DNA of 64,000 nucleotides from Lachnospiraceae bacterium FE2018 (GTDB lineage: Bacteria; Bacillota; Clostridia; Lachnospirales; Lachnospiraceae). Both the position numbers and the translations under genes were made by a program. The DNA is taken from assembly GCA_000702845.1 (NCBI GenBank), contig JNKK01000005.1, positions 62,001 to 126,000 on the forward strand, given 5' to 3'. The notes under the pieces are model-generated. The model was not told the origin of the DNA and did no database searches. It saw nothing but the letters and a program-made list of their open reading frames with translations. Below are positions 1 to 64,000 of this stretch, one piece after another; within the stretch, counting starts at the first letter, position 1, and each line of letters opens with the position of its first letter.

Positions 1-393
1 GAGACCATAGACCGCCTCCTCCAGATACTGCGGCGCAGCGTGATCGATTTTATACCACGCCTCGTAAACAGAGACATCTTTCAGCCTGAAATCCGCTGAC
101 AGGTCGATGATCTTGCAGCGGCTGAGGATGTCTTCACTGACAAGAGACGCACAGAGTCCCTGCGGTGTCGCAGTAAAAATCACATCCGCCTCGTGGCTGA
201 GTTCCTCAAGATTATCATCGCTGCAGATGTTATCCACCAGCTTCAGAAAGTTTCCATATTGTCTTGCAAAGGGCTGATCGACGTAACTTCTGGATCCATA
301 CCATACTACTTCAGCTTCCGGATGTGCCAGAAGTATTCTTACAAGTTCCGCTCCCGCATATCCGGTTGCGCCGATAATTCCCGCTCTGATCAT
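1..393 (-). CDS. argC: N-acetyl-gamma-glutamyl-phosphate reductase, N-terminal part (cut by window edge)
   Basis: ArgC reduces N-acetylglutamyl phosphate to the semialdehyde with NADPH, the third step of arginine synthesis in the cytoplasm. The visible 131 codons begin MIRAGIIGATGYAGAELVRI, the family's nucleotide-binding glycine motif. They continue with a Rossmann-type pattern (DVIFTATPQGLCASLV, then IIDLSADFRL) that is characteristic of ArgC. The start at 393 follows an AAGGAG ribosome site with normal spacing. The catalytic cysteine region lies outside the window. The gene is divergent from argG, another arginine gene, which suggests shared arginine control. Confidence 0.95.
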   Translation of the reverse strand, partial: MIRAGIIGATGYAGAELVRILLAHPEAEVVWYGSRSYVDQPFARQYGNFLKLVDNICSDDNLEELSHEADVIFTATPQGLCASLVSEDILSRCKIIDLSADFRLKDVSVYEAWYKIDHAAPQYLEEAVYGL

Positions 394-464
394 AGTGTTC
401 TCCTTACTGATTCTGAAATTGCTCCTGTCCGCATCTGAATTTTACTCTGCGGGCAGGGGGGGTT

Positions 465-514
465 TTGACCCTTGTAACATCATATGCTCTTTCTATAGGA
501 AAGTAAAGGGTCAA
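465..514 (-). promoter_or_regulatory. argC promoter flanked by a 9-bp inverted repeat
   Basis: On the minus strand a TTTACT (502-507) and a TATGAT (479-484) are separated by 17 bp, a good vegetative promoter pointing at argC. A perfect inverted repeat, TTGACCCTT (465-473) and AAGGGTCAA (506-514), brackets it. One arm overlaps the -35 and the other lies just past the -10. This arrangement suits a repressor site or a leader hairpin. It is not an obvious ArgR box, and the binding protein is unknown. Confidence 0.5.
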
Positions 515-529
515 TCCGCACGAATCCAA

Positions 530-628
530 ATGTATATTTCATGCATTTTTGTGTATTTTTATTCATTATTATGCATAATATCATGGTTTTATGCATATTT
601 CAACAAAAAAATGCATTCATCCTTGCAT
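530..628 (+). promoter_or_regulatory. AT-rich tract with repeated TGCAT, possible ArgR sites
   Basis: This part of the 412-bp argC-argG gap is very A/T-rich. It carries five copies of TGCAT between 542 and 628, mixed with ATTCATT and ATTATGCATAAT palindromic words. ArgR/AhrC boxes of Bacillota are A/T-rich imperfect palindromes with ATTCA-like half sites, and the tract abuts the argG promoter. The assignment to ArgR is inferred from gene context and word type only. Confidence 0.35.
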
Positions 629-651
629 TCGGCATGCAGTTGCGTTATGAT
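623..651 (+). promoter_or_regulatory. argG promoter
   Basis: TTGCAT (623-628) and TATGAT (646-651) are separated by 17 bp, a good sigma-A promoter. Transcription would start near 658, leaving a leader of about 148 nt before the argG start. No riboswitch or T-box core is recognisable in that leader. Confidence 0.65.
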
Positions 652-805
652 AGATGGCGTACTGCAGGTCAGGGAACACCCGGTTCAGGCAATGCTCCCG
701 TGTATCTGCGTACCTATGCAGGAATGCACGGCTGGTGACAGCAGTCATTCCCAGATCTGAATCATATTTGAATAAGATTTTAAAACATATATGGAGGAAA
801 ACAAA

Positions 806-2023
806 ATGAACGAAAAAGTTGTACTTGCTTATTCAGGCGGTCTGGACACCACGGCAATCATTCCGTGGCTGAAGGAGAACTTCGGATACGATGTAATCTG
901 CGCATGCGTTGACTGTGGTCAGGGCAATGAGCTGGACGGACTTGAGGAGCGCGCAAAAGCATCCGGTGCCGAGAAGCTTTATATTCTGGATGTCACCGAC
1001 GAGTTCTGTGATGATTTCATCATGCCGTGCGTAAAAGCAGGCGCTGTTTATGAGCATAAATATCTGCTTGGCACCTCCATGGCACGTCCGGTCATCGCAA
1101 AAGCTCTGGTAGAGGTTGCCCGCAAAGAAGGCGCGACTGCAATCTGCCACGGCGCTACCGGCAAGGGAAACGACCAGATCCGTTTCGAACTCGGCATTAA
1201 GGCACTGGCGCCCGATCTGAAAATTATCGCTCCGTGGCGTATGCCGGAAGTTTGGAATATGAATTCCCGTGAAGAAGAAATTGAATACTGCAAGGCACAT
1301 GGCATTGATCTTCCGTTCTCCATGGGCAAAGGCTACAGCCGTGACCGCAACCTGTGGCACATCAGCCACGAAGGTCTTGAGCTCGAAGAGCCGGAAAATG
1401 CGCCGAACTACGATGAACTTCTCGTGCTCGGTGTAACACCGCAGCAGGCGCCGGATGAGGAGACCGAAGTCACCATGACCTTTGAAGCCGGTGTTCCGAA
1501 AACACTGAACGGCAAAGAAATGAAAGTATCCGAGATTATCACCGAGCTGAATGAGCTGGGCGGAAAGAACGGTATCGGTATCGTCGACATCGTTGAGAAC
1601 CGTGTCGTCGGCATGAAGTCCCGCGGCGTCTATGAGACACCCGGCGGAACCATTCTCATGGAGGCACATGACCAGCTCGAAGAACTGATCCTTGACCGCG
1701 AGACAATGGAAATGAAGAAAAAGCTCGGCAGCCAGTTTGCACAGATTGTCTACGAAGGCAAGTGGTTCACACCGCTGCGCGAGGCAATTCAGGCATTTGT
1801 CGACTCCACACAGCAGTATGTCACCGGCGAAGTGAAATTCAAGCTGTATAAGGGCAACATCATCAAAGCCGGCACTTCATCACCGTACAGCCTGTATAAT
1901 GAATCTCTCGCTTCCTTTACCACCGGCGATCTTTATGATCATCAGGATGCCTCCGGATTCATCACACTGTTCGGTCTTCCGCTGAAGGTCCGCGCAATGA
2001 AGATGGCTGAAGCTGAGAAATAA
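806..2023 (+). CDS. argG: Argininosuccinate synthase
   Basis: ArgG joins citrulline and aspartate with ATP to give argininosuccinate, the seventh step of arginine synthesis. The 405-residue protein starts [26 protein letters not shown] is the ATP-binding loop of N-type ATP pyrophosphatases. Further family motifs are [13 protein letters not shown], the synthetase signature [19 protein letters not shown], and [24 protein letters not shown]. An upstream in-frame ATG at 791 is unlikely to be used, because the ribosome site GGAGG (793-797) lies inside it and is correctly spaced from the ATG at 806. Length is normal for the family. Confidence 0.97.
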
Positions 2024-2050
2024 ATCATCAAGCCGAACTTGAAATTCATA

Positions 2051-2111
2051 ATATACCCGGTCAGGTATCATCCGGCGTGCAGACAAACACGTTATACCTG
2101 ACCGGGTATAT
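2051..2111 (+). terminator. argG terminator
   Basis: A perfect 18-bp inverted repeat (2051-2068 with 2094-2111) closes a 25-nt loop and is followed by T-rich sequence ending in TTTTTT at 2121-2126. It lies 27 bp after the argG stop. Confidence 0.75.
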
Positions 2112-2124
2112 TTATACTTCTTTT

Positions 2125-2153
2125 TTGTATGCGGATGTAAATTTGTGTTATAC
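2125..2153 (+). promoter_or_regulatory. Promoter of the desulfoferrodoxin gene
   Basis: TTGTAT (2125-2130) and TTATAC (2148-2153) are 17 bp apart. The -35 begins in the T-tract of the argG terminator, so one gene's end and the next gene's promoter overlap. Confidence 0.5.
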
Positions 2154-2205
2154 TACAGAAGATATCAGATGAATAACAGACAATGTTTATCAGGAGGATT
2201 GAAAC

Positions 2206-2580
2206 ATGAAATTTTACAGATGTGCGAAATGCGGAAAAATCATCGGTATGATTCAGGACAGCCCATGTCCGACCATGTGCTGCGGTGAGGCGATGGAAGC
2301 TATGGTGCCGAATACAACTGATGCGGCACAGGAGAAACACGTTCCGGTCATTACCATCGATGGAAATATTGTTACAGTCGAAGTCGGATCTGCCGCTCAC
2401 CCGATGCTTGCAGAACATTTCATTCAGTGGATCGCACTGGAGACCAAAGAAGGTATGCAGCGCAAGGCACTCGCGCCGGAGACCGCTCCGAAGGCTGTCT
2501 TTGCTCTGGCAGAAGGCGATGAAGCAATCTGCGCTTATGAATACTGCAACCTCCACGGACTCTGGAAGGCTGATGTCTGA
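2206..2580 (+). CDS. dfx: Class I desulfoferrodoxin (superoxide reductase)
   Basis: Desulfoferrodoxin reduces superoxide to peroxide in anaerobes, using electrons from rubredoxin. The 124-residue protein shows both domains. The N-terminal desulforedoxin iron site is Cys6-x2-Cys9 with Cys25-Cys26. The C-terminal catalytic iron site has His45 in the EKH motif, His65, His71, and Cys114 with His117 (CNLHGLW). All ligands of both iron centres are present, so this is the two-iron class. An AGGAGG ribosome site precedes the start. The gene is monocistronic, between a terminator on each side, and contributes to oxygen defence. Confidence 0.95.
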   Translation: MKFYRCAKCGKIIGMIQDSPCPTMCCGEAMEAMVPNTTDAAQEKHVPVITIDGNIVTVEVGSAAHPMLAEHFIQWIALETKEGMQRKALAPETAPKAVFALAEGDEAICAYEYCNLHGLWKADV

Positions 2581-2649
2581 TTTCAGGGAAGGGTGTTAGA
2601 ATTCCCTGCAGATTTTCATCGCAGTGGTTTTAATTGCAGACGAATGAAC

Positions 2650-2692
2650 AACAGCCGGCAGCTGTATCAAAATGATACCGCTGCCGGCTGTT
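2650..2692. terminator. Bidirectional terminator between dfx and the Gfo/Idh gene
   Basis: A 13-bp perfect inverted repeat (2650-2662 with 2680-2692, core ACAGCCGGCAGC) sits between two converging genes and is followed by TTCTTTTCT on the plus strand. It can serve dfx and, in the other direction, the oxidoreductase gene ending at 2726. Confidence 0.75.
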
Positions 2693-2725
2693 CTTTTCTC
2701 GTACATATTGTTCATTACGGATACA

Positions 2726-3898
2726 TCACGGTTCCAGTTCTCCCGGTTTCAGCACGGGCGGGATCTCAAAGGTCGTCTCCAACGTCTGCGTGATGCCGGT
2801 GCGGGAAGCCTCGTAAATCTTCTCCATCAGTTCCAGCTCATGCAGCGCCATCTCACCGCCGGCACGCACCGGCCGGTTTTCTTCAAGCGCCATCAAGAGA
2901 TCAATCAGACCGATTCCGCGGGAGTTATAAGCATGCGTTGTGGAGGTAAACGGTCTGTCATTTTCTATGACGATCGCCTGGCGGGATGTTTCCTCTTCGG
3001 GGCGCGGCAGGGAAAACCAGCGTGTATTCTCCATAGTCCGCAGCAAAATCTCGCCGCCGAACAGATTCGGACCATCATACGGATCCGGATCCGGCATACT
3101 GAGGGTTCCCTTCGTTCCATACAGTTCCAGGCGAGGGAGCATTGTCTCAACAGTATCAAAACTGAGAATCAATGTTGCGATTGTGCCGCATACATATTCG
3201 AGCAGAACCGTCGCGTGCGTGTCCACTTCCACCGGTATTTTCTGTCCTTTTCGCGGACCGATCAGCAGTTCGCGCTCCGGCCAGGTCCGTTTCGTCATCG
3301 CGGCACATTTCTTCACCGGACCAATCAGCGCGGACAGCGCGCGGTAGTAATACGGTCCGATGTCCATAATCGGTCCTGCGCCCTCTCTGTAATAAAAATC
3401 AGGATCTTCCTTAAATGTCTCATGACCTCTGCAGGTGATAAACGCCGATGCCGCTGTAACCTCTCCGATTATGCCGGATTCCACCAGTTCCCGCATCTTC
3501 TGCACGCGGCTGCCCAGGAAGGTATCCGGTGCACAGCCCAGCAGCAGATTCTTCTCTTTTGCAAGCGCAGCCAGTTCTTTTCCTTCTGCAAACGTTGTAG
3601 CCAGCGGCTTTTCGCAGTACACATGCTTGCCGTTTTCCAGCGCCATCCTGTTATAAAAAGCGTGAAACTCCGGAATGGTTATATTCAGGATGACATCGAT
3701 CGCGGGATCTTTTATCATCTCTTCCGCCGTTTCATACGCCTTCTCGATGCCGTACTCCTCTGCTTTTTTCTTCGCATTTTCATAATGGCGCGTCGCACAG
3801 CCGGCCAGCGTAACAATATCCGGATAAAGTTTCAAATTGTCAATATATGCGTGACTGATGTCACCAACGCCGACAATACCAAGTCTGTAAGGTCTCAT
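2726..3898 (-). CDS. Gfo/Idh/MocA family NAD(P)-dependent oxidoreductase
   Basis: The 390-residue protein is a sugar or polyol dehydrogenase of the glucose-fructose oxidoreductase/inositol dehydrogenase family; its substrate is not evident. It starts MRPYRLGIVGVGDISHAYID, a Rossmann glycine motif. The family catalytic lysine motif EKPLATT follows about 95 residues in, with ITIPEFHAF before it. The C-terminal half is the usual beta-sheet domain. The start at 3898 is chosen for its AAGGAG site; the longer open frame upstream has none. It lies downstream of a zinc alcohol dehydrogenase and an AraC regulator on the same strand, so a shared sugar or polyol route is likely. Confidence 0.85.
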   Translation of the reverse strand: MRPYRLGIVGVGDISHAYIDNLKLYPDIVTLAGCATRHYENAKKKAEEYGIEKAYETAEEMIKDPAIDVILNITIPEFHAFYNRMALENGKHVYCEKPLATTFAEGKELAALAKEKNLLLGCAPDTFLGSRVQKMRELVESGIIGEVTAASAFITCRGHETFKEDPDFYYREGAGPIMDIGPYYYRALSALIGPVKKCAAMTKRTWPERELLIGPRKGQKIPVEVDTHATVLLEYVCGTIATLILSFDTVETMLPRLELYGTKGTLSMPDPDPYDGPNLFGGEILLRTMENTRWFSLPRPEEETSRQAIVIENDRPFTSTTHAYNSRGIGLIDLLMALEENRPVRAGGEMALHELELMEKIYEASRTGITQTLETTFEIPPVLKPGELEP

Positions 3899-4041
3899 AG
3901 TAATCTCCTTTTTACAGAAACCATATGTCAAAATCTTTTTTCGTATTTCTATATGCGGCAGCATTTTTGCATTCGGACCATCTGAATCAGCAGGGCTCAA
4001 ACATCCCAATAGATGTGTTGAAAAGCAGTCCCAAAGGTCAC

Positions 4042-5067
4042 TTACGGATAAATTACAACCTTCAGTGCCTTCTTCTCCCGCAGCAGCCGGATACCATCTT
4101 CAAACTGATCGAGCGGCAGCTCATGCGTAACGATCTTTGCAAGCTGGTCTTCCAGTCCGTTCATCATTTCGATGGCCGCCGGAATGCTGTGGTAAACTGC
4201 CATGGTTCCGAAGATTTTCAGCTGTTTTGTGTTGATCTGAGAGGGATAAACCGTGGATGTCTGTGTGTTGTTCTGGCCAAAGATCAAGATTCGTCCGCCC
4301 TTGTTCATCAGCCCGACTAGCTGCTCGAAAACCGCGCCCGCACCGACTGCATCAATGCCGACATCCGGTCCGCCGCCCCAGCGCTCCTTCAGCACTGCTC
4401 CGACATCTTCCTGCATCGGATTAATGATAAAATCCACGCCGCATCGCTTTGCATCTTCAATGCGGCTGTCCATTGTCTCACAGACTGCCAGATGCCGTAC
4501 CCCGTAAGATTTCAGCATGTTATAGAAAATCAGACCAATCGCACCAGCACCGTACAGCACAACCCGCTCATAAGGCTGCGGATTCAGTTCCATCATGCCG
4601 TGCATGACGCATGCAATCGGCTCTGCAAGCGCAGCGATTTTCGCCGGAATTTCCTCTGCAACCGGATGCAGGTACTCTTCCGGCGCAACACAGTATTCCG
4701 CAAACCCGCCGTCGACCGTCTGGCCCAGAATTGATGGGTTTTCACACAGATTCGTCAGATTTCTGCGGCACGCATCGCACATTCCGCAGGGAACGATCGG
4801 CTCAATAATGACACGGTCTCCCTTTTTTACCGTCGATACTTCAGAACCGAGTTCCTCGATCCGACCCAGAAATTCATGCCCGAGCACCGTTCCCGGCTTC
4901 GCATACTGTCCCGGCGGCACGCTCAGTACATGCAGATCACTGCCGCAGATACTGCCGGCTTCAATCTTTACCAGCACTTCTTTCACGGCGGGTGCCGGAA
5001 CCGGAACCTCTTTTACACCAAAAACACCATTCCCTTCAAATACTGCTGCTTTCATCGTTCTGCTCAT
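4042..5067 (-). CDS. Zinc-dependent medium-chain alcohol dehydrogenase (sorbitol/threonine dehydrogenase-like)
   Basis: This 341-residue MDR-family enzyme oxidises a secondary alcohol or polyol with NAD(P). Catalytic zinc ligands are Cys41 (SICGSDLH) and His64-Glu65 (GHE). The structural zinc site is complete: Cys94, Cys97, Cys100 and Cys108. The cofactor site VVLYGAGAIGLI is a classical Rossmann loop. The start at 5067 follows AGGAGG; a second Met four residues in has no site of its own. It is 136 bp downstream of the AraC gene and 143 bp upstream of the Gfo/Idh gene, all leftward. The substrate cannot be read from sequence. Confidence 0.88.
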   Translation of the reverse strand: MSRTMKAAVFEGNGVFGVKEVPVPAPAVKEVLVKIEAGSICGSDLHVLSVPPGQYAKPGTVLGHEFLGRIEELGSEVSTVKKGDRVIIEPIVPCGMCDACRRNLTNLCENPSILGQTVDGGFAEYCVAPEEYLHPVAEEIPAKIAALAEPIACVMHGMMELNPQPYERVVLYGAGAIGLIFYNMLKSYGVRHLAVCETMDSRIEDAKRCGVDFIINPMQEDVGAVLKERWGGGPDVGIDAVGAGAVFEQLVGLMNKGGRILIFGQNNTQTSTVYPSQINTKQLKIFGTMAVYHSIPAAIEMMNGLEDQLAKIVTHELPLDQFEDGIRLLREKKALKVVIYP

Positions 5068-5203
5068 GAATACCTCCTCGTGAATCTGAATTCAGACAAA
5101 ATCATCTGCATGCAAAACCATATCCTTTTAACAGCCTACCACGGTTTTTCACCGTCCTGTTATCTGATTCACATCACTAGTTGGACAATTCGCAGATTCT
5201 TTT

Positions 5204-6115
5204 TCAGGAAACAATACCGCTTCGGAATTCACGTGGTGAACAGCCAATTACTTTTTTAAACAATCTGCTGAAATATGCCTTATCATAAATACCGACACGC
5301 ATTGCAGCAGCAGAAACCGGAAGGTTTTCCCGCTGCATAAATTCGATTGCTTTCACAATTCGAAGACGGTTTAGATATTCAACCGGGGGAAATCCTGTCA
5401 CCTCTTTAAATACTGCCCTGAAATATCCCTCACTCCAGCAGCTGATCTTTGCAAGCGCTTCCAGTTCGACCCTCTCATCCAGATGTGCGTTGATATAATC
5501 AATTGTGTTCTGAATCCGGATTCTTTTTTCATCTGCGAACAGTGAGCTCCCCTGTGTACTCTCCTTCTCATGTACGCGCTTCAAATTGACGAGGATGAGC
5601 TCCAGACATGCTTTCTTGACCAGACGCTGATCCGCTGCCGTACCATGTTGTTCCCGAATCATTTTCTCCAGCAGGAATACAACCTCTTCCATCGTTTCCT
5701 GATCCAGATGCAGAACATTCTGCTGCGCATCCGATGCATCCTCCGGTTGATTTACAGATTTCAGCATCTGCAGGATTTCATCTGCAAGTCTCTCCGCAAA
5801 AAACTGACACACATAGAGTTCCACCGGAAGCTGCGCCGTATAGCTGTGCTGTTCTCCCGGCGCAACCAGAAAAACGTCGCCGGGAATCAGCGGAACACTT
5901 GATCCCCGGTATGTATGCACACATCCGCCTGATATAATAATCGAGATCTCGTAATACCGGTGCGCATGCATTCCAACCGACAGGTGAGACCAGTGCGAAA
6001 CAGAGATTCCTGTGCCGTCATGTGCAAACTGCCGCATATAATTTGTACCCTTCTCAAGCAGCCACGGCTCGCTCTGCAGTTTTTCCAGTGTTCTCTTAAT
6101 ATGAAATTCATCCAT
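5204..6115 (-). CDS. AraC-family transcriptional regulator
   Basis: The 303-residue regulator has an N-terminal cupin sensing domain, seen as HAHRYYEISIIISG then LIPGDVFLVAPGEQHSY. Its C-terminal pair of helix-turn-helix motifs lies at about residues 205-300 (IDYINAHLDERVELEALAKI, then YDKAYFSRLFKKVIGCSPRE). Such proteins usually bind a sugar or related ligand and activate adjacent catabolic genes. Here the likely targets are the alcohol dehydrogenase and Gfo/Idh genes just downstream. GGGAG lies upstream of the start. Confidence 0.88.
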   Translation of the reverse strand: MDEFHIKRTLEKLQSEPWLLEKGTNYMRQFAHDGTGISVSHWSHLSVGMHAHRYYEISIIISGGCVHTYRGSSVPLIPGDVFLVAPGEQHSYTAQLPVELYVCQFFAERLADEILQMLKSVNQPEDASDAQQNVLHLDQETMEEVVFLLEKMIREQHGTAADQRLVKKACLELILVNLKRVHEKESTQGSSLFADEKRIRIQNTIDYINAHLDERVELEALAKISCWSEGYFRAVFKEVTGFPPVEYLNRLRIVKAIEFMQRENLPVSAAAMRVGIYDKAYFSRLFKKVIGCSPREFRSGIVS

Positions 6116-6344
6116 CGTCGGTCTCCCTTATCAGCACTGTAATCCGGCTGCACTTATCAAATGGTTTTTCTCTCACACCTGCACACGCTCTTCCAGAACG
6201 TCTATGTAATCGTTTTCATTCTGATCATTTCTCCTGATTTCTATATTTTATCAGGAATTCTATCCGGTGTCATCGCTCTGAAATCTATCTTCTCGCAGCC
6301 TTATCATATTGACTGTGAAGCGTGATTCAATCCCCCCAAAAAAA

Positions 6345-6380
6345 GATCCGCTCTCCGGAATTAACTCCGGAAGGCGGATC
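6345..6380 (-). terminator. Terminator of the sigma-54 operon
   Basis: A hairpin with GATCCGC/GCGGATC outer and TCCGGA/TCCGGA inner pairs is followed on the minus strand by seven T residues. It lies 29 bp beyond the stop of the small membrane protein and ends the leftward operon. The rest of 6116-6409 shows no gene. Confidence 0.8.
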
Positions 6381-6409
6381 ATTTTTACATTCAAAGACTG
6401 TCGAATGAT

Positions 6410-6685
6410 TCAGCGGATCAGCGTTATGATCTCAAAAACAATAAATCCGATCATAATGCAGAACCCCCCGCATTTACTGATAAATGTTTTGAGATTCATC
6501 TCATGCCTGTCTGATTCCCCGATATAGAGCCGCACCGCAAATACAATGGCACACCCCAGCAGGATAAACCAATACACAATCACATTCGGAATCCGGGATT
6601 CCCACGCAAGCAGCAGCACGCCCGGTATCAATATCATAAATGACGCCAGAACCTGTACAACTTTTCTTGCAATATAAGTCTTCAT
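6410..6685 (-). CDS. Small three-helix membrane protein of unknown function
   Basis: A 91-residue hydrophobic protein with three predicted membrane segments (about residues 8-27, 32-53 and 70-90) and a basic first stretch MKTYIARKVVQ. I do not recognise the family. The start at 6685 is preferred over an upstream Met because AAGGAG lies eight bases before it and overlaps the upstream coding extension. It is the last gene of the sigma-54-controlled operon, 65 bp after the symporter gene, so it may be an accessory subunit of the transporter. That is inference from position only. Confidence 0.65.
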   Translation of the reverse strand: MKTYIARKVVQVLASFMILIPGVLLLAWESRIPNVIVYWFILLGCAIVFAVRLYIGESDRHEMNLKTFISKCGGFCIMIGFIVFEIITLIR

Positions 6686-6750
6686 ATTTCTTTCTCCTTC
6701 ATCGTTATGGATCCGGACATGATCCATGTATTAATCTCGCTGAATATGTC

Positions 6751-8667
6751 TTATGCTGCGTTCTGTGCAGCGCGCAGAACTTCTCTGCCTTTATCCGTCA
6801 GGCTGGCTTTCAGACGGCTGAATCCATGGATCTTGACCAGACCCTGCTCTGCAAGTGTCTCACCAATCGAACTGAGTTCCATCATATAAATTTTCTCTCT
6901 GCTCGAAATATCGCTGAGAACCGTGTCGCCTCCGGAGATCCACTGCATAAACCGAATTGCATCCGGATCCAGATTGTATTTACCGATCATATCCAGCTCT
7001 TTCTGGGTCATATTCGCAACAGCTACTGCCTCACCTTTTTCTGTCAGTGAGAAATACAGCTGCGCGATCAGGCGCTGTGATTTCCTCTGAATGTATCCCG
7101 CATCTTCCAGACGGTCAAACATGATATGCATGTTTCCTGCCTGAATGCCGCGCGCATTGTTGAAGTCTGTCATCTTGTGGATGATGATGCCCGCATTGTC
7201 GTATCCGGACTTAATTGTCTTGAGGATCTCAATGCCGAGTTCATCCGGCCCTGTTTTCGGATCAATCGGCTCTCTCTTCTCCTTGCCGCCTGTCAGGATA
7301 CTGACAACAACCAGTGTAATCAGTGCCAACGGGAAAATCAGCCACAGGCTGTTAACCTGCTGGGATTTCTTTGTAATAAGATCCCAGTACAGAACAATCA
7401 GCAGGGATACAGATACAGAAGCGATCGCACCCTTCTGGTTGCCGACCTTGAGCAGCCAGGAATCCAGATAGTAAACAAACAGCGGTGCGCCGACGCCGGT
7501 ACCGAATGCAAACAGGTAGCTCAGGCCGCCGCTCCAGAAGATTGCGAAAACGACGGAAAGCATGCCGTATGCGATAGTTCCCCATTTTGCGATCTTCAGC
7601 AGCTTTTTCGTATCTTTGATTTTCAGGAAGTATTGTCCGACGTCACGAACCAGCTGGTTAACGCCGGATACCAGATAGATATCACAGGTAGACATTGTCG
7701 CTGCCATCAGGCCGGCCATGATGCAGGCTGCGAGCGGGATCGGCATGATGTTCATGAAGGAACCAAATGCCGTACTTGCCTCTTCCAGATTCGGAAGCAG
7801 CTGTCTTGCATAGCAGCCGGTAAATGCGCCGATGACACCAGTTGAATAAGCAATAATCCAGGTCCACATCCAGCCGCGTTTGCAGGCCTTCAGTGTTCTG
7901 GTTCCCGCGGCACGTGCCCAGTACGGAGACTGGTTCAGAAGGGACTGATGCATCATCAGGAATGTGATGACGGAAGGTGCCACAAATTTCACAACCGGGA
8001 TTGCTCCGAACGGAAGTGTCAGGAAATTCTCCGGAAGGGCTGATGCCTGCGGAAGTCCATATTTTGCGAGCAGGAAGATCGGCAGAATAATGAACTGAAT
8101 AACAAATACCCAGGAGAACTGAATCAGGTCAGTAACAGTTGCCGCCCAGATTCCGCCGAATGTTACATATGCCGTAACAACGATACCAACCAGAAGCATT
8201 GCAAGCTTCGGGCTGATTCCGAGCGCGCCGCCGATGGTAGCGCCGCAGCCGACGTACTGCCAGCCGAGGATTGCCAGTGACGCGAACAGAATGACGATGG
8301 TAATTGCCATACGTCCGCCCTTGCCGTAACGATACTCAAACCACTCGGTCGGAGTCAGCGCGCCGCTGGTACGCCAGAAGCCTGCCCAGCAGAGCCACGC
8401 AACCAGTGCGCCGGTGCCCCAGCCAAGATAGAACCACATGCCGCCCATACCGAACATGTAGCCGTACATAATAATGGAAGGCAGATAACCGCCGGAAATC
8501 AGGATTGATCCATTTCCGACTGCTGTCATCAGAGCCGTAAACTCACGTCCGCCGACCATGAACTCTGTTTCATCTTTTGTTGTTTTCTTACCAATATACC
8601 AGCTCAGGAACATCATTGCGCCGATGTAAATAACTGCAATGATAATCATCCATGTTTGCCCACTCAT
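6751..8667 (-). CDS. Sodium:solute symporter family transporter with a C-terminal winged-helix-like domain
   Basis: The first 460 residues form a membrane protein with about 13 helices of the SSF type, starting MSGQTWMIIIAVIYIGAMMF, with a conserved GGREFTALMTAVGNG early region. It should import an organic solute with sodium. After the last helix (about 442-459) comes an unusual soluble domain of about 178 residues. It contains two winged-helix-like halves. One has LEDAGYIQRKSQ followed by YFSLTEKGEAV (about 519-549). The other has LAEQGLVKI followed by ASLTDKGREVL (about 605-631). Ordinary SSF transporters lack this. The start at 8667 has GGAGG upstream. The gene follows the lactonase-like gene in the operon. 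Confidence 0.88.
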   Translation of the reverse strand: MSGQTWMIIIAVIYIGAMMFLSWYIGKKTTKDETEFMVGGREFTALMTAVGNGSILISGGYLPSIIMYGYMFGMGGMWFYLGWGTGALVAWLCWAGFWRTSGALTPTEWFEYRYGKGGRMAITIVILFASLAILGWQYVGCGATIGGALGISPKLAMLLVGIVVTAYVTFGGIWAATVTDLIQFSWVFVIQFIILPIFLLAKYGLPQASALPENFLTLPFGAIPVVKFVAPSVITFLMMHQSLLNQSPYWARAAGTRTLKACKRGWMWTWIIAYSTGVIGAFTGCYARQLLPNLEEASTAFGSFMNIMPIPLAACIMAGLMAATMSTCDIYLVSGVNQLVRDVGQYFLKIKDTKKLLKIAKWGTIAYGMLSVVFAIFWSGGLSYLFAFGTGVGAPLFVYYLDSWLLKVGNQKGAIASVSVSLLIVLYWDLITKKSQQVNSLWLIFPLALITLVVVSILTGGKEKREPIDPKTGPDELGIEILKTIKSGYDNAGIIIHKMTDFNNARGIQAGNMHIMFDRLEDAGYIQRKSQRLIAQLYFSLTEKGEAVAVANMTQKELDMIGKYNLDPDAIRFMQWISGGDTVLSDISSREKIYMMELSSIGETLAEQGLVKIHGFSRLKASLTDKGREVLRAAQNAA

Positions 8668-8750
8668 TCAAATACCTCCATTCATTTTATAAATGTTCGA
8701 TCTCATCAGAATGTCAGAAACCGGCCGGAGCCCGGAATGAACTTCCGTTT

Positions 8751-9593
8751 TTATTTCACTCCGTCCCATCCGAAGTATTTCTGATTGACAACGCACATAT
8801 CATGTCCAGTCAGGAACCATTTGGGTTCTTCTCTTTCTGCAAGTGCCATGATCTTGTTAAAGCTGTCATAGCATGCATAGTGGTCATAAATGACGCTGTT
8901 AAGGATAAACGGGCCCCAGATTTCAGGTGCCGGTGTAATATCAACAATATCTCCGCCGATTACTTCCATCTTATCCATAGACGGGAACAGGGACTGCCTG
9001 ATATGCGGCATGTCTCCGGTAATGACATACTTTCCTTCAACTGTCTGTACCTGAATTGCCATTCCGCCGAGTGTATGTCCGGCAACTTTTACGACACGAA
9101 GCCCGTTGCCAAAATCAAAATCGCCGTCAATCATACGGATATTCTTAATCTGTGCAATGTCGCCCGGTGTTCTTGGATCATAGTCTCTGCGGATCTTCTG
9201 TGTCGGAAGCGGATGAAGCATATTGTAGTACTCATCCCGCTGGAAGAAATGCTGCGAATTCGGGAACAGCAGCACTCCGCCTGCATGATCATTGTGAAGA
9301 TGGGTGTACATTACAATCTCAATATCATCCGGCGTAAGCCCTTCTCCTGCAAGTGCGTCAAGCACGAACTGATTGCCGCCTTCCGCAGGACTGTTCGCCC
9401 AGGCTTTTCCGTCAATAATATTATCCTGATGCACGCCGGTATCAACGAGAATATTTCTTCCGTCCTTCTGAAGAAGATAGCCGCAGTAAACAAACGGATA
9501 TCTTACCTCATCCAGCCCGCCGTCAAATAACGATTTGTAGCAGGATAATGTTCCGTAATGTAAACAAGTTATTTTCCAGTCATTGTTTGCCAT
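8751..9593 (-). CDS. Metallo-beta-lactamase-fold hydrolase, N-acyl-homoserine-lactonase-like
   Basis: The 280-residue protein has the complete dinuclear metal site of the fold: His98, His100, Asp102 and His103 (THLHNDHAG), His173 (AGHTLGG), Asp194 (TGDMPH) and His264 (TGHD). The opening PFVYCGYLLQKDGRNILVDT and the spacing resemble the AiiA/AttM lactonase branch rather than glyoxalase II. In this operon, with a hydroxyacid-type dehydrogenase and a symporter, it more probably opens a lactone or ester of a growth substrate than a quorum signal. The start follows GGGGTG. It lies 22 bp after the dehydrogenase gene. Confidence 0.85.
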   Translation of the reverse strand: MANNDWKITCLHYGTLSCYKSLFDGGLDEVRYPFVYCGYLLQKDGRNILVDTGVHQDNIIDGKAWANSPAEGGNQFVLDALAGEGLTPDDIEIVMYTHLHNDHAGGVLLFPNSQHFFQRDEYYNMLHPLPTQKIRRDYDPRTPGDIAQIKNIRMIDGDFDFGNGLRVVKVAGHTLGGMAIQVQTVEGKYVITGDMPHIRQSLFPSMDKMEVIGGDIVDITPAPEIWGPFILNSVIYDHYACYDSFNKIMALAEREEPKWFLTGHDMCVVNQKYFGWDGVK

Positions 9594-9615
9594 AAAAACA
9601 CCCCTTTCGATACAG

Positions 9616-10548
9616 TCACTCCGGCATATTCCACTCTTTTACGCCTTCAAAATACGGCGCCTGCTTGCGCAGTCTGAAGTCATCTTCATCTTTGACCGAC
9701 CAGTCAAACAATCCTTTGCCTGCCTTCTGTCCGGTCTCGCCGCTCGCGATCCCGTCCAGTGTTGTTTTCTGAATCTCTTTCGTGTCGCAGAGATCCGGAT
9801 AAACATTTTCCGCAATGGCCTTCTCCAGCTCAAAACCGACTGCATCATAATACTCCAGCAGACCGATCGATGCGTACCGCATGCCGACTGCATACTTCAC
9901 CGCAGTATCGATGTCTTCTGCACTTACGACGCCCTCTTCCATCAGATAGATGCTCTCACGGAAAAGCGCCTGCGCAAAGCGGTTCACCAGGAATCCCGGA
10001 ACACTGCGGTTCAGCACGACCATTTTTCTGTGAAGCTGCTCCAGAAGTTCACAAATCCGCGCAACGGCTTCATCTGATGTAAAGCTGCTCCGCACGACTT
10101 CCACAAGCGGAAGCATATGTGCAGGCTGAAACGGATGTGCGATCAGGAATCTGGATGGATTCTCAATCAGCGCAGCCAGCGTCTCCGCATCAATTGAGGA
10201 TGTAGTCGATGCAACGATCGCATCCCTTCCTGCATACTCTGTGATCGTGCTGTAAACTGCTTTTTTCGTTTCAGCTGCTTCTGCGACTGCCTCAAAGACT
10301 ATATCGCATCCTGCAAGCGCAGAGGGATCATTTGTGATGGTCACCAGTTTCATTGCTGCTTCTTTGTTTTTTTCAGAAGCAAGGCCTTCGGCAATCAGAT
10401 CGTCCCAGTTCTGTTCGATCGTTTTTTTGCAGCGTATCAGGCCGGCTTCAGAATGACCGATCACAACCGTGCTGAAACCATTTCCGGTCGTAAGTGTTGC
10501 CTCGCAGGCACCAATTGTTCCGGAGCCATATACTGCCAGCCGCTTCAT
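9616..10548 (-). CDS. 3-hydroxyacyl-CoA dehydrogenase family protein (gulonate/carnitine dehydrogenase-like)
   Basis: The 310-residue enzyme should oxidise a 3-hydroxyacid or 3-hydroxyacyl-CoA with NAD. The Rossmann loop is GSGTIG (8-13). STTSSI precedes the catalytic motif HPFQPAHMLPLVEVV with His138, and GFLVNRFAQALFRE opens the helical C-terminal domain. Length fits the single-domain family that includes L-carnitine and L-gulonate 3-dehydrogenases; a CoA thioester partner is not evident nearby. The start at 10548 follows GGAGGAG; the longer open frame runs into the leader. It is the first gene of the operon behind the sigma-54 promoter. Confidence 0.85.
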   Translation of the reverse strand: MKRLAVYGSGTIGACEATLTTGNGFSTVVIGHSEAGLIRCKKTIEQNWDDLIAEGLASEKNKEAAMKLVTITNDPSALAGCDIVFEAVAEAAETKKAVYSTITEYAGRDAIVASTTSSIDAETLAALIENPSRFLIAHPFQPAHMLPLVEVVRSSFTSDEAVARICELLEQLHRKMVVLNRSVPGFLVNRFAQALFRESIYLMEEGVVSAEDIDTAVKYAVGMRYASIGLLEYYDAVGFELEKAIAENVYPDLCDTKEIQKTTLDGIASGETGQKAGKGLFDWSVKDEDDFRLRKQAPYFEGVKEWNMPE

Positions 10549-10626
10549 ACACGCTCCTCCTTTCTGGTCAAAATGACCTGTAAATGCATTTCTTCGATGC
10601 AATAATCAGTAACTTTGTATAATACA

Positions 10627-10643
10627 TGCAAAATGCGTGCCAA
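10627..10643 (-). promoter_or_regulatory. Sigma-54 (RpoN) promoter
   Basis: Read on the minus strand, this is TTGGCACGCATTTTGCA. It matches the -24/-12 consensus TGGCACG-N4-TTGC without mismatch in the key GG and GC elements. It lies about 80 bp before the dehydrogenase start and points into the operon. The adjacent sigma-54 activator gene makes the call firm. Confidence 0.92.
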
Positions 10644-10676
10644 ATTTTCATTTTTTATAAAAACGTTATTTTCTGA

Positions 10677-10700
10677 ATGTTTCGTATCTTGTGGAAACAT
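10677..10700 (-). promoter_or_regulatory. Putative upstream activator site
   Basis: ATGTTTC (10677-10683) and GAAACAT (10694-10700) form an inverted repeat 34 bp upstream of the sigma-54 promoter, where an enhancer-binding protein would sit. The TGTTTC half site recurs as a tight palindrome near the activator's own start (12645-12661). Confidence 0.6.
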
Positions 10701-10711
10701 TTTGATAGAAA

Positions 10712-10757
10712 AAGGTGTTTCCTCGGGATACATTTTTGTCTCCCAAGAAAACACCTT
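10712..10757 (-). terminator. Terminator of the sigma-54 activator gene
   Basis: A long stem (10712-10728 with 10741-10757, 17 bp allowing two G-U pairs) with a 12-nt loop is followed on the minus strand by TTTTTC. It separates the activator gene from the operon it is likely to control. Confidence 0.8.
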
Positions 10758-10807
10758 CTCATTTTTATGGATAATTCTTTATAACCTCTTTCCGTTTTTA
10801 AAGGATA

Positions 10808-12580
10808 TCACTCCAGCCCATATTCCTTCAGCTTCGCATAAAACTTTTTTCTGCTGATTTTCAGGCGTTCAATAGCTTTGCTCTTATTATCTCTGCACTC
10901 CTCCAGCGCAGCGGTTATCATCTTTTTTTCCAGTTCCTTCACTTTTTCCGGCAGATCATCCGCCTCCACATGCACGGTATCTTTTGCGCTTCCCGCACCA
11001 GGGTCCGTGATATCCTGATCCTGAATCATATGGTGCGGCATATGAAGCGGCAGTATGACATCGTCGCACATAACGACACCGTGTTCTATGACATTGCGAA
11101 GCTGTCTGACATTGCCCGGCCATTTCTGCATCTGCAGCAGTTCCTTTACTTCGTCGGACAGTACCGTTTTTTTGCCGTACTGCTGATTGAACAGATCTGT
11201 AAAATGTTCCGCAAGCGGTATGATATCGCCTTTCCGCTCACGCAGCGGAGGCACCTGAATCGACATCACGTTAAGCCGGTAATACAGATCAACCCTGAAT
11301 GCTCCGTCCCCGATCATCTTTTCAAGCGACCGGTTTGAGGCACACAGAATTCTGACGTCCACTTTTTTGACGCCCTTTCTGCCGACCTTCTGAATTTCCA
11401 TATTCTGCAGAAAGCGCAGCATTTTGACCTGGGCATTCAACGACAGCTCTCCGACCTCATCCAGAAACACCGTTCCGCCGTCAGCCAGCTCGAATATACC
11501 CGCTTTTCCGCCTTTTTGCGCCCCCGTAAAGGATCCTTCCTCATAACCGAACATTTCACTTTCCCAGAGTGATTCCGGAATCGCGCCGCAGTTCACGGGA
11601 ATAAACGGCTTTCCCGCCCGGCTGCTGTTGTTGTGAATCAGCTGCGCGATCAGTTCCTTTCCTACGCCGTTTTCCCCTTCGATATAAACCGGCACATTGG
11701 TTTCAGACACCTTCAGCGCAAGTGATATGATCTCTTTGAAATTCTGTTCGACACAAATCAGTTCACGCGGTATTTTCCAGAGATGCGTCTCATAATACTG
11801 AAGCAGCGAATTCTTCAGCTGCATCTCTGCCTGCAGGCTGCTGAGATCTGCCACTTCAGAAATGATCATGATCATTCCTTCTGTTTCCTGATGAACATTA
11901 ACAACCGGCAGCGAGAACACATGAACATTAACGTCTCTGCCTGCCTGATTCTTCAGCACAGTTTTCTTATCAAACCCATTGGTATTTTCTTCCCGGAAAG
12001 CCTGCTGAACAAGCTGTCTGACCTGCAGATTCCGGATCAGTTCACCGGAGTGAATTCCAAACATGTCACTGGAAACCGGATTGACATACTCGATCAGCAT
12101 TTTATTGTCGACATAGAATACTGTTTCTTTGAGCCGGTTAAAAATATTTTCGAACAAAGATTCAACCGACTGTTCCTCCCGGATATCGATGGAGACATTT
12201 CTTACCTTGTTATAGTCTCTGACAATCGAAACTGTTCCGAGGATCCGCTTCCCGTCGGTAATCGGTCTGTAGTACGTCAGCACAGTTGCACCGCTGTATG
12301 ACATATGCAGCGGTTCTGAAGCACTGCCTGTTTTCCCATACATGGCAGTCGCCATCGGTGATTCCGGGAACCCCGCCCTGAAATCTGTTCCGATCAGACT
12401 GGTATCATCTTCCTTCAGACCATGGATATTTCCCCACGCCGTATTAAAAAATGAAATCTTTTTGTCGTGATCCAGCGCAACGATACCGATATCCAGACTG
12501 TTCAGTATTCTTTTCAGGTGCAGAATTTCCTCTTCCTTTTTCTGCAGTTCCGTACGCTCAGACTCTCTTGAATCGCTCAT
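10808..12580 (-). CDS. Sigma-54-dependent transcriptional activator (PAS-PAS-AAA+-Fis)
   Basis: This 590-residue enhancer-binding protein remodels the RNA polymerase-sigma-54 complex by ATP hydrolysis. Two PAS sensory domains lie at about 22-125 and 145-245. The AAA+ domain has Walker A GENGVGKE (302-309), the sigma-54-contacting loop as GSFTGA (349-354, a variant of GAFTGA) and Walker B GGTVFLDE (368-375). A Fis-type helix-turn-helix closes the protein (about 550-588). With PAS sensing it should respond to a small ligand or redox cue. Its probable target is the operon directly downstream, which begins with a sigma-54 promoter. Confidence 0.94.
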
Positions 12581-12644
12581 CGCTTATTCCTCTCAAACAC
12601 CCGGAAAACAGTTCCGCCGTCTGCACATAGTCTCTGTCAATAAC

Positions 12645-12661
12645 TGTTTCCTCCGGAAACA
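12645..12661. promoter_or_regulatory. Perfect palindrome upstream of the activator gene
   Basis: TGTTTCC-TCC-GGAAACA is a perfect 7-bp inverted repeat with a 3-bp centre, 65 bp before the activator start. It shares its half site with the repeat at 10677-10700, so the activator may bind both and regulate itself. Confidence 0.5.
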
Positions 12662-12676
12662 CATGTAAACAAAACA

Positions 12677-12704
12677 GCGCCGTATCTTTTCAACAATACG
12701 GCGC
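12677..12704 (-). terminator. Terminator of the iron alcohol dehydrogenase gene
   Basis: GCGCCGTAT (12677-12685) pairs with ATACGGCGC (12696-12704). The minus strand continues TGTTTTGTTT. It lies 51 bp after the dehydrogenase stop. Confidence 0.75.
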
Positions 12705-12754
12705 CTTCAGTATCCTTCTCAAGCTGTTTATTGCAAAGGATGCCGGTTCATTCT

Positions 12755-13972
12755 TTATTCTTCGCAGTATCCTGCGCCATGTGCTTCATCCGGTACGTTA
12801 GCCATCCGGAAGATCTCCAGCGCTTCTGCATAGCCGACCGGTTTGATCTGCGTCAGCTTTACTGTATCATTCTTTGTCGCATCCGCTGCCAGCGCGTCAA
12901 GATCTGTCTCTGTGATCTCTCCGAGATTCAGATCCGGCAGACAAACCGGCAGCTTGATAGAACGGAAATAATCCACTGTCGCCTGAATGCCTGCGCGTGC
13001 CGCACGAAGATCGTCTTCCTCTTTTACGCCCCACACATTTCGCGCATATTGTGCGAAGCGCTCCGGCGCGTCTTTGTAGAGGAATGTCGCCCAGGATCCC
13101 CAGACTGCCGCAAGAGACGCACCATGTGTTACATCATAGCGTGCACTCAATGCATGCCCGAATTTATGTACGGAAAAATCGCGCGCGCGGCCAAGTCCCG
13201 TCATACCGTTGTGGGAAATGCTGGATGCCCACATGATCTCTCCCATCGCATCGTCGTCACTGCGGTCTTCCAGTGCCAGTTTTCCGTTGCGGATTACAGT
13301 GCGGAGCAGTCCTTCTGCAATCTCGTCCGTCAGATCACATTTTGGTTTCGGTATGAAATAGCGGTCCAGCGTATGCATCATAATATCGCAGATACCGCAG
13401 GAAAGCTGATAATCCGGCAGTGTCAGCGGCAGATCCGGATTCATAATGGCAAATTTACAGCGGTTGAACGGTGTGCTGATTCCTGACTTGATGCCGGCTT
13501 CCTCATTCGTCAAAACGGCAGAATCGCTCATTTCACTTCCTGCAGCCGGAATCGTCAGAATTGCTGCCACCGGTGTGGATTTTTCAAGCGGGACTTTTCC
13601 GGTCCAGATATCCCAGAGTGCCACACCCGGATTTGCCAGTCCATGTGCTACTGCTTTTGCCGTATCGATGGAGCTGCCGCCGCCGACTGCCAGCAGAAAA
13701 TCTGCCCCGAAAGCTTCTGCTTTCTTTCTTGCTTCTTCAGCAAATGCGAGACGCGGATTCGGCTGTACGCCGCCGCAAAGCTCATATTCAAGTTCCGCAT
13801 CTTTCAGAGATGCCTCAACACGTCCCATCAGACCGCTGCGGATCACGCTGCCGCCGCCGTATACAACAAACACACGGCTGCCGCCCCATTTTCTTACTTC
13901 TGTGCCGGTCTTTACTTCGGTTCCGACTCCGAAAATGATTTCTGTCGGTGCATACTGCGTAAACTGGTTCAT
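12755..13972 (-). CDS. Iron-containing alcohol dehydrogenase, butanol-dehydrogenase type
   Basis: This 405-residue group III alcohol dehydrogenase reduces aldehydes or oxidises alcohols with NAD(P). GGGSSIDTAK is the cofactor loop. The metal ligands are found in the segment CGICDIMMHTLDRYF, then in HKFGHALSARYDVTHGASLA. The opening YAPTEIIFGVGTEVKTG resembles the BDH/YqdH branch. The start at 13972 follows AGGAGG; an in-frame extension upstream lacks a site. It lies between the sigma-54 activator and the LacI gene, with its own terminator, so its regulation is uncertain. Confidence 0.9.
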   Translation of the reverse strand: MNQFTQYAPTEIIFGVGTEVKTGTEVRKWGGSRVFVVYGGGSVIRSGLMGRVEASLKDAELEYELCGGVQPNPRLAFAEEARKKAEAFGADFLLAVGGGSSIDTAKAVAHGLANPGVALWDIWTGKVPLEKSTPVAAILTIPAAGSEMSDSAVLTNEEAGIKSGISTPFNRCKFAIMNPDLPLTLPDYQLSCGICDIMMHTLDRYFIPKPKCDLTDEIAEGLLRTVIRNGKLALEDRSDDDAMGEIMWASSISHNGMTGLGRARDFSVHKFGHALSARYDVTHGASLAAVWGSWATFLYKDAPERFAQYARNVWGVKEEDDLRAARAGIQATVDYFRSIKLPVCLPDLNLGEITETDLDALAADATKNDTVKLTQIKPVGYAEALEIFRMANVPDEAHGAGYCEE

Positions 13973-14138
13973 AATGCCTCCTGTCCTATCGCTTTGCGAA
14001 AATAATATGTTGATAACACCGTTCTGTTGTGTAAATCGTCCAGATTCAGAATACCACATTCTTTGGATTCTGTCATTGTTGTTTGTAGGATTGATTTATG
14101 GATAAATCCGCAATGTCTCAGGGCTTCTGAACCTGGTA

Positions 14139-15209
14139 TCACAAGTTTTGGGAAGTTATTATAGAGAGTTCCGGGGAGATGATGTCCTGCTCCGGCAGGT
14201 CGCGTCCCTGTACATAATCGCACAGAAGGGAAATCGGCAGGAATCCCTGCTGATAGATGTTCTGGGAGATTGTAAAGTCTATGCTCCCTTCTTCCAGCAG
14301 GATCTTTGTCTCAAGCGAGTAATCGTGCGTCACGATTTTCGGACGCTGTGATAACCCGGCCTCCTGTACCGCCTGCATGCATCCTGCAATACTCTGATTT
14401 GCCATATACACCAGATTCGTTTCCGGATGTTCTCCCAGATATTCCTTTACTTTCTGCCAGGTAAGGTGATAATCATTGAACGTTTCCAGTACATGAATCC
14501 GGCCGCCTCTGCCCGCTTCAGTCATACGGTCAAGAAAACCCTGCAGGCGGGTGCGGTGTGAATAAAACGCGCGGTTTCCTGCCGTAGCGAGAATACAGGC
14601 ATCCGCAGGTGTACAGATGCGGGCAAGTTCGCCGGCTACACGTCCGCTCTGGTAATAATCCTGTCCGACGAACAAAAGCCGCCCGCTGTCCGGAAGGTCG
14701 GAATTAAACGTAATAACCGGAAGGCCTCTTTCCGTCAGTTTTCTGATTTCCTCGCTCAGTACAGGCATATCAGCAGCGCAGACTGCAAACCCTTTTGCAC
14801 CGGCGTCCCGCAGCCGGTTTAACCGCTGCACTGCCTCCTGCGGAAGATCCGACTCACACCTCTCGACCATCACCCGGATCTGATGCGGCTCAAACTCTTC
14901 CCGCGCCTTTTTCAGACCACGCTGCACTTCTGTATCAAAATAACCGGTCCAGTTTGGCAGCAGTACTCCGATTAAAGCCGTTTCTTTTGAATTTTCCTGC
15001 AGCCCGTCAGTTTGCCCGCCCGCAGTTTCATTGATATTATGCAGATAGACATCCCTGGAGGACACATATCCGGTCGCCTCCAAAGCTTCCATAACGCGCT
15101 GATAAACGGTCTGGCTGACATGCGCCCTGTTGTTAATCACACGGTCAACCGTTCCCCTCGACACGCCGGCATAATCGGCGACCATCTGCAATGTAACTTT
15201 CTTTTTCAT
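14139..15209 (-). CDS. LacI-family transcriptional repressor
   Basis: The 356-residue repressor begins MKKKVTLQMVADYAGVSRGT, the standard LacI helix-turn-helix, with VSRGTVDRVINNRA as recognition region. A periplasmic-binding-protein-like sensor domain follows from about residue 60 (ALIGVLLPNWTGYFDTEVQ). The DRVINNR variant and IPNW-like opening place it near ribose or inositol-type regulators. The start at 15209 follows GGGAGAA. It is divergent from the inositol-dehydrogenase-like gene, whose promoter it probably represses. Confidence 0.9.
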   Translation of the reverse strand: MKKKVTLQMVADYAGVSRGTVDRVINNRAHVSQTVYQRVMEALEATGYVSSRDVYLHNINETAGGQTDGLQENSKETALIGVLLPNWTGYFDTEVQRGLKKAREEFEPHQIRVMVERCESDLPQEAVQRLNRLRDAGAKGFAVCAADMPVLSEEIRKLTERGLPVITFNSDLPDSGRLLFVGQDYYQSGRVAGELARICTPADACILATAGNRAFYSHRTRLQGFLDRMTEAGRGGRIHVLETFNDYHLTWQKVKEYLGEHPETNLVYMANQSIAGCMQAVQEAGLSQRPKIVTHDYSLETKILLEEGSIDFTISQNIYQQGFLPISLLCDYVQGRDLPEQDIISPELSIITSQNL

Positions 15210-15386
15210 ATGCGTTCTCCCAAATAAACATATACTCTGCCGGACAACCATCACATCGGATCACAATTCCGTACTTGTTCTCAAATAAGTGTAACATGTC
15301 GCAAATAATGTTTCAATGGAATCCTTTTTGCGCGTTTTTGTGCATTTGTAACATTTTTTAGTGCTTAATATTGTTTCATTGTTACA

Positions 15387-15516
15387 TTGACACATTTGTC
15401 TAAAATTGCTATACTTACATCATCAAACAACACACAGGCAGCACGCAGGAATCACTGCAAATCATGCGTATTCTTTACATCCTGATACAGTGTTCGTAAT
15501 TGTGCAAATGTGTCAA
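15387..15516 (+). promoter_or_regulatory. Promoter and paired operator-like sites of the inositol-dehydrogenase-like gene
   Basis: TTGACA (15387-15392) and TATACT (15410-15415), 17 bp apart, form a near-consensus promoter. The -35 is part of TTGACACATTTG (15387-15398), and its exact reverse complement CAAATGTGTCAA recurs at 15505-15516, just before the ribosome site. The upstream 100 bp also holds several TGTAACA/TGTTACA words. Two inverted operator copies flanking the transcript start suit looping repression by the divergent LacI protein. No other gene is seen in 15210-15534. Confidence 0.65.
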
Positions 15517-15534
15517 ACAAGAGGAGGTTCCATC

Positions 15535-16545
15535 ATGAAAGTAGGTATCATCGGTGCCGGACGTATCGGCAAAGTGCACATCAAAAACATCTCTCTGTTT
15601 GTTCCGGAAATGGATATCAAGACAGTTGCAGATCCGTTCATGAACGACGCTACAGCAGCTTACTGCGCGCAGTTCGGTATCACAAATACCACCAAAGACG
15701 CAGAAGACATTCTGAATGATTCTGAGATCGAAGCGATCATCATCTGCTCTTCTACTGATACACATTCCAAATACATCATCGAAGGCGCAAAAGCAGGCAA
15801 GCATGTATTCTGCGAAAAACCGGTTGATTATGATCTGGCTAAGGTTCATGAAGCAATTGATACTGCAAAAGAAGCAGGCGTTAAGCTCCAGATCGGATTC
15901 TGCCGCCGTTTCGACCACAACCACAAAGGTGTTTATGATGCAGTCCGCGCGGGCAAAGTCGGTGATGTTCAGCTCGTCAGAATCAGTTCCCGTGATCCGG
16001 AGCCGCCGTCAATCGATTATGTTAAAGTATCCGGTGGTATTTTCTACGACATGATGATTCATGATTTCGATATGGCCCGTTACCTTGCAGGTTCTGAGGT
16101 TGTCGAAGTATACGCAAACGGCGCAGTTCTTGTTGACCCGGCAATCGGCGAAGCAGGCGATGTTGATACAGCAGTTGTTACTCTGAAGTTCGAAAACGGC
16201 GCAATCGGCGTCATCGACAACAGCAGACAGGCTGTTTACGGCTATGATCAGCGCGTAGAAGTTTTCGGTTCCAAGGGTGTTGCATACAACCAGAATGATA
16301 CACCGAACACCGTTGTTATCTCTGACGCAGAGTGCACAAAGAGCGAAAACACCTACAGCGTTATGTGGGATCGTTATACACAGGCATTTGTTTCCGAGAT
16401 GCAGGCATTTGCGCAGGCAGTTGCCAATGATACAGAGACACCTGTATGCGGTATCGACGGACTGTATCCGGTTCTGATGGCTGCAGCAGCTACAAAGTCC
16501 TGCAAAGAAGGACGCCCGGTCAAGATTTCCGAGATCGAAGGATAA
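15535..16545 (+). CDS. iolG: Inositol 2-dehydrogenase-like Gfo/Idh oxidoreductase
   Basis: The 336-residue NAD-dependent enzyme fits myo-inositol 2-dehydrogenase, which makes 2-keto-inositol. MKVGIIGAGRIGKVHIKNIS is the cofactor loop. GKHVFCEKPVDYD holds the catalytic lysine, and GGIFYDMMIHDFDMARYL holds the aspartate-histidine pair of inositol dehydrogenases. The start at 15535 follows GAGGAGG; the frame is open further upstream, through the promoter, and that part is not coding. No other iol genes lie nearby, so the true substrate may be inositol or another cyclitol or sugar. Confidence 0.85.
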   Translation: MKVGIIGAGRIGKVHIKNISLFVPEMDIKTVADPFMNDATAAYCAQFGITNTTKDAEDILNDSEIEAIIICSSTDTHSKYIIEGAKAGKHVFCEKPVDYDLAKVHEAIDTAKEAGVKLQIGFCRRFDHNHKGVYDAVRAGKVGDVQLVRISSRDPEPPSIDYVKVSGGIFYDMMIHDFDMARYLAGSEVVEVYANGAVLVDPAIGEAGDVDTAVVTLKFENGAIGVIDNSRQAVYGYDQRVEVFGSKGVAYNQNDTPNTVVISDAECTKSENTYSVMWDRYTQAFVSEMQAFAQAVANDTETPVCGIDGLYPVLMAAAATKSCKEGRPVKISEIEG

Positions 16546-16575
16546 TTACATAAAACCTTTTTCCTAATTACCAGG

Positions 16576-16608
16576 ACTGCCGCATGGATCTCTGACCCAT
16601 GCGGCAGT
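16576..16608 (+). terminator. Terminator after the inositol-dehydrogenase-like gene
   Basis: ACTGCCGCATGG (16576-16587) pairs perfectly with CCATGCGGCAGT (16597-16608), followed by TCTTCTTTTAT. Confidence 0.85.
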
Positions 16609-16627
16609 TCTTCTTTTATTGGAGCAG

Positions 16628-16657
16628 TTGCATATACAATTTGTTCTATGGTATAAT
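16628..16657 (+). promoter_or_regulatory. Promoter of the phosphoribosyltransferase-like gene
   Basis: TTGCAT (16628-16633) and TATAAT (16652-16657) with an 18-bp spacer lie 65 bp before the start codon. Confidence 0.6.
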
Positions 16658-16721
16658 GTCGGCAGAAATAAATCGGCAAAACTGCCGGAATCTGACAATT
16701 CTATCTGGAAAGGAGCCGACC

Positions 16722-17363
16722 ATGTTAAAAGAATACACAAAAATCCCTGCATCCGTAAATCCGAACGTAAAGCTACGCATTATCCCCGGACATTTTGCTT
16801 CGGAACATTCTCACAACAATTACTATATGGATTTTGCCGTTTTGAAATCCCGCTGCTCAGAGGCAAATGGTGTGGCTCATCTGCTCGCAATGCACTATTC
16901 TGTCGATACCCCTGTTGACACCATTGTCTGCGCAGACGGCACAAAAGTCATCGGCACCTATCTTTCCGAAGAACTGACCCGGTCAGGCGTCCTCTCCTTT
17001 AATGCACACCGGACCCTGTATGTTACCTCTCCGGAATACAGCAACACCGGACAAATCGTCTTCCGTGACAACATGCTTCCGATGATCGAAGGCAAACATA
17101 TTCTGTGCCTGTTCGGTGCGATCTCAACAGGACGTACTGTAGAACACATGATCAATTCACTGAAATACTACAAAGCAATCCCAACCGGCATTTGTGCACT
17201 CTTCAGTGCTGTTGACGAAGTTTCGGAGATCAAAATCCGTTCAGCATTTACAATTAAGGATCTCCCGGACTACGCAATGTATGACTATGGCAGCTGCCCG
17301 ATGTGCAAAGAAGGCAAGCCGATTGATGCGCTGGTCAACAGCTACGGTTATTCCGAGCTGTAA
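16722..17363 (+). CDS. Phosphoribosyltransferase-like protein (PyrE-related)
   Basis: The 213-residue protein has the layout of a type I phosphoribosyltransferase. A long strand-helix core (VDTIVCADGTKVIGTYL) is followed by ILCLFGAISTGRTVEHMI in the place of the PRPP loop. In active enzymes that loop carries two acidic residues (as in VDDVITTGGT); here they are replaced by FG, so PRPP catalysis is doubtful. The C-terminal GSCPMCKEGKPIDALVN resembles the cysteine tail of some clostridial orotate phosphoribosyltransferases. AAGGAG precedes the start. The gene is monocistronic. A regulatory or salvage role is possible, and I cannot choose. Confidence 0.65.
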   Translation: MLKEYTKIPASVNPNVKLRIIPGHFASEHSHNNYYMDFAVLKSRCSEANGVAHLLAMHYSVDTPVDTIVCADGTKVIGTYLSEELTRSGVLSFNAHRTLYVTSPEYSNTGQIVFRDNMLPMIEGKHILCLFGAISTGRTVEHMINSLKYYKAIPTGICALFSAVDEVSEIKIRSAFTIKDLPDYAMYDYGSCPMCKEGKPIDALVNSYGYSEL

Positions 17364-17386
17364 TCCGAATAGATCTGAACGTTTAA

Positions 17387-17415
17387 AAAGAGGTTCCCAC
17401 CGCGGGAACCTCTTT
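17387..17415. terminator. Bidirectional terminator
   Basis: AAAGAGGTTCCC pairs with GGGAACCTCTTT around a 5-nt loop, with CTTCGTTTTGTTTTTTT after it on the plus strand. It lies between two converging genes. Confidence 0.85.
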
Positions 17416-17457
17416 CTTCGTTTTGTTTTTTTAAGGATTATTTCTTTCACACGCATA

Positions 17458-18243
17458 TTATACTGCTGCGCGGACTTCATCCAGAAATGTATTCCAGGCA
17501 TCTTCATGCTCTACGAAGTATTTCGGACATATTTTGCCGGATACGTCATAATGCCGGATCACATTGTCAGGGGATATTTCAAAATGTCTGCACAGCCAGG
17601 CGGTAAGTTCCACCAGCGACTGATAGGTTGCGTCGTTTAACGCCCCGGATTCGTCCGCATGACAGCATTCAATTGAAAGCGTGTCATGATTCCTCTCATT
17701 GGAAGCATACGCAATCTCAGAACTCGGAATACACTGTATGATCTCTCCTTCGAGGCCAATCACAAAATGACTGCTGGCGTACGTTATTCCGTTATCTTTG
17801 AGTGATTCAAAATAATCACGGTTCGCCTGTGCGTCCGCCCCCGGATTCGCGGTATAATGGATCACAATTCCATTGATCTCATTCAACGCAATCTGCGGCC
17901 TTGAATAACTGTTTGGTGTAAGCAGCTGCACATCCAGCGGCGGTCTTCCATCATCATTCACATCCATCTCATCCTGCTCCGTTCCGGTCAGTTCACTGTC
18001 TGTTTTTCCTGAAAAAGGAAACGATTCCATGATCGTCGATAATCGTCCGCCCAGACTCAGAAGAAACAGCGTAACTGCAATTGCAATCCCCACCAGCACC
18101 AAAGCGACTGTCATCTGACGACGGTCAATCTTTCTTTTACCGGTTCTCTTCTTCCGCCTCGCCGCGGAAGATTTCCTGCCGGCTGTTCCCGCCTGTTTCT
18201 TCCTTGTTTTATTCTGTTGTTTTGAATGCTTTTCCTCAGCCAT
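17458..18243 (-). CDS. Membrane-anchored N-acetylmuramoyl-L-alanine amidase (Amidase_2)
   Basis: This 261-residue protein should cleave the amide between N-acetylmuramate and the stem peptide at the outer face of the membrane. A very basic cytoplasmic head (residues 1-42) precedes one membrane helix (about 45-65). The amidase domain shows IVIHYTANP with His129, SSHFVIGLEGEIIQCIP, SIECCH, and VIRHYDVSGKICP with His221 and Cys229. These are the zinc ligands of the T7-lysozyme/PGRP family. It starts 27 bp after guaB and is probably cotranscribed with it. Confidence 0.88.
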   Translation of the reverse strand: MAEEKHSKQQNKTRKKQAGTAGRKSSAARRKKRTGKRKIDRRQMTVALVLVGIAIAVTLFLLSLGGRLSTIMESFPFSGKTDSELTGTEQDEMDVNDDGRPPLDVQLLTPNSYSRPQIALNEINGIVIHYTANPGADAQANRDYFESLKDNGITYASSHFVIGLEGEIIQCIPSSEIAYASNERNHDTLSIECCHADESGALNDATYQSLVELTAWLCRHFEISPDNVIRHYDVSGKICPKYFVEHEDAWNTFLDEVRAAV

Positions 18244-18270
18244 CTGCTTTTGAACGCGATTTACCTGTAA

Positions 18271-19779
18271 TCAATGATTATCCGTTGTGGTCTTCTCTCT
18301 GCGGATTACATCATGTGCCCCGCCTTCGACAATACTGGTGGCAGATACCAGCGTAATTTTCGCCTTTCTCTGCAGTTCCGGAATTGTCAGCGCACCACAG
18401 TTGCACATTGTGGAACGAATCTTGCTCGTTGTTTTCTCTACGTTTTCTTTCAGCGGACCTGCGTACGGGACGTAGGAATCGACGCCCTCTTCAAACGTCA
18501 GCTTTTTGTCGCCGCCAAGATCATAGCGCTGCCAGTTCCGCGCGCGGTTGGACCCTTCTCCCCAGTACTCCTTGACATAGGATCCGCCGACCATCAGCTT
18601 TGCAGTCGGGCTCTCGTCAAAACGCGCAAAGTATCTGCCGAGCATTACAAAATCAGCGCCCATTGCCAGCGCAAGTGTGATGTGATGATCGTATACAATG
18701 CCGCCGTCTGAACAAACAGGGATATAGGTACCTGTGCGCTCAAAATACTCATCTCTGGCCTTGCAGACTTCGATCAGCGCCGTCGCCTGACCGCGGCCGA
18801 TTCCTTTTGTTTCACGCGTAATGCAGATCGATCCGCCGCCGATACCGACTTTTACAAAGTCCGCGCCGCTCTCTGCCAGGAAGAGGAAACCTTCCTTATC
18901 TACGACATTGCCGGCACCGACCTTCACCGTATCACCGTAGTTCTCACGCACCCACTGCAGCGTCAGTTTCTGCCACTCGGAGAATCCCTCTGAAGAGTCG
19001 ATACACAGTACATCCGCGCCTGCATCAACAAGCGCCGGAATTCGTTCACGATAGTCGCGTGTATTAATTCCTGCGCCAACGACATAGCGCTTATGCATAT
19101 CCAGCAGTTCGTTCGGATTTTCCTTATGATCCTCGTAGTCTTTACGGAACACAAACGAGACAAGACGTCCGTCGTTGTTTACGATCGGAAGTGCATTCAG
19201 CTTATAATCCCAGATAATGTCATTGGCCTCTTTCAGCGTTGTGCCTTCTTTTGCATAGACCACCTTTTCGATCGGTGTCATAAAACTCTCAACTTTATCA
19301 GAGGGATCCATACGGCTGATCCGGTAATCACGGCTGGTGACAATACCTACCAGTTTGCCGTTGACCGTACCGTCATCGGTAACAGCAACTGTCGAATGTC
19401 CGGTCTCCTCTTTGAGGCGCAGAACATCTGCCAGTGTCTGATCCGGACGTACATTGGAATCACTCGGAACAAAGCCTGACTTATATGCTTTTACCTTAGC
19501 CACCATGGCTGCTTCCTGCTCGATTGTCTGGGAACCGTAAATAAAGGAAACACCGCCGCTCTTCGCAAGTGCAATGGCAAGACGGTCACCCGAAACGGAC
19601 TGCATGATCGCAGAAACCATCGGAATAGAAAGCGTAATTGCGGACTCTTCTCCTCTTTTATATTTTACAAGCGGAGTTTTAAGCGAGACTGCAGAAGGTA
19701 CACATTCAGCTGAAGAATAGCCGGGAATCAGAAGATACTCGTTAAACGTATGGGAAGGTTCGTTAATGTACGTGGCCAT
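18271..19779 (-). CDS. guaB: IMP dehydrogenase
   Basis: GuaB oxidises IMP to XMP with NAD, committing purine flux to guanine nucleotides. The 502-residue TIM barrel contains the catalytic loop [13 protein letters not shown] with Cys319. Two CBS nucleotide-sensing domains lie at about 100-225. The C-terminal flap region is [14 protein letters not shown]. The loop differs from the usual GPGSICTTR, as seen in a clostridial branch; all catalytic residues are kept. GGAGGAA precedes the start. It is the first gene of a two-gene unit with the amidase. Confidence 0.93.
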
Positions 19780-19809
19780 GGCAGTGGTTCCTCCTTCTTA
19801 ATGAATTTT

Positions 19810-19839
19810 TATATACTTTTTATTTTATTTTTAATTCAA
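19810..19839 (-). promoter_or_regulatory. guaB promoter
   Basis: On the minus strand TTGAAT (at 19834-19839) and TATATA (at 19810-19815) have an 18-bp A-rich spacer, giving a short leader. No purine riboswitch is visible. Confidence 0.45.
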
Positions 19840-19931
19840 ATCCTGTTGTTTTAAACAGTTAACTTCCTGAAAGATTGTGGGTAAGTATACCATGCAGAAT
19901 AAAGAAAAGCAAGAACCTTTTTACTATATAA

Positions 19932-19973
19932 GAAGGGCCTGCTGTTTTTTGATGATAAAACAGCAGACCCTTC
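19932..19973 (-). terminator. rpiA terminator
   Basis: GAAGGG-CTGCTGTTTT type stem pairs 19932-19948 with 19957-19973 with one mismatch. It lies just downstream of the rpiA stop. The T-tract after the stem is weak (TTATATAG). Confidence 0.6.
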
Positions 19974-19995
19974 ATTCATCCGGCTTTTTCGTGAT

Positions 19996-20682
19996 TTACT
20001 TATTCGGATTCTTGATCTCGGTAATGCCATCGCTTCCGGCACTGATGATCAGATCTGTCGTGCTCAGGAAGAATCCTGTTTCAAGAATTCCGAGTGTTCC
20101 TTTCAGGAACCGCTCCATTGCCTGATAATCTGTTCCGAATTTTGTATTATCGTAATTGGTATCCAGAATGTAGTTATGATTATTCGTCGTATAGATCTCT
20201 TCGCCTTTCATACGCAGTTTCGGAACAAATCCTGCTTCTTCCAGCCTGCGCACAGCATGTTTATATCCAAACGGAGCCACTTCGACCGGCAGCCCGAAAG
20301 CACCGATCTTCTCTACCAGTTTGGAATCATCGCAGATCCAGATGTTATACTTTGCACTCATGGCAACGACTTTTTCGCGGAACAGCGCACCGCCGCCGCC
20401 CTTGATTCCGTTAAATGCCGGATCCACTTCGTCTACACCGTCAATACAGATATCCAGCTCCGGGGCGTCGTTGGTATCAAGCAGCGGAATATTCAGGCTC
20501 TCTGCAAATTCTGTTGATTCAATCGATGTGGAAACGCACTTGATATTCAGTCCTTCCTCATTTACCCGCTGTCCGAGTCTCTCAATCAGGAAATGGGCTG
20601 TCGAACCGGTACCGATTCCTACAAGCATTCCGTCTTTCACATATTCTGCCGCTTTATAACCTGCCATCTGTTTTGCGTTCAT
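19996..20682 (-). CDS. rpiA: Ribose-5-phosphate isomerase A
   Basis: RpiA interconverts ribose 5-phosphate and ribulose 5-phosphate in the pentose phosphate pathway. The 228-residue protein shows GIGTGSTAH (phosphate loop), DICIDGVDEVD with the catalytic acid, and KGGGGALFREKVVA with the catalytic lysine. The start at 20682 is chosen for its GGGAGA site; 15 extra upstream codons lack one. It stands alone between its promoter and terminator. Confidence 0.95.
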   Translation of the reverse strand: MNAKQMAGYKAAEYVKDGMLVGIGTGSTAHFLIERLGQRVNEEGLNIKCVSTSIESTEFAESLNIPLLDTNDAPELDICIDGVDEVDPAFNGIKGGGGALFREKVVAMSAKYNIWICDDSKLVEKIGAFGLPVEVAPFGYKHAVRRLEEAGFVPKLRMKGEEIYTTNNHNYILDTNYDNTKFGTDYQAMERFLKGTLGILETGFFLSTTDLIISAGSDGITEIKNPNK

Positions 20683-20740
20683 TCTAAGTCTCCCTTCTTT
20701 ACATTTACTTCCAAATAACTGCGACATGAAGTCCTACTAA

Positions 20741-20769
20741 GTATTATATACTTTTTTAGTATAATTCAA
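20741..20769 (-). promoter_or_regulatory. rpiA promoter
   Basis: On the minus strand TTGAAT (20764-20769) and TAATAC (20741-20746) are 17 bp apart. The spacer contains the small palindrome TATACT-AAAAA-AGTATA. I see no clear terminator for the giant gene that ends at 20812. Confidence 0.5.
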
Positions 20770-20811
20770 CACGCATTTTGGACATTTTTTCAGTTTCTTT
20801 TTACAGAACAC

Positions 20812-23800
20812 TCACTTCACAGTTACTTTGACTACTTTTGAAGTTCCGTCCTGTCCATAGACATAGATCTTGCATTTTCCTTTCTTAAGCGCTTTGATCT
20901 TGCCGCTGCCGGAAACTGCTGCAATCTTCGGATCGCTGGATTCGTAAGCTACTTTCCTGTGTTTTCCCAGCTTCTTACCCTTCTTGACAACCGATGTTTT
21001 AATCTTGAAGGTCTTCTTAAGTTTCAGACTGACTTTGGTCTTGTTCAGTTTCAGCGACTTCAGATTCGCTGCTTTTCCGCCCGTGGTCGCGATATGAATC
21101 ACCTTGGAGGCGGCTGTCACAGTCTGTGCACTGCCGGATCCCTTCACCGCAACGACCAGATATTTGTAATAGGTTCCTTTCGCCAGCGGCTTTCCGTCAG
21201 GCGTTTTGCTGTTTGTGAATGTCAGGCTGCCTGTACGGCCAAGTTCCGCCATTTTTTTACCGCACTGGTTTCCGTAAACAATGTAACCAGTTGCTCCCGG
21301 AACTCTTGTCCACTTAATGGTAATGGCATTCTTTGCCGCTTTTTTAATCTTTGCCTGCAGCATGCCGTAACTGCTGCCTGCAGGTCCCTCTTCCGAAGCG
21401 GAAGATGTGATCGCTTTTGCTGCCGCAGCGGCAGATGCGCCGTTTCCGAGTGCCGTTCCGTCAGCGCCGACTGCCGGCAGTGCCGGTGTGGATGCCGCCG
21501 GTTTTGGTGTCGGTTTTGACGTCGGTTTTGGAGTTGGTTTTGGTGTCGGTTTCGGTGTAGGTGTCGGTGTAGGTGTATCAGGATCTTCAGGCGTTGTTCC
21601 TCCGTTCTTCACGTAATATGCATAGAACGTCGTACTTTGTGAAAGCACAAAGTCTTTCGTTGCTTTTGTTCCGCCTCCGTTTTGTCCTGTATACCATCCC
21701 GCGAAGGTATAGCCTTCCGGCGGTACCGCACCGCCGTTGAGAATCACATCGATTCCCGGCCACCACGAAACTGAAAAACCATAATAACGCTCATCAAGCG
21801 CAGACAGCGGTTCGTCCCTGTAACCCATAATCCAGATTTCCGAAGGGATTCTGAAGCTCAAAGTTCCTTCGCCGGGTCTAAAGAATACTGTCGTGAGTTT
21901 CTTCCAGACTGCATAAAGCGTCTGTCCTGCGGCCGGCTTATACGTATCAGGATCTACCGGTGTTGCTCCGCCTTTTGTTGTACTCCAGCCGAGGAAATCG
22001 ATATACACTTCCTCTTTCGGACCCCTCGGCTGTCTGAGGCCCGCGCCGAACATTTCCGAAAGAGTCTTGCTTCCGTCTGCGGCAACTATAATGGTTTCTG
22101 TCTCATTGTCGTTTTCATCTACATAATAACCGCCGTTTGCGTCCAGTGTTACGAAGTCGGTTATATCTTCCAGTTCAATGGTGACTGACACAGCCCTCGC
22201 CGGCATATTGAAGGAAGCTGCTGTACCTGTGATCTCAACACCTTCAATACCGTCCAGGCCGTTCCATGCCTTGATGGTCTTTCCGGACGGAACTGCCGCA
22301 GTGACCGTTACTTTTTCCCCTTCCTTAAAGCTGCCGCTTGTTCCGCCGCCGCTCAGGGTTCCGTTCACAACGGTTACTTCATACCTCGGAAGCCGGACTG
22401 TAATCAGGGCTGTACCTGTTTTGCCTGAGCCGTCCGCTGCCGCCGCAGTGATTGCCGCGGTTCCCTCGGAAACTGCCGTCACAAGTCCGGTACCTGATAC
22501 TGCCGCCACCGCAGGATTGTTGCTGCTCCAGTGAACCTCCTTGTTTGTCGCATCCTCCGGCGCAACAGAAGCAGCCAGCTGTACCGTATCACCAATCGCT
22601 GTGATAGTCGCCTCGGCAGGTGTTACTTCAATGCTGCTGACATATATAATGTCGGGCTCTTTCTCTTTGTATCCTGCTGTCAGTGTCACATCGTTTTCCG
22701 GCATGGTAAACGTGACGGTCGAACTTGTCACATCTGCCAGTTCGACACCTTCCACAGTCCATTTATCAAAGACCATGCCTTCTGCCGGTTCATCTGCGCT
22801 GACACTTACCGAATCACCTGCCTCAAAGCTGCCGGTTGTTTCATCCGTATTGAACAGTTTTCCGTTGATGACCTTCACCTGATATTCAGGTTCGGGCTGC
22901 ACAGTAATGGCAATGCCTTCTGAAAGGCCGGATCCGTCCACTGTCGCGGCGCTGATTGTCACGCTGCCTTCCGATACTGCAGTGACCAGACCGCTGTCAC
23001 TGACCGTGGCAACTGACTGATCTGAACTGCTCCACGTCACGGCAGGATTCTTGGCATTTTCCGGCGTGGTAATTGCCTGCAGCTGCACCTGTTCTCCGAT
23101 CTGAAGGTCCGTTTTTCCACCCTCTGCCGAAACAGTGAGTGAGTTGACCAGAATCGGCGCATAGGCTGCCGTCACTTCGATATTCCGCGCCGGCATGCTG
23201 AAGGTGATCTCTGCCTGTGAAGCATCAATGCCTGTGATACCATCCAGTCCCTGCCATCCTGCAAAGGCTTCGCCCCGCTCCGGTTCATCTGCCTTCAGCG
23301 TGATCAAGTCGCCTTCATGTGCCTTCCCGTCAGTCAGGCCTGTCACAGTGCCGTTTGTCACGGTGACTGTATAGGTCAGTTCCGGAACCGGTCCGTCATT
23401 CTTTTCATAATATGCGTAGAATGTTGTACTTTGTGCCAGAATAAAGTCTCTGTCTGCCTTTGTACCGCCTCCGTTTCGTTCGGTATACCAGCCTGCGAAG
23501 GTGTAGCCCTCCGGCGGCACCACGCCGCCGTTGAGAATCACATCGAGTCCGGGCCACCATGAAACCGAAAACCCCAAATAACGCTCATCAAGCGCAGACA
23601 GCGGTTCGTCCCTGTAACCCATAATCCAGAGTTCCGGAGGGATTGAGAACGTTAAGATTCCGTCGCCCGGCTCGAAGAATACTGTGGTGAGATTCTTCCA
23701 GATTGCGTAAAGTGTCTGTCCTTTGGCCGGTTTGTACGTTTCCGGATCTACCGGTGCTGTTCCTCCTTTTGTGGTACTCCAGCCGATGAAATCGACAAAC

Positions 23801-26800
23801 ACAACCTCCGGATCAGGCTGCGGGCGGTTAGCATACTCACCAATCAGTTCGGAAAGTGTCCGGTTTCCATCTGTCGCCACTGTCATTGTTGGCGTCCTGT
23901 TTTCGTTCTGGTCCACAAAATAGCCGCCGCTTGCGTCCAGTGTCACGGTGCCTGTGTTTTCATTGGTGTACTTCGCGAACAGATCCGTATCCTGCCCGAA
24001 CGCGAAATCTGTCACAGCAGAGCCGCTCAGATCTTCTGTCAGATACCAGCCCGCAAACACAGAAGCAGAATCATCCGGCTGCGGCACGAGTACTTCTGCG
24101 CTTTCACCCGCCGCGTAGGTTCTCCACAAAGTCCTGTCATATTCGAGCCTGCCGCTTCCTGCGTGATAGTATACCGTATAAGAATCCTGCCACTTTGCAT
24201 ACAGATCCGCGGACGTTTCCACTATATACTGGTTATCTTCTGCTTCCACCGGTGTCTGCAGCGTCTCATCCAGATACCATCCGACAAATTCCTTACCTGA
24301 ATCATCATTCAGCAGATCCGGTAATTCACGATCCAGATTAATGATCTCTCCCGCAGTCGTTTTGTACGGATATACTTCTGCATAGTCATCCGTATCAAAA
24401 TATCCGCCGTCTCCCGCATGGAAGGTGATGGTAACCTTCACTCCATATCCGGCATACACGTTAAGATCGGTCCGGATAACCTGACTGAAATAAAACGGCT
24501 GTGTGCATGACTCATCCAGATACCAGCCGGTAAACTGCTTATCTGCGTCTGCAGGGATTACACTAAGGGTGCTGCTGTTAAAATTGTTGTTGTAGAAACG
24601 GATGCCCTTTTCGGCAGTGATCTGCCGGGATGTACCTCCATTGATCAGGAACGTACCCTCTCCTGTTCCGGATTCCGTATGGAATGTTACCTTGCAGGTA
24701 TTACCCGCTTCCCCTTCCGTCCATTTCAGATAGATCGTTTCATCTCCGGATGGGATATAGTCGTAGATCGATTCAATTTTCTTTGTAAATGCACTGTCCT
24801 GATAGTATCCGTCAAAAACGAATCCCTCTTTTTGCGGCGCTAAAATGTAGCAGTTTAATCCCAGACGATTACCCGGTATTACATAAACGTCCGTTGTATA
24901 GTAACTTACATTATAATCGTAAATCCTCTGCGAACCGCCGTCAGTATCAAACTGGACATGCCGGCATTTTCCCCAGTCTGCGTAATAATGTTTTCCTTCC
25001 TCCGGGATCTCGGTGTCAAAATCAACCTGCTCTGTCAGCGCCTCATCTGCATACCACGCGTCAAAGTAATATCCCCGGACCGGATGACAACTGATATCCA
25101 TCGCTGAAAGCGCCATACCGGCACCTGCTTTCACTGTTTTGGATTCCCCGGCACCAATACTTCCGCCGCCGGCGTCATAAACATAAAGCGATCCGTTCTC
25201 TCCTGCGTGCAGTGTAATCGTTACCTGATCCGTATAGACTGCATAAAATGTGTATACTTTTGATTCAGTCCCTTTGAAAATATTCTGATCCTGCAATAAG
25301 TTTGTCCCGTCTTCGTCAAGAGACCAGCCGACGAAAGATTTATTTTCAGGCGCATTAACATTAGATCTGCCCGGAAGCCAGATTTCCCTGCCCACTCTTT
25401 CGGTCTGATATAAGAATCTGCTGTCATATAACTCTCCATCATCCAAATCAACAGTTCCTTCACCCGGGTCCAGATAGACCGTAAATGCATCTGCATAAGC
25501 CGCCGTTACGGTCACGTCTGATTTCGGCAGATAATACTCACCGTCAAACACAGAACCTCCAAGTTCCCAGTGGTCAAATTCTTTTGTATCACCAGCGGTA
25601 AGATTATCTTCCGGTGTACGAACACCGCGTGTCCCAACAGCGACATTCACATCATATGTATTAGAACCATCGGCAAATTCGCCGTCACCCGCATCAAACG
25701 TGACCGTCCATGCGCCGTCATACTTCGCATAGAGATCCATGTCTCCGTTGATCAGTGTTCTGTTCTTTACCGGTTCTGTCAGTTCCTCATCCAGATACCA
25801 GCCGGCAAAAGCGAATTTCTCTCCTTCGCCATTCGGAACAACCGGGTCAAGCGGCTCATCTTCATTGTCGATCACATTTCTGCCATAAAAGCTTCCTTTA
25901 TCAGCCTGCAGCGTAGAAACAAGATCCGCCCCTTCTTCTTCATCCTCATCAAACGGGAACTGTCCCGCAGGCTGTCCTTCCGGCGCACCTTCCCATGCGG
26001 CGTGGTATGTGATAACAACCTGCTCGCGCCAGCCCGCATACAGCGTCTGCGGCCCGGTCACAACAAATGTATCCTCATTCACCGGCTGCGTACATTCCGG
26101 ATCCAGATAGAATATTCCCGAGAATCGCATGTTCTCAAGATCATGTCTGACATTATAACCAAAATCTTCCAGCCAGTATTCATCATAGTCTGAACCGACC
26201 TCACACTTGATTTTCACCGTCTCAAAACGGTTTTCTTCTTCTCCTTCGTAGTCTTCCTGCTCAAAGTAACCGCCGTTGGCGTCCAGTGTGATCACGGCAG
26301 CATCAACAAAAACGGCTGTAATTGTCTCGTTCGCGCCCGGTACATAAACCCCTATTTCTTCCTCATCTAAAATTCTTCCGTCTTCGAGCTGATAACGTTC
26401 AGAGAACATTTTGCTGTCTTCAAATTCTTCTTTCACGTAAATGCCCGGAATATCTGCGCTGTAGGTAAGCTTCTTTCCCTTCGGAACTGTGATGGTTTTC
26501 TCCGGAAGTTTTATATATTCTTCTGCATCACTATCCCAGCCGCCATTGATATAGCCGTATTCCCCTGCAGTAAACGTGATCGTGTATGCATCTGTCAGAA
26601 CCGGAGTGAATGTCATATCGGTTTCCGGAACGAGATCATACAGCTCTTCTATCGTATACACTGTTCCCGTGGCAGCGTCTTTCCATCCGATTACTGCCTG
26701 GTCCGGCTGACTGAAGATCACATCCGGAATATTAATCTCCTCTTCAAGGGAATATCCATCCCATACATACACGGTATAAGTATCTGAATTATCACCTTCA

Positions 26801-35258: not shown

Positions 35259-37568
35259 TTATTTCACTTTTATTTTTATTTTCTTTGACAGACCGTTCTG
35301 CGCATAAACATATATCAGGCAGTTTCCTTTTTTCTTTGCTTTAACCACTCCTTTTTTTGATACAGAAGCAATTGAAGGATCAGAAGACTCGAAGCTGACA
35401 GCTCTGTATTTTTTGATCTTTTTCCCTGCGTCTGCCGGCTGTTTTACGGAAAGTTTTATCTTTTTCCCTCTCTGAACAGCAAGAGACGATTTCACCCCTG
35501 TAAGTTTGACAGGATTTCCGTTTTTCCCTCCTCCTGTCGCAGCGTGGATTGTTTTTGAAGATGCAAGCAGCCGCCTGCCATCAGCACTGTTCTTGTACGC
35601 AAGAATCAGAACTTTATAATAAGTATTCTTTTTCAGTCGCTTTCCGCTGATCTTTTTCAGCGTAAATGTTTTTGCCGCGCTGTTCCCTGTCTCTCCGGCT
35701 CTCACATAGCGGGAAGCGCCCGCTTTGGCAGCATAGATAATATACCCCGCTGCCCCCTTCACACGTTTCCATTTAACAGTCAGCGACGTCTTCTTTACAG
35801 AAGTGACCCGTGCTGCCAGCGTCCGGAAATTCGTATTGATAAGATCTCCGTCGTTTTGCAGCGCAGTAATCTGTTTTTCAGCAGCTTCCAGCGTGATATG
35901 GCCCGCAGCATCTTCTGCTTCCGAAGCAGACGCCTCACCTGTTTTTCCATCTGTGTCTCCTGCAGAAGCCGGATCCGCCTCTTCCGCCTGCTTCTCCGCG
36001 GGCTGCTGCTCTGTATCCGGTTCCTTCTCCTCTGCAACTGCATCTGTGCGCTCATCTTTGAACGTCTGATCTCCATACGAAGCTACAGCTGTATAGTGAA
36101 GCATTGCCTCCTCCGTCTCAGTTGCTTCGGTTGTCTCCACAGCAACTTCCGCGTCAATCAGTTTTGTCCTCTGACACCGGCTGCAGGTCAGAACTGCCTT
36201 CACCGTATAACCGATGCCTGACGGGTCCGGAAGCCATTGCCAGGACGAAAATTCATATTCATGGCCGGTATCTGCCACTTTTAATTCATCTTTCGTATAC
36301 AGCGCCATGGTATCCGCATCATACTTATACTGGAGTCTCGGGCTGGTAAAACGATACTCTGAAAGGATGCCGCCTGCTTCATCCTGCCAATACATATTTT
36401 CACAATCCACCGCTGCCAGAAAAAGCTGACCTCTTGATCCAGCAGTCCCTGTATCGCTGTTTGTAATATCCGCGTGATAGTTTTCTCCTGCAATCGTCAC
36501 AAGATTCCACATATGAAGTCCATTGCTGACAACACCCTGAATACTCCCTGTCACTGTATTACAGACAACAGAAGGATCTGAAAAATCACTGTTATCACAC
36601 AAATACTGAAACGCCTTGGCATACCCTTCACATACAACATTTGTTTCAGGATCATTGTCGAACACATAAACCATCTGCCACGGATCACCATATGTTCCGG
36701 AAGCAGAAACTGTTTTATCATAGGATGTCAGCTCACAGATGATATCTTTATAGGCCGACAGTTTCTCCCTGTCTTCCAGAGACGCTTCAGAAGCTATAAT
36801 ATTTCCGGCATTCTCGGCTGCCTGTTTTGCTCTTCCTGTTTCTTCGGTATTAATGATGTACCGCTCCGACTCATATGCATAAGCCGGTGCAACAGACATC
36901 CGCAGATTATACACCTTTGGAAAACAGATAAAATCACCTGACGCACTTGTCCCATAGCTGCAGGAACTGTGAACATATCCTTTCGTCTTATCAAACCAGT
37001 AAAACTCGTAGGGATAATCAGCCGTCAGCGCATCCATTACGGTTTTGATGTTAAAACCGATGATCCGGTTCATTGCCGCTTTTGCTTCCGCTGTCGGCTG
37101 CCCGTCCGGGCCGATTACATTCGTCACAGACAGATCTGCCGCATAGTAGTATTTTAATGAAATGCCCAGCGCGTCCCGGGACAACTGTAATTCTGTGGAC
37201 GTCCGCCCGCCCGCGGCGATCTCTGTCACCGCTTCCAGGATCAGCTGATATGCCGTCAGATTGACACCGGTAAGCTTGCTTCCCTGTGTGATGCGGCGCG
37301 CCTTAAGCCTTGGAACAGCTGCTGCTCCGCCGTTAAACTGTTGATTAATATAGCCTTCTGCCAGATCAGTGCTGTCCGGCAGGGCAATTGTATTTTCCTG
37401 CTCCGGCACGGCTTCAGATATCACTCCGGATGCCGGATCCTCCGGACCCGTCTCAGAAAGTGTGGCTGCATCCGGTTCATCTGTTTCAGCCCGTACACAC
37501 AATGGTATCCCGAACAGACAGATCAGAATGCCCAGCAGCAATGCCGCTTTATATATAATCTGCTTCAT
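35259..37568 (-). CDS. Secreted transglutaminase-like protein with Fn3/Big C-terminal module
   Basis: The 769-residue protein has a signal peptide (residues 1-27, ending CVRA). A transglutaminase/protease-like core has the triad Cys313 (VVCEGYAKAFQYL), His352 (GLHMWNLV) and Asp367 (NYHADITNSD), within the usual clostridial context GDPWQMVYVF. A CxxC pair (CSRC, about 460) and an acidic Glu/Ala linker (about 500-580) follow. A basic C-terminal module of about 190 residues (KWKRVKGAAGYIIYAAKAG onward, then a Big-like sheet) closes it. That module closely resembles the C-terminus of the giant protein at 20812-29505. Role probably extracellular protein processing or crosslinking; substrate unknown. 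Confidence 0.85.
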   Translation of the reverse strand: MKQIIYKAALLLGILICLFGIPLCVRAETDEPDAATLSETGPEDPASGVISEAVPEQENTIALPDSTDLAEGYINQQFNGGAAAVPRLKARRITQGSKLTGVNLTAYQLILEAVTEIAAGGRTSTELQLSRDALGISLKYYYAADLSVTNVIGPDGQPTAEAKAAMNRIIGFNIKTVMDALTADYPYEFYWFDKTKGYVHSSCSYGTSASGDFICFPKVYNLRMSVAPAYAYESERYIINTEETGRAKQAAENAGNIIASEASLEDREKLSAYKDIICELTSYDKTVSASGTYGDPWQMVYVFDNDPETNVVCEGYAKAFQYLCDNSDFSDPSVVCNTVTGSIQGVVSNGLHMWNLVTIAGENYHADITNSDTGTAGSRGQLFLAAVDCENMYWQDEAGGILSEYRFTSPRLQYKYDADTMALYTKDELKVADTGHEYEFSSWQWLPDPSGIGYTVKAVLTCSRCQRTKLIDAEVAVETTEATETEEAMLHYTAVASYGDQTFKDERTDAVAEEKEPDTEQQPAEKQAEEADPASAGDTDGKTGEASASEAEDAAGHITLEAAEKQITALQNDGDLINTNFRTLAARVTSVKKTSLTVKWKRVKGAAGYIIYAAKAGASRYVRAGETGNSAAKTFTLKKISGKRLKKNTYYKVLILAYKNSADGRRLLASSKTIHAATGGGKNGNPVKLTGVKSSLAVQRGKKIKLSVKQPADAGKKIKKYRAVSFESSDPSIASVSKKGVVKAKKKGNCLIYVYAQNGLSKKIKIKVK

Positions 37569-37677
37569 TTTATTCCCCGGTAATCTTAATTAAAATAGCT
37601 TCCTGTCCATGTATACGCCTTCTGATTTAAAGGCACATACATAGTTATTTTATCAAAATTTTACCGATAATACAAGA

Positions 37678-37719
37678 AACCCCTGAAACACAGGCAGTTA
37701 CAGCCATATTTCAGGGGTT
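37678..37719 (-). terminator. codY terminator
   Basis: AACCCCTGAAA (37678-37688) and TTTCAGGGGTT (37709-37719) form a perfect 11-bp stem with T-rich sequence following on the minus strand. Confidence 0.7.
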
Positions 37720-37785
37720 GTTTGTATTTTGCAGGATCTGCTCAAGCGCAGGCTGCGCTCCGCTTCGGTTCTTTTTTGTACCGGT

Positions 37786-38592
37786 TTATTCTTTCTCGAC
37801 CTTCATCGTCTTACCGGTTTTGTTATCCCGGATCTCCTTGAGTTCATCAAAGATATAATCATTCAGCACCTTGATATACGTTCCCTTCATCCCGCTGGAC
37901 CGTGATTCTATCACACCCGCACTCTCGAACTTCCTGAGTGCATTTACGATAACAGAACGTGTAATCCCGACGCGGTCTGCGATCTTGCTGGCGACCAGAA
38001 TGCCTTCCTCGCCGTCAAGTTCATCAAATATGTGTACGATCGCTTCCAGTTCTGAGTAGGAAAGCGTACTGAAAGCAGACTTGACAACCTGAATCTTCCG
38101 GTTTTCTTCCAGGTTCTCCTCGTTTACGGAGCGCATCATTTCCAGACCCACGACAGTCGTGCCGTATTCGCTGACGACAATATCATCGATGTCATACTGC
38201 GGATCCATTCGATACATAAATACAGTTCCCAGACGCTCTCCGGCAATCTCAATCGGATTAATGATCGCAGTATAATTACGATATGCATCTCCCTCAAATC
38301 CCAGCGTCGTCAGGTTTACATTCTCCTTTGTCGAAAGAACGCTGAGAAAGCGGTCGTTCAGCAATTCGTCGATATGCTCACCCACCTGATTGGCGATGAG
38401 TTCCTGTATGGTATCGACCCCGTTCCTGTCTGCAACACCAAGCACCTTCCCTTTTCGGCTGATGACCAGAATATTGGAATCCAGGCATTCCATCATGACT
38501 TTGCAGATATCATTAAACACGACCTTGGTTGAACTGTTGTTGTGCAGAAGTTTATTGATTTTTCTTGTTTTATCCAGTAATTGAACACTCAT
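37786..38592 (-). CDS. codY: GTP- and branched-chain-amino-acid-sensing repressor CodY
   Basis: CodY represses nutrient-stress genes when GTP and isoleucine, leucine or valine are plentiful. The 268-residue protein has the N-terminal GAF ligand domain (SVQLLDKTRKINKLL, LVISRKGKVLGVA) and the winged helix-turn-helix with ASKIADRVGITRSVIVNALR and SRSSGMKGTYIKVLN, the conserved CodY DNA-binding segment. A short acidic/basic tail follows. The AGAAAGG ribosome site precedes the start. It is monocistronic here, away from the hslUV context of Bacillus. Confidence 0.97.
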   Translation of the reverse strand: MSVQLLDKTRKINKLLHNNSSTKVVFNDICKVMMECLDSNILVISRKGKVLGVADRNGVDTIQELIANQVGEHIDELLNDRFLSVLSTKENVNLTTLGFEGDAYRNYTAIINPIEIAGERLGTVFMYRMDPQYDIDDIVVSEYGTTVVGLEMMRSVNEENLEENRKIQVVKSAFSTLSYSELEAIVHIFDELDGEEGILVASKIADRVGITRSVIVNALRKFESAGVIESRSSGMKGTYIKVLNDYIFDELKEIRDNKTGKTMKVEKE

Positions 38593-38660
38593 AATGTATG
38601 CCTTTCTTTGTCCCGCCCGACAATTTTTCGGATATTTTTGTTACTTGCATATACATCTCT

Positions 38661-38706
38661 ATATTAGCGCACATTTGCTTTTTTTGCAATAAATATTCTG
38701 AATATT
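38661..38706 (-). promoter_or_regulatory. codY promoter with a CodY-box-like palindrome
   Basis: On the minus strand TTGCAA (38684-38689) and TAATAT (38661-38666) are 17 bp apart. Directly upstream of the -35, at 38692-38706, is the perfect palindrome AATATTCTGAATATT. It differs from the CodY consensus AATTTTCWGAAAATT at two positions. Autoregulation is plausible but inferred. Confidence 0.55.
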
Positions 38707-38717
38707 TCTTAAAAAGA

Positions 38718-38743
38718 CATGGGACTGCTCTCGCAGTCCCATG
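38718..38743 (-). terminator. topA terminator
   Basis: CATGGGACTGC and GCAGTCCCATG form a perfect 11-bp stem with a 4-nt loop, followed on the minus strand by TCTTTTT. Confidence 0.88.
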
Positions 38744-38763
38744 ATATATTCATTCTTCTCTTT

Positions 38764-40863
38764 TCATTCCGAATCATTCTGCGATTCCATATCTGCCGCG
38801 TTTCCGATATATCCGCATGTTTTATCTGCGCATACCAGCTTTTTCCCTTTTTCGAGCATATAACCGCCGCATTGCGGACATCTGATATTGGAAGGCTTCT
38901 GCCATGTCATAAACTCACAGTCCGGATGGTTGACGCAGCCGTAATAACGGCGTCCCTTTTTGGTCTTCTTGATGACAATATCTCCGCCGCAATTCGGACA
39001 GACAACCCCTGTCTTTTCAAAATACGGTTTTGTGTTCCTGCATTCCGGAAATCCGGGACAGGCCAGGAATTTACCGTGCGGACCGTATTTGATTACCATC
39101 CTGCGGCCGCAGTTCTCGCAGATGACGTCAGATTCCTCATCGCGGATCTCAACTTCTTCAAGTTCCTGCTCAGCCGTACCGACCGCTTCCTTCAGATCCG
39201 GCCAGAAATTGCGGATGATTGTTTTCCACTCCAGTGTTCCTTCTTCCACCGCATCCAGGAGCGCTTCCATATTTGCAGTGAAATTCACATCCACGATACT
39301 GGGAAAAGCCTGCTTCATCATCTCGTTGACAACTTCACCCAGTTCTGTGATATACAGTTTACGCTGCTCTCTGGCAATATATCTGCGATTGATGATGGTC
39401 GTGATTGTCGGCGCGTAGGTACTCGGACGTCCGATTCCCAGTTCTTCCATCTCACGGACAAGGGACGCCTCTGTATAATGCGCCGGCGGCTGGGTAAAAT
39501 GCTGTTCTTCATTAAACTGCAGCAGTTTCAGACTGCTGTCCTTCTCAATCTTGCCAAGATGATCATCTGCTTCCTTCGAATCGGCACCCTCGGAATAAAC
39601 GCTCAGAAAGCCTTTGAACAGAAGGGTCGAAGCCGAAGCCGTAAAGATGTATTCACCGCCGCGGATCCGGACTGTATTGGTCTCATAACGGGCAGGCGCC
39701 ATTCTGCTTGCCGCGAACCGTTTCCAGATCAGCTGATAGAGACGGAACTGATCGCGCGAGAGATGTTCTTTTACAGAAGCCGGCGTACGCGTAATATCTG
39801 TCGGTCGAATCGCCTCGTGGGCATCCTGAACTTTTTTGTTCTGACTCTTGCCGCGGCCGCTTCCTCCATTTCCATCTGCCAGATATTCGCTGCCAAATTC
39901 TCCGGCAATATATTCGCGTGCAGCCGCATCTGCCTCTTCCGAAATACGGGTAGAATCCGTACGCAGATAAGAGATCAGACCGACTGTTCCGACCTTCGGA
40001 AGATCCACACCTTCGTACAGCTGCTGTGCAATCTGCATTGTCTTATAGGTAGACATGTTCAGCACATTCGAAGCTTCCTGCTGCAGCGTACTTGTTGTAA
40101 ACGGAAGCGGTGCTTTCTTCACACGGCTGCCCTTCTTGATTTCATCTACCGCAAAGGAAGCGTTCCGGAGCTTTTGCAGAACCTCATCTACTTCTTCCCG
40201 TGTATGCAGTTCTGTTTTCTTATCTGTTCCGTAAAAATGGGCAGTCAGCGGCTTTTTCTGTCCGTCGACCTGAAAGTCAGCATCCAGCGTCCAGTATTCC
40301 TGCGGAATGAATTCATTGATCTCTTCTTCCCGGTCAGCAATGATGCGCAGAGCGACAGACTGCACTCGTCCGGCAGAAAGTCCACGCTTGATTTTCTTCC
40401 ATAATAATGGGCTGATTTCGTAACCCACCATACGGTCCAGTATTCTGCGGGCCTGCTGCGCATCAACCAGATCCATATCAAGATCCCGCGCATTCTTAAG
40501 GGATTCTTTTACCGCTGTCTTTGTAATTTCATTAAATGAAATCCGTTTCATCTTCTGCGGATCCACCTTCAGGGTCTGCGAGAGATGCCACGAGATTGCT
40601 TCTCCTTCGCGGTCCGGGTCGGTTGCGAGGTAAATCATCTTTGCCTTTGCCGCTTCTTTGCGCAGTTTTGCAAGCAGATCGCCCTTACCGCGAATTGTGA
40701 TATATTTCGGTTCATAGTCATGTTCGACATCTATACCGAGCTGACTCTTCGGCAGATCCCGCACATGTCCCATGGACGCTTCTACCTTATACGCAGAGCC
40801 AAGAAACTTCTTAATTGATTTTACTTTCGTCGGTGACTCGACAATGACCAGATTATTAGCCAC
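38764..40863 (-). CDS. topA: DNA topoisomerase I
   Basis: TopA relaxes negative supercoils. The 699-residue enzyme starts VANNLVIVESPTKVKSIKKF. The TOPRIM metal site has Glu9 and TDPDREGE (81-88). The active tyrosine is Tyr299 in ISYLRTDSTRIS. Three C-terminal zinc ribbons of four cysteines each follow (CENCGRR...CPGFPEC, CPNCGG...CVNHPDC, CPQCGG...CADKTC). The start is a GTG at 40863, because AGGAGG lies inside an upstream in-frame ATG and is correctly spaced from the GTG. Confidence 0.96.
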   Translation of the reverse strand: MANNLVIVESPTKVKSIKKFLGSAYKVEASMGHVRDLPKSQLGIDVEHDYEPKYITIRGKGDLLAKLRKEAAKAKMIYLATDPDREGEAISWHLSQTLKVDPQKMKRISFNEITKTAVKESLKNARDLDMDLVDAQQARRILDRMVGYEISPLLWKKIKRGLSAGRVQSVALRIIADREEEINEFIPQEYWTLDADFQVDGQKKPLTAHFYGTDKKTELHTREEVDEVLQKLRNASFAVDEIKKGSRVKKAPLPFTTSTLQQEASNVLNMSTYKTMQIAQQLYEGVDLPKVGTVGLISYLRTDSTRISEEADAAAREYIAGEFGSEYLADGNGGSGRGKSQNKKVQDAHEAIRPTDITRTPASVKEHLSRDQFRLYQLIWKRFAASRMAPARYETNTVRIRGGEYIFTASASTLLFKGFLSVYSEGADSKEADDHLGKIEKDSSLKLLQFNEEQHFTQPPAHYTEASLVREMEELGIGRPSTYAPTITTIINRRYIAREQRKLYITELGEVVNEMMKQAFPSIVDVNFTANMEALLDAVEEGTLEWKTIIRNFWPDLKEAVGTAEQELEEVEIRDEESDVICENCGRRMVIKYGPHGKFLACPGFPECRNTKPYFEKTGVVCPNCGGDIVIKKTKKGRRYYGCVNHPDCEFMTWQKPSNIRCPQCGGYMLEKGKKLVCADKTCGYIGNAADMESQNDSE

Positions 40864-40943
40864 TATAAAAAACCTCCTCAAGGATCAAATCCTTATTACA
40901 TATATCACAAAGTATTTTTCCTTGCAAGAGAATTTTTACCGTT

Positions 40944-42170
40944 TTACAATTCATCACATACCTGAAAGATAAAAAATTTCAGATAATAAGAGGTCTCTTC
41001 CCCCTCTGTCCAGAGGATCGGGTGATCCGGCGACTGTGTCCGGAACTCCACCTGCCGCAGACGCTTGTGTGCGGTACGGGCAGCTTCACGGATTGTTTTT
41101 GCCAGTAATTCCTGTGTCATAAAATGGGAGCAGGAACATGTCGCAAGATATCCGCCGTCCCTGACCAGTTTCATCCCGCGCAGATTGATTTCACGATAGC
41201 CTTTGACTGCGCGTTTTGTCGCCTCACGTGACTTTGTAAATGCCGGCGGATCAAGAATGACAACATCAAATGTTTCTCCTGTCGCTGCCAGCTTCGGAAG
41301 TTCGTCCAGCACATCCGCGCATTGAAACCGCGCGCGGCCTTCCAGACCGTTGCGTACAGCATTTGCCGATGCATCCTTTACAGCCTGTTCAGAGATATCC
41401 AGACCGGTTACTTCTTCTGCTCCGGCAATCGCTGCGTTGAGCGCGAACGTTCCCACATGGGTAAAGCAGTCAAGCACGCGTTTACCGCGGCAGAGACGCT
41501 GAATGGCTTTTCTGTTTTCTTTCTGATCCAGGAAAAACCCTGTCTTTTGTCCGTTTTCAATATCAACCCGGTATTTTACACCGTTTTCCGTAATATCCAC
41601 GCGAGTCGGGAATTCCGGGCCGATAAACCCTTTCTGCAGCGGCATTCCCTCTTTACGGCGCACAGCCGCATCAGAACGTTCATAAATACCCCGGATCCTG
41701 ATTCCGTCCTGCGCCAGCACCTCCTGCAGCGCACGCAAAATCACATCCTTCAGCCGGTCGATCCCGAGTGCCAGAGACTGTACAACCAGCACATCTTCAT
41801 ACTTATCCACAATCAACCCGGGCAGCCAGTCTGCTTCTCCGAATATCACACGGCAGGAGGAAGTGTCCTCCATCACGTTTTTCCGGTAATCCCACGCCGC
41901 TTTAACACGACGGTAAAGAAATTCTGTGTCAACCGGTTCACGGGTGCGGCGCGAAAGCATCCTGATCCGGATCTTTGAGCTGCTGTTGTAAAACCCGTAA
42001 CCCAGAAAATAGCCGTCAAAATCCAGTACCTTTACTACGTCCCCGTTCTCAAATGATCCGTGTACGGCATCGATCTCATTGTCAAAAATCCAGGCACCGC
42101 CGGCCTTTACGGTTCTTCCCTGTCCCTTTTTCAGAACAGCCGTGCCTTCAGACACAATAGTAGTTACCAC
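40944..42170 (-). CDS. RlmI-like 23S rRNA (cytosine-5) methyltransferase
   Basis: This 408-residue SAM-dependent enzyme resembles RlmI, which makes m5C1962 in 23S rRNA. An N-terminal PUA domain (VLKKGQGRTVKAGGAWIFDN) leads to a central beta domain with NGQKTGFFLDQKENR, and the class I SAM fold RVLDCFTHVGTFALNAA, with ILDPPAFTKS as target-base motif. The start is taken as the GTG at 42170 after AGAGGTG; the frame is open for 37 more codons that cross a terminator hairpin and are not coding. Exact target base is inferred from the family. Confidence 0.85.
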   Translation of the reverse strand: MVTTIVSEGTAVLKKGQGRTVKAGGAWIFDNEIDAVHGSFENGDVVKVLDFDGYFLGYGFYNSSSKIRIRMLSRRTREPVDTEFLYRRVKAAWDYRKNVMEDTSSCRVIFGEADWLPGLIVDKYEDVLVVQSLALGIDRLKDVILRALQEVLAQDGIRIRGIYERSDAAVRRKEGMPLQKGFIGPEFPTRVDITENGVKYRVDIENGQKTGFFLDQKENRKAIQRLCRGKRVLDCFTHVGTFALNAAIAGAEEVTGLDISEQAVKDASANAVRNGLEGRARFQCADVLDELPKLAATGETFDVVILDPPAFTKSREATKRAVKGYREINLRGMKLVRDGGYLATCSCSHFMTQELLAKTIREAARTAHKRLRQVEFRTQSPDHPILWTEGEETSYYLKFFIFQVCDEL

Positions 42171-42195
42171 ATCACACCTCTTTCCGGATAAAGAA

Positions 42196-42217
42196 CCCCC
42201 GCCTCTGCAGGCGGGGG
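42196..42217 (-). terminator. GC-rich hairpin between the SUKH gene and the methyltransferase gene
   Basis: CCCCCGCC and GGCGGGGG form a perfect 8-bp stem with a 6-nt loop, followed on the minus strand by TTCTTTA. A strong stem with a poor T-tract; probable terminator. Confidence 0.6.
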
Positions 42218-42228
42218 CGTGTATCAGT

Positions 42229-42642
42229 TTATATTCCTGCTTCCCGCAGACATCTCTCAAAGTATGCCGCAAGACCTTCACAGATCAGTTTCTTCTCTCC
42301 TGCCGGATCCCATGTATAGATTCTCTCCTGCTCATCGCAGAGAACCATCATTCCATCCGGCGCGGAGGACAGCCGCAGCACAAAACAGTCAGCCGGAAAT
42401 GAGGGAGCGGCTTCACGTGCTGAAAGTGTCGCCCTTACGACATTCAACTCCGTTTCCACGTTCATTCCCGTCCACTCGACACTTCCGAAGCCAATGGCTC
42501 CGTATTTGCACAAATACTGCGCATATTCCTCCGGAAAAGTCAGATTCAGTTTATCCTCACAGTCCCAGACGCGCACCATCTCGCAGCGCATAGAATGGAA
42601 AATCTGCGGGTGCTCCATTATTTTATCGTTTAACCTGCTCAT
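42229..42642 (-). CDS. SMI1/KNR4 (SUKH) family protein
   Basis: The 137-residue protein has the SUKH hallmark FPEEYAQYLCKYGAIGFGSVEW near residue 36 and a hydrophobic C-terminal helix. SUKH proteins are often immunity partners of contact-delivered toxins, but many are orphan adaptors. No toxin gene is seen nearby. The start lies three bases after the aldolase stop, so the two are cotranscribed. The link between them is unexplained. Confidence 0.75.
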   Translation of the reverse strand: MSRLNDKIMEHPQIFHSMRCEMVRVWDCEDKLNLTFPEEYAQYLCKYGAIGFGSVEWTGMNVETELNVVRATLSAREAAPSFPADCFVLRLSSAPDGMMVLCDEQERIYTWDPAGEKKLICEGLAAYFERCLREAGI

Positions 42643-42645
42643 TTT

Positions 42646-43479
42646 TCAGGCCTTTCCCTGCGAGCCGAAAATCATCATCTTCTCAATCGTCGCAGCCTTT
42701 ACTGCCGCCACCATTTCCGGAATCAGACGATCCATCTTCCGGGACTCGCTGTAATATGCCGCAACAGCATGTGCCGCTGCCAGATTAATATCTGTATAAA
42801 TATTAACTTTACAGATGCCGCCTCTGATACAGTTACGGAAATCCTCGTCAGAAAGGCCTGATCCGCCGTGCAGAACCAGCGGAACATCGACAGCTGCCCG
42901 GATTTCTGCCAGACGACCGAGATCAAGAACCGGTTTTTCCCGATATTCACCATGCGCAGTACCGATCGCAACTGCAAGCGCATCAATCCCGGTGCGCGCA
43001 GAAAAGTCGGCTGCCTCATCCGGCGTCGTATACAGATCCACATCTGCGTCCGGATTATCATTCGCGCCGACATGACCGAGTTCTCCCTCAACCGTCGCGC
43101 CAAACAAATGCGCGAACTCTGTCATACGCGCAACACGCTCAACATTTTCTTCATACGGAAACGTTGAACAGTCATACATGATGGAAGAAAATCCCAGCTT
43201 CAGTGCTTCCACGATCTTCGGTTCCGTGAGACCGTGATCAAAATGCAACACAACCGGAACAGATGCTTCCTCTGCCATGGGCTTCAGCAGCCAGCTCAGT
43301 TCCTTCAGCGGTGTGAATTTTGTCAGACTTTCCGCCGTTCCGATGATAACGGGACTGTCCAGCTCTTCTGCTGCTTCAATAACACCGCGGGCCATCTCCA
43401 GATTGATCGTATTAAACAGTCCGACGCCGTAATGATTGTGCTGTGCATCTTTTAAGACTTCATTTAATGTTACCAGCAT
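42646..43479 (-). CDS. Class II ketose-bisphosphate aldolase
   Basis: The 277-residue zinc enzyme cleaves fructose- or tagatose-type bisphosphates. The catalytic aspartate and first zinc histidine lie in LHFDHG (Asp81, His82). The other metal-site residues are Glu133 (VEGELGHVG), His176 (GTAHGEY) and His204 (LVLHGGSG). It is shorter than many FbaA proteins and close to the KbaY/GatY and Bacillus FbaA size class, so the exact sugar phosphate is open. GGAGGAA precedes the start. The SUKH gene follows at once. Confidence 0.88.
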   Translation of the reverse strand: MLVTLNEVLKDAQHNHYGVGLFNTINLEMARGVIEAAEELDSPVIIGTAESLTKFTPLKELSWLLKPMAEEASVPVVLHFDHGLTEPKIVEALKLGFSSIMYDCSTFPYEENVERVARMTEFAHLFGATVEGELGHVGANDNPDADVDLYTTPDEAADFSARTGIDALAVAIGTAHGEYREKPVLDLGRLAEIRAAVDVPLVLHGGSGLSDEDFRNCIRGGICKVNIYTDINLAAAHAVAAYYSESRKMDRLIPEMVAAVKAATIEKMMIFGSQGKA

Positions 43480-43543
43480 GGGATTCCTCCTTTATGTTGC
43501 ACGCTGCTCTTTTTACCTTTTCCGGTTACGCCTGCCTGATTCG

Positions 43544-45385
43544 TCACTCTGCTTCTGCCGGTGCTTCCTCCCAGGAATCTTCTGTATTCTGATCTGCTTC
43601 AGAAAGCCTGCCAAAGAAGACATCATGTGCCTCCTCGTACCGCTTCTGATAGGTGTTATCTGTGTTCTGATGCAGTGCCGAGACATAAGAATGTGCCTTC
43701 GCCGCAATTTCAGGATGTACACGTACAATGACTGAGATGCCGACATTGGAACAGATATCGGCAATTTTTTCCATGTTTGACAGGATATTCAAAAATGAAA
43801 TGCCCACATGGGTCGTACAAATGCCGTCACGAAGACGAATCAGATGGTTGTTGTGCAGCGCATTTGTCATGTCATCCATGACCTCTTCGAGCGGCTCGAT
43901 GTGCTGCGCAGCATCTACATCGCGCTTCTCAAATGCCAGTTTTGTGAACACGAAAATCTCATTCATCAGAGACCGGACGACCTGCAGCTCTGCCTTTGCC
44001 TGATCTGAAAATTCTGAGTTGTTCCGCTTCAGCTCCTCTGCCGACTGTGCAATATTTTTCGCCTGATCCCCCAGACGCTCGAATTCCGTAACAACCCGGT
44101 TATACTGATCCATAATCCGGATATACTTCTCTTCGCGCGCGTGCGGCGTCAGCTGTGACAGATAATTACTGATCCGGTCAGTAAGCATGTTAATATTATT
44201 CTCTTCTTCATAGATCTCATCGATTTTCTTTTCATCATATTCAAAAATCGTATCCAGCGCTTTATTGATGTTTTCGCAGGACGCATCCAGCATCGTACGA
44301 AGCAGATCGTAGCAGCTGTTAAAAGCCAGCGCCGGGGTCTGGAAGAATACCGGATTCAGTGCTGTCAGCTTGGCAGAATATTTTGTGACTGGCTCCATCT
44401 CGTCTTTCACGATTCTGCGGCTCATATTTTCAAAAACATTGACGACCGGAAGAAGCACAAGCGCACATCCCAGATTAAATACCGTATTGGTATTTGCAAT
44501 CGTACCCGGAGTCATTCTCGCGTTCCATAAACCATCCAGTACACCTGCAGCATGCAGGATCAGCACAACCAGCAGCACCACTGCAGTCTTACTGAGATTG
44601 TACAGAATATTAATGATTCCGACTCTCTTTGCGTCTTCCTTTGCGCCGATCGAACAGACAATTGCCGTCGTCACACAGTCACCGAGATAAATACCCGCAA
44701 GAACAATATATACCGCTTTAAACGGAATAGAACCCGACAGAGCAAAGGCCTGCAGAATACCAATGGTTGCAGAAGAACTCTGCAGAATAAATGCAACGCC
44801 GGCACCGACCAGATAGCCCATCCACATGTGATCGCCGAGACTCTGGAAAAGGCCGTCAATCATACCGTTTTCAGACAGGACGCTGACAGCTGCGGTCATA
44901 TTAAGCAGACCCGAAAACAGAATACCGAAGCCAATGCAGATACTGCCAATGATATCGGACCGCCGGAAATTGAGAAACATGATGCAGACGATTCCGATGA
45001 TCAGCGCCACCGGCGCCAGCGTAGACGGCTGGAACAGACGCAGAATGCTTGCACCTTCCGCGTCAATCCCGATAAAACGGATAATCTGTCCGGTCACCGT
45101 CGTACCGACGTTTGCGCCGATGATAACGCCCAGTGACTGACGCAGAGTAATGACACCGGCCGCAACGAGACCGGACGTAATAACGATTGTTGCAGTTGAG
45201 GATTGTATAATTGCTGTCACAAGGACGCCAAGCGCAAATGCTTTAAGCGGATTATTTGTGACTTTCTCCATAAACTTTTTCAGCGTTCCGGAAGAGCCTT
45301 CCTTCAGGTTATCTCCCATAAGCCGCATACCATAGAGAAACATCGCAAGACCGCCCAGCAATGATATTATGTTAAAAATACTCAT
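43544..45385 (-). CDS. Na/Pi cotransporter family protein with PhoU-like domain
   Basis: The 613-residue protein has two inverted Na/Pi repeats marked by QSSTAT (61-66) and QSSSAT (202-207), the sodium and phosphate contact motifs. The membrane part ends at about residue 325. A helical PhoU-like cytoplasmic domain (about 345-570) and an acidic tail follow. It should move phosphate with sodium or regulate it. The gene has a short GGGAAAG site and appears to be transcribed alone, 64 bp before the aldolase gene. Confidence 0.9.
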   Translation of the reverse strand: MSIFNIISLLGGLAMFLYGMRLMGDNLKEGSSGTLKKFMEKVTNNPLKAFALGVLVTAIIQSSTATIVITSGLVAAGVITLRQSLGVIIGANVGTTVTGQIIRFIGIDAEGASILRLFQPSTLAPVALIIGIVCIMFLNFRRSDIIGSICIGFGILFSGLLNMTAAVSVLSENGMIDGLFQSLGDHMWMGYLVGAGVAFILQSSSATIGILQAFALSGSIPFKAVYIVLAGIYLGDCVTTAIVCSIGAKEDAKRVGIINILYNLSKTAVVLLVVLILHAAGVLDGLWNARMTPGTIANTNTVFNLGCALVLLPVVNVFENMSRRIVKDEMEPVTKYSAKLTALNPVFFQTPALAFNSCYDLLRTMLDASCENINKALDTIFEYDEKKIDEIYEEENNINMLTDRISNYLSQLTPHAREEKYIRIMDQYNRVVTEFERLGDQAKNIAQSAEELKRNNSEFSDQAKAELQVVRSLMNEIFVFTKLAFEKRDVDAAQHIEPLEEVMDDMTNALHNNHLIRLRDGICTTHVGISFLNILSNMEKIADICSNVGISVIVRVHPEIAAKAHSYVSALHQNTDNTYQKRYEEAHDVFFGRLSEADQNTEDSWEEAPAEAE

Positions 45386-45451
45386 GATTCTTTCCCCGGT
45401 TTATTATTTCCCGACTTCTACGCCGCTGCTTTTCTGCAAATTACTGACTGC

Positions 45452-46639
45452 CTAATCCGCATCATAAGCCATCTGCAGAACATTCAGATAATCTGCTTTT
45501 GTCATCGGACGCGGATTGCTCTCTGTTGAAATATTCGCTGCAGACATTTCCGCCAGCTGCTCAAAATCTTTCGGATCCACATTTTGCGAACGGAAATTCG
45601 GAAGCCCGACTGCCCTGCACAGATCTTTCACTGCCTGCACAGCTGCGGCCGCACCTTCTTCAGGCGTCGCAAAGGACAGCCCCATCGCCTGTGCGACGCG
45701 CGCGTATTTTTCTGTACAGTATTCCAGATTGTACTCCATAACATATGGAAGGAAGATTGCATTGCACATCCCATGCGGAAGATCGCACATGCCGCCCAGC
45801 GATTCTGCCACGCAGTGCACAGAAGCAACATCGCTGTGGCTGAAGGACATGCCCCCGAGCATGCTTCCCATAAGCATAGCGCTGCGCGCCTCAATATCCG
45901 TGCCGTCCTGCACTGCTTTCTCCAGATTGTGACTGATCAGTTCGATGGAATACAGCGCAAATGCATCTCCGATCGGTTCCGCACAGGTGGCCGTATATCC
46001 TTCGATCGCATGGGTCAGTGCATCGATCCCGGTAGAAGCCGTGACCATCGGCGGAACAGAGACGGTCAGTTCCGGATCACACAGTGCAAGTGTCGCTGCT
46101 GTAAACGGACTCTTGATCGTCATCTTGTAATGATTTACCGTATCTGTAATAACAGATGAAAACGTCAGCTCGCTTCCGGTCCCCGCCGTTGTCGGAATCG
46201 CGATCATAGGAGCCTGCGGTCTGGTCGCCGCTGTTTTCCCCTCATATGGTTTTATTTTATCGGCATCATGTGCCAGCAGGACACCGACCGCTTTTGCGCA
46301 GTCGATCGGACTGCCCCCGCCGATTGCAATCAGAGAATCTGCACCAAATTCCCGTGCCTTTGCGGCACAAAGCTCACAGTTCACATCTTTCGGATTTGCT
46401 TCCACATCGCTGCATACAATGTATGGAATATCTGCATCATCCAGCAGGGACGCAATACGGTCTGCGACACCGGCTTTGACCAGTCCCGGATCGGTAATAA
46501 TCGCGGGACGCCTGCATCCAAGCCGTTTCACCTCCTCCGGGAGCTGTTTTACGACCCCGGGACCATAGACGATCTCTGTCGGAAGCACAAAGCGGAACAC
46601 ATCCATTGGATTCTTATTTGCATAAAAGTATGATTTCAT
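45452..46639 (-). CDS. Iron-containing alcohol dehydrogenase
   Basis: A second group III alcohol dehydrogenase of 395 residues, in the 1,3-propanediol/lactaldehyde/methanol dehydrogenase branch. The cofactor loop is GGGSPIDCAKAVG. Metal ligands lie in GIDALTHAIEGY, with further histidines in SHSDVASVHCVAESLGG and DLPHGMCNAIFLPYVMEYN. It differs from the enzyme at 12755-13972, which belongs to the butanol dehydrogenase branch. The start at 46639 has a weak GAGG; a Met 12 codons in is an alternative. The substrate is unknown; an aldehyde-reducing fermentative role is likely. Confidence 0.9.
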   Translation of the reverse strand: MKSYFYANKNPMDVFRFVLPTEIVYGPGVVKQLPEEVKRLGCRRPAIITDPGLVKAGVADRIASLLDDADIPYIVCSDVEANPKDVNCELCAAKAREFGADSLIAIGGGSPIDCAKAVGVLLAHDADKIKPYEGKTAATRPQAPMIAIPTTAGTGSELTFSSVITDTVNHYKMTIKSPFTAATLALCDPELTVSVPPMVTASTGIDALTHAIEGYTATCAEPIGDAFALYSIELISHNLEKAVQDGTDIEARSAMLMGSMLGGMSFSHSDVASVHCVAESLGGMCDLPHGMCNAIFLPYVMEYNLEYCTEKYARVAQAMGLSFATPEEGAAAAVQAVKDLCRAVGLPNFRSQNVDPKDFEQLAEMSAANISTESNPRPMTKADYLNVLQMAYDAD

Positions 46640-46685
46640 TTCTGAGATAGCCTCTGCAACATTGTGTGAATAGATTTACGAGAAA

Positions 46686-46733
46686 AAAGGGCATTGGTCT
46701 TATGCAGATTCTTCGCACAGCACAACGCCCTTT
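46686..46733 (-). terminator. ppdK terminator
   Basis: AAAGGGC and GCCCTTT pair around a 34-nt loop with inner TTG/CAA pairs. The minus strand continues TTTTCTCG. Confidence 0.65.
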
Positions 46734-46815
46734 CTATTATATCATTATCACTCTCTGTTTGCGACAGAAAATCTCCGAATCGGAAGCATTTCCTGCCCTC
46801 TCGCCGGTTTTTTAG

Positions 46816-49449
46816 TTACTTCTGTTTCTCAGCAATTGCCGCCTGCGCTGCAGCCAGTCTTGCGATCGGTACACGGAACGGTGAGCAGGAAACATAGTCC
46901 AGACCGATTCTGTGGCAGAATTCTACAGAAGACGGATCGCCGCCGTGCTCGCCGCAGATACCGAAATGGAGGTTCGGATTAACCGGCTTTGCAAGGTCGA
47001 TTGCCTGCTGCATCATACGGCCGACGCCTGTCTGGTCAAGCTTTGCAAACGGATCGTTCTCAAAAATTTTCTCATCATAATACGCATCCAGGAACTTGTT
47101 TGCGTCATCGCGTGAGAATCCGTAGGTCAGCTGGGTCAGATCGTTTGTGCCGAAGCAGAAGAAATCAGCCTCTTCCGCGATGCGGTGTGCGCGGATGCAT
47201 GCACGCGGTGTTTCAATCATGGTACCGATCTCATATTCGAGATCAACGTCTGTACGGGCGATCTCTGCATCTGCAGTGGTCTTGACAATTTTCTTTACGT
47301 GGTGCAGCTCTCTCTGACTGGATGCCAGCGGAATCATAATCTCCGGCTTCACAACCCATTCCGGATGATTCTTCTGTACCTTGATGGCAGCGCGGATGAC
47401 TGCCTTAGTCTGCATGACAGCGATCTCCGGGAAAGTGACTGCCAGACGGAGTCCTCTGTGTCCCATCATCGGGTTGAACTCATGCAGGGAAGCGATCATT
47501 GCTTTGATGTATTCAACTTTCTTGCCCTTGGTTGCTGCAAGCTTTGCGATCTCAATCTCATCGGTCGGAACAAACTCATGAAGCGGCGGATCCAGGAAAC
47601 GGATGGTGACAGGGTTGCCTTCCAGTGCTTCATAAAGCTGCTCAAAGTCATTCTGCTGGTATGGCAGAATCTTGCTCAGAGCCGCCTCGCGCTCCTCGGA
47701 TGTCTCGGAGATAATCATCTCGCGGAATGCAGAGATTCTCTCCTCATCAAAGAACATATGCTCGGTACGACACAGACCGATTCCTTCTGCGCCAAGTTCG
47801 CGTGCTCTTCTTGCATCTTCCGGTGTATCTGCATTTGTGCGGACTTTCAGTCTTCTATATTTGTCAGCCCATCCCATGATTCGGCCGAACTCACCTGCGA
47901 TCTTTGCGTCAACTGTATCGATGATACCGTCGTAGATATTACCGGTGGAACCGTCGATGGAAATGAAATCTCCCTCGTGGAACTCTTTTCCGCCGAGTGT
48001 GAATGTCTTGTTCGCCTCATCCATGGTGATATCGCCGCAGCCGGATACACAGCACTCACCCATACCGCGGGCAACAACTGCCGCGTGGCTGGTCATTCCG
48101 CCGCGGACGGTCAGGATACCTTCTGCAGACTTCATGCCGGCGATATCCTCCGGAGAAGTCTCCAGACGGGTCAGAATTACCTTCTCGCCTCTGTTTGCCC
48201 ATTCAACCGCGTCGTCTGCCGTAAAGACGATCTTTCCGCAGGCAGCACCCGGAGACGCGCCGAGGCCCTTGCCGATCGGCTTCGCAGCCTTCAGTGCAGC
48301 TGTGTCAAACTGCGGATGCAGCAGCGTATCGAGGTTACGCGGATCGATCATAGCGACCGCCTCTTCCTCTGTACGCATTCCCTCGTCAACAAGGTCACAT
48401 GCGATCTTCAGCGCAGCCTGTGCGGTTCTCTTGCCGTTTCTGGTCTGCAGCATGTAGAGCTTGCCGTTCTCTACGGTAAATTCCATGTCCTGCATGTCAC
48501 GGTAATGATTTTCAAGGATTTTGCAGACATCTGTAAACTGTGCAAATGCCTCCGGGAACTTCTGCTCCATCTCGGTGATGTGCATCGGTGTGCGGACGCC
48601 TGCGACGACGTCCTCACCCTGTGCATTGGTCAGGAACTCACCAAACAGACCCTTTTCGCCGGTCGCAGGATCACGGGTAAATGCGACACCTGTTCCGCAG
48701 TCATCGCCCATATTACCAAATGCCATGGACTGAACGTTGACAGCAGTTCCCCAGGAATACGGAATATCATTGTCGCGGCGGTAAATATTCGCGCGCGGGT
48801 TGTCCCAGCTGCGGAAGACAGCCATGATTGCACCCATCAGCTGTTCCTTCGGATCGAACGGGAAGTCTTCACCGATCTTGGTTTTATACTCAGCCTTAAA
48901 CTGATTCGCCAGTTCTTTCAGATCTTCCGCGGTCAGCTCAACATCCTGTGTCACACCGCGATCTTCTTTCATCTTATCAATGAGTTCTTCAAAATACTTC
49001 TTTCCGACTTCCATGACGACATCGGAATACATCTGGATAAATCTTCTGTAGCAGTCCCATGCCCAGCGCGGATTACCGGATTTTTCTGCAATAACTTCTA
49101 CAACATCCTCGTTCAGACCGAGGTTCAGGATTGTGTCCATCATACCCGGCATCGATGCACGTGCACCGGAACGTACAGATACAAGGAGGGGATTCTCTTT
49201 GTCACCAAACTTTTTACCGGTGATTTCCTCCATTTTGACGATGTACTCGTTGATCTGCTCCTGGATCTCAGCATTAATCTTTCTGCCGTCTTCGTAATAC
49301 TGTGTGCAGGCTTCAGTTGTAATCGTAAAGCCCTGCGGTACCGGCAGACCAATGTTGGTCATCTCAGCCAGGTTCGCACCCTTTCCGCCAAGCAGCTCAC
49401 GCATGTTGGCATTTCCTTCGGTAAACAAGTACACCCATTTGTTCGCCAT
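46816..49449 (-). CDS. ppdK: Pyruvate, phosphate dikinase
   Basis: PPDK interconverts pyruvate + ATP + Pi and phosphoenolpyruvate + AMP + PPi, a glycolytic or gluconeogenic enzyme common in anaerobes. The 877-residue protein has the nucleotide domain (GGKGANLAEM, SVRSGARASMPGMMDTILNLG). The phosphohistidine segment is GGMTSHAAVVARG with His455 and Thr453, numbering that coincides with the well-studied Clostridium symbiosum enzyme. The PEP domain has EFLTNAQGEDVVAG earlier and GTNDLTQLTYGFSRDD and the proton donor GICGEHGGDP late. GGAGG precedes the start. Confidence 0.97.
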   Translation of the reverse strand: MANKWVYLFTEGNANMRELLGGKGANLAEMTNIGLPVPQGFTITTEACTQYYEDGRKINAEIQEQINEYIVKMEEITGKKFGDKENPLLVSVRSGARASMPGMMDTILNLGLNEDVVEVIAEKSGNPRWAWDCYRRFIQMYSDVVMEVGKKYFEELIDKMKEDRGVTQDVELTAEDLKELANQFKAEYKTKIGEDFPFDPKEQLMGAIMAVFRSWDNPRANIYRRDNDIPYSWGTAVNVQSMAFGNMGDDCGTGVAFTRDPATGEKGLFGEFLTNAQGEDVVAGVRTPMHITEMEQKFPEAFAQFTDVCKILENHYRDMQDMEFTVENGKLYMLQTRNGKRTAQAALKIACDLVDEGMRTEEEAVAMIDPRNLDTLLHPQFDTAALKAAKPIGKGLGASPGAACGKIVFTADDAVEWANRGEKVILTRLETSPEDIAGMKSAEGILTVRGGMTSHAAVVARGMGECCVSGCGDITMDEANKTFTLGGKEFHEGDFISIDGSTGNIYDGIIDTVDAKIAGEFGRIMGWADKYRRLKVRTNADTPEDARRARELGAEGIGLCRTEHMFFDEERISAFREMIISETSEEREAALSKILPYQQNDFEQLYEALEGNPVTIRFLDPPLHEFVPTDEIEIAKLAATKGKKVEYIKAMIASLHEFNPMMGHRGLRLAVTFPEIAVMQTKAVIRAAIKVQKNHPEWVVKPEIMIPLASSQRELHHVKKIVKTTADAEIARTDVDLEYEIGTMIETPRACIRAHRIAEEADFFCFGTNDLTQLTYGFSRDDANKFLDAYYDEKIFENDPFAKLDQTGVGRMMQQAIDLAKPVNPNLHFGICGEHGGDPSSVEFCHRIGLDYVSCSPFRVPIARLAAAQAAIAEKQK

Positions 49450-49508
49450 TATTTGTTTCCTCCTGATTTTTCTTTTTCCTATTCCAAAACAATTATCTCA
49501 CGGTGACC

Positions 49509-49538
49509 ATTCTACCCTTGAACACAGGCATTCGTCAA
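49509..49538 (-). promoter_or_regulatory. ppdK promoter
   Basis: On the minus strand TTGACG (49533-49538) and TAGAAT (49509-49514) with an 18-bp spacer lie 60-90 bp before the start. Confidence 0.55.
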
Positions 49539-49627
49539 GTTGCGAAACGATTCATTTGAGTGATTTCTGCTATAGTTTTTGCATTGTTTTCGGTACATGC
49601 GGGACGATAGCTGCGTACGCGTTAAAA

Positions 49628-49652
49628 AGGACTGCCTGAAACAGACAGTCCT
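49628..49652 (-). terminator. Terminator of the NlpC/P60 gene
   Basis: AGGACTG and CAGTCCT stems with CTG/CAG inner pairs are followed on the minus strand by TTTTTAAC. Confidence 0.8.
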
Positions 49653-49685
49653 CACAGAATCACTATATTTAGTTATGCATTTAAG

Positions 49686-51182
49686 TTATACAACTCTGCG
49701 CACGGCGAGAATCGTATGATATGCGGCATTTGTTCCGCAGATTATTCCCCTGGTCGGATCAGATGCGTGTACGATCTGGCCTACGCCCATATAGATTGCA
49801 ACATGGCCGCTGTAGCAGATGATATCACCCGGCTGCGCTTCTGAATAGGAAACACCTCGTCCTGCGCTTCGCAGTGCACTGGACTGACGCGCCACGCTGT
49901 AACCAAAGTGTGCATATACCAGATGTACAAATCCGGAGCAGTCCGTTCCGTTCGTCAGACTGTTTCCGCCCCATACGTACGGATTGCCGACAAACTGAAG
50001 TGCATAGTCAACAATCGCCTGACCTGCCGAAGATCCGGAAGAACTGCTGGCTGTTTCTTCTTCGTAGGACTCTTCCTCCTCGTAGGAATCGTAAGAATCG
50101 CTGTCTGAATCACTGCTGCTTTCGCTGTATGAACTGCTCTCCTCATCGCCGCTGTCTGAATAGCTGCTGCTTTCGCTGCTATCTTCGTCGTCGTAATAAT
50201 CTGAACTGCTCTCGGAATCGCTTCCGGTGTAGCTGTCCTCTTCTTCATCGTAAGACTGCTGCTGTTCTTCCTCTGCCTGGCGTGCGGCTTCTTCCTCTGC
50301 AGCCTGACGTGCAGCCTCTTCTTCGGCTGCCTTGCGGGCTGCTTCCTCTTCTGCCGCCTTACGCGCAGCCTCTTCTTCGATGATGCGCTGTTCCTCTGCC
50401 TCTATGCGCTGCTGTTCCGCTGCCAGCTCCTGAATCTGCGCATTCTGCTGTGCAAGTATTTCCTGATAGGCTCCTGCCTTCTCATTGGCGCTGGCAAGCT
50501 GCGCATCATAATCTGCAGAAGTTTCCTTCGCCTCCTCCAGGAGACCTTCGAGGTTTTTCTTTTCGTCTTCCTGCTCGGACTGCATCTCCTCGAATTCGGC
50601 CTTTTGATTCTCCTGAGCCACTTTCAGCTGTTTTACTTCCTCAACAACACCTTCATATTCATCCAGGCAGTCGCGGTCGTATGAATACATCTTCTGCGCA
50701 AATTCAGCCTGATTCAGAACCTTTGAAAGCGTGTCCTGCGAGAAAAGCATCATTCCCCATCCGCTGTTTCCGCCGGTCTCATAGATATACTGAATGCGCT
50801 TCTTCATTGCCTCATAAGCAGTATTTTCACGCTCTTCAGCATCTCCGAGGTCTAATATCGTCTGCTGTATTTCAAGCTCTTTATCACCGATTTGCTTCTC
50901 CAGTGTGTTAATAGACGCAATCGCGGTCACCAGTTTTGCATCCAGTGAATCAATCTCTCCAACAATTTCCTTCTTTTTGTTTTCCAGCACGCCGATCGAA
51001 TTCTGCAGACCCTCCAGCTTCGAAGCTGTATCTGACTGCTGTGCCTGCACTTCCTGCAGTTTGGAAGACGTCGCCGCCTTCTGTTCCTGCACCTCTTCCA
51101 GCGTGACGGCTCCGACAGATGCGATCTGGGCAAGTGTCAGTGTCATTGACAGTAACACTGTCATAAGTGCTCGTCTCTTCAC
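49686..51182 (-). CDS. PcsB-like secreted NlpC/P60 peptidoglycan hydrolase
   Basis: The 498-residue protein should cut peptidoglycan stem peptides during cell separation. It has a signal peptide (1-25), a coiled-coil region (about 27-270) like PcsB/CwlO, and an EEEAARKAA run repeated four times. An extreme Ser/Asp/Glu/Tyr linker spans about 310-385. The NlpC/P60 domain carries Cys415 (TDCSGF), His460 (SGHVAIYMG) and His472 (VHASD). The start codon is GTG at 51182 with AGGAGGG. In other Bacillota such proteins are activated by FtsEX; no ftsEX genes are in view. Confidence 0.92.
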   Translation of the reverse strand: MKRRALMTVLLSMTLTLAQIASVGAVTLEEVQEQKAATSSKLQEVQAQQSDTASKLEGLQNSIGVLENKKKEIVGEIDSLDAKLVTAIASINTLEKQIGDKELEIQQTILDLGDAEERENTAYEAMKKRIQYIYETGGNSGWGMMLFSQDTLSKVLNQAEFAQKMYSYDRDCLDEYEGVVEEVKQLKVAQENQKAEFEEMQSEQEDEKKNLEGLLEEAKETSADYDAQLASANEKAGAYQEILAQQNAQIQELAAEQQRIEAEEQRIIEEEAARKAAEEEAARKAAEEEAARQAAEEEAARQAEEEQQQSYDEEEDSYTGSDSESSSDYYDDEDSSESSSYSDSGDEESSSYSESSSDSDSDSYDSYEEEESYEEETASSSSGSSAGQAIVDYALQFVGNPYVWGGNSLTNGTDCSGFVHLVYAHFGYSVARQSSALRSAGRGVSYSEAQPGDIICYSGHVAIYMGVGQIVHASDPTRGIICGTNAAYHTILAVRRVV

Positions 51183-51362
51183 GCGTAACCCTCCTGTAAT
51201 AATCTATGGAAATAAGATATACTCCCCTCATTTACCACGGAATCTATTGTAACACTCTCGTAACATTTCTGTCAAGTATATGTATTTACTGTGCCGTGGT
51301 CTATTACAAAAGGATTGCATTTTGTTACATCGTGGCAGAATCAAAAGATTCCGGCAAGATTA

Positions 51363-52055
51363 TCAGTCGCGGCTTTCGATTATGACCGGAACACCTGATT
51401 TCCAGCGGATCACGGCGGTTTCCTCTTCGATTTCATTACTGACACAGAGGCTTTCCCTGCCGGGTATCAGTGCGAAATCTGACAGCGGATAATGAAATCC
51501 TGTCAGCGTCAGCCCTGTTACAGGACCGCCATACGGCAGTACGGAGACATATTTTCCGAACTGCGCTTCCCGGTACATTTCAATCTCATGACCGCCCGGC
51601 ATGGAAATCCGGTTGTTCGCATCAACAATCCACCCGCTGATCTGCTGTTCCCGCAGACGATAAAGCAGCGACAGATTGCCCCAGACATGGTCAAGCCGTG
51701 TTCCGGTTGCTCCGAGGAAACAAATCTCACCGGCATTCTGTTCGACTGCAATCGCAGCGGCAAGTTCCGTGTCCGTGGCATCTTTTTCCGGCTGATGCCG
51801 GATGATGCGCATTGTTTTACCTGAAACTGTAATCACCGTTTCTTTTCTCAGCTCAGCTTCACAGAGCACTGCGCGCATTTCTCTGTTCTTAAGACTGTCA
51901 AAGTCACCCACAATCAGGTCAGGCAGGAACCCGCTCCGCAGACAGAAATCCAGCCCTCTGTCCGCTGCGATCAGCCTGTCCGGTTTATATTCTGATAAAA
52001 ATCCGGAGGCGAACGTCTCCTGGATGTTCCCTCCGGATATAATAACAATTCTCAT
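51363..52055 (-). CDS. thiN: Thiamine pyrophosphokinase
   Basis: ThiN converts thiamine to thiamine diphosphate with ATP. The 230-residue protein shows AADRGLDFCLRSGFLPDLIVGDFDS (split: ADRGL, then PDLIVGDFDS), EKDATDTELA and GATGTRLDH, the family catalytic motifs. It lies 18 bp after rpe and is the last gene of the prkC-rsgA-rpe-thiN string, an order conserved in many Bacillota. Confidence 0.93.
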   Translation of the reverse strand: MRIVIISGGNIQETFASGFLSEYKPDRLIAADRGLDFCLRSGFLPDLIVGDFDSLKNREMRAVLCEAELRKETVITVSGKTMRIIRHQPEKDATDTELAAAIAVEQNAGEICFLGATGTRLDHVWGNLSLLYRLREQQISGWIVDANNRISMPGGHEIEMYREAQFGKYVSVLPYGGPVTGLTLTGFHYPLSDFALIPGRESLCVSNEIEEETAVIRWKSGVPVIIESRD

Positions 52056-52073
52056 ATCTGATACGCTGCTCCC

Positions 52074-52736
52074 TTAAGCGCGCGCCGCGAATTTGTCATG
52101 GAAAAACTTTACATTTGCTGCGATATCGTCTTTAAATACAGCTGAGCCTGCAACAAGTATTTCAGCACCTGCATCAAGTACTTCATCCACTGTCTTTGCA
52201 TTAACGCCGCCGTCCACCTCGATCGGGATATTCGGATAACCGGCATCATCCAGTTTCTTCCGAAGATCACGAATTTTCTGCGTTACCACCGGAATATAGG
52301 ACTGTCCGCCGTAACCCGGGTTGACAGACATCAGCAGAACCATATCCAGACGATCCATCACATAGTCGATCGCGTTCAGCGGTGTAGCCGGATTCAGTAC
52401 AACGCCTGCCTGCATTCCTTGATCATGGATTGCCTGCAGTGTGCGGTCAAGATGCTTACATGCTTCCGCATGAACTGTGACCATATCGGCACCGCATTTT
52501 TTCAGGTCTTCCGCATAGCGGCCTGGTTCATCTACCATCAGATGTACATCAAAGAACATCTTTGTGCACTTGCGGATCGATGTGATTACCGGCATACCGA
52601 ATGAGATCGGCGGTACAAACTGACCGTCCATCACGTCAATGTGAAGCCATTCCACGCCATTGTCTTCAAGAATCTGAAACTGTTCGCCAAGGCGGGCAAA
52701 ATCCGCCGAGAGCATAGAAGGTGCAAGCTTATACAT
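52074..52736 (-). CDS. rpe: Ribulose-phosphate 3-epimerase
   Basis: Rpe interconverts ribulose and xylulose 5-phosphate. The 220-residue TIM barrel shows LAPSMLSADFARL, HIDVMDGQFVPPISFG (metal ligands), FDVHLMV, SVNPGYGGQ and VDGGVN, the full family set. The ATG at 52736 is preferred over a TTG two codons earlier because of spacing to GGAG. The rsgA stop lies two bases upstream, so translation is probably coupled. Confidence 0.96.
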   Translation of the reverse strand: MYKLAPSMLSADFARLGEQFQILEDNGVEWLHIDVMDGQFVPPISFGMPVITSIRKCTKMFFDVHLMVDEPGRYAEDLKKCGADMVTVHAEACKHLDRTLQAIHDQGMQAGVVLNPATPLNAIDYVMDRLDMVLLMSVNPGYGGQSYIPVVTQKIRDLRKKLDDAGYPNIPIEVDGGVNAKTVDEVLDAGAEILVAGSAVFKDDIAANVKFFHDKFAARA

Positions 52737-52738
52737 AG

Positions 52739-53623
52739 TCAATATCTCCTTTTCTCCTGTTCTTCTAGTTCCCTGTATAATCTGACGAAGCTCTGGTAGC
52801 GCTCCGAAGATATTTGTGACTCCTCCACAGCCTGTTTCACCGCACAGTCCGGTTCGTGAATATGCGCGCAGCCGACAAATCTGCAGCCGGATGCATGCGC
52901 TCTGATCTCCGGAAAGTACTGCTCCAGCGTTTCCTTCGGAAGTTCGGGAAGCTGCAGCGATGTGAACCCCGGCGTATCGCAGAGATAGCTGGCGTGATCC
53001 AGCGGAATCAGTTCGGTGTGTCTTGTCGTATGACGGCCGCGGCCCAGCTTTTTGCTGATGCTCCCGGTCTCCATAACGATCTCCTTCTGCATCAGATTCG
53101 TTATCGTGGATTTTCCGACACCGGAAGGTCCTGCTGCAACTGTTACCTTTCCGCGCAGGCGTTCCAGTATTGCATCCATACCGTGCTCCTTCTCGGCGCT
53201 GCAGATCAGAACCTCGTAACCGGATGCACAGTATATTTCTTTCCAGCGCGAAATTTCCTCCGGATCTGCCAGATCCGATTTATTCAGAATAATAAATGCC
53301 GGAACATTCTGCCGCTCCATCATCACGAGAAAACGGTCGATCATCAGCTGATCGGGATCCGGATCCCGCAGCGCGAACAGCACTGCGGCCTGATCAACAT
53401 TTGCGACTGCCGGACGGATTAACTCATTTTTCCGCGGTTCAATCCGGATGATACTGGCTTCTCTGTCCTGTTCGTGCGTAACCACAATCTCAACATCATC
53501 ACCCGGCAGCGGTTTTTTTTTGTCTTTTCGAAAAATCCCTCTTGCCTTACATGCATAGGTGCCGGATTCTACTGTGCTGACATAGTAGAATCCGGCGATC
53601 CCTTTGATAATCTTTCCTCTCAT
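52739..53623 (-). CDS. rsgA: Ribosome small-subunit-dependent GTPase A
   Basis: RsgA tests late 30S maturation. The 294-residue protein has an N-terminal OB fold, then the circularly permuted GTPase order: NKSD (G4) first, GPSGVGKST (G1) next, DTPGF (G3) last. A C-terminal zinc site has CRFVGCAHIHEPDC. It starts six bases after the prkC stop and overlaps the rpe leader. All key residues are present. Confidence 0.96.
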   Translation of the reverse strand: MRGKIIKGIAGFYYVSTVESGTYACKARGIFRKDKKKPLPGDDVEIVVTHEQDREASIIRIEPRKNELIRPAVANVDQAAVLFALRDPDPDQLMIDRFLVMMERQNVPAFIILNKSDLADPEEISRWKEIYCASGYEVLICSAEKEHGMDAILERLRGKVTVAAGPSGVGKSTITNLMQKEIVMETGSISKKLGRGRHTTRHTELIPLDHASYLCDTPGFTSLQLPELPKETLEQYFPEIRAHASGCRFVGCAHIHEPDCAVKQAVEESQISSERYQSFVRLYRELEEQEKRRY

Positions 53624-53629
53624 GAACGG

Positions 53630-55669
53630 TTACACCGCCACAAACGGAACGTTGTTATACTGCCATTTTCTGACACCATCTTCATAGATATTAATGACGC
53701 CTGTCTCGCCGCTTTCACTGTAGATCGGCTCGTCGTAATCTCCTTCTGTCCACGGATTGGAGCCCTCGTAGATGGTGATGGTATTGCCGCCCTGCACCAG
53801 TTCCAGTCTTACAACACCGCCTTCATATCCATCCGGTTCAGAAAGCGTTCCGGAGAGACGGTACTGACCGCCTGCCTCTTCCTCTTCCTCCGAATTGATG
53901 TACAGTGTTATCGTTGTTCCGACCGGTACCTCCGTTCCATAGGTCGGATCCATGCTGTAGACCTCTCCGATTCCCATGGCATCAGTACTGCCCTGTTCAA
54001 TGTTGTATTCCAGTCCGAGATGTGTCAGCGACTGTGTGGCTGTCGCCTCGTCATATCCGATCAGAGACGGAACCGTAACAGTTGCTTCCCCTCTGCTGAT
54101 ATATAATGTTACCGTCGAATTCGCCGGTACACTGCTTCCTGCAGCCGGTTCGGAGGAAATAACACTTCCGACTTCAACAGTCCCGTTGGACTGCAGCTCG
54201 ACGCGCGGCACCAGACCAAGATCCGTCAGTGCTTTCTCCGCATCAGCCTGTGACTTGCCCGCAAGATCAGAAGGAATCGTAACATTTGCCTTTCCGGAAC
54301 TGACAACAACTTCTATCGTTGTATTGACGTTGACACGGCTTTCCGGATCAACATTCTGAGAAATGATTTCTCCCTCGGCATACTCGTCAGACGCATCTGT
54401 GCCGACCTGTTTAATACCGATTTTACGTTTGACCGCTTCCTCTGTAGCAGCTGAGACAGTCATGCCGCGGAAATCCGGAACCTCAACCTGCTCCTCGGCA
54501 GCCGGCGTTTCTTCCGGAACAACGCTCTCCGCCACACTGCTGGCAGAAGAACTGGTTTCATCTGTATTTCTTTTTCCAAAATGGAAGATGCCGGCCATAT
54601 TGCCGATCAGAATAATCAGAACAACGATGATGATTGCACCAATTACAAATCCGCCGATTGTAAGTCCGCGTTCCAGACCGGAACCCTTATCGTCGTCCTC
54701 ATCATAATCTTCGTCGTCAAATTTCCGGATCTTTTCTTTGTTTTCCTGCTTTTTATTGATTCCGCTGCGGATCTCCCGCAGTTCTTCATCGGAAACTTTC
54801 ACTGTCTGTGCAGTATCATCGATCGGCGTAAGTGTTACAAAGTCTCCCTGCGGTTCAAGCAGCGAACGTTTAAGATCGTCTATCAGTTCCCCGACATTCT
54901 GATAACGGCGCGCCTGATTCTTCTGCGTCGCCTTCAGAATAATCTGTTCCAGAGAATATGGCAGATCCGGCGTATATCTTGACGGAGGAACCATCTCTTC
55001 CTGCAGGTGTTTTATCGCGATAGACACAGTCGTATCTCCGTCAAACGGAACACGGCCTGTCGCCATCTCATACATGGTAATACCAAGCGAATAGATATCA
55101 CTCCGCGCGTCCGATACACCGCCGCGCACCTGCTCCGGTGAACTATAATGCACCGATCCCATTACATTTGCCGTAATCGTATTGGAATTAGATGCTTTTG
55201 CAATTCCGAAATCCGACAGCTTTACTTTGCCATCTGTAGAAATAATGATATTCTGCGGTTTAACGTCACGGTGTACAATGCCCTGATGATGTGCCGCCTG
55301 CAGTCCCAGCGAAACCTGAATCGCAATGCTGGTTGCTTCTTTTACGGAAAGTTTTCCTTTTTTCGTAATGTAATTCTTGAGCGTGATTCCTTCAACCAGC
55401 TCCATTACAATATAATACAGTCCTCTGTCCTCACCGACGTCAAACACATTGACAACGTTGGGATGAGAAAGGCGGGCAGCAGCCTGTGCTTCCTTCTGAA
55501 ATTTTGTCACAAACGAAGTATCTTCCCGAAACTCCGCCTTCATGACCTTTACTGCAACCAGACGGCTCAGCTTGTGATCTCTGGCTTTATAGACATCTGC
55601 CATACCGCCGGAGCCGACACGCGATATGATTTCATAACGCTCCCCGAGTACAATTCCCTCTTTTAACAT
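53630..55669 (-). CDS. prkC: PASTA-domain serine/threonine kinase
   Basis: This membrane kinase senses muropeptides or lipid II outside and phosphorylates translation and wall proteins inside. The 679-residue protein has the kinase domain at 10-270 (GSGGMADVYKA, Lys41, HRDVKPQN at 133-140, DFG at 153-155). An acidic juxtamembrane part and one membrane helix (about 336-359) follow. Three PASTA repeats occupy about 396-461, 462-529 and 530-597. An extra beta-rich tail of about 80 residues (SGTLSEPDGYEGGVVRLELV onward) comes last and is not in the basic PrkC layout. Its ATG directly abuts the phosphatase stop codon. Confidence 0.95.
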   Translation of the reverse strand: MLKEGIVLGERYEIISRVGSGGMADVYKARDHKLSRLVAVKVMKAEFREDTSFVTKFQKEAQAAARLSHPNVVNVFDVGEDRGLYYIVMELVEGITLKNYITKKGKLSVKEATSIAIQVSLGLQAAHHQGIVHRDVKPQNIIISTDGKVKLSDFGIAKASNSNTITANVMGSVHYSSPEQVRGGVSDARSDIYSLGITMYEMATGRVPFDGDTTVSIAIKHLQEEMVPPSRYTPDLPYSLEQIILKATQKNQARRYQNVGELIDDLKRSLLEPQGDFVTLTPIDDTAQTVKVSDEELREIRSGINKKQENKEKIRKFDDEDYDEDDDKGSGLERGLTIGGFVIGAIIIVVLIILIGNMAGIFHFGKRNTDETSSSASSVAESVVPEETPAAEEQVEVPDFRGMTVSAATEEAVKRKIGIKQVGTDASDEYAEGEIISQNVDPESRVNVNTTIEVVVSSGKANVTIPSDLAGKSQADAEKALTDLGLVPRVELQSNGTVEVGSVISSEPAAGSSVPANSTVTLYISRGEATVTVPSLIGYDEATATQSLTHLGLEYNIEQGSTDAMGIGEVYSMDPTYGTEVPVGTTITLYINSEEEEEAGGQYRLSGTLSEPDGYEGGVVRLELVQGGNTITIYEGSNPWTEGDYDEPIYSESGETGVINIYEDGVRKWQYNNVPFVAV

Positions 55670-56599
55670 TTAGTTCCTCCCCGTCTCAGGCTGTGCCTGA
55701 AATTCATTCTCGTCTTCTGCAGACTCCTCTGCAGTAATATCCCCTTTACTGTCAAACTCCGCCGGAATCTCCTGCTCCGGTACATCCTCCCCGGCAGTAT
55801 TATCCGGGAAAAGTTCTCCTGCTCCAGATTGCGTATCCTGCAGTTCTGTATCATCCGGCAAAGGATTCAGTTCCTCTGTTTCATATGGATCAACCACAAC
55901 TACAGCGATGTTGTCAAGACCTCCCCCTGCATTCGCCAGTTCAACCAGCTTCTCTGCTCTGTCCTGCACATCATGATCACGGAGCACTTTATAAATAACG
56001 CTGCTTTCAACCATATTGTAAAGCCCGTCAGAGCACATCATAAAACAGTCCCCTGTCTCAAGCTTTACATCAAAAAAGTCTATTTTTACTTCTTCCGTAG
56101 TGCCGATTGCCCGTGTGATAATATTCCTGTCCGGATGATTCTGACCTTCTTCCGGCGTCAGTTCTCCGAGCCGCACCATCTCCGCAATAAGTGAATGATC
56201 ATGGGTAATCTGCCGGAATTCTGTTCCTGCAAGATACAGCCTCGAGTCACCGACATTCGCAACAAACAGATAGCCGCCGACGATCGTCGCTACCACCATT
56301 GTGCTGCCCATTCCCTTCAGTCCCGGATCACTTTGCGATTTTGCGAGTACTGCCTTATTGGCAGCTTCAATCCCGGCACGCATAATCTTGACCGGATTAA
56401 AGTTCTGATCCTCCCGGATCGTATCAGTTAAAACGCTGACGCCGTATCTTGAAGCGTAGTCTCCGGCATTGTGTCCTCCCATTCCATCCGCAACAACGAA
56501 CAGATTCGGAAGGTTTCCCACCGGCTCAGAAGACACAAAGATGAAATCCTGATTCATCTTGCGGATCTGTCCGATGTCTGTTGCTGAATATACCTTCAT
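55670..56599 (-). CDS. prpC: PP2C-type serine/threonine phosphatase (PrpC-like)
   Basis: It reverses PrkC phosphorylation. The 309-residue protein has all PP2C metal motifs: SATDIGQIRKMNQD, VADGMGGHNAGD, GSTMV, NVGDSRLYL, CSDGLYNMV and GGLDNIAVVVVD. The last 60 residues are an acidic Glu/Asp-rich tail absent from the shorter Bacillus PrpC. The start at 56599 is nine bases after GGAG; a Met two codons earlier is too close. Stop and prkC start touch, so the pair is translationally coupled. Confidence 0.94.
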   Translation of the reverse strand: MKVYSATDIGQIRKMNQDFIFVSSEPVGNLPNLFVVADGMGGHNAGDYASRYGVSVLTDTIREDQNFNPVKIMRAGIEAANKAVLAKSQSDPGLKGMGSTMVVATIVGGYLFVANVGDSRLYLAGTEFRQITHDHSLIAEMVRLGELTPEEGQNHPDRNIITRAIGTTEEVKIDFFDVKLETGDCFMMCSDGLYNMVESSVIYKVLRDHDVQDRAEKLVELANAGGGLDNIAVVVVDPYETEELNPLPDDTELQDTQSGAGELFPDNTAGEDVPEQEIPAEFDSKGDITAEESAEDENEFQAQPETGRN

Positions 56600-56716
56600 A
56601 CACATTTACTCCTGCTCATACTTTTGGTCAATGCTCTGTCATTTTCCTGTATTTCTTACAGTCTCTGTCTCAGAACATCTGCACCGTTCCGTTTTTATCT
56701 TTAAAGATGCACAGAC

Positions 56717-57757
56717 TTATTTACAATTCTGTTCATCCCGATACCGTTTACGGAGCTGTCCACAGGCGCCGTCTATATCAGCGCCCATTTCCCTTCTAAT
56801 AGTAACATTAATTCCATATTTTTCAAGTTTTAATTGAAAATTGCGCACTTCCGGCGCTTTGCTCCGACGATATCCGCGCTCTCTGACAGGGTTGACGGGA
56901 ATCAGATTTACATGACAATTCATCCCTTTCAGAAGTCCGGCCAGTTTTGCCGCATGCTCCTGACTGTCATTTTTTCCTGCAATTAATGAATACTCAAATG
57001 ATATCCGACGTCCCGTTACAGCAAAATATTCCCTGCATGCAGAGATCAGTTCATCAACAGAATACCTGTTTGCAACCGGCATCAGTTCCCGCCGCAGTTC
57101 ATCGTCCGGCGCATGAAGCGAAATTGCCAGGGTAATCCCGTATTTTTCCTGCGCCAGTTTTCTGATCTGCGGTACCAGACCGCAGGTGGAAACCGTGATG
57201 TTCCTCTGACTGATCTGAATACCTTCCGGACAGCTGACAAGGCGGAGCCAGCGGATCAGGGTATCGTAATTATCAAGCGGTTCCCCGCTTCCCATGACAT
57301 CCACATGAGAAACCCGTTCTCCGGTCAGACGCTGGATTTCATAGATCTGTTCCAGCATTTCGGAAGCTGTCAGATTCCGGACACATCCATCCAGTGTAGA
57401 AGCACAGAACCGGCAGCCCATGCGGCAACCGACCTGCGATGAAATACATACAGATATGCCATGACGATGGCGCATCCACACACTCTCGATCATATTTCCA
57501 TCATATAGTTCAAACAGATACTTCCTTGTATCCCCGCGCCCGGATTCCTGTACCTGAACTTTCCGTACTGTCAGAAGGGGATATTCCCCGGCCAGCGTAT
57601 TCCGGAGTACACCCGGAAGATTACTCATTTCATCATACGTCCGAACCCGCTTCTCATGCATCCAGCCAAACAGCTGTCTGGCGCGAAACGGCTTTTCGCC
57701 CATGGAAGTCATGAGTTCCGTCAGTTCTTCTATTGTCATAGATTTAATATCCGGCAT
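56717..57757 (-). CDS. rlmN: Dual-specificity 23S rRNA/tRNA (adenine-C2) methyltransferase RlmN
   Basis: RlmN makes m2A2503 in 23S rRNA and m2A37 in tRNAs by radical SAM chemistry. The 346-residue protein has the iron-sulfur motif Cys111-x3-Cys115-x2-Cys118 (GCRMGCRFCAS), GSGEPLDNYD, and the C-terminal methylated cysteine in GACGQLR (Cys332). The start at 57757 follows AAAGGA and fits family length. The frame stays open for 59 more codons into the repeat array; those codons only read the repeats and are not coding. Confidence 0.96.
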   Translation of the reverse strand: MPDIKSMTIEELTELMTSMGEKPFRARQLFGWMHEKRVRTYDEMSNLPGVLRNTLAGEYPLLTVRKVQVQESGRGDTRKYLFELYDGNMIESVWMRHRHGISVCISSQVGCRMGCRFCASTLDGCVRNLTASEMLEQIYEIQRLTGERVSHVDVMGSGEPLDNYDTLIRWLRLVSCPEGIQISQRNITVSTCGLVPQIRKLAQEKYGITLAISLHAPDDELRRELMPVANRYSVDELISACREYFAVTGRRISFEYSLIAGKNDSQEHAAKLAGLLKGMNCHVNLIPVNPVRERGYRRSKAPEVRNFQLKLEKYGINVTIRREMGADIDGACGQLRKRYRDEQNCK

Positions 57758-57808
57758 ACTCTGTTCCTTTGCATTTACGAATCGGGGTGGGGGTGCAGGG
57801 GCTACGCC

Positions 57809-58384
57809 TGCATCCGCATCTCTTGCTTTTCGACAGTTGCGGATGCACTTTTCATGCTTCGGACTGTTCGCTCTGTCCGGCTCTCGTCTATTTTTGCATC
57901 CGCATCTCTTGCTTCCTGGCAGTTGCGGATGCACTTTTCCTGCCTCTGAGCTTCTCTTTCAGCCTGGCGTCGGCCTGATTTCTCCAGCATTTGTCTGATT
58001 TTGCATCCGCATCTCAAGCTTCCCGGCCGTTGCGGATGCACTTTTCCTGCTTCAGATTGTTCGCACTGTCCAGCTCTTGTCGATTTGTGCATCCACATTT
58101 CTTGCTTTTCGACAGTTGCGGATGCACTTTTCTCGCTTCAGATTGTTCGCTCTGTCTGGCTCTTGTCGATTTATGCATCCGCATTTCTTGCTTCCCGGCA
58201 GTTGCGGATGCACTTTTCTCGCTTCAGACTGTTCGCTCTGTCCGGCTCTTGTCGATTTTTGCATCCGCATCTCTTGCTTCCTGGCAGTTGCGGATGCACT
58301 TTTCTCGCCTCTGATCACTTGAGATTTCCAATAGTTGTCTGATTGGGCATCCGCATCTCTTGCTTTCTGGCTGTTGCGGATGCA
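57809..58384. repeat. Array A: seven 86-bp direct repeats with internal 10-bp inverted repeats
   Basis: Seven elements each hold TGCATCCGCA, a 19- to 20-nt loop and TGCGGATGCA. They start at 57809, 57895, 58002, 58088, 58174, 58260 and 58346. The step is exactly 86 bp except one of 107 bp. Loops are alike (TCTTGCTT..TGGCAGT type), and inter-element spacers are conserved too (CAGATTGTTCGCTCTGTC). Element 4 has one changed base in its left arm (TGCATCCACA) and element 7 lacks the first T. The array fills most of the 743-bp gap between rsmB and rlmN. No gene is present; open frames here read repeats. Confidence 0.93.
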
Positions 58385-58500
58385 CTTTTCCAAAACAGAA
58401 ACTAAATAATCAGAAATCCAATAATGCATAAATACATAAATAAATGAAGGAAGAAATAGCTATTTGTCTGACGAACCTATCTTCTCCGTCAACCACCGGT

Positions 58501-59868
58501 TTATCTTCGGAATCTTGCAATGAAAAAACCGTCACAGGCATGTATACCGGGATAGAGCTGCAGATAGTTCCGGTTTCCGGCTTCTTCAGCCAGCTCCGGC
58601 GGAAGAAAGTTCTTCAGAGGATCCGACTTCAGATCCGAATTCTTTAAGATCCATTCCACATTTTCTTCGTTCTCACGCGGATCAAACGTACATGTGCTGT
58701 ACAGCAGTGTTCCTCCGGGTTTGACATACCTCACAGCATTCTTCAGAATCTGCCGCTGCAGCTGTACAAGGCTCTCTGTCTTCTCATCAGATGCTTCGTA
58801 ACGGATATCCGGTTTCCTGCCGATCACGCCCAGACCGGAACAGGGAAGATCTGCTATCACAACTTCTGCTTTTCCTTCCATAGACGGATCGAGCACGGTG
58901 CCGTCATGAACCTGTACTTCTATATTTTCAACCTGCAGCCGCTTTATATTATCTCTGATCAGACCTGCTTTCTGCTCTGAGACATCTCTTGCAATAATCC
59001 GCCCGTTTCCTTTCATGAGATCCGACGCCAGCAGACTTTTTCCGCCGGGAGCCGCAGCCAGATCCAGAATCAGATTCCCCTGTTGTATTCCCGCTGCTTC
59101 CACAGCCAGCATGGAACTAACATCCTGAACTGTAATTCTTCCCTCGGCAAAAGCAGGCAGTTTTTCAAGGTCTGTAATACCTGACAGGTAACCTGCATAC
59201 GAGATATACGGAGCCGGTGTGACTGAAATACCTGCTTCCTGCAGTTCCTGTCTGCATTCTGCTTTCCGTTCCAGGAGTTCATCCCGGAAACGCACTGTCA
59301 GCGGGGCCTGTTTCTGGAAAGACGTGCAGACCAACTCTGTTTTCTCCTTGCCAAGTGTTCTGCACCAGCGTTCTGTCAGATATACAGGCATTGAATACAT
59401 GATACTGATAAATCTTATCGGATCTGTCTCCCTGTCAGGCCAGCTGATACGGTCCTTTCCGCGTGCTGCAGAACGTAAAACACCGTTCACAAATCCACGC
59501 AGATTTCCAAATCCGCGGTGAGCAGCCATCCGTACAGCCTCGTTGACTGCCGCTGAATCCGGTACAGCATCCAGAAAATAAATCTGATAGACAGCAAGCC
59601 GGAGAATCTCTCGAATCACCGGCTTCATTTTCTTCGTCTTTGTTTTAGAAAACTGATCAATTATATAATCCAGCTTCAGCCGCCATTCTAAAACACCGCT
59701 GACCAGCTTCCTGTAAAAACGTTCCTCCCGCAGAACCAGTTCCGGATGCGCGCGAAGCATATCCCGCATAACCAGATGAGAAGGACGTTCCTCCTTTTCA
59801 ATTGTCAGAAGCGTATCCAGCGCCAGATTTCTGGCGTCGTTTCGACTCTGTTTTTTCGTAGATGTCAT
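58501..59868 (-). CDS. rsmB: 16S rRNA (cytosine-967-C5) methyltransferase
   Basis: RsmB methylates C967 of 16S rRNA. The 455-residue protein has an N-terminal NusB-like RNA-binding domain (about 10-135, with VYQIYFLDAVPDSAAVNEAV) and a SAM methyltransferase domain: LDLAAAPGGKSLLASDL, ADLPCSGLGVIGRKPD and the catalytic cysteine in YSTCTFDPREN. The start at 59868 fits family length, though its ribosome site (AAAGAAA) is weak. The open frame continues 83 codons upstream through repeat array B and is not counted. Confidence 0.94.
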   Translation of the reverse strand: MTSTKKQSRNDARNLALDTLLTIEKEERPSHLVMRDMLRAHPELVLREERFYRKLVSGVLEWRLKLDYIIDQFSKTKTKKMKPVIREILRLAVYQIYFLDAVPDSAAVNEAVRMAAHRGFGNLRGFVNGVLRSAARGKDRISWPDRETDPIRFISIMYSMPVYLTERWCRTLGKEKTELVCTSFQKQAPLTVRFRDELLERKAECRQELQEAGISVTPAPYISYAGYLSGITDLEKLPAFAEGRITVQDVSSMLAVEAAGIQQGNLILDLAAAPGGKSLLASDLMKGNGRIIARDVSEQKAGLIRDNIKRLQVENIEVQVHDGTVLDPSMEGKAEVVIADLPCSGLGVIGRKPDIRYEASDEKTESLVQLQRQILKNAVRYVKPGGTLLYSTCTFDPRENEENVEWILKNSDLKSDPLKNFLPPELAEEAGNRNYLQLYPGIHACDGFFIARFRR

Positions 59869-59990
59869 ATCTGTTTCTTTTTCTTTGTGAAAGAGTAGTT
59901 TAATTGCGTTCGGGTGATTTTGTGTTTCTATATGTTTCCAGACTCTACCCCTTGCTTTTCTATCCTTGACCAGCGCTTTTTGACCATTTG

Positions 59991-60372
59991 TGCATCCGCA
60001 TCCCGGGCAATCTCGCTTTTGCGGATGCACTTTCCTTGTTTGTTTCTTAATTGGCAAGGATTGTTTCTCCGTTTTTGTGCATCCGCATCCAGGGCAATCT
60101 CTCACTTGCGGATGCACTTTTCTTGATTTCTTCTCCTCGTCAAAGGATTGATTTCAGTTTTTTTGCATCCGCATCCAGGGCAAACGCCCGCTTGCGGATG
60201 CACTTTTTTTGATTTCTTCTCCTCGAGAAAGGTTGCTTCTCGATTTTTGTGCATCCGCATCCCGGCAAACACTCGCTTGCGGATGCACTTTTCTTGTTTG
60301 TCTCTTCCCGACAAAGGTTTCTTCTCAATTTTTCTGCATCCGCATCCCGGCAAACGCTCACTTGCGGATGCA
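59991..60372. repeat. Array B: five 85- to 87-bp direct repeats with the same 10-bp inverted repeat
   Basis: Five elements start at 59991, 60078, 60164, 60250 and 60335. Each has TGCATCCGCA and TGCGGATGCA arms identical to array A, around an 18- to 19-nt loop of the CCCGGGCAA..CGCT type. Loop and spacer sequences differ from array A but agree within array B. Element 3 has an extra inner stem GGGC-AAAC-GCCC. The array lies just upstream of rsmB. No gene is present. Confidence 0.93.
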
Positions 60373-60396
60373 TATAATAAGAAATTGACTGCAAAA

Positions 60397-60682
60397 GGGG
60401 GCTTTAAGTGAGTACGCGCCTGGCAGATTGTTCAACGCCCGGGCAGCAGAATATCCGCTGAACGGCAAAGCATGTACCATCGCTGTGACTTGCATGGAAA
60501 ATACCGTAGAAACGGATGCTTAGATGATGTTAGTGTGCCGGCGAAGAGTGTACCTCTATCACGAATCGGCGGCACACTTACAGAATCTTAGCATGTGGTT
60601 CGATGGTGTTTTCGCGGAGCAGGCGAGGTACATCTTTGACAGATAGCGTAAATATAGAAATTCACTTAAAAACCACTTAAAA
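60397..60682 (+). ncRNA. Probable structured non-coding RNA with a pseudoknot
   Basis: This gene-free 286-bp segment is rich in mutually consistent pairings. The ends pair: TTTAAGTG (60403-60410) with CACTTAAA (60663-60670), then TACGC (60413-60417) with GCGTA (60646-60650). ATGCTTAGAT (60516-60525) pairs with 60585-60594 (9 of 10). Inside it AGTGTGCCG (60532-60540) pairs with CGGCACACT (60570-60578). The loop word TGTACCTC (60549-60556) pairs with GAGGTACA (60625-60632), a pseudoknot. A small stem CCGT-AGAA-ACGG lies at 60503-60514. A-rich unpaired segments favour the plus strand, and TATAAT at 60373-60378 could be its -10. I cannot name the family. Confidence 0.7.
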
Positions 60683-60690
60683 TCAGGTGC

Positions 60691-61407
60691 TCAGCTCCTT
60701 CTGCGTCCTCCGCTTCCGCTCGCAAGCAAAATCAGACGGAGCAGCTGCATCACTGTTGCTGCTGCTGCCGCTACATATGTCATGGCTGCCGCACGCAAGA
60801 CCGCGCGTGACCCGGCAATTTCATTTGATGCCATCAGACCGGTGCCTTCCAGTTTTTTCAGTGCCCGCGAAGAAGCATTAAATTCTACCGGAAGTGTTAC
60901 AATCTGAAACAACAGTGCCAGGCAGAATAATAGTATTCCCGCTGTGAGCAGCGGACGAATTGAAAAAATCAGACCGCCGATGAATACCGGAAATGCCGCC
61001 ATAGACCCGAAATTTGCCACCGGCACCAGTGCAGACCGCAGACGAAGCGGCTGGTATTCTCTTGCATCCTGGATTGCATGTCCGCATTCATGTGCAGCAA
61101 CGCCGATTGCAGCAAGCGAACGCTGTCCATAGACCGTATCAGAAAGATTTACTACTTTGGTGCGCGGATCATAGTGGTCCGTCAGACTTCCGGAAATATG
61201 CTCCACCCTGACATTATAAAGACCTTCACTTTCCAGAATCCGCTGTGCCGCCATAGCTCCTGTCAGACCGCAGGCACTGGCAATCCGGCTGTACTTATTG
61301 AACGTTGACTTCATCCTTCCCTGAACAATCAGAGTAAATACCAGTGCAATAATTACCAGAATATACGTCGGGTCGAGACCCATCATCATTCCATATCCTA
61401 ATCCCAT
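60691..61407 (-). CDS. yugP: YugP-like membrane zinc metallopeptidase
   Basis: The 238-residue protein belongs to the neutral zinc metallopeptidase family of YugP. A membrane helix near residue 10-30 is followed by the zinc motif HECGH (HExxH) in GVAAHECGHAIQD. Three further hydrophobic segments include FPVFIGGLIFSI, and VEFNASSRALKKLE is typical of the family. The start at 61407 is five bases after GGAGGG; the open frame continues into a duplicated leader. It is embedded in the fmt-rsmB cluster, as in other Clostridia. Substrate unknown. Confidence 0.85.
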   Translation of the reverse strand: MGLGYGMMMGLDPTYILVIIALVFTLIVQGRMKSTFNKYSRIASACGLTGAMAAQRILESEGLYNVRVEHISGSLTDHYDPRTKVVNLSDTVYGQRSLAAIGVAAHECGHAIQDAREYQPLRLRSALVPVANFGSMAAFPVFIGGLIFSIRPLLTAGILLFCLALLFQIVTLPVEFNASSRALKKLEGTGLMASNEIAGSRAVLRAAAMTYVAAAAATVMQLLRLILLASGSGGRRRS

Positions 61408-61413
61408 TTCGCC

Positions 61414-61485
61414 CTCCATTTCCGTGCGCGGTGCGTGTGGCACTTGTGCCTCGCGGTGCGCGCGCGACTCCATTTCCGTGCGCGG
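61414..61485. repeat. 18-bp direct repeat in the fmt-yugP gap
   Basis: CTCCATTTCCGTGCGCGG occurs at 61414-61431 and again at 61468-61485, exactly 54 bp apart, with GC-rich sequence between. Its minus-strand form contains the GGAG of the yugP ribosome site, so the leader appears to be a recent local duplication. Confidence 0.85.
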
Positions 61486-61499
61486 CTGCACAGATTATT

Positions 61500-62489
61500 T
61501 CACTTCAAAACTGTTCCTTCCTGCAGGTGAAATCCCCGCAGAAACGCGCCGGCATCCATGCGTTTCTTTCCTGCAAGCTGAAGTTCCCGGATCCGAAGCG
61601 CCCCGTTCCCGGTCTGCACCGAGAAACTTTTGTTTCCAATTGCAAATACGGTTCCCGGAATATGCTCCATAGCTGCATCGTCTTCCGCCGCATCAGCTGC
61701 ATTGTCTTCAACTACATCAGCTGCATTGTCTTCAACTACATCAGCAGCCCAGATCTTCAGCATTTTTCCATCCAGTCCGGTATATGCCGAAGGCCACGGA
61801 TTCAGTCCGCGGATCAGACGCTCTATTTTTACCGCCGGTTCAGACCAGTCGATCAGGCCGTCCTCCTTACGGATCATACGCGCATAAGGTGTCGGACTTT
61901 CTTCCGGCTGCGGGACCGGCTCTGTCGTACCTTCCGCAATCCTGTCCAATGTCTCAACAAGCAATTCTGCGCCTGCTCTGCTGAGGCGCTCAAACAACGA
62001 TCCGCCTGTTTCGTCCGGGGCAAGTTTTATCTCTTTCACCGCCACCATATCGCCGGTGTCCAGACCTTCATCCATCTGCATAATTGTTACGCCTGAAACT
62101 TCTCTTCCGTCGATGACTGCCCACTGAATCGGTGCCGCACCGCGGTAATCGGGAAGCAGTGACGCATGTACATTAATGCAGCCGTATTCCGGCAATTCCA
62201 GTATTTCTTTCGGGATTATTTTTCCATATGCGGCTACGATAATAATATCCGGGTGCAGCGATTTCAGCTGTTCCAGAAATTCATCGTTGCCGCGTACCCG
62301 ATGCGGCTGCAGTACCGGAATATTATGCTGCACAGCCACCTGCTTAACGGCGCACATCTGAACTTTATTGCCGCGTCCGACCGGTTTATCTTCCCCAGTG
62401 ACGGCAGCTGCCACATCATGTCCGGCTTCAATCACTGCCTCCAGACTGCCGGCCGCAAAATCCGGCGTTCCCATAAAAACGATTCTCAC
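61500..62489 (-). CDS. fmt: Methionyl-tRNA formyltransferase
   Basis: Fmt formylates initiator Met-tRNA. The 329-residue protein has the formyltransferase core with NVHASLLPDYRGAAPIQWA (Asn106, His108) and the catalytic aspartate in GLDTGDM (Asp144). A C-terminal OB-type domain begins near 225. At residues about 248-276 it carries an acidic repeat insertion (VVEDNAAD twice, then AAEDD), absent from ordinary Fmt. Its ATG overlaps the def stop codon by four bases, the classical def-fmt coupling. Confidence 0.95.
   Translation of the reverse strand: MRIVFMGTPDFAAGSLEAVIEAGHDVAAAVTGEDKPVGRGNKVQMCAVKQVAVQHNIPVLQPHRVRGNDEFLEQLKSLHPDIIIVAAYGKIIPKEILELPEYGCINVHASLLPDYRGAAPIQWAVIDGREVSGVTIMQMDEGLDTGDMVAVKEIKLAPDETGGSLFERLSRAGAELLVETLDRIAEGTTEPVPQPEESPTPYARMIRKEDGLIDWSEPAVKIERLIRGLNPWPSAYTGLDGKMLKIWAADVVEDNAADVVEDNAADAAEDDAAMEHIPGTVFAIGNKSFSVQTGNGALRIRELQLAGKKRMDAGAFLRGFHLQEGTVLK
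61691..61744. repeat. 24-bp tandem repeat inside fmt
   Basis: The 24-bp unit starting CATCAGCTGCATTGTC occurs twice perfectly (61691-61714 and 61715-61738) with a partial third and a degenerate upstream copy. It encodes the in-frame acidic VVEDNAAD repeat of Fmt. Confidence 0.9.
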
Positions 62490-62980
62490 GCTTCGGTTTC
62501 CTCCTCATTCTCGGGCAACTCTCCAACATCCCGGATCTCGCCTTCCACGTGCGCTGTATATAAAACGCCGTCTAAGTGATCATTTTCATGACAGACAGCT
62601 CTTGCCAGCAGATCCTCTGCTTCCAGGACAAATTCATTCATGTCCAAATCCCATGCGCGAACCTTTACCATCTGGGGCCGTGTGACTGTCCCGGTTTTAC
62701 CGGGCAGGCTCAGACAGCCTTCGTCACCGGTCTGCTCACCCGAAGTCTCCAGAATTTCCGGATTAATAAACACATATGGATTTTCACCGTCAATGTCAAT
62801 TACGAAAATCCGTTTGAGCATCCCCACCTGCGGAGCGGCAAGACCGACACCGTAGTCATGATACATTGTTTCAAACATATCCTCCACCAGTTCGCGGATC
62901 CGCGGTGTTACTTCTTTTACCTTCTTAGCCTTCTTCTCCAGAACCGGCTCTCCGAATTCTCTGATCTGTCTCAGCGCCAT
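62486..62980 (-). CDS. def: Peptide deformylase
   Basis: Def removes the N-formyl group from nascent proteins. The 164-residue metalloenzyme has the three motifs GVGLAAPQVG (44-53), EGCLSLPG with Cys89, and HENDHLDG (His131, Glu132, His135). The C-terminal tail is acidic. It is the gene before fmt, which overlaps it by four bases. Length and motifs are those of type 1 bacterial deformylases. Confidence 0.96.
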   Translation of the reverse strand: MALRQIREFGEPVLEKKAKKVKEVTPRIRELVEDMFETMYHDYGVGLAAPQVGMLKRIFVIDIDGENPYVFINPEILETSGEQTGDEGCLSLPGKTGTVTRPQMVKVRAWDLDMNEFVLEAEDLLARAVCHENDHLDGVLYTAHVEGEIRDVGELPENEEETEA

Positions 62981-63019
62981 TTTTTATCTGTCTCCCTTCC
63001 TCGCTCAATTCGTAAAAAA

Positions 63020-63097
63020 CGATCTTATCGATCCATTCGCAAAAATGATCTCATCGATCCATTCACAAAAACAATCTTATCGATCCATTCGCAAAAT
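63020..63097. repeat. 26-bp tandem repeat between priA and def
   Basis: Three units (63020-63045, 63046-63071, 63072-63097) share TCGATCCATTC and an A-rich end, with a few differences each and partial copies on both sides. They fill the 140-bp gap. The unit contains ATCGAT palindromes but no clear hairpin. Confidence 0.85.
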
Positions 63098-63120
63098 ATG
63101 ATTTCATTCAATATGATCAG

Positions 63121-64000
63121 CTAACGGTCCAGATCATACTGAACTCTGATCGCGTCAAATCCACTGTTTATCTCAATATATGATTCCAGGAAACGCCGCA
63201 TCTGCAGAAGATCTTCCAGATTCTCTCCTTTAACCGATATGGCTGCCCTGTGATATTCCTGCATCTTTGCGACTGCTTCCGGCGCGGGGCCGATGATGCT
63301 GACCTCCCGGTCTTTCTGTAAATGCTGCAGATACTGTTTCACATATCCTGCCCCTTTATTTAACAGCGGCTCATCTTTACTGCTCATATGAATTGTAAGA
63401 AGATGTGCCGCAGGAGGATACTGCATCAGCTCCCGGATGCCAAGTTCCTTCCGGTAAAATGCATCATAGTTCTGATCTGCTGCTGTTACTATGCTGTAAT
63501 GATCCGGATTATATGTCTGGATCACTGCGCTTCCCGGCATGCTGCCGCGTCCCGCGCGGCCGACAGCCTGTACAATCAGCTGGTACGTCCTCTCCGCGGC
63601 GCGATAATCACTTGCAAAAAGTGAAAGATCTGCAAGCAGTGCTCCGACAAGTGTCACATTAGGGAAATCGTGCCCCTTAACAATCATCTGGGTTCCGATC
63701 AGAATATCAGCTTCCTGCGCAGCGAATGCTTTCAGAATACGATCGTGTCCTTCTTTTCCGCCCGTCGTATCCGCGTCCATCCGGATCACCCGCGCTTCCG
63801 GAAACATCTGCCGGATGGTCTGCTCGACTTTCTCTGTTCCCGCCCGGAAACCATGAATATGCGGCGAACCGCACACAGGACAGCTGCTTAAATAAGGCGT
63901 CCTGTAATTGCAGTAATGACAGATCAGCATCCCGTTGCGGTGTGCCGTCAGAGAAACATCACAATGCGGACATTTGATTACTGTGCCGCAGTTTCTGCAG
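63121..64000 (-). CDS. priA: Primosomal protein N' (replication restart helicase), C-terminal part
   Basis: PriA reloads the replisome at stalled forks. The visible 293 codons are the C-terminal part; the gene enters from beyond the right edge. They show the paired zinc-binding cysteines (CRNCG, CPHCD, CHYCNY, CPVCGS) and the helicase motifs GTQMIVKGHDFPNVTLVG and VGRAGRG. The gene heads the priA-def-fmt cluster, as in many Bacillota. A start at the internal Met (63930) would drop half the zinc site, so it is treated as partial. Confidence 0.95.
   Translation of the reverse strand, partial: CRNCGTVIKCPHCDVSLTAHRNGMLICHYCNYRTPYLSSCPVCGSPHIHGFRAGTEKVEQTIRQMFPEARVIRMDADTTGGKEGHDRILKAFAAQEADILIGTQMIVKGHDFPNVTLVGALLADLSLFASDYRAAERTYQLIVQAVGRAGRGSMPGSAVIQTYNPDHYSIVTAADQNYDAFYRKELGIRELMQYPPAAHLLTIHMSSKDEPLLNKGAGYVKQYLQHLQKDREVSIIGPAPEAVAKMQEYHRAAISVKGENLEDLLQMRRFLESYIEINSGFDAIRVQYDLDR

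Follow-up and report, generated by a model that had tools for sequence, protein, structure and literature searches.

The locus and its element

The window analysed here is a stretch of 64,000 nucleotides from Lachnospiraceae bacterium FE2018 (contig JNKK01000005.1). Its interval 60397-60682 lies in the gap between two co-directional minus-strand genes, an rsmB-like gene and a gene for a YugP-like zinc metallopeptidase (Table 1). No open reading frame longer than 47 aa is present in the interval, which agrees with the preliminary description of about 286 bp with no intact gene. The structure beyond chance claimed there is likewise borne out. In a comparison of both strands with 200 shuffles, the plus strand folds with -117.4 kcal/mol against -77.8 +/- 4.6 kcal/mol in the shuffled sequences (z = -8.5, reached by none of the 200), and the minus strand with -92.4 kcal/mol (z = -5.3). 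The folded plus strand of the window copy indeed runs antisense to the minus-strand operon. As the preliminary description listed no helix coordinates, its helices were judged from computed folds. The end-to-end closure it proposed exists, but consists of a terminal inverted repeat (TIR) and not of an RNA-specific helix.

Between these TIRs lies a folded hairpin module, 36 nt past the end of which the right TIR starts. A full-length relative in another species of the genus (G003:C96) measures about 600 bp and carries two diverged, inverted modules, one at each end. Compared with this relative, the window copy lacks about 317 bp of interior, retains the right module and preserves the left one as a remnant. 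By this sequence comparison, 60395-60682 is a copy of the element that has suffered an internal deletion. Since an array of units of about 86 bp and an outer TIR2-like end adjoin it, as in a composite at G000:C4, the region 59890-60682, which separates the rsmB-like from the YugP-like gene, probably represents a single composite insertion. This genome contains 44 matches to the 86-bp unit, and four other members of the genus contain none. A second array of such GCATCCGC...GCGGATGC units is found at 57798-58401, on the other side of the rsmB-like gene.

Table 1. Features of the element and its surroundings (window positions)
Feature	Position	Strand	Remarks
rsmB-like flanking gene	58501..59868	-	name recognised from sequence
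outer TIR2-like end (AAAGAGTAGTTTAATTGCGTTCG)	59890..59912	+	similar end bounds composite in G000:C4 (L006)
array of ~86-bp units, each with GCATCCGC...GCGGATGC hairpin, next to element	59991..60377		genome matches
left terminal inverted repeat, TIR2 type (AAGGGGGCTTTAAGTGAG)	60395..60412	+	0 mismatches to TIR2 consensus
remnant of second, inverted module, 3' part only	60414..60466	-	resembles left end of L043/L094
hairpin with outer helix ATGTACC/GGTACAT	60472..60633	+	7/7 pairs in 7/9 copies, including C-G to U-A and U-G
core folded hairpin module (models R1/R2, 144 positions)	60482..60624	+	double-sided changes in 23/44 pairs, 15 copies
apical stretch, supposed pseudoknot partner of 60625-60632	60549..60556	+	unconserved
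right terminal inverted repeat, TIR2 type (AAGTGGTTTTTAAGTGAA on minus strand)	60661..60678	-	4 mismatches to TIR2
YugP-like zinc metallopeptidase flanking gene	60691..61407	-	name recognised from sequence

Covariation in the hairpin module

In its various copies the module forms a long imperfect, rod-like hairpin of about 145-190 nt just inside the element end. Covarying base changes, which the preliminary description had considered decisive, are genuine for this central hairpin. A structure-blind alignment of 15 copies yields a consensus of 44 pairs, and in 23 of them both sides have changed in a compensatory manner; pairing holds in 95% of the cells, and 77 cells have double changes, compared with 24 +/- 3.5 in shuffled and 9-17 in slid controls. 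A second alignment, of 25 copies fitted to the structure model, was set against a tree-aware null in which the changes of each column were replayed independently on the tree (500 replicates). Here 39 of the 44 pairs contain double changes, as against 18.5 +/- 2.7 in the null (0/500 replicates reach the observed number), and double-change cells amount to 174 as against 40; the MAFFT alignment A1 led to the same picture. Several unpaired or mismatched motifs are kept as well, namely GGAGAAA opposite GTTCGAT, TTA opposite TTA, and GAGT..CACGAA at the tip. Length differences between copies of the module are not multiples of 3, and a conserved reading frame, which the preliminary description had seen as speaking against an RNA, was not found.

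The pseudoknot proposed from a loop-to-downstream pairing, by contrast, has to be abandoned. The candidate strands, probably TGTACCTC at 60549-60556 and GAGGTACA at 60625-60632, pair completely in only 2 of 9 aligned copies and retain 3-6 of 8 pairs in the others, and the loop region finds an 8-bp match by chance in about 4% of shuffles. The competing nested outer helix, ATGTACC (60472-60478) with GGTACAT (60627-60633), shares its 3' strand with the candidate pseudoknot and displays compensatory changes; where its seven pairs are incomplete, in two of the nine copies, 5-6 remain. The nested helix is thus maintained and the loop-to-downstream pairing is not, and the module is an unknotted rod.

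Copies, terminal repeats and empty sites

DNA searches recovered partial copies of the element in the same genome and many copies in G001 and G003, two of four sampled species of the genus, but 93 further genomes from the family and the order yielded no copy. Likewise, nothing was found in phage records or in viral contigs, and the sole match in plasmids, 36 bp in a Borreliella plasmid, is attributed to chance. With covariance model R1, and leaving out reverse-strand shadows, the distinct modules amount to 4 in the genome under study and to about 11 and about 12 in G001 and G003, respectively. Models R1 and R2 detect the module in three of five members of the genus, and searches with both models of 397 genomes sampled from the family and 392 from the order gave no convincing relative outside it. 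The element is so far known from three species of one ruminant-gut genus only. A possible distant homologue in G302 (25.6 bits) was lost with a broader model. A single-copy intergenic palindrome of another genus (G364, L076; 36-37 bits) changed from 37 to 36.5 bits with that model and is a candidate homologue.

The copies occupy gaps between differing genes, and their ends carry TIRs of two families, TIR2 (AAAGGGGGCTTTAAGTGAGTT), to which the window copy belongs, and TIR1 (AATCGGGGTTTGTCGGG). TIR2-like sites number 3, 8 and 9 in G000, G001 and G003, as against 0, 1 and 0 in a reversed control, and TIR1-like sites 18, 64 and 27, as against 2, 1 and 2. Many of the TIR1 sites form converging pairs with a spacing of 57-566 bp. 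The left flank is TA in 11 of 17 TIR1 elements, and the right side is mostly T followed by A or G; few target-site duplications are exact, and at most sites they are unclean.

Searches with concatenated flanks as query revealed, at several loci, orthologous gaps of a few tens of bases in which the element is absent. The cleanest pair consists of a filled site in G001:C88, where the left TIR begins at the upstream gene's stop codon, and its empty counterpart in G003:C90. At the window locus, G003 and G002 have about 50 and 60 bp, respectively, and no element, while G001 possesses a TIR2 element of 218 bp whose body differs and comprises two copies of another hairpin, hairpin B; this position can therefore host different elements. 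The otherwise empty equivalent of the window site in G003:C91 (L175, about 450-500) contains a short inverted repeat, AATGAGTCA...TGACTCATT, which is possibly a remnant of element ends.

Four copies of the module have no recognisable TIRs, so that the module may also occur outside transposon ends. Three of them, L100, L079 and L103, each from a different species, lie in the gap that separates a gltD-like gene from rlmH, where the G001 copy is inverted relative to those of G000 and G003. The fourth is situated between uvrB-like and ctpA-like genes. Among the copies in general, the module is found in both orientations to the neighbouring genes, and at the malic-enzyme locus the arrangements of G001 and G003 are opposite.

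Relation to known structured RNAs

Membership in raiA, ROOL, OLE or another Rfam family, as suggested in the preliminary description, finds no support in the Rfam scan of the locus, which gave 0 matches at gathering and nothing relevant at E<=10; full-length relatives gave nothing relevant at E<=0.5. Weak matches to miRNA and plant-virus families are regarded as chance, and a partial Clostridiales-1 match in L090 is located away from the element. The raiA motif RNA (ModT, RF03072), likewise a structured RNA of Bacillota, occurs in more than 2,500 species and is modelled with 8 paired regions and 2 pseudoknots (PMC11706538), whereas the present module is a single unknotted rod of one genus without an Rfam match. 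The ornate RNAs OLE, ROOL and GOLLD (PMC12286853) are also gene-less and highly structured, but they are large multi-domain RNAs, in contrast to a small rod within a mobile repeat that matches no Rfam family.

Strong covariation and kept unpaired motifs would also be expected of a structured non-coding RNA gene in its own right (raiA/OLE/ROOL-like or of a new class) that became multicopy by chance, and the TIR-less solo copies retained at the rlmH locus of three species point in the same direction. We nevertheless consider such a gene unlikely, given the TIR bounds, the dispersal and the empty sites, the occurrence in one genus, the missing Rfam match and the variable orientation to genes; promoter and terminator scans moreover revealed nothing above chance. 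The stand-alone ornate RNA of the preliminary description gives way to a structure within a mobile element that is multicopy, bounded by TIRs and missing from some orthologous sites.

Strand preference and polarity

All 24 full copies have the lower fold energy on one common strand (mean -65.2 versus -53.2 with RNA parameters), and DNA parameters favour the same strand in 24 of 24. At pairs of predominantly Watson-Crick type, G-U outnumbers A-C by 39 to 9 cells, or by 16 to 6 when distinct pair types are counted. The folded strand may be RNA or single-stranded DNA, and the fold energies fit both. Hairpin B, a near-perfect palindrome in the same elements, lacks such a bias (11/29), which indicates that strand preference is not general to these repeats; hairpin B was for the same reason rejected as a second RNA module.

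The unbiased hairpin B would fit the idea that the module is likewise a DNA palindrome only, a cruciform or long terminal inverted repeat, whose covariation results from hairpin-templated repair and not from selection on a folded strand, as would the inverted-repeat arrangement of the full-length element itself. However, such repair would lead to perfect palindromes, while the module keeps G-A, U-U and G-U mismatches along with its unpaired motifs, and this pattern, together with the uniform strand preference, renders the palindrome explanation quite improbable.

Hairpin B has a conserved loop, GGCTCAGRTGGAATTCGCC, and is present in elements of both TIR families (L041, L026, L030, L117, L125, L135 and others). 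A third hairpin (GCGGCTGC...GCAGCCGC followed by CCAAAGTGTAAG) is seen mid-element in the fuller elements L090 and L021.

The module is also polarised. A TIR follows its 3' end at a distance of 25-45 nt in 19 of 19 copies with a TIR found there, the second TIR is farther away, and this polarity is common to both TIR families. That the module serves the flanking genes as a cis-acting element of the operon mRNA (an attenuator or processing site), for which its position between co-directional genes and the reported effects of ERIC and NEMIS copies on mRNA stability or processing (PMC2229807) could be cited, is highly improbable, as in the window the folded strand runs antisense to the operon and elsewhere has both orientations, the rlmH-locus copy is inverted in one species, and the window locus is empty in G003 and G002 and filled with a different body in G001.

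Nature and possible mobility of the element

Terminal inverted repeats, dispersed non-coding copies and filled as well as empty orthologous sites characterise MITEs, and the element is very probably a MITE-like, non-autonomous mobile element of a new family, distinguished by a polarised, strand-specific folded module and so far confined to one genus. RUP, ERIC/IRU, Correia/NEMIS and YPAL are bacterial MITEs with RNA stem-loop motifs (PMC2229807). As described, they share with the present element the small size, the lack of genes and the intergenic, dispersed occurrence, in most cases also TIRs and in several TA termini, and their predicted transcripts form long stem-loops with A-G and U-U mispairs. 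The present element differs in being larger (up to about 600 bp) and modular, in having a covarying, strand-specific and outward-pointing module common to two TIR families, and in having no known mobilising transposase. A Porphyromonas gingivalis MITE with a minisatellite (PMC4596501) resembles the composite 59890-60682 in containing a tandem repeat, but belongs to another organism, and the tandem unit of the present composite is itself a hairpin.

Movement of the element would depend on a transposase acting in trans, perhaps TA-targeting, that recognises the TIRs. In view of the TA flanks, and of the analogous case of RUP and IS630-Spn1 (PMC2229807), this could be an IS630/Tc1-like enzyme. 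A search with PF13358 found no autonomous element with matching TIRs in the three draft genomes, the contigs of which break at repeats, and no IS630-type transposase gene in G000 and G003; the IS630-type gene of G001 was rejected as a source, being without matching TIRs.

Selection on the module, in turn, may act on a folded single strand; the simplest case would be a putative RNA read outward through the element end, which could act as a protein- or nuclease-binding rod. A single-stranded DNA hairpin formed during movement would be a less likely alternative. It is a more far-reaching and rather doubtful proposition that the two TIR families share an outward-pointing structured RNA or single-stranded DNA with an active part in mobility or in the control of host operons, which may consist of protein binding, enzyme guiding or self-processing; if true, this would add a new, RNA-assisted kind to the non-autonomous elements. 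Hairpins in MITEs are easily dismissed as by-products of inverted repeats. Here, compensatory change, a single favoured strand, fixed polarity and the occurrence in two TIR families come together, a combination that is the expected look of a working part, and the element provides a testable case of RNA or folded single-stranded DNA with a job in small mobile elements. Such repeats can, at the same time, mimic new non-coding RNA genes in covariation screens.

Other repeats near the locus

Two further repetitive stretches were observed near the element. Direct repeats rich in GTGCGCGG are located around the start of the YugP-like gene (61420-61490), and an fmt-like gene contains 27-bp repeats at 61680-61760, which are in frame and encode AADVVEDN.
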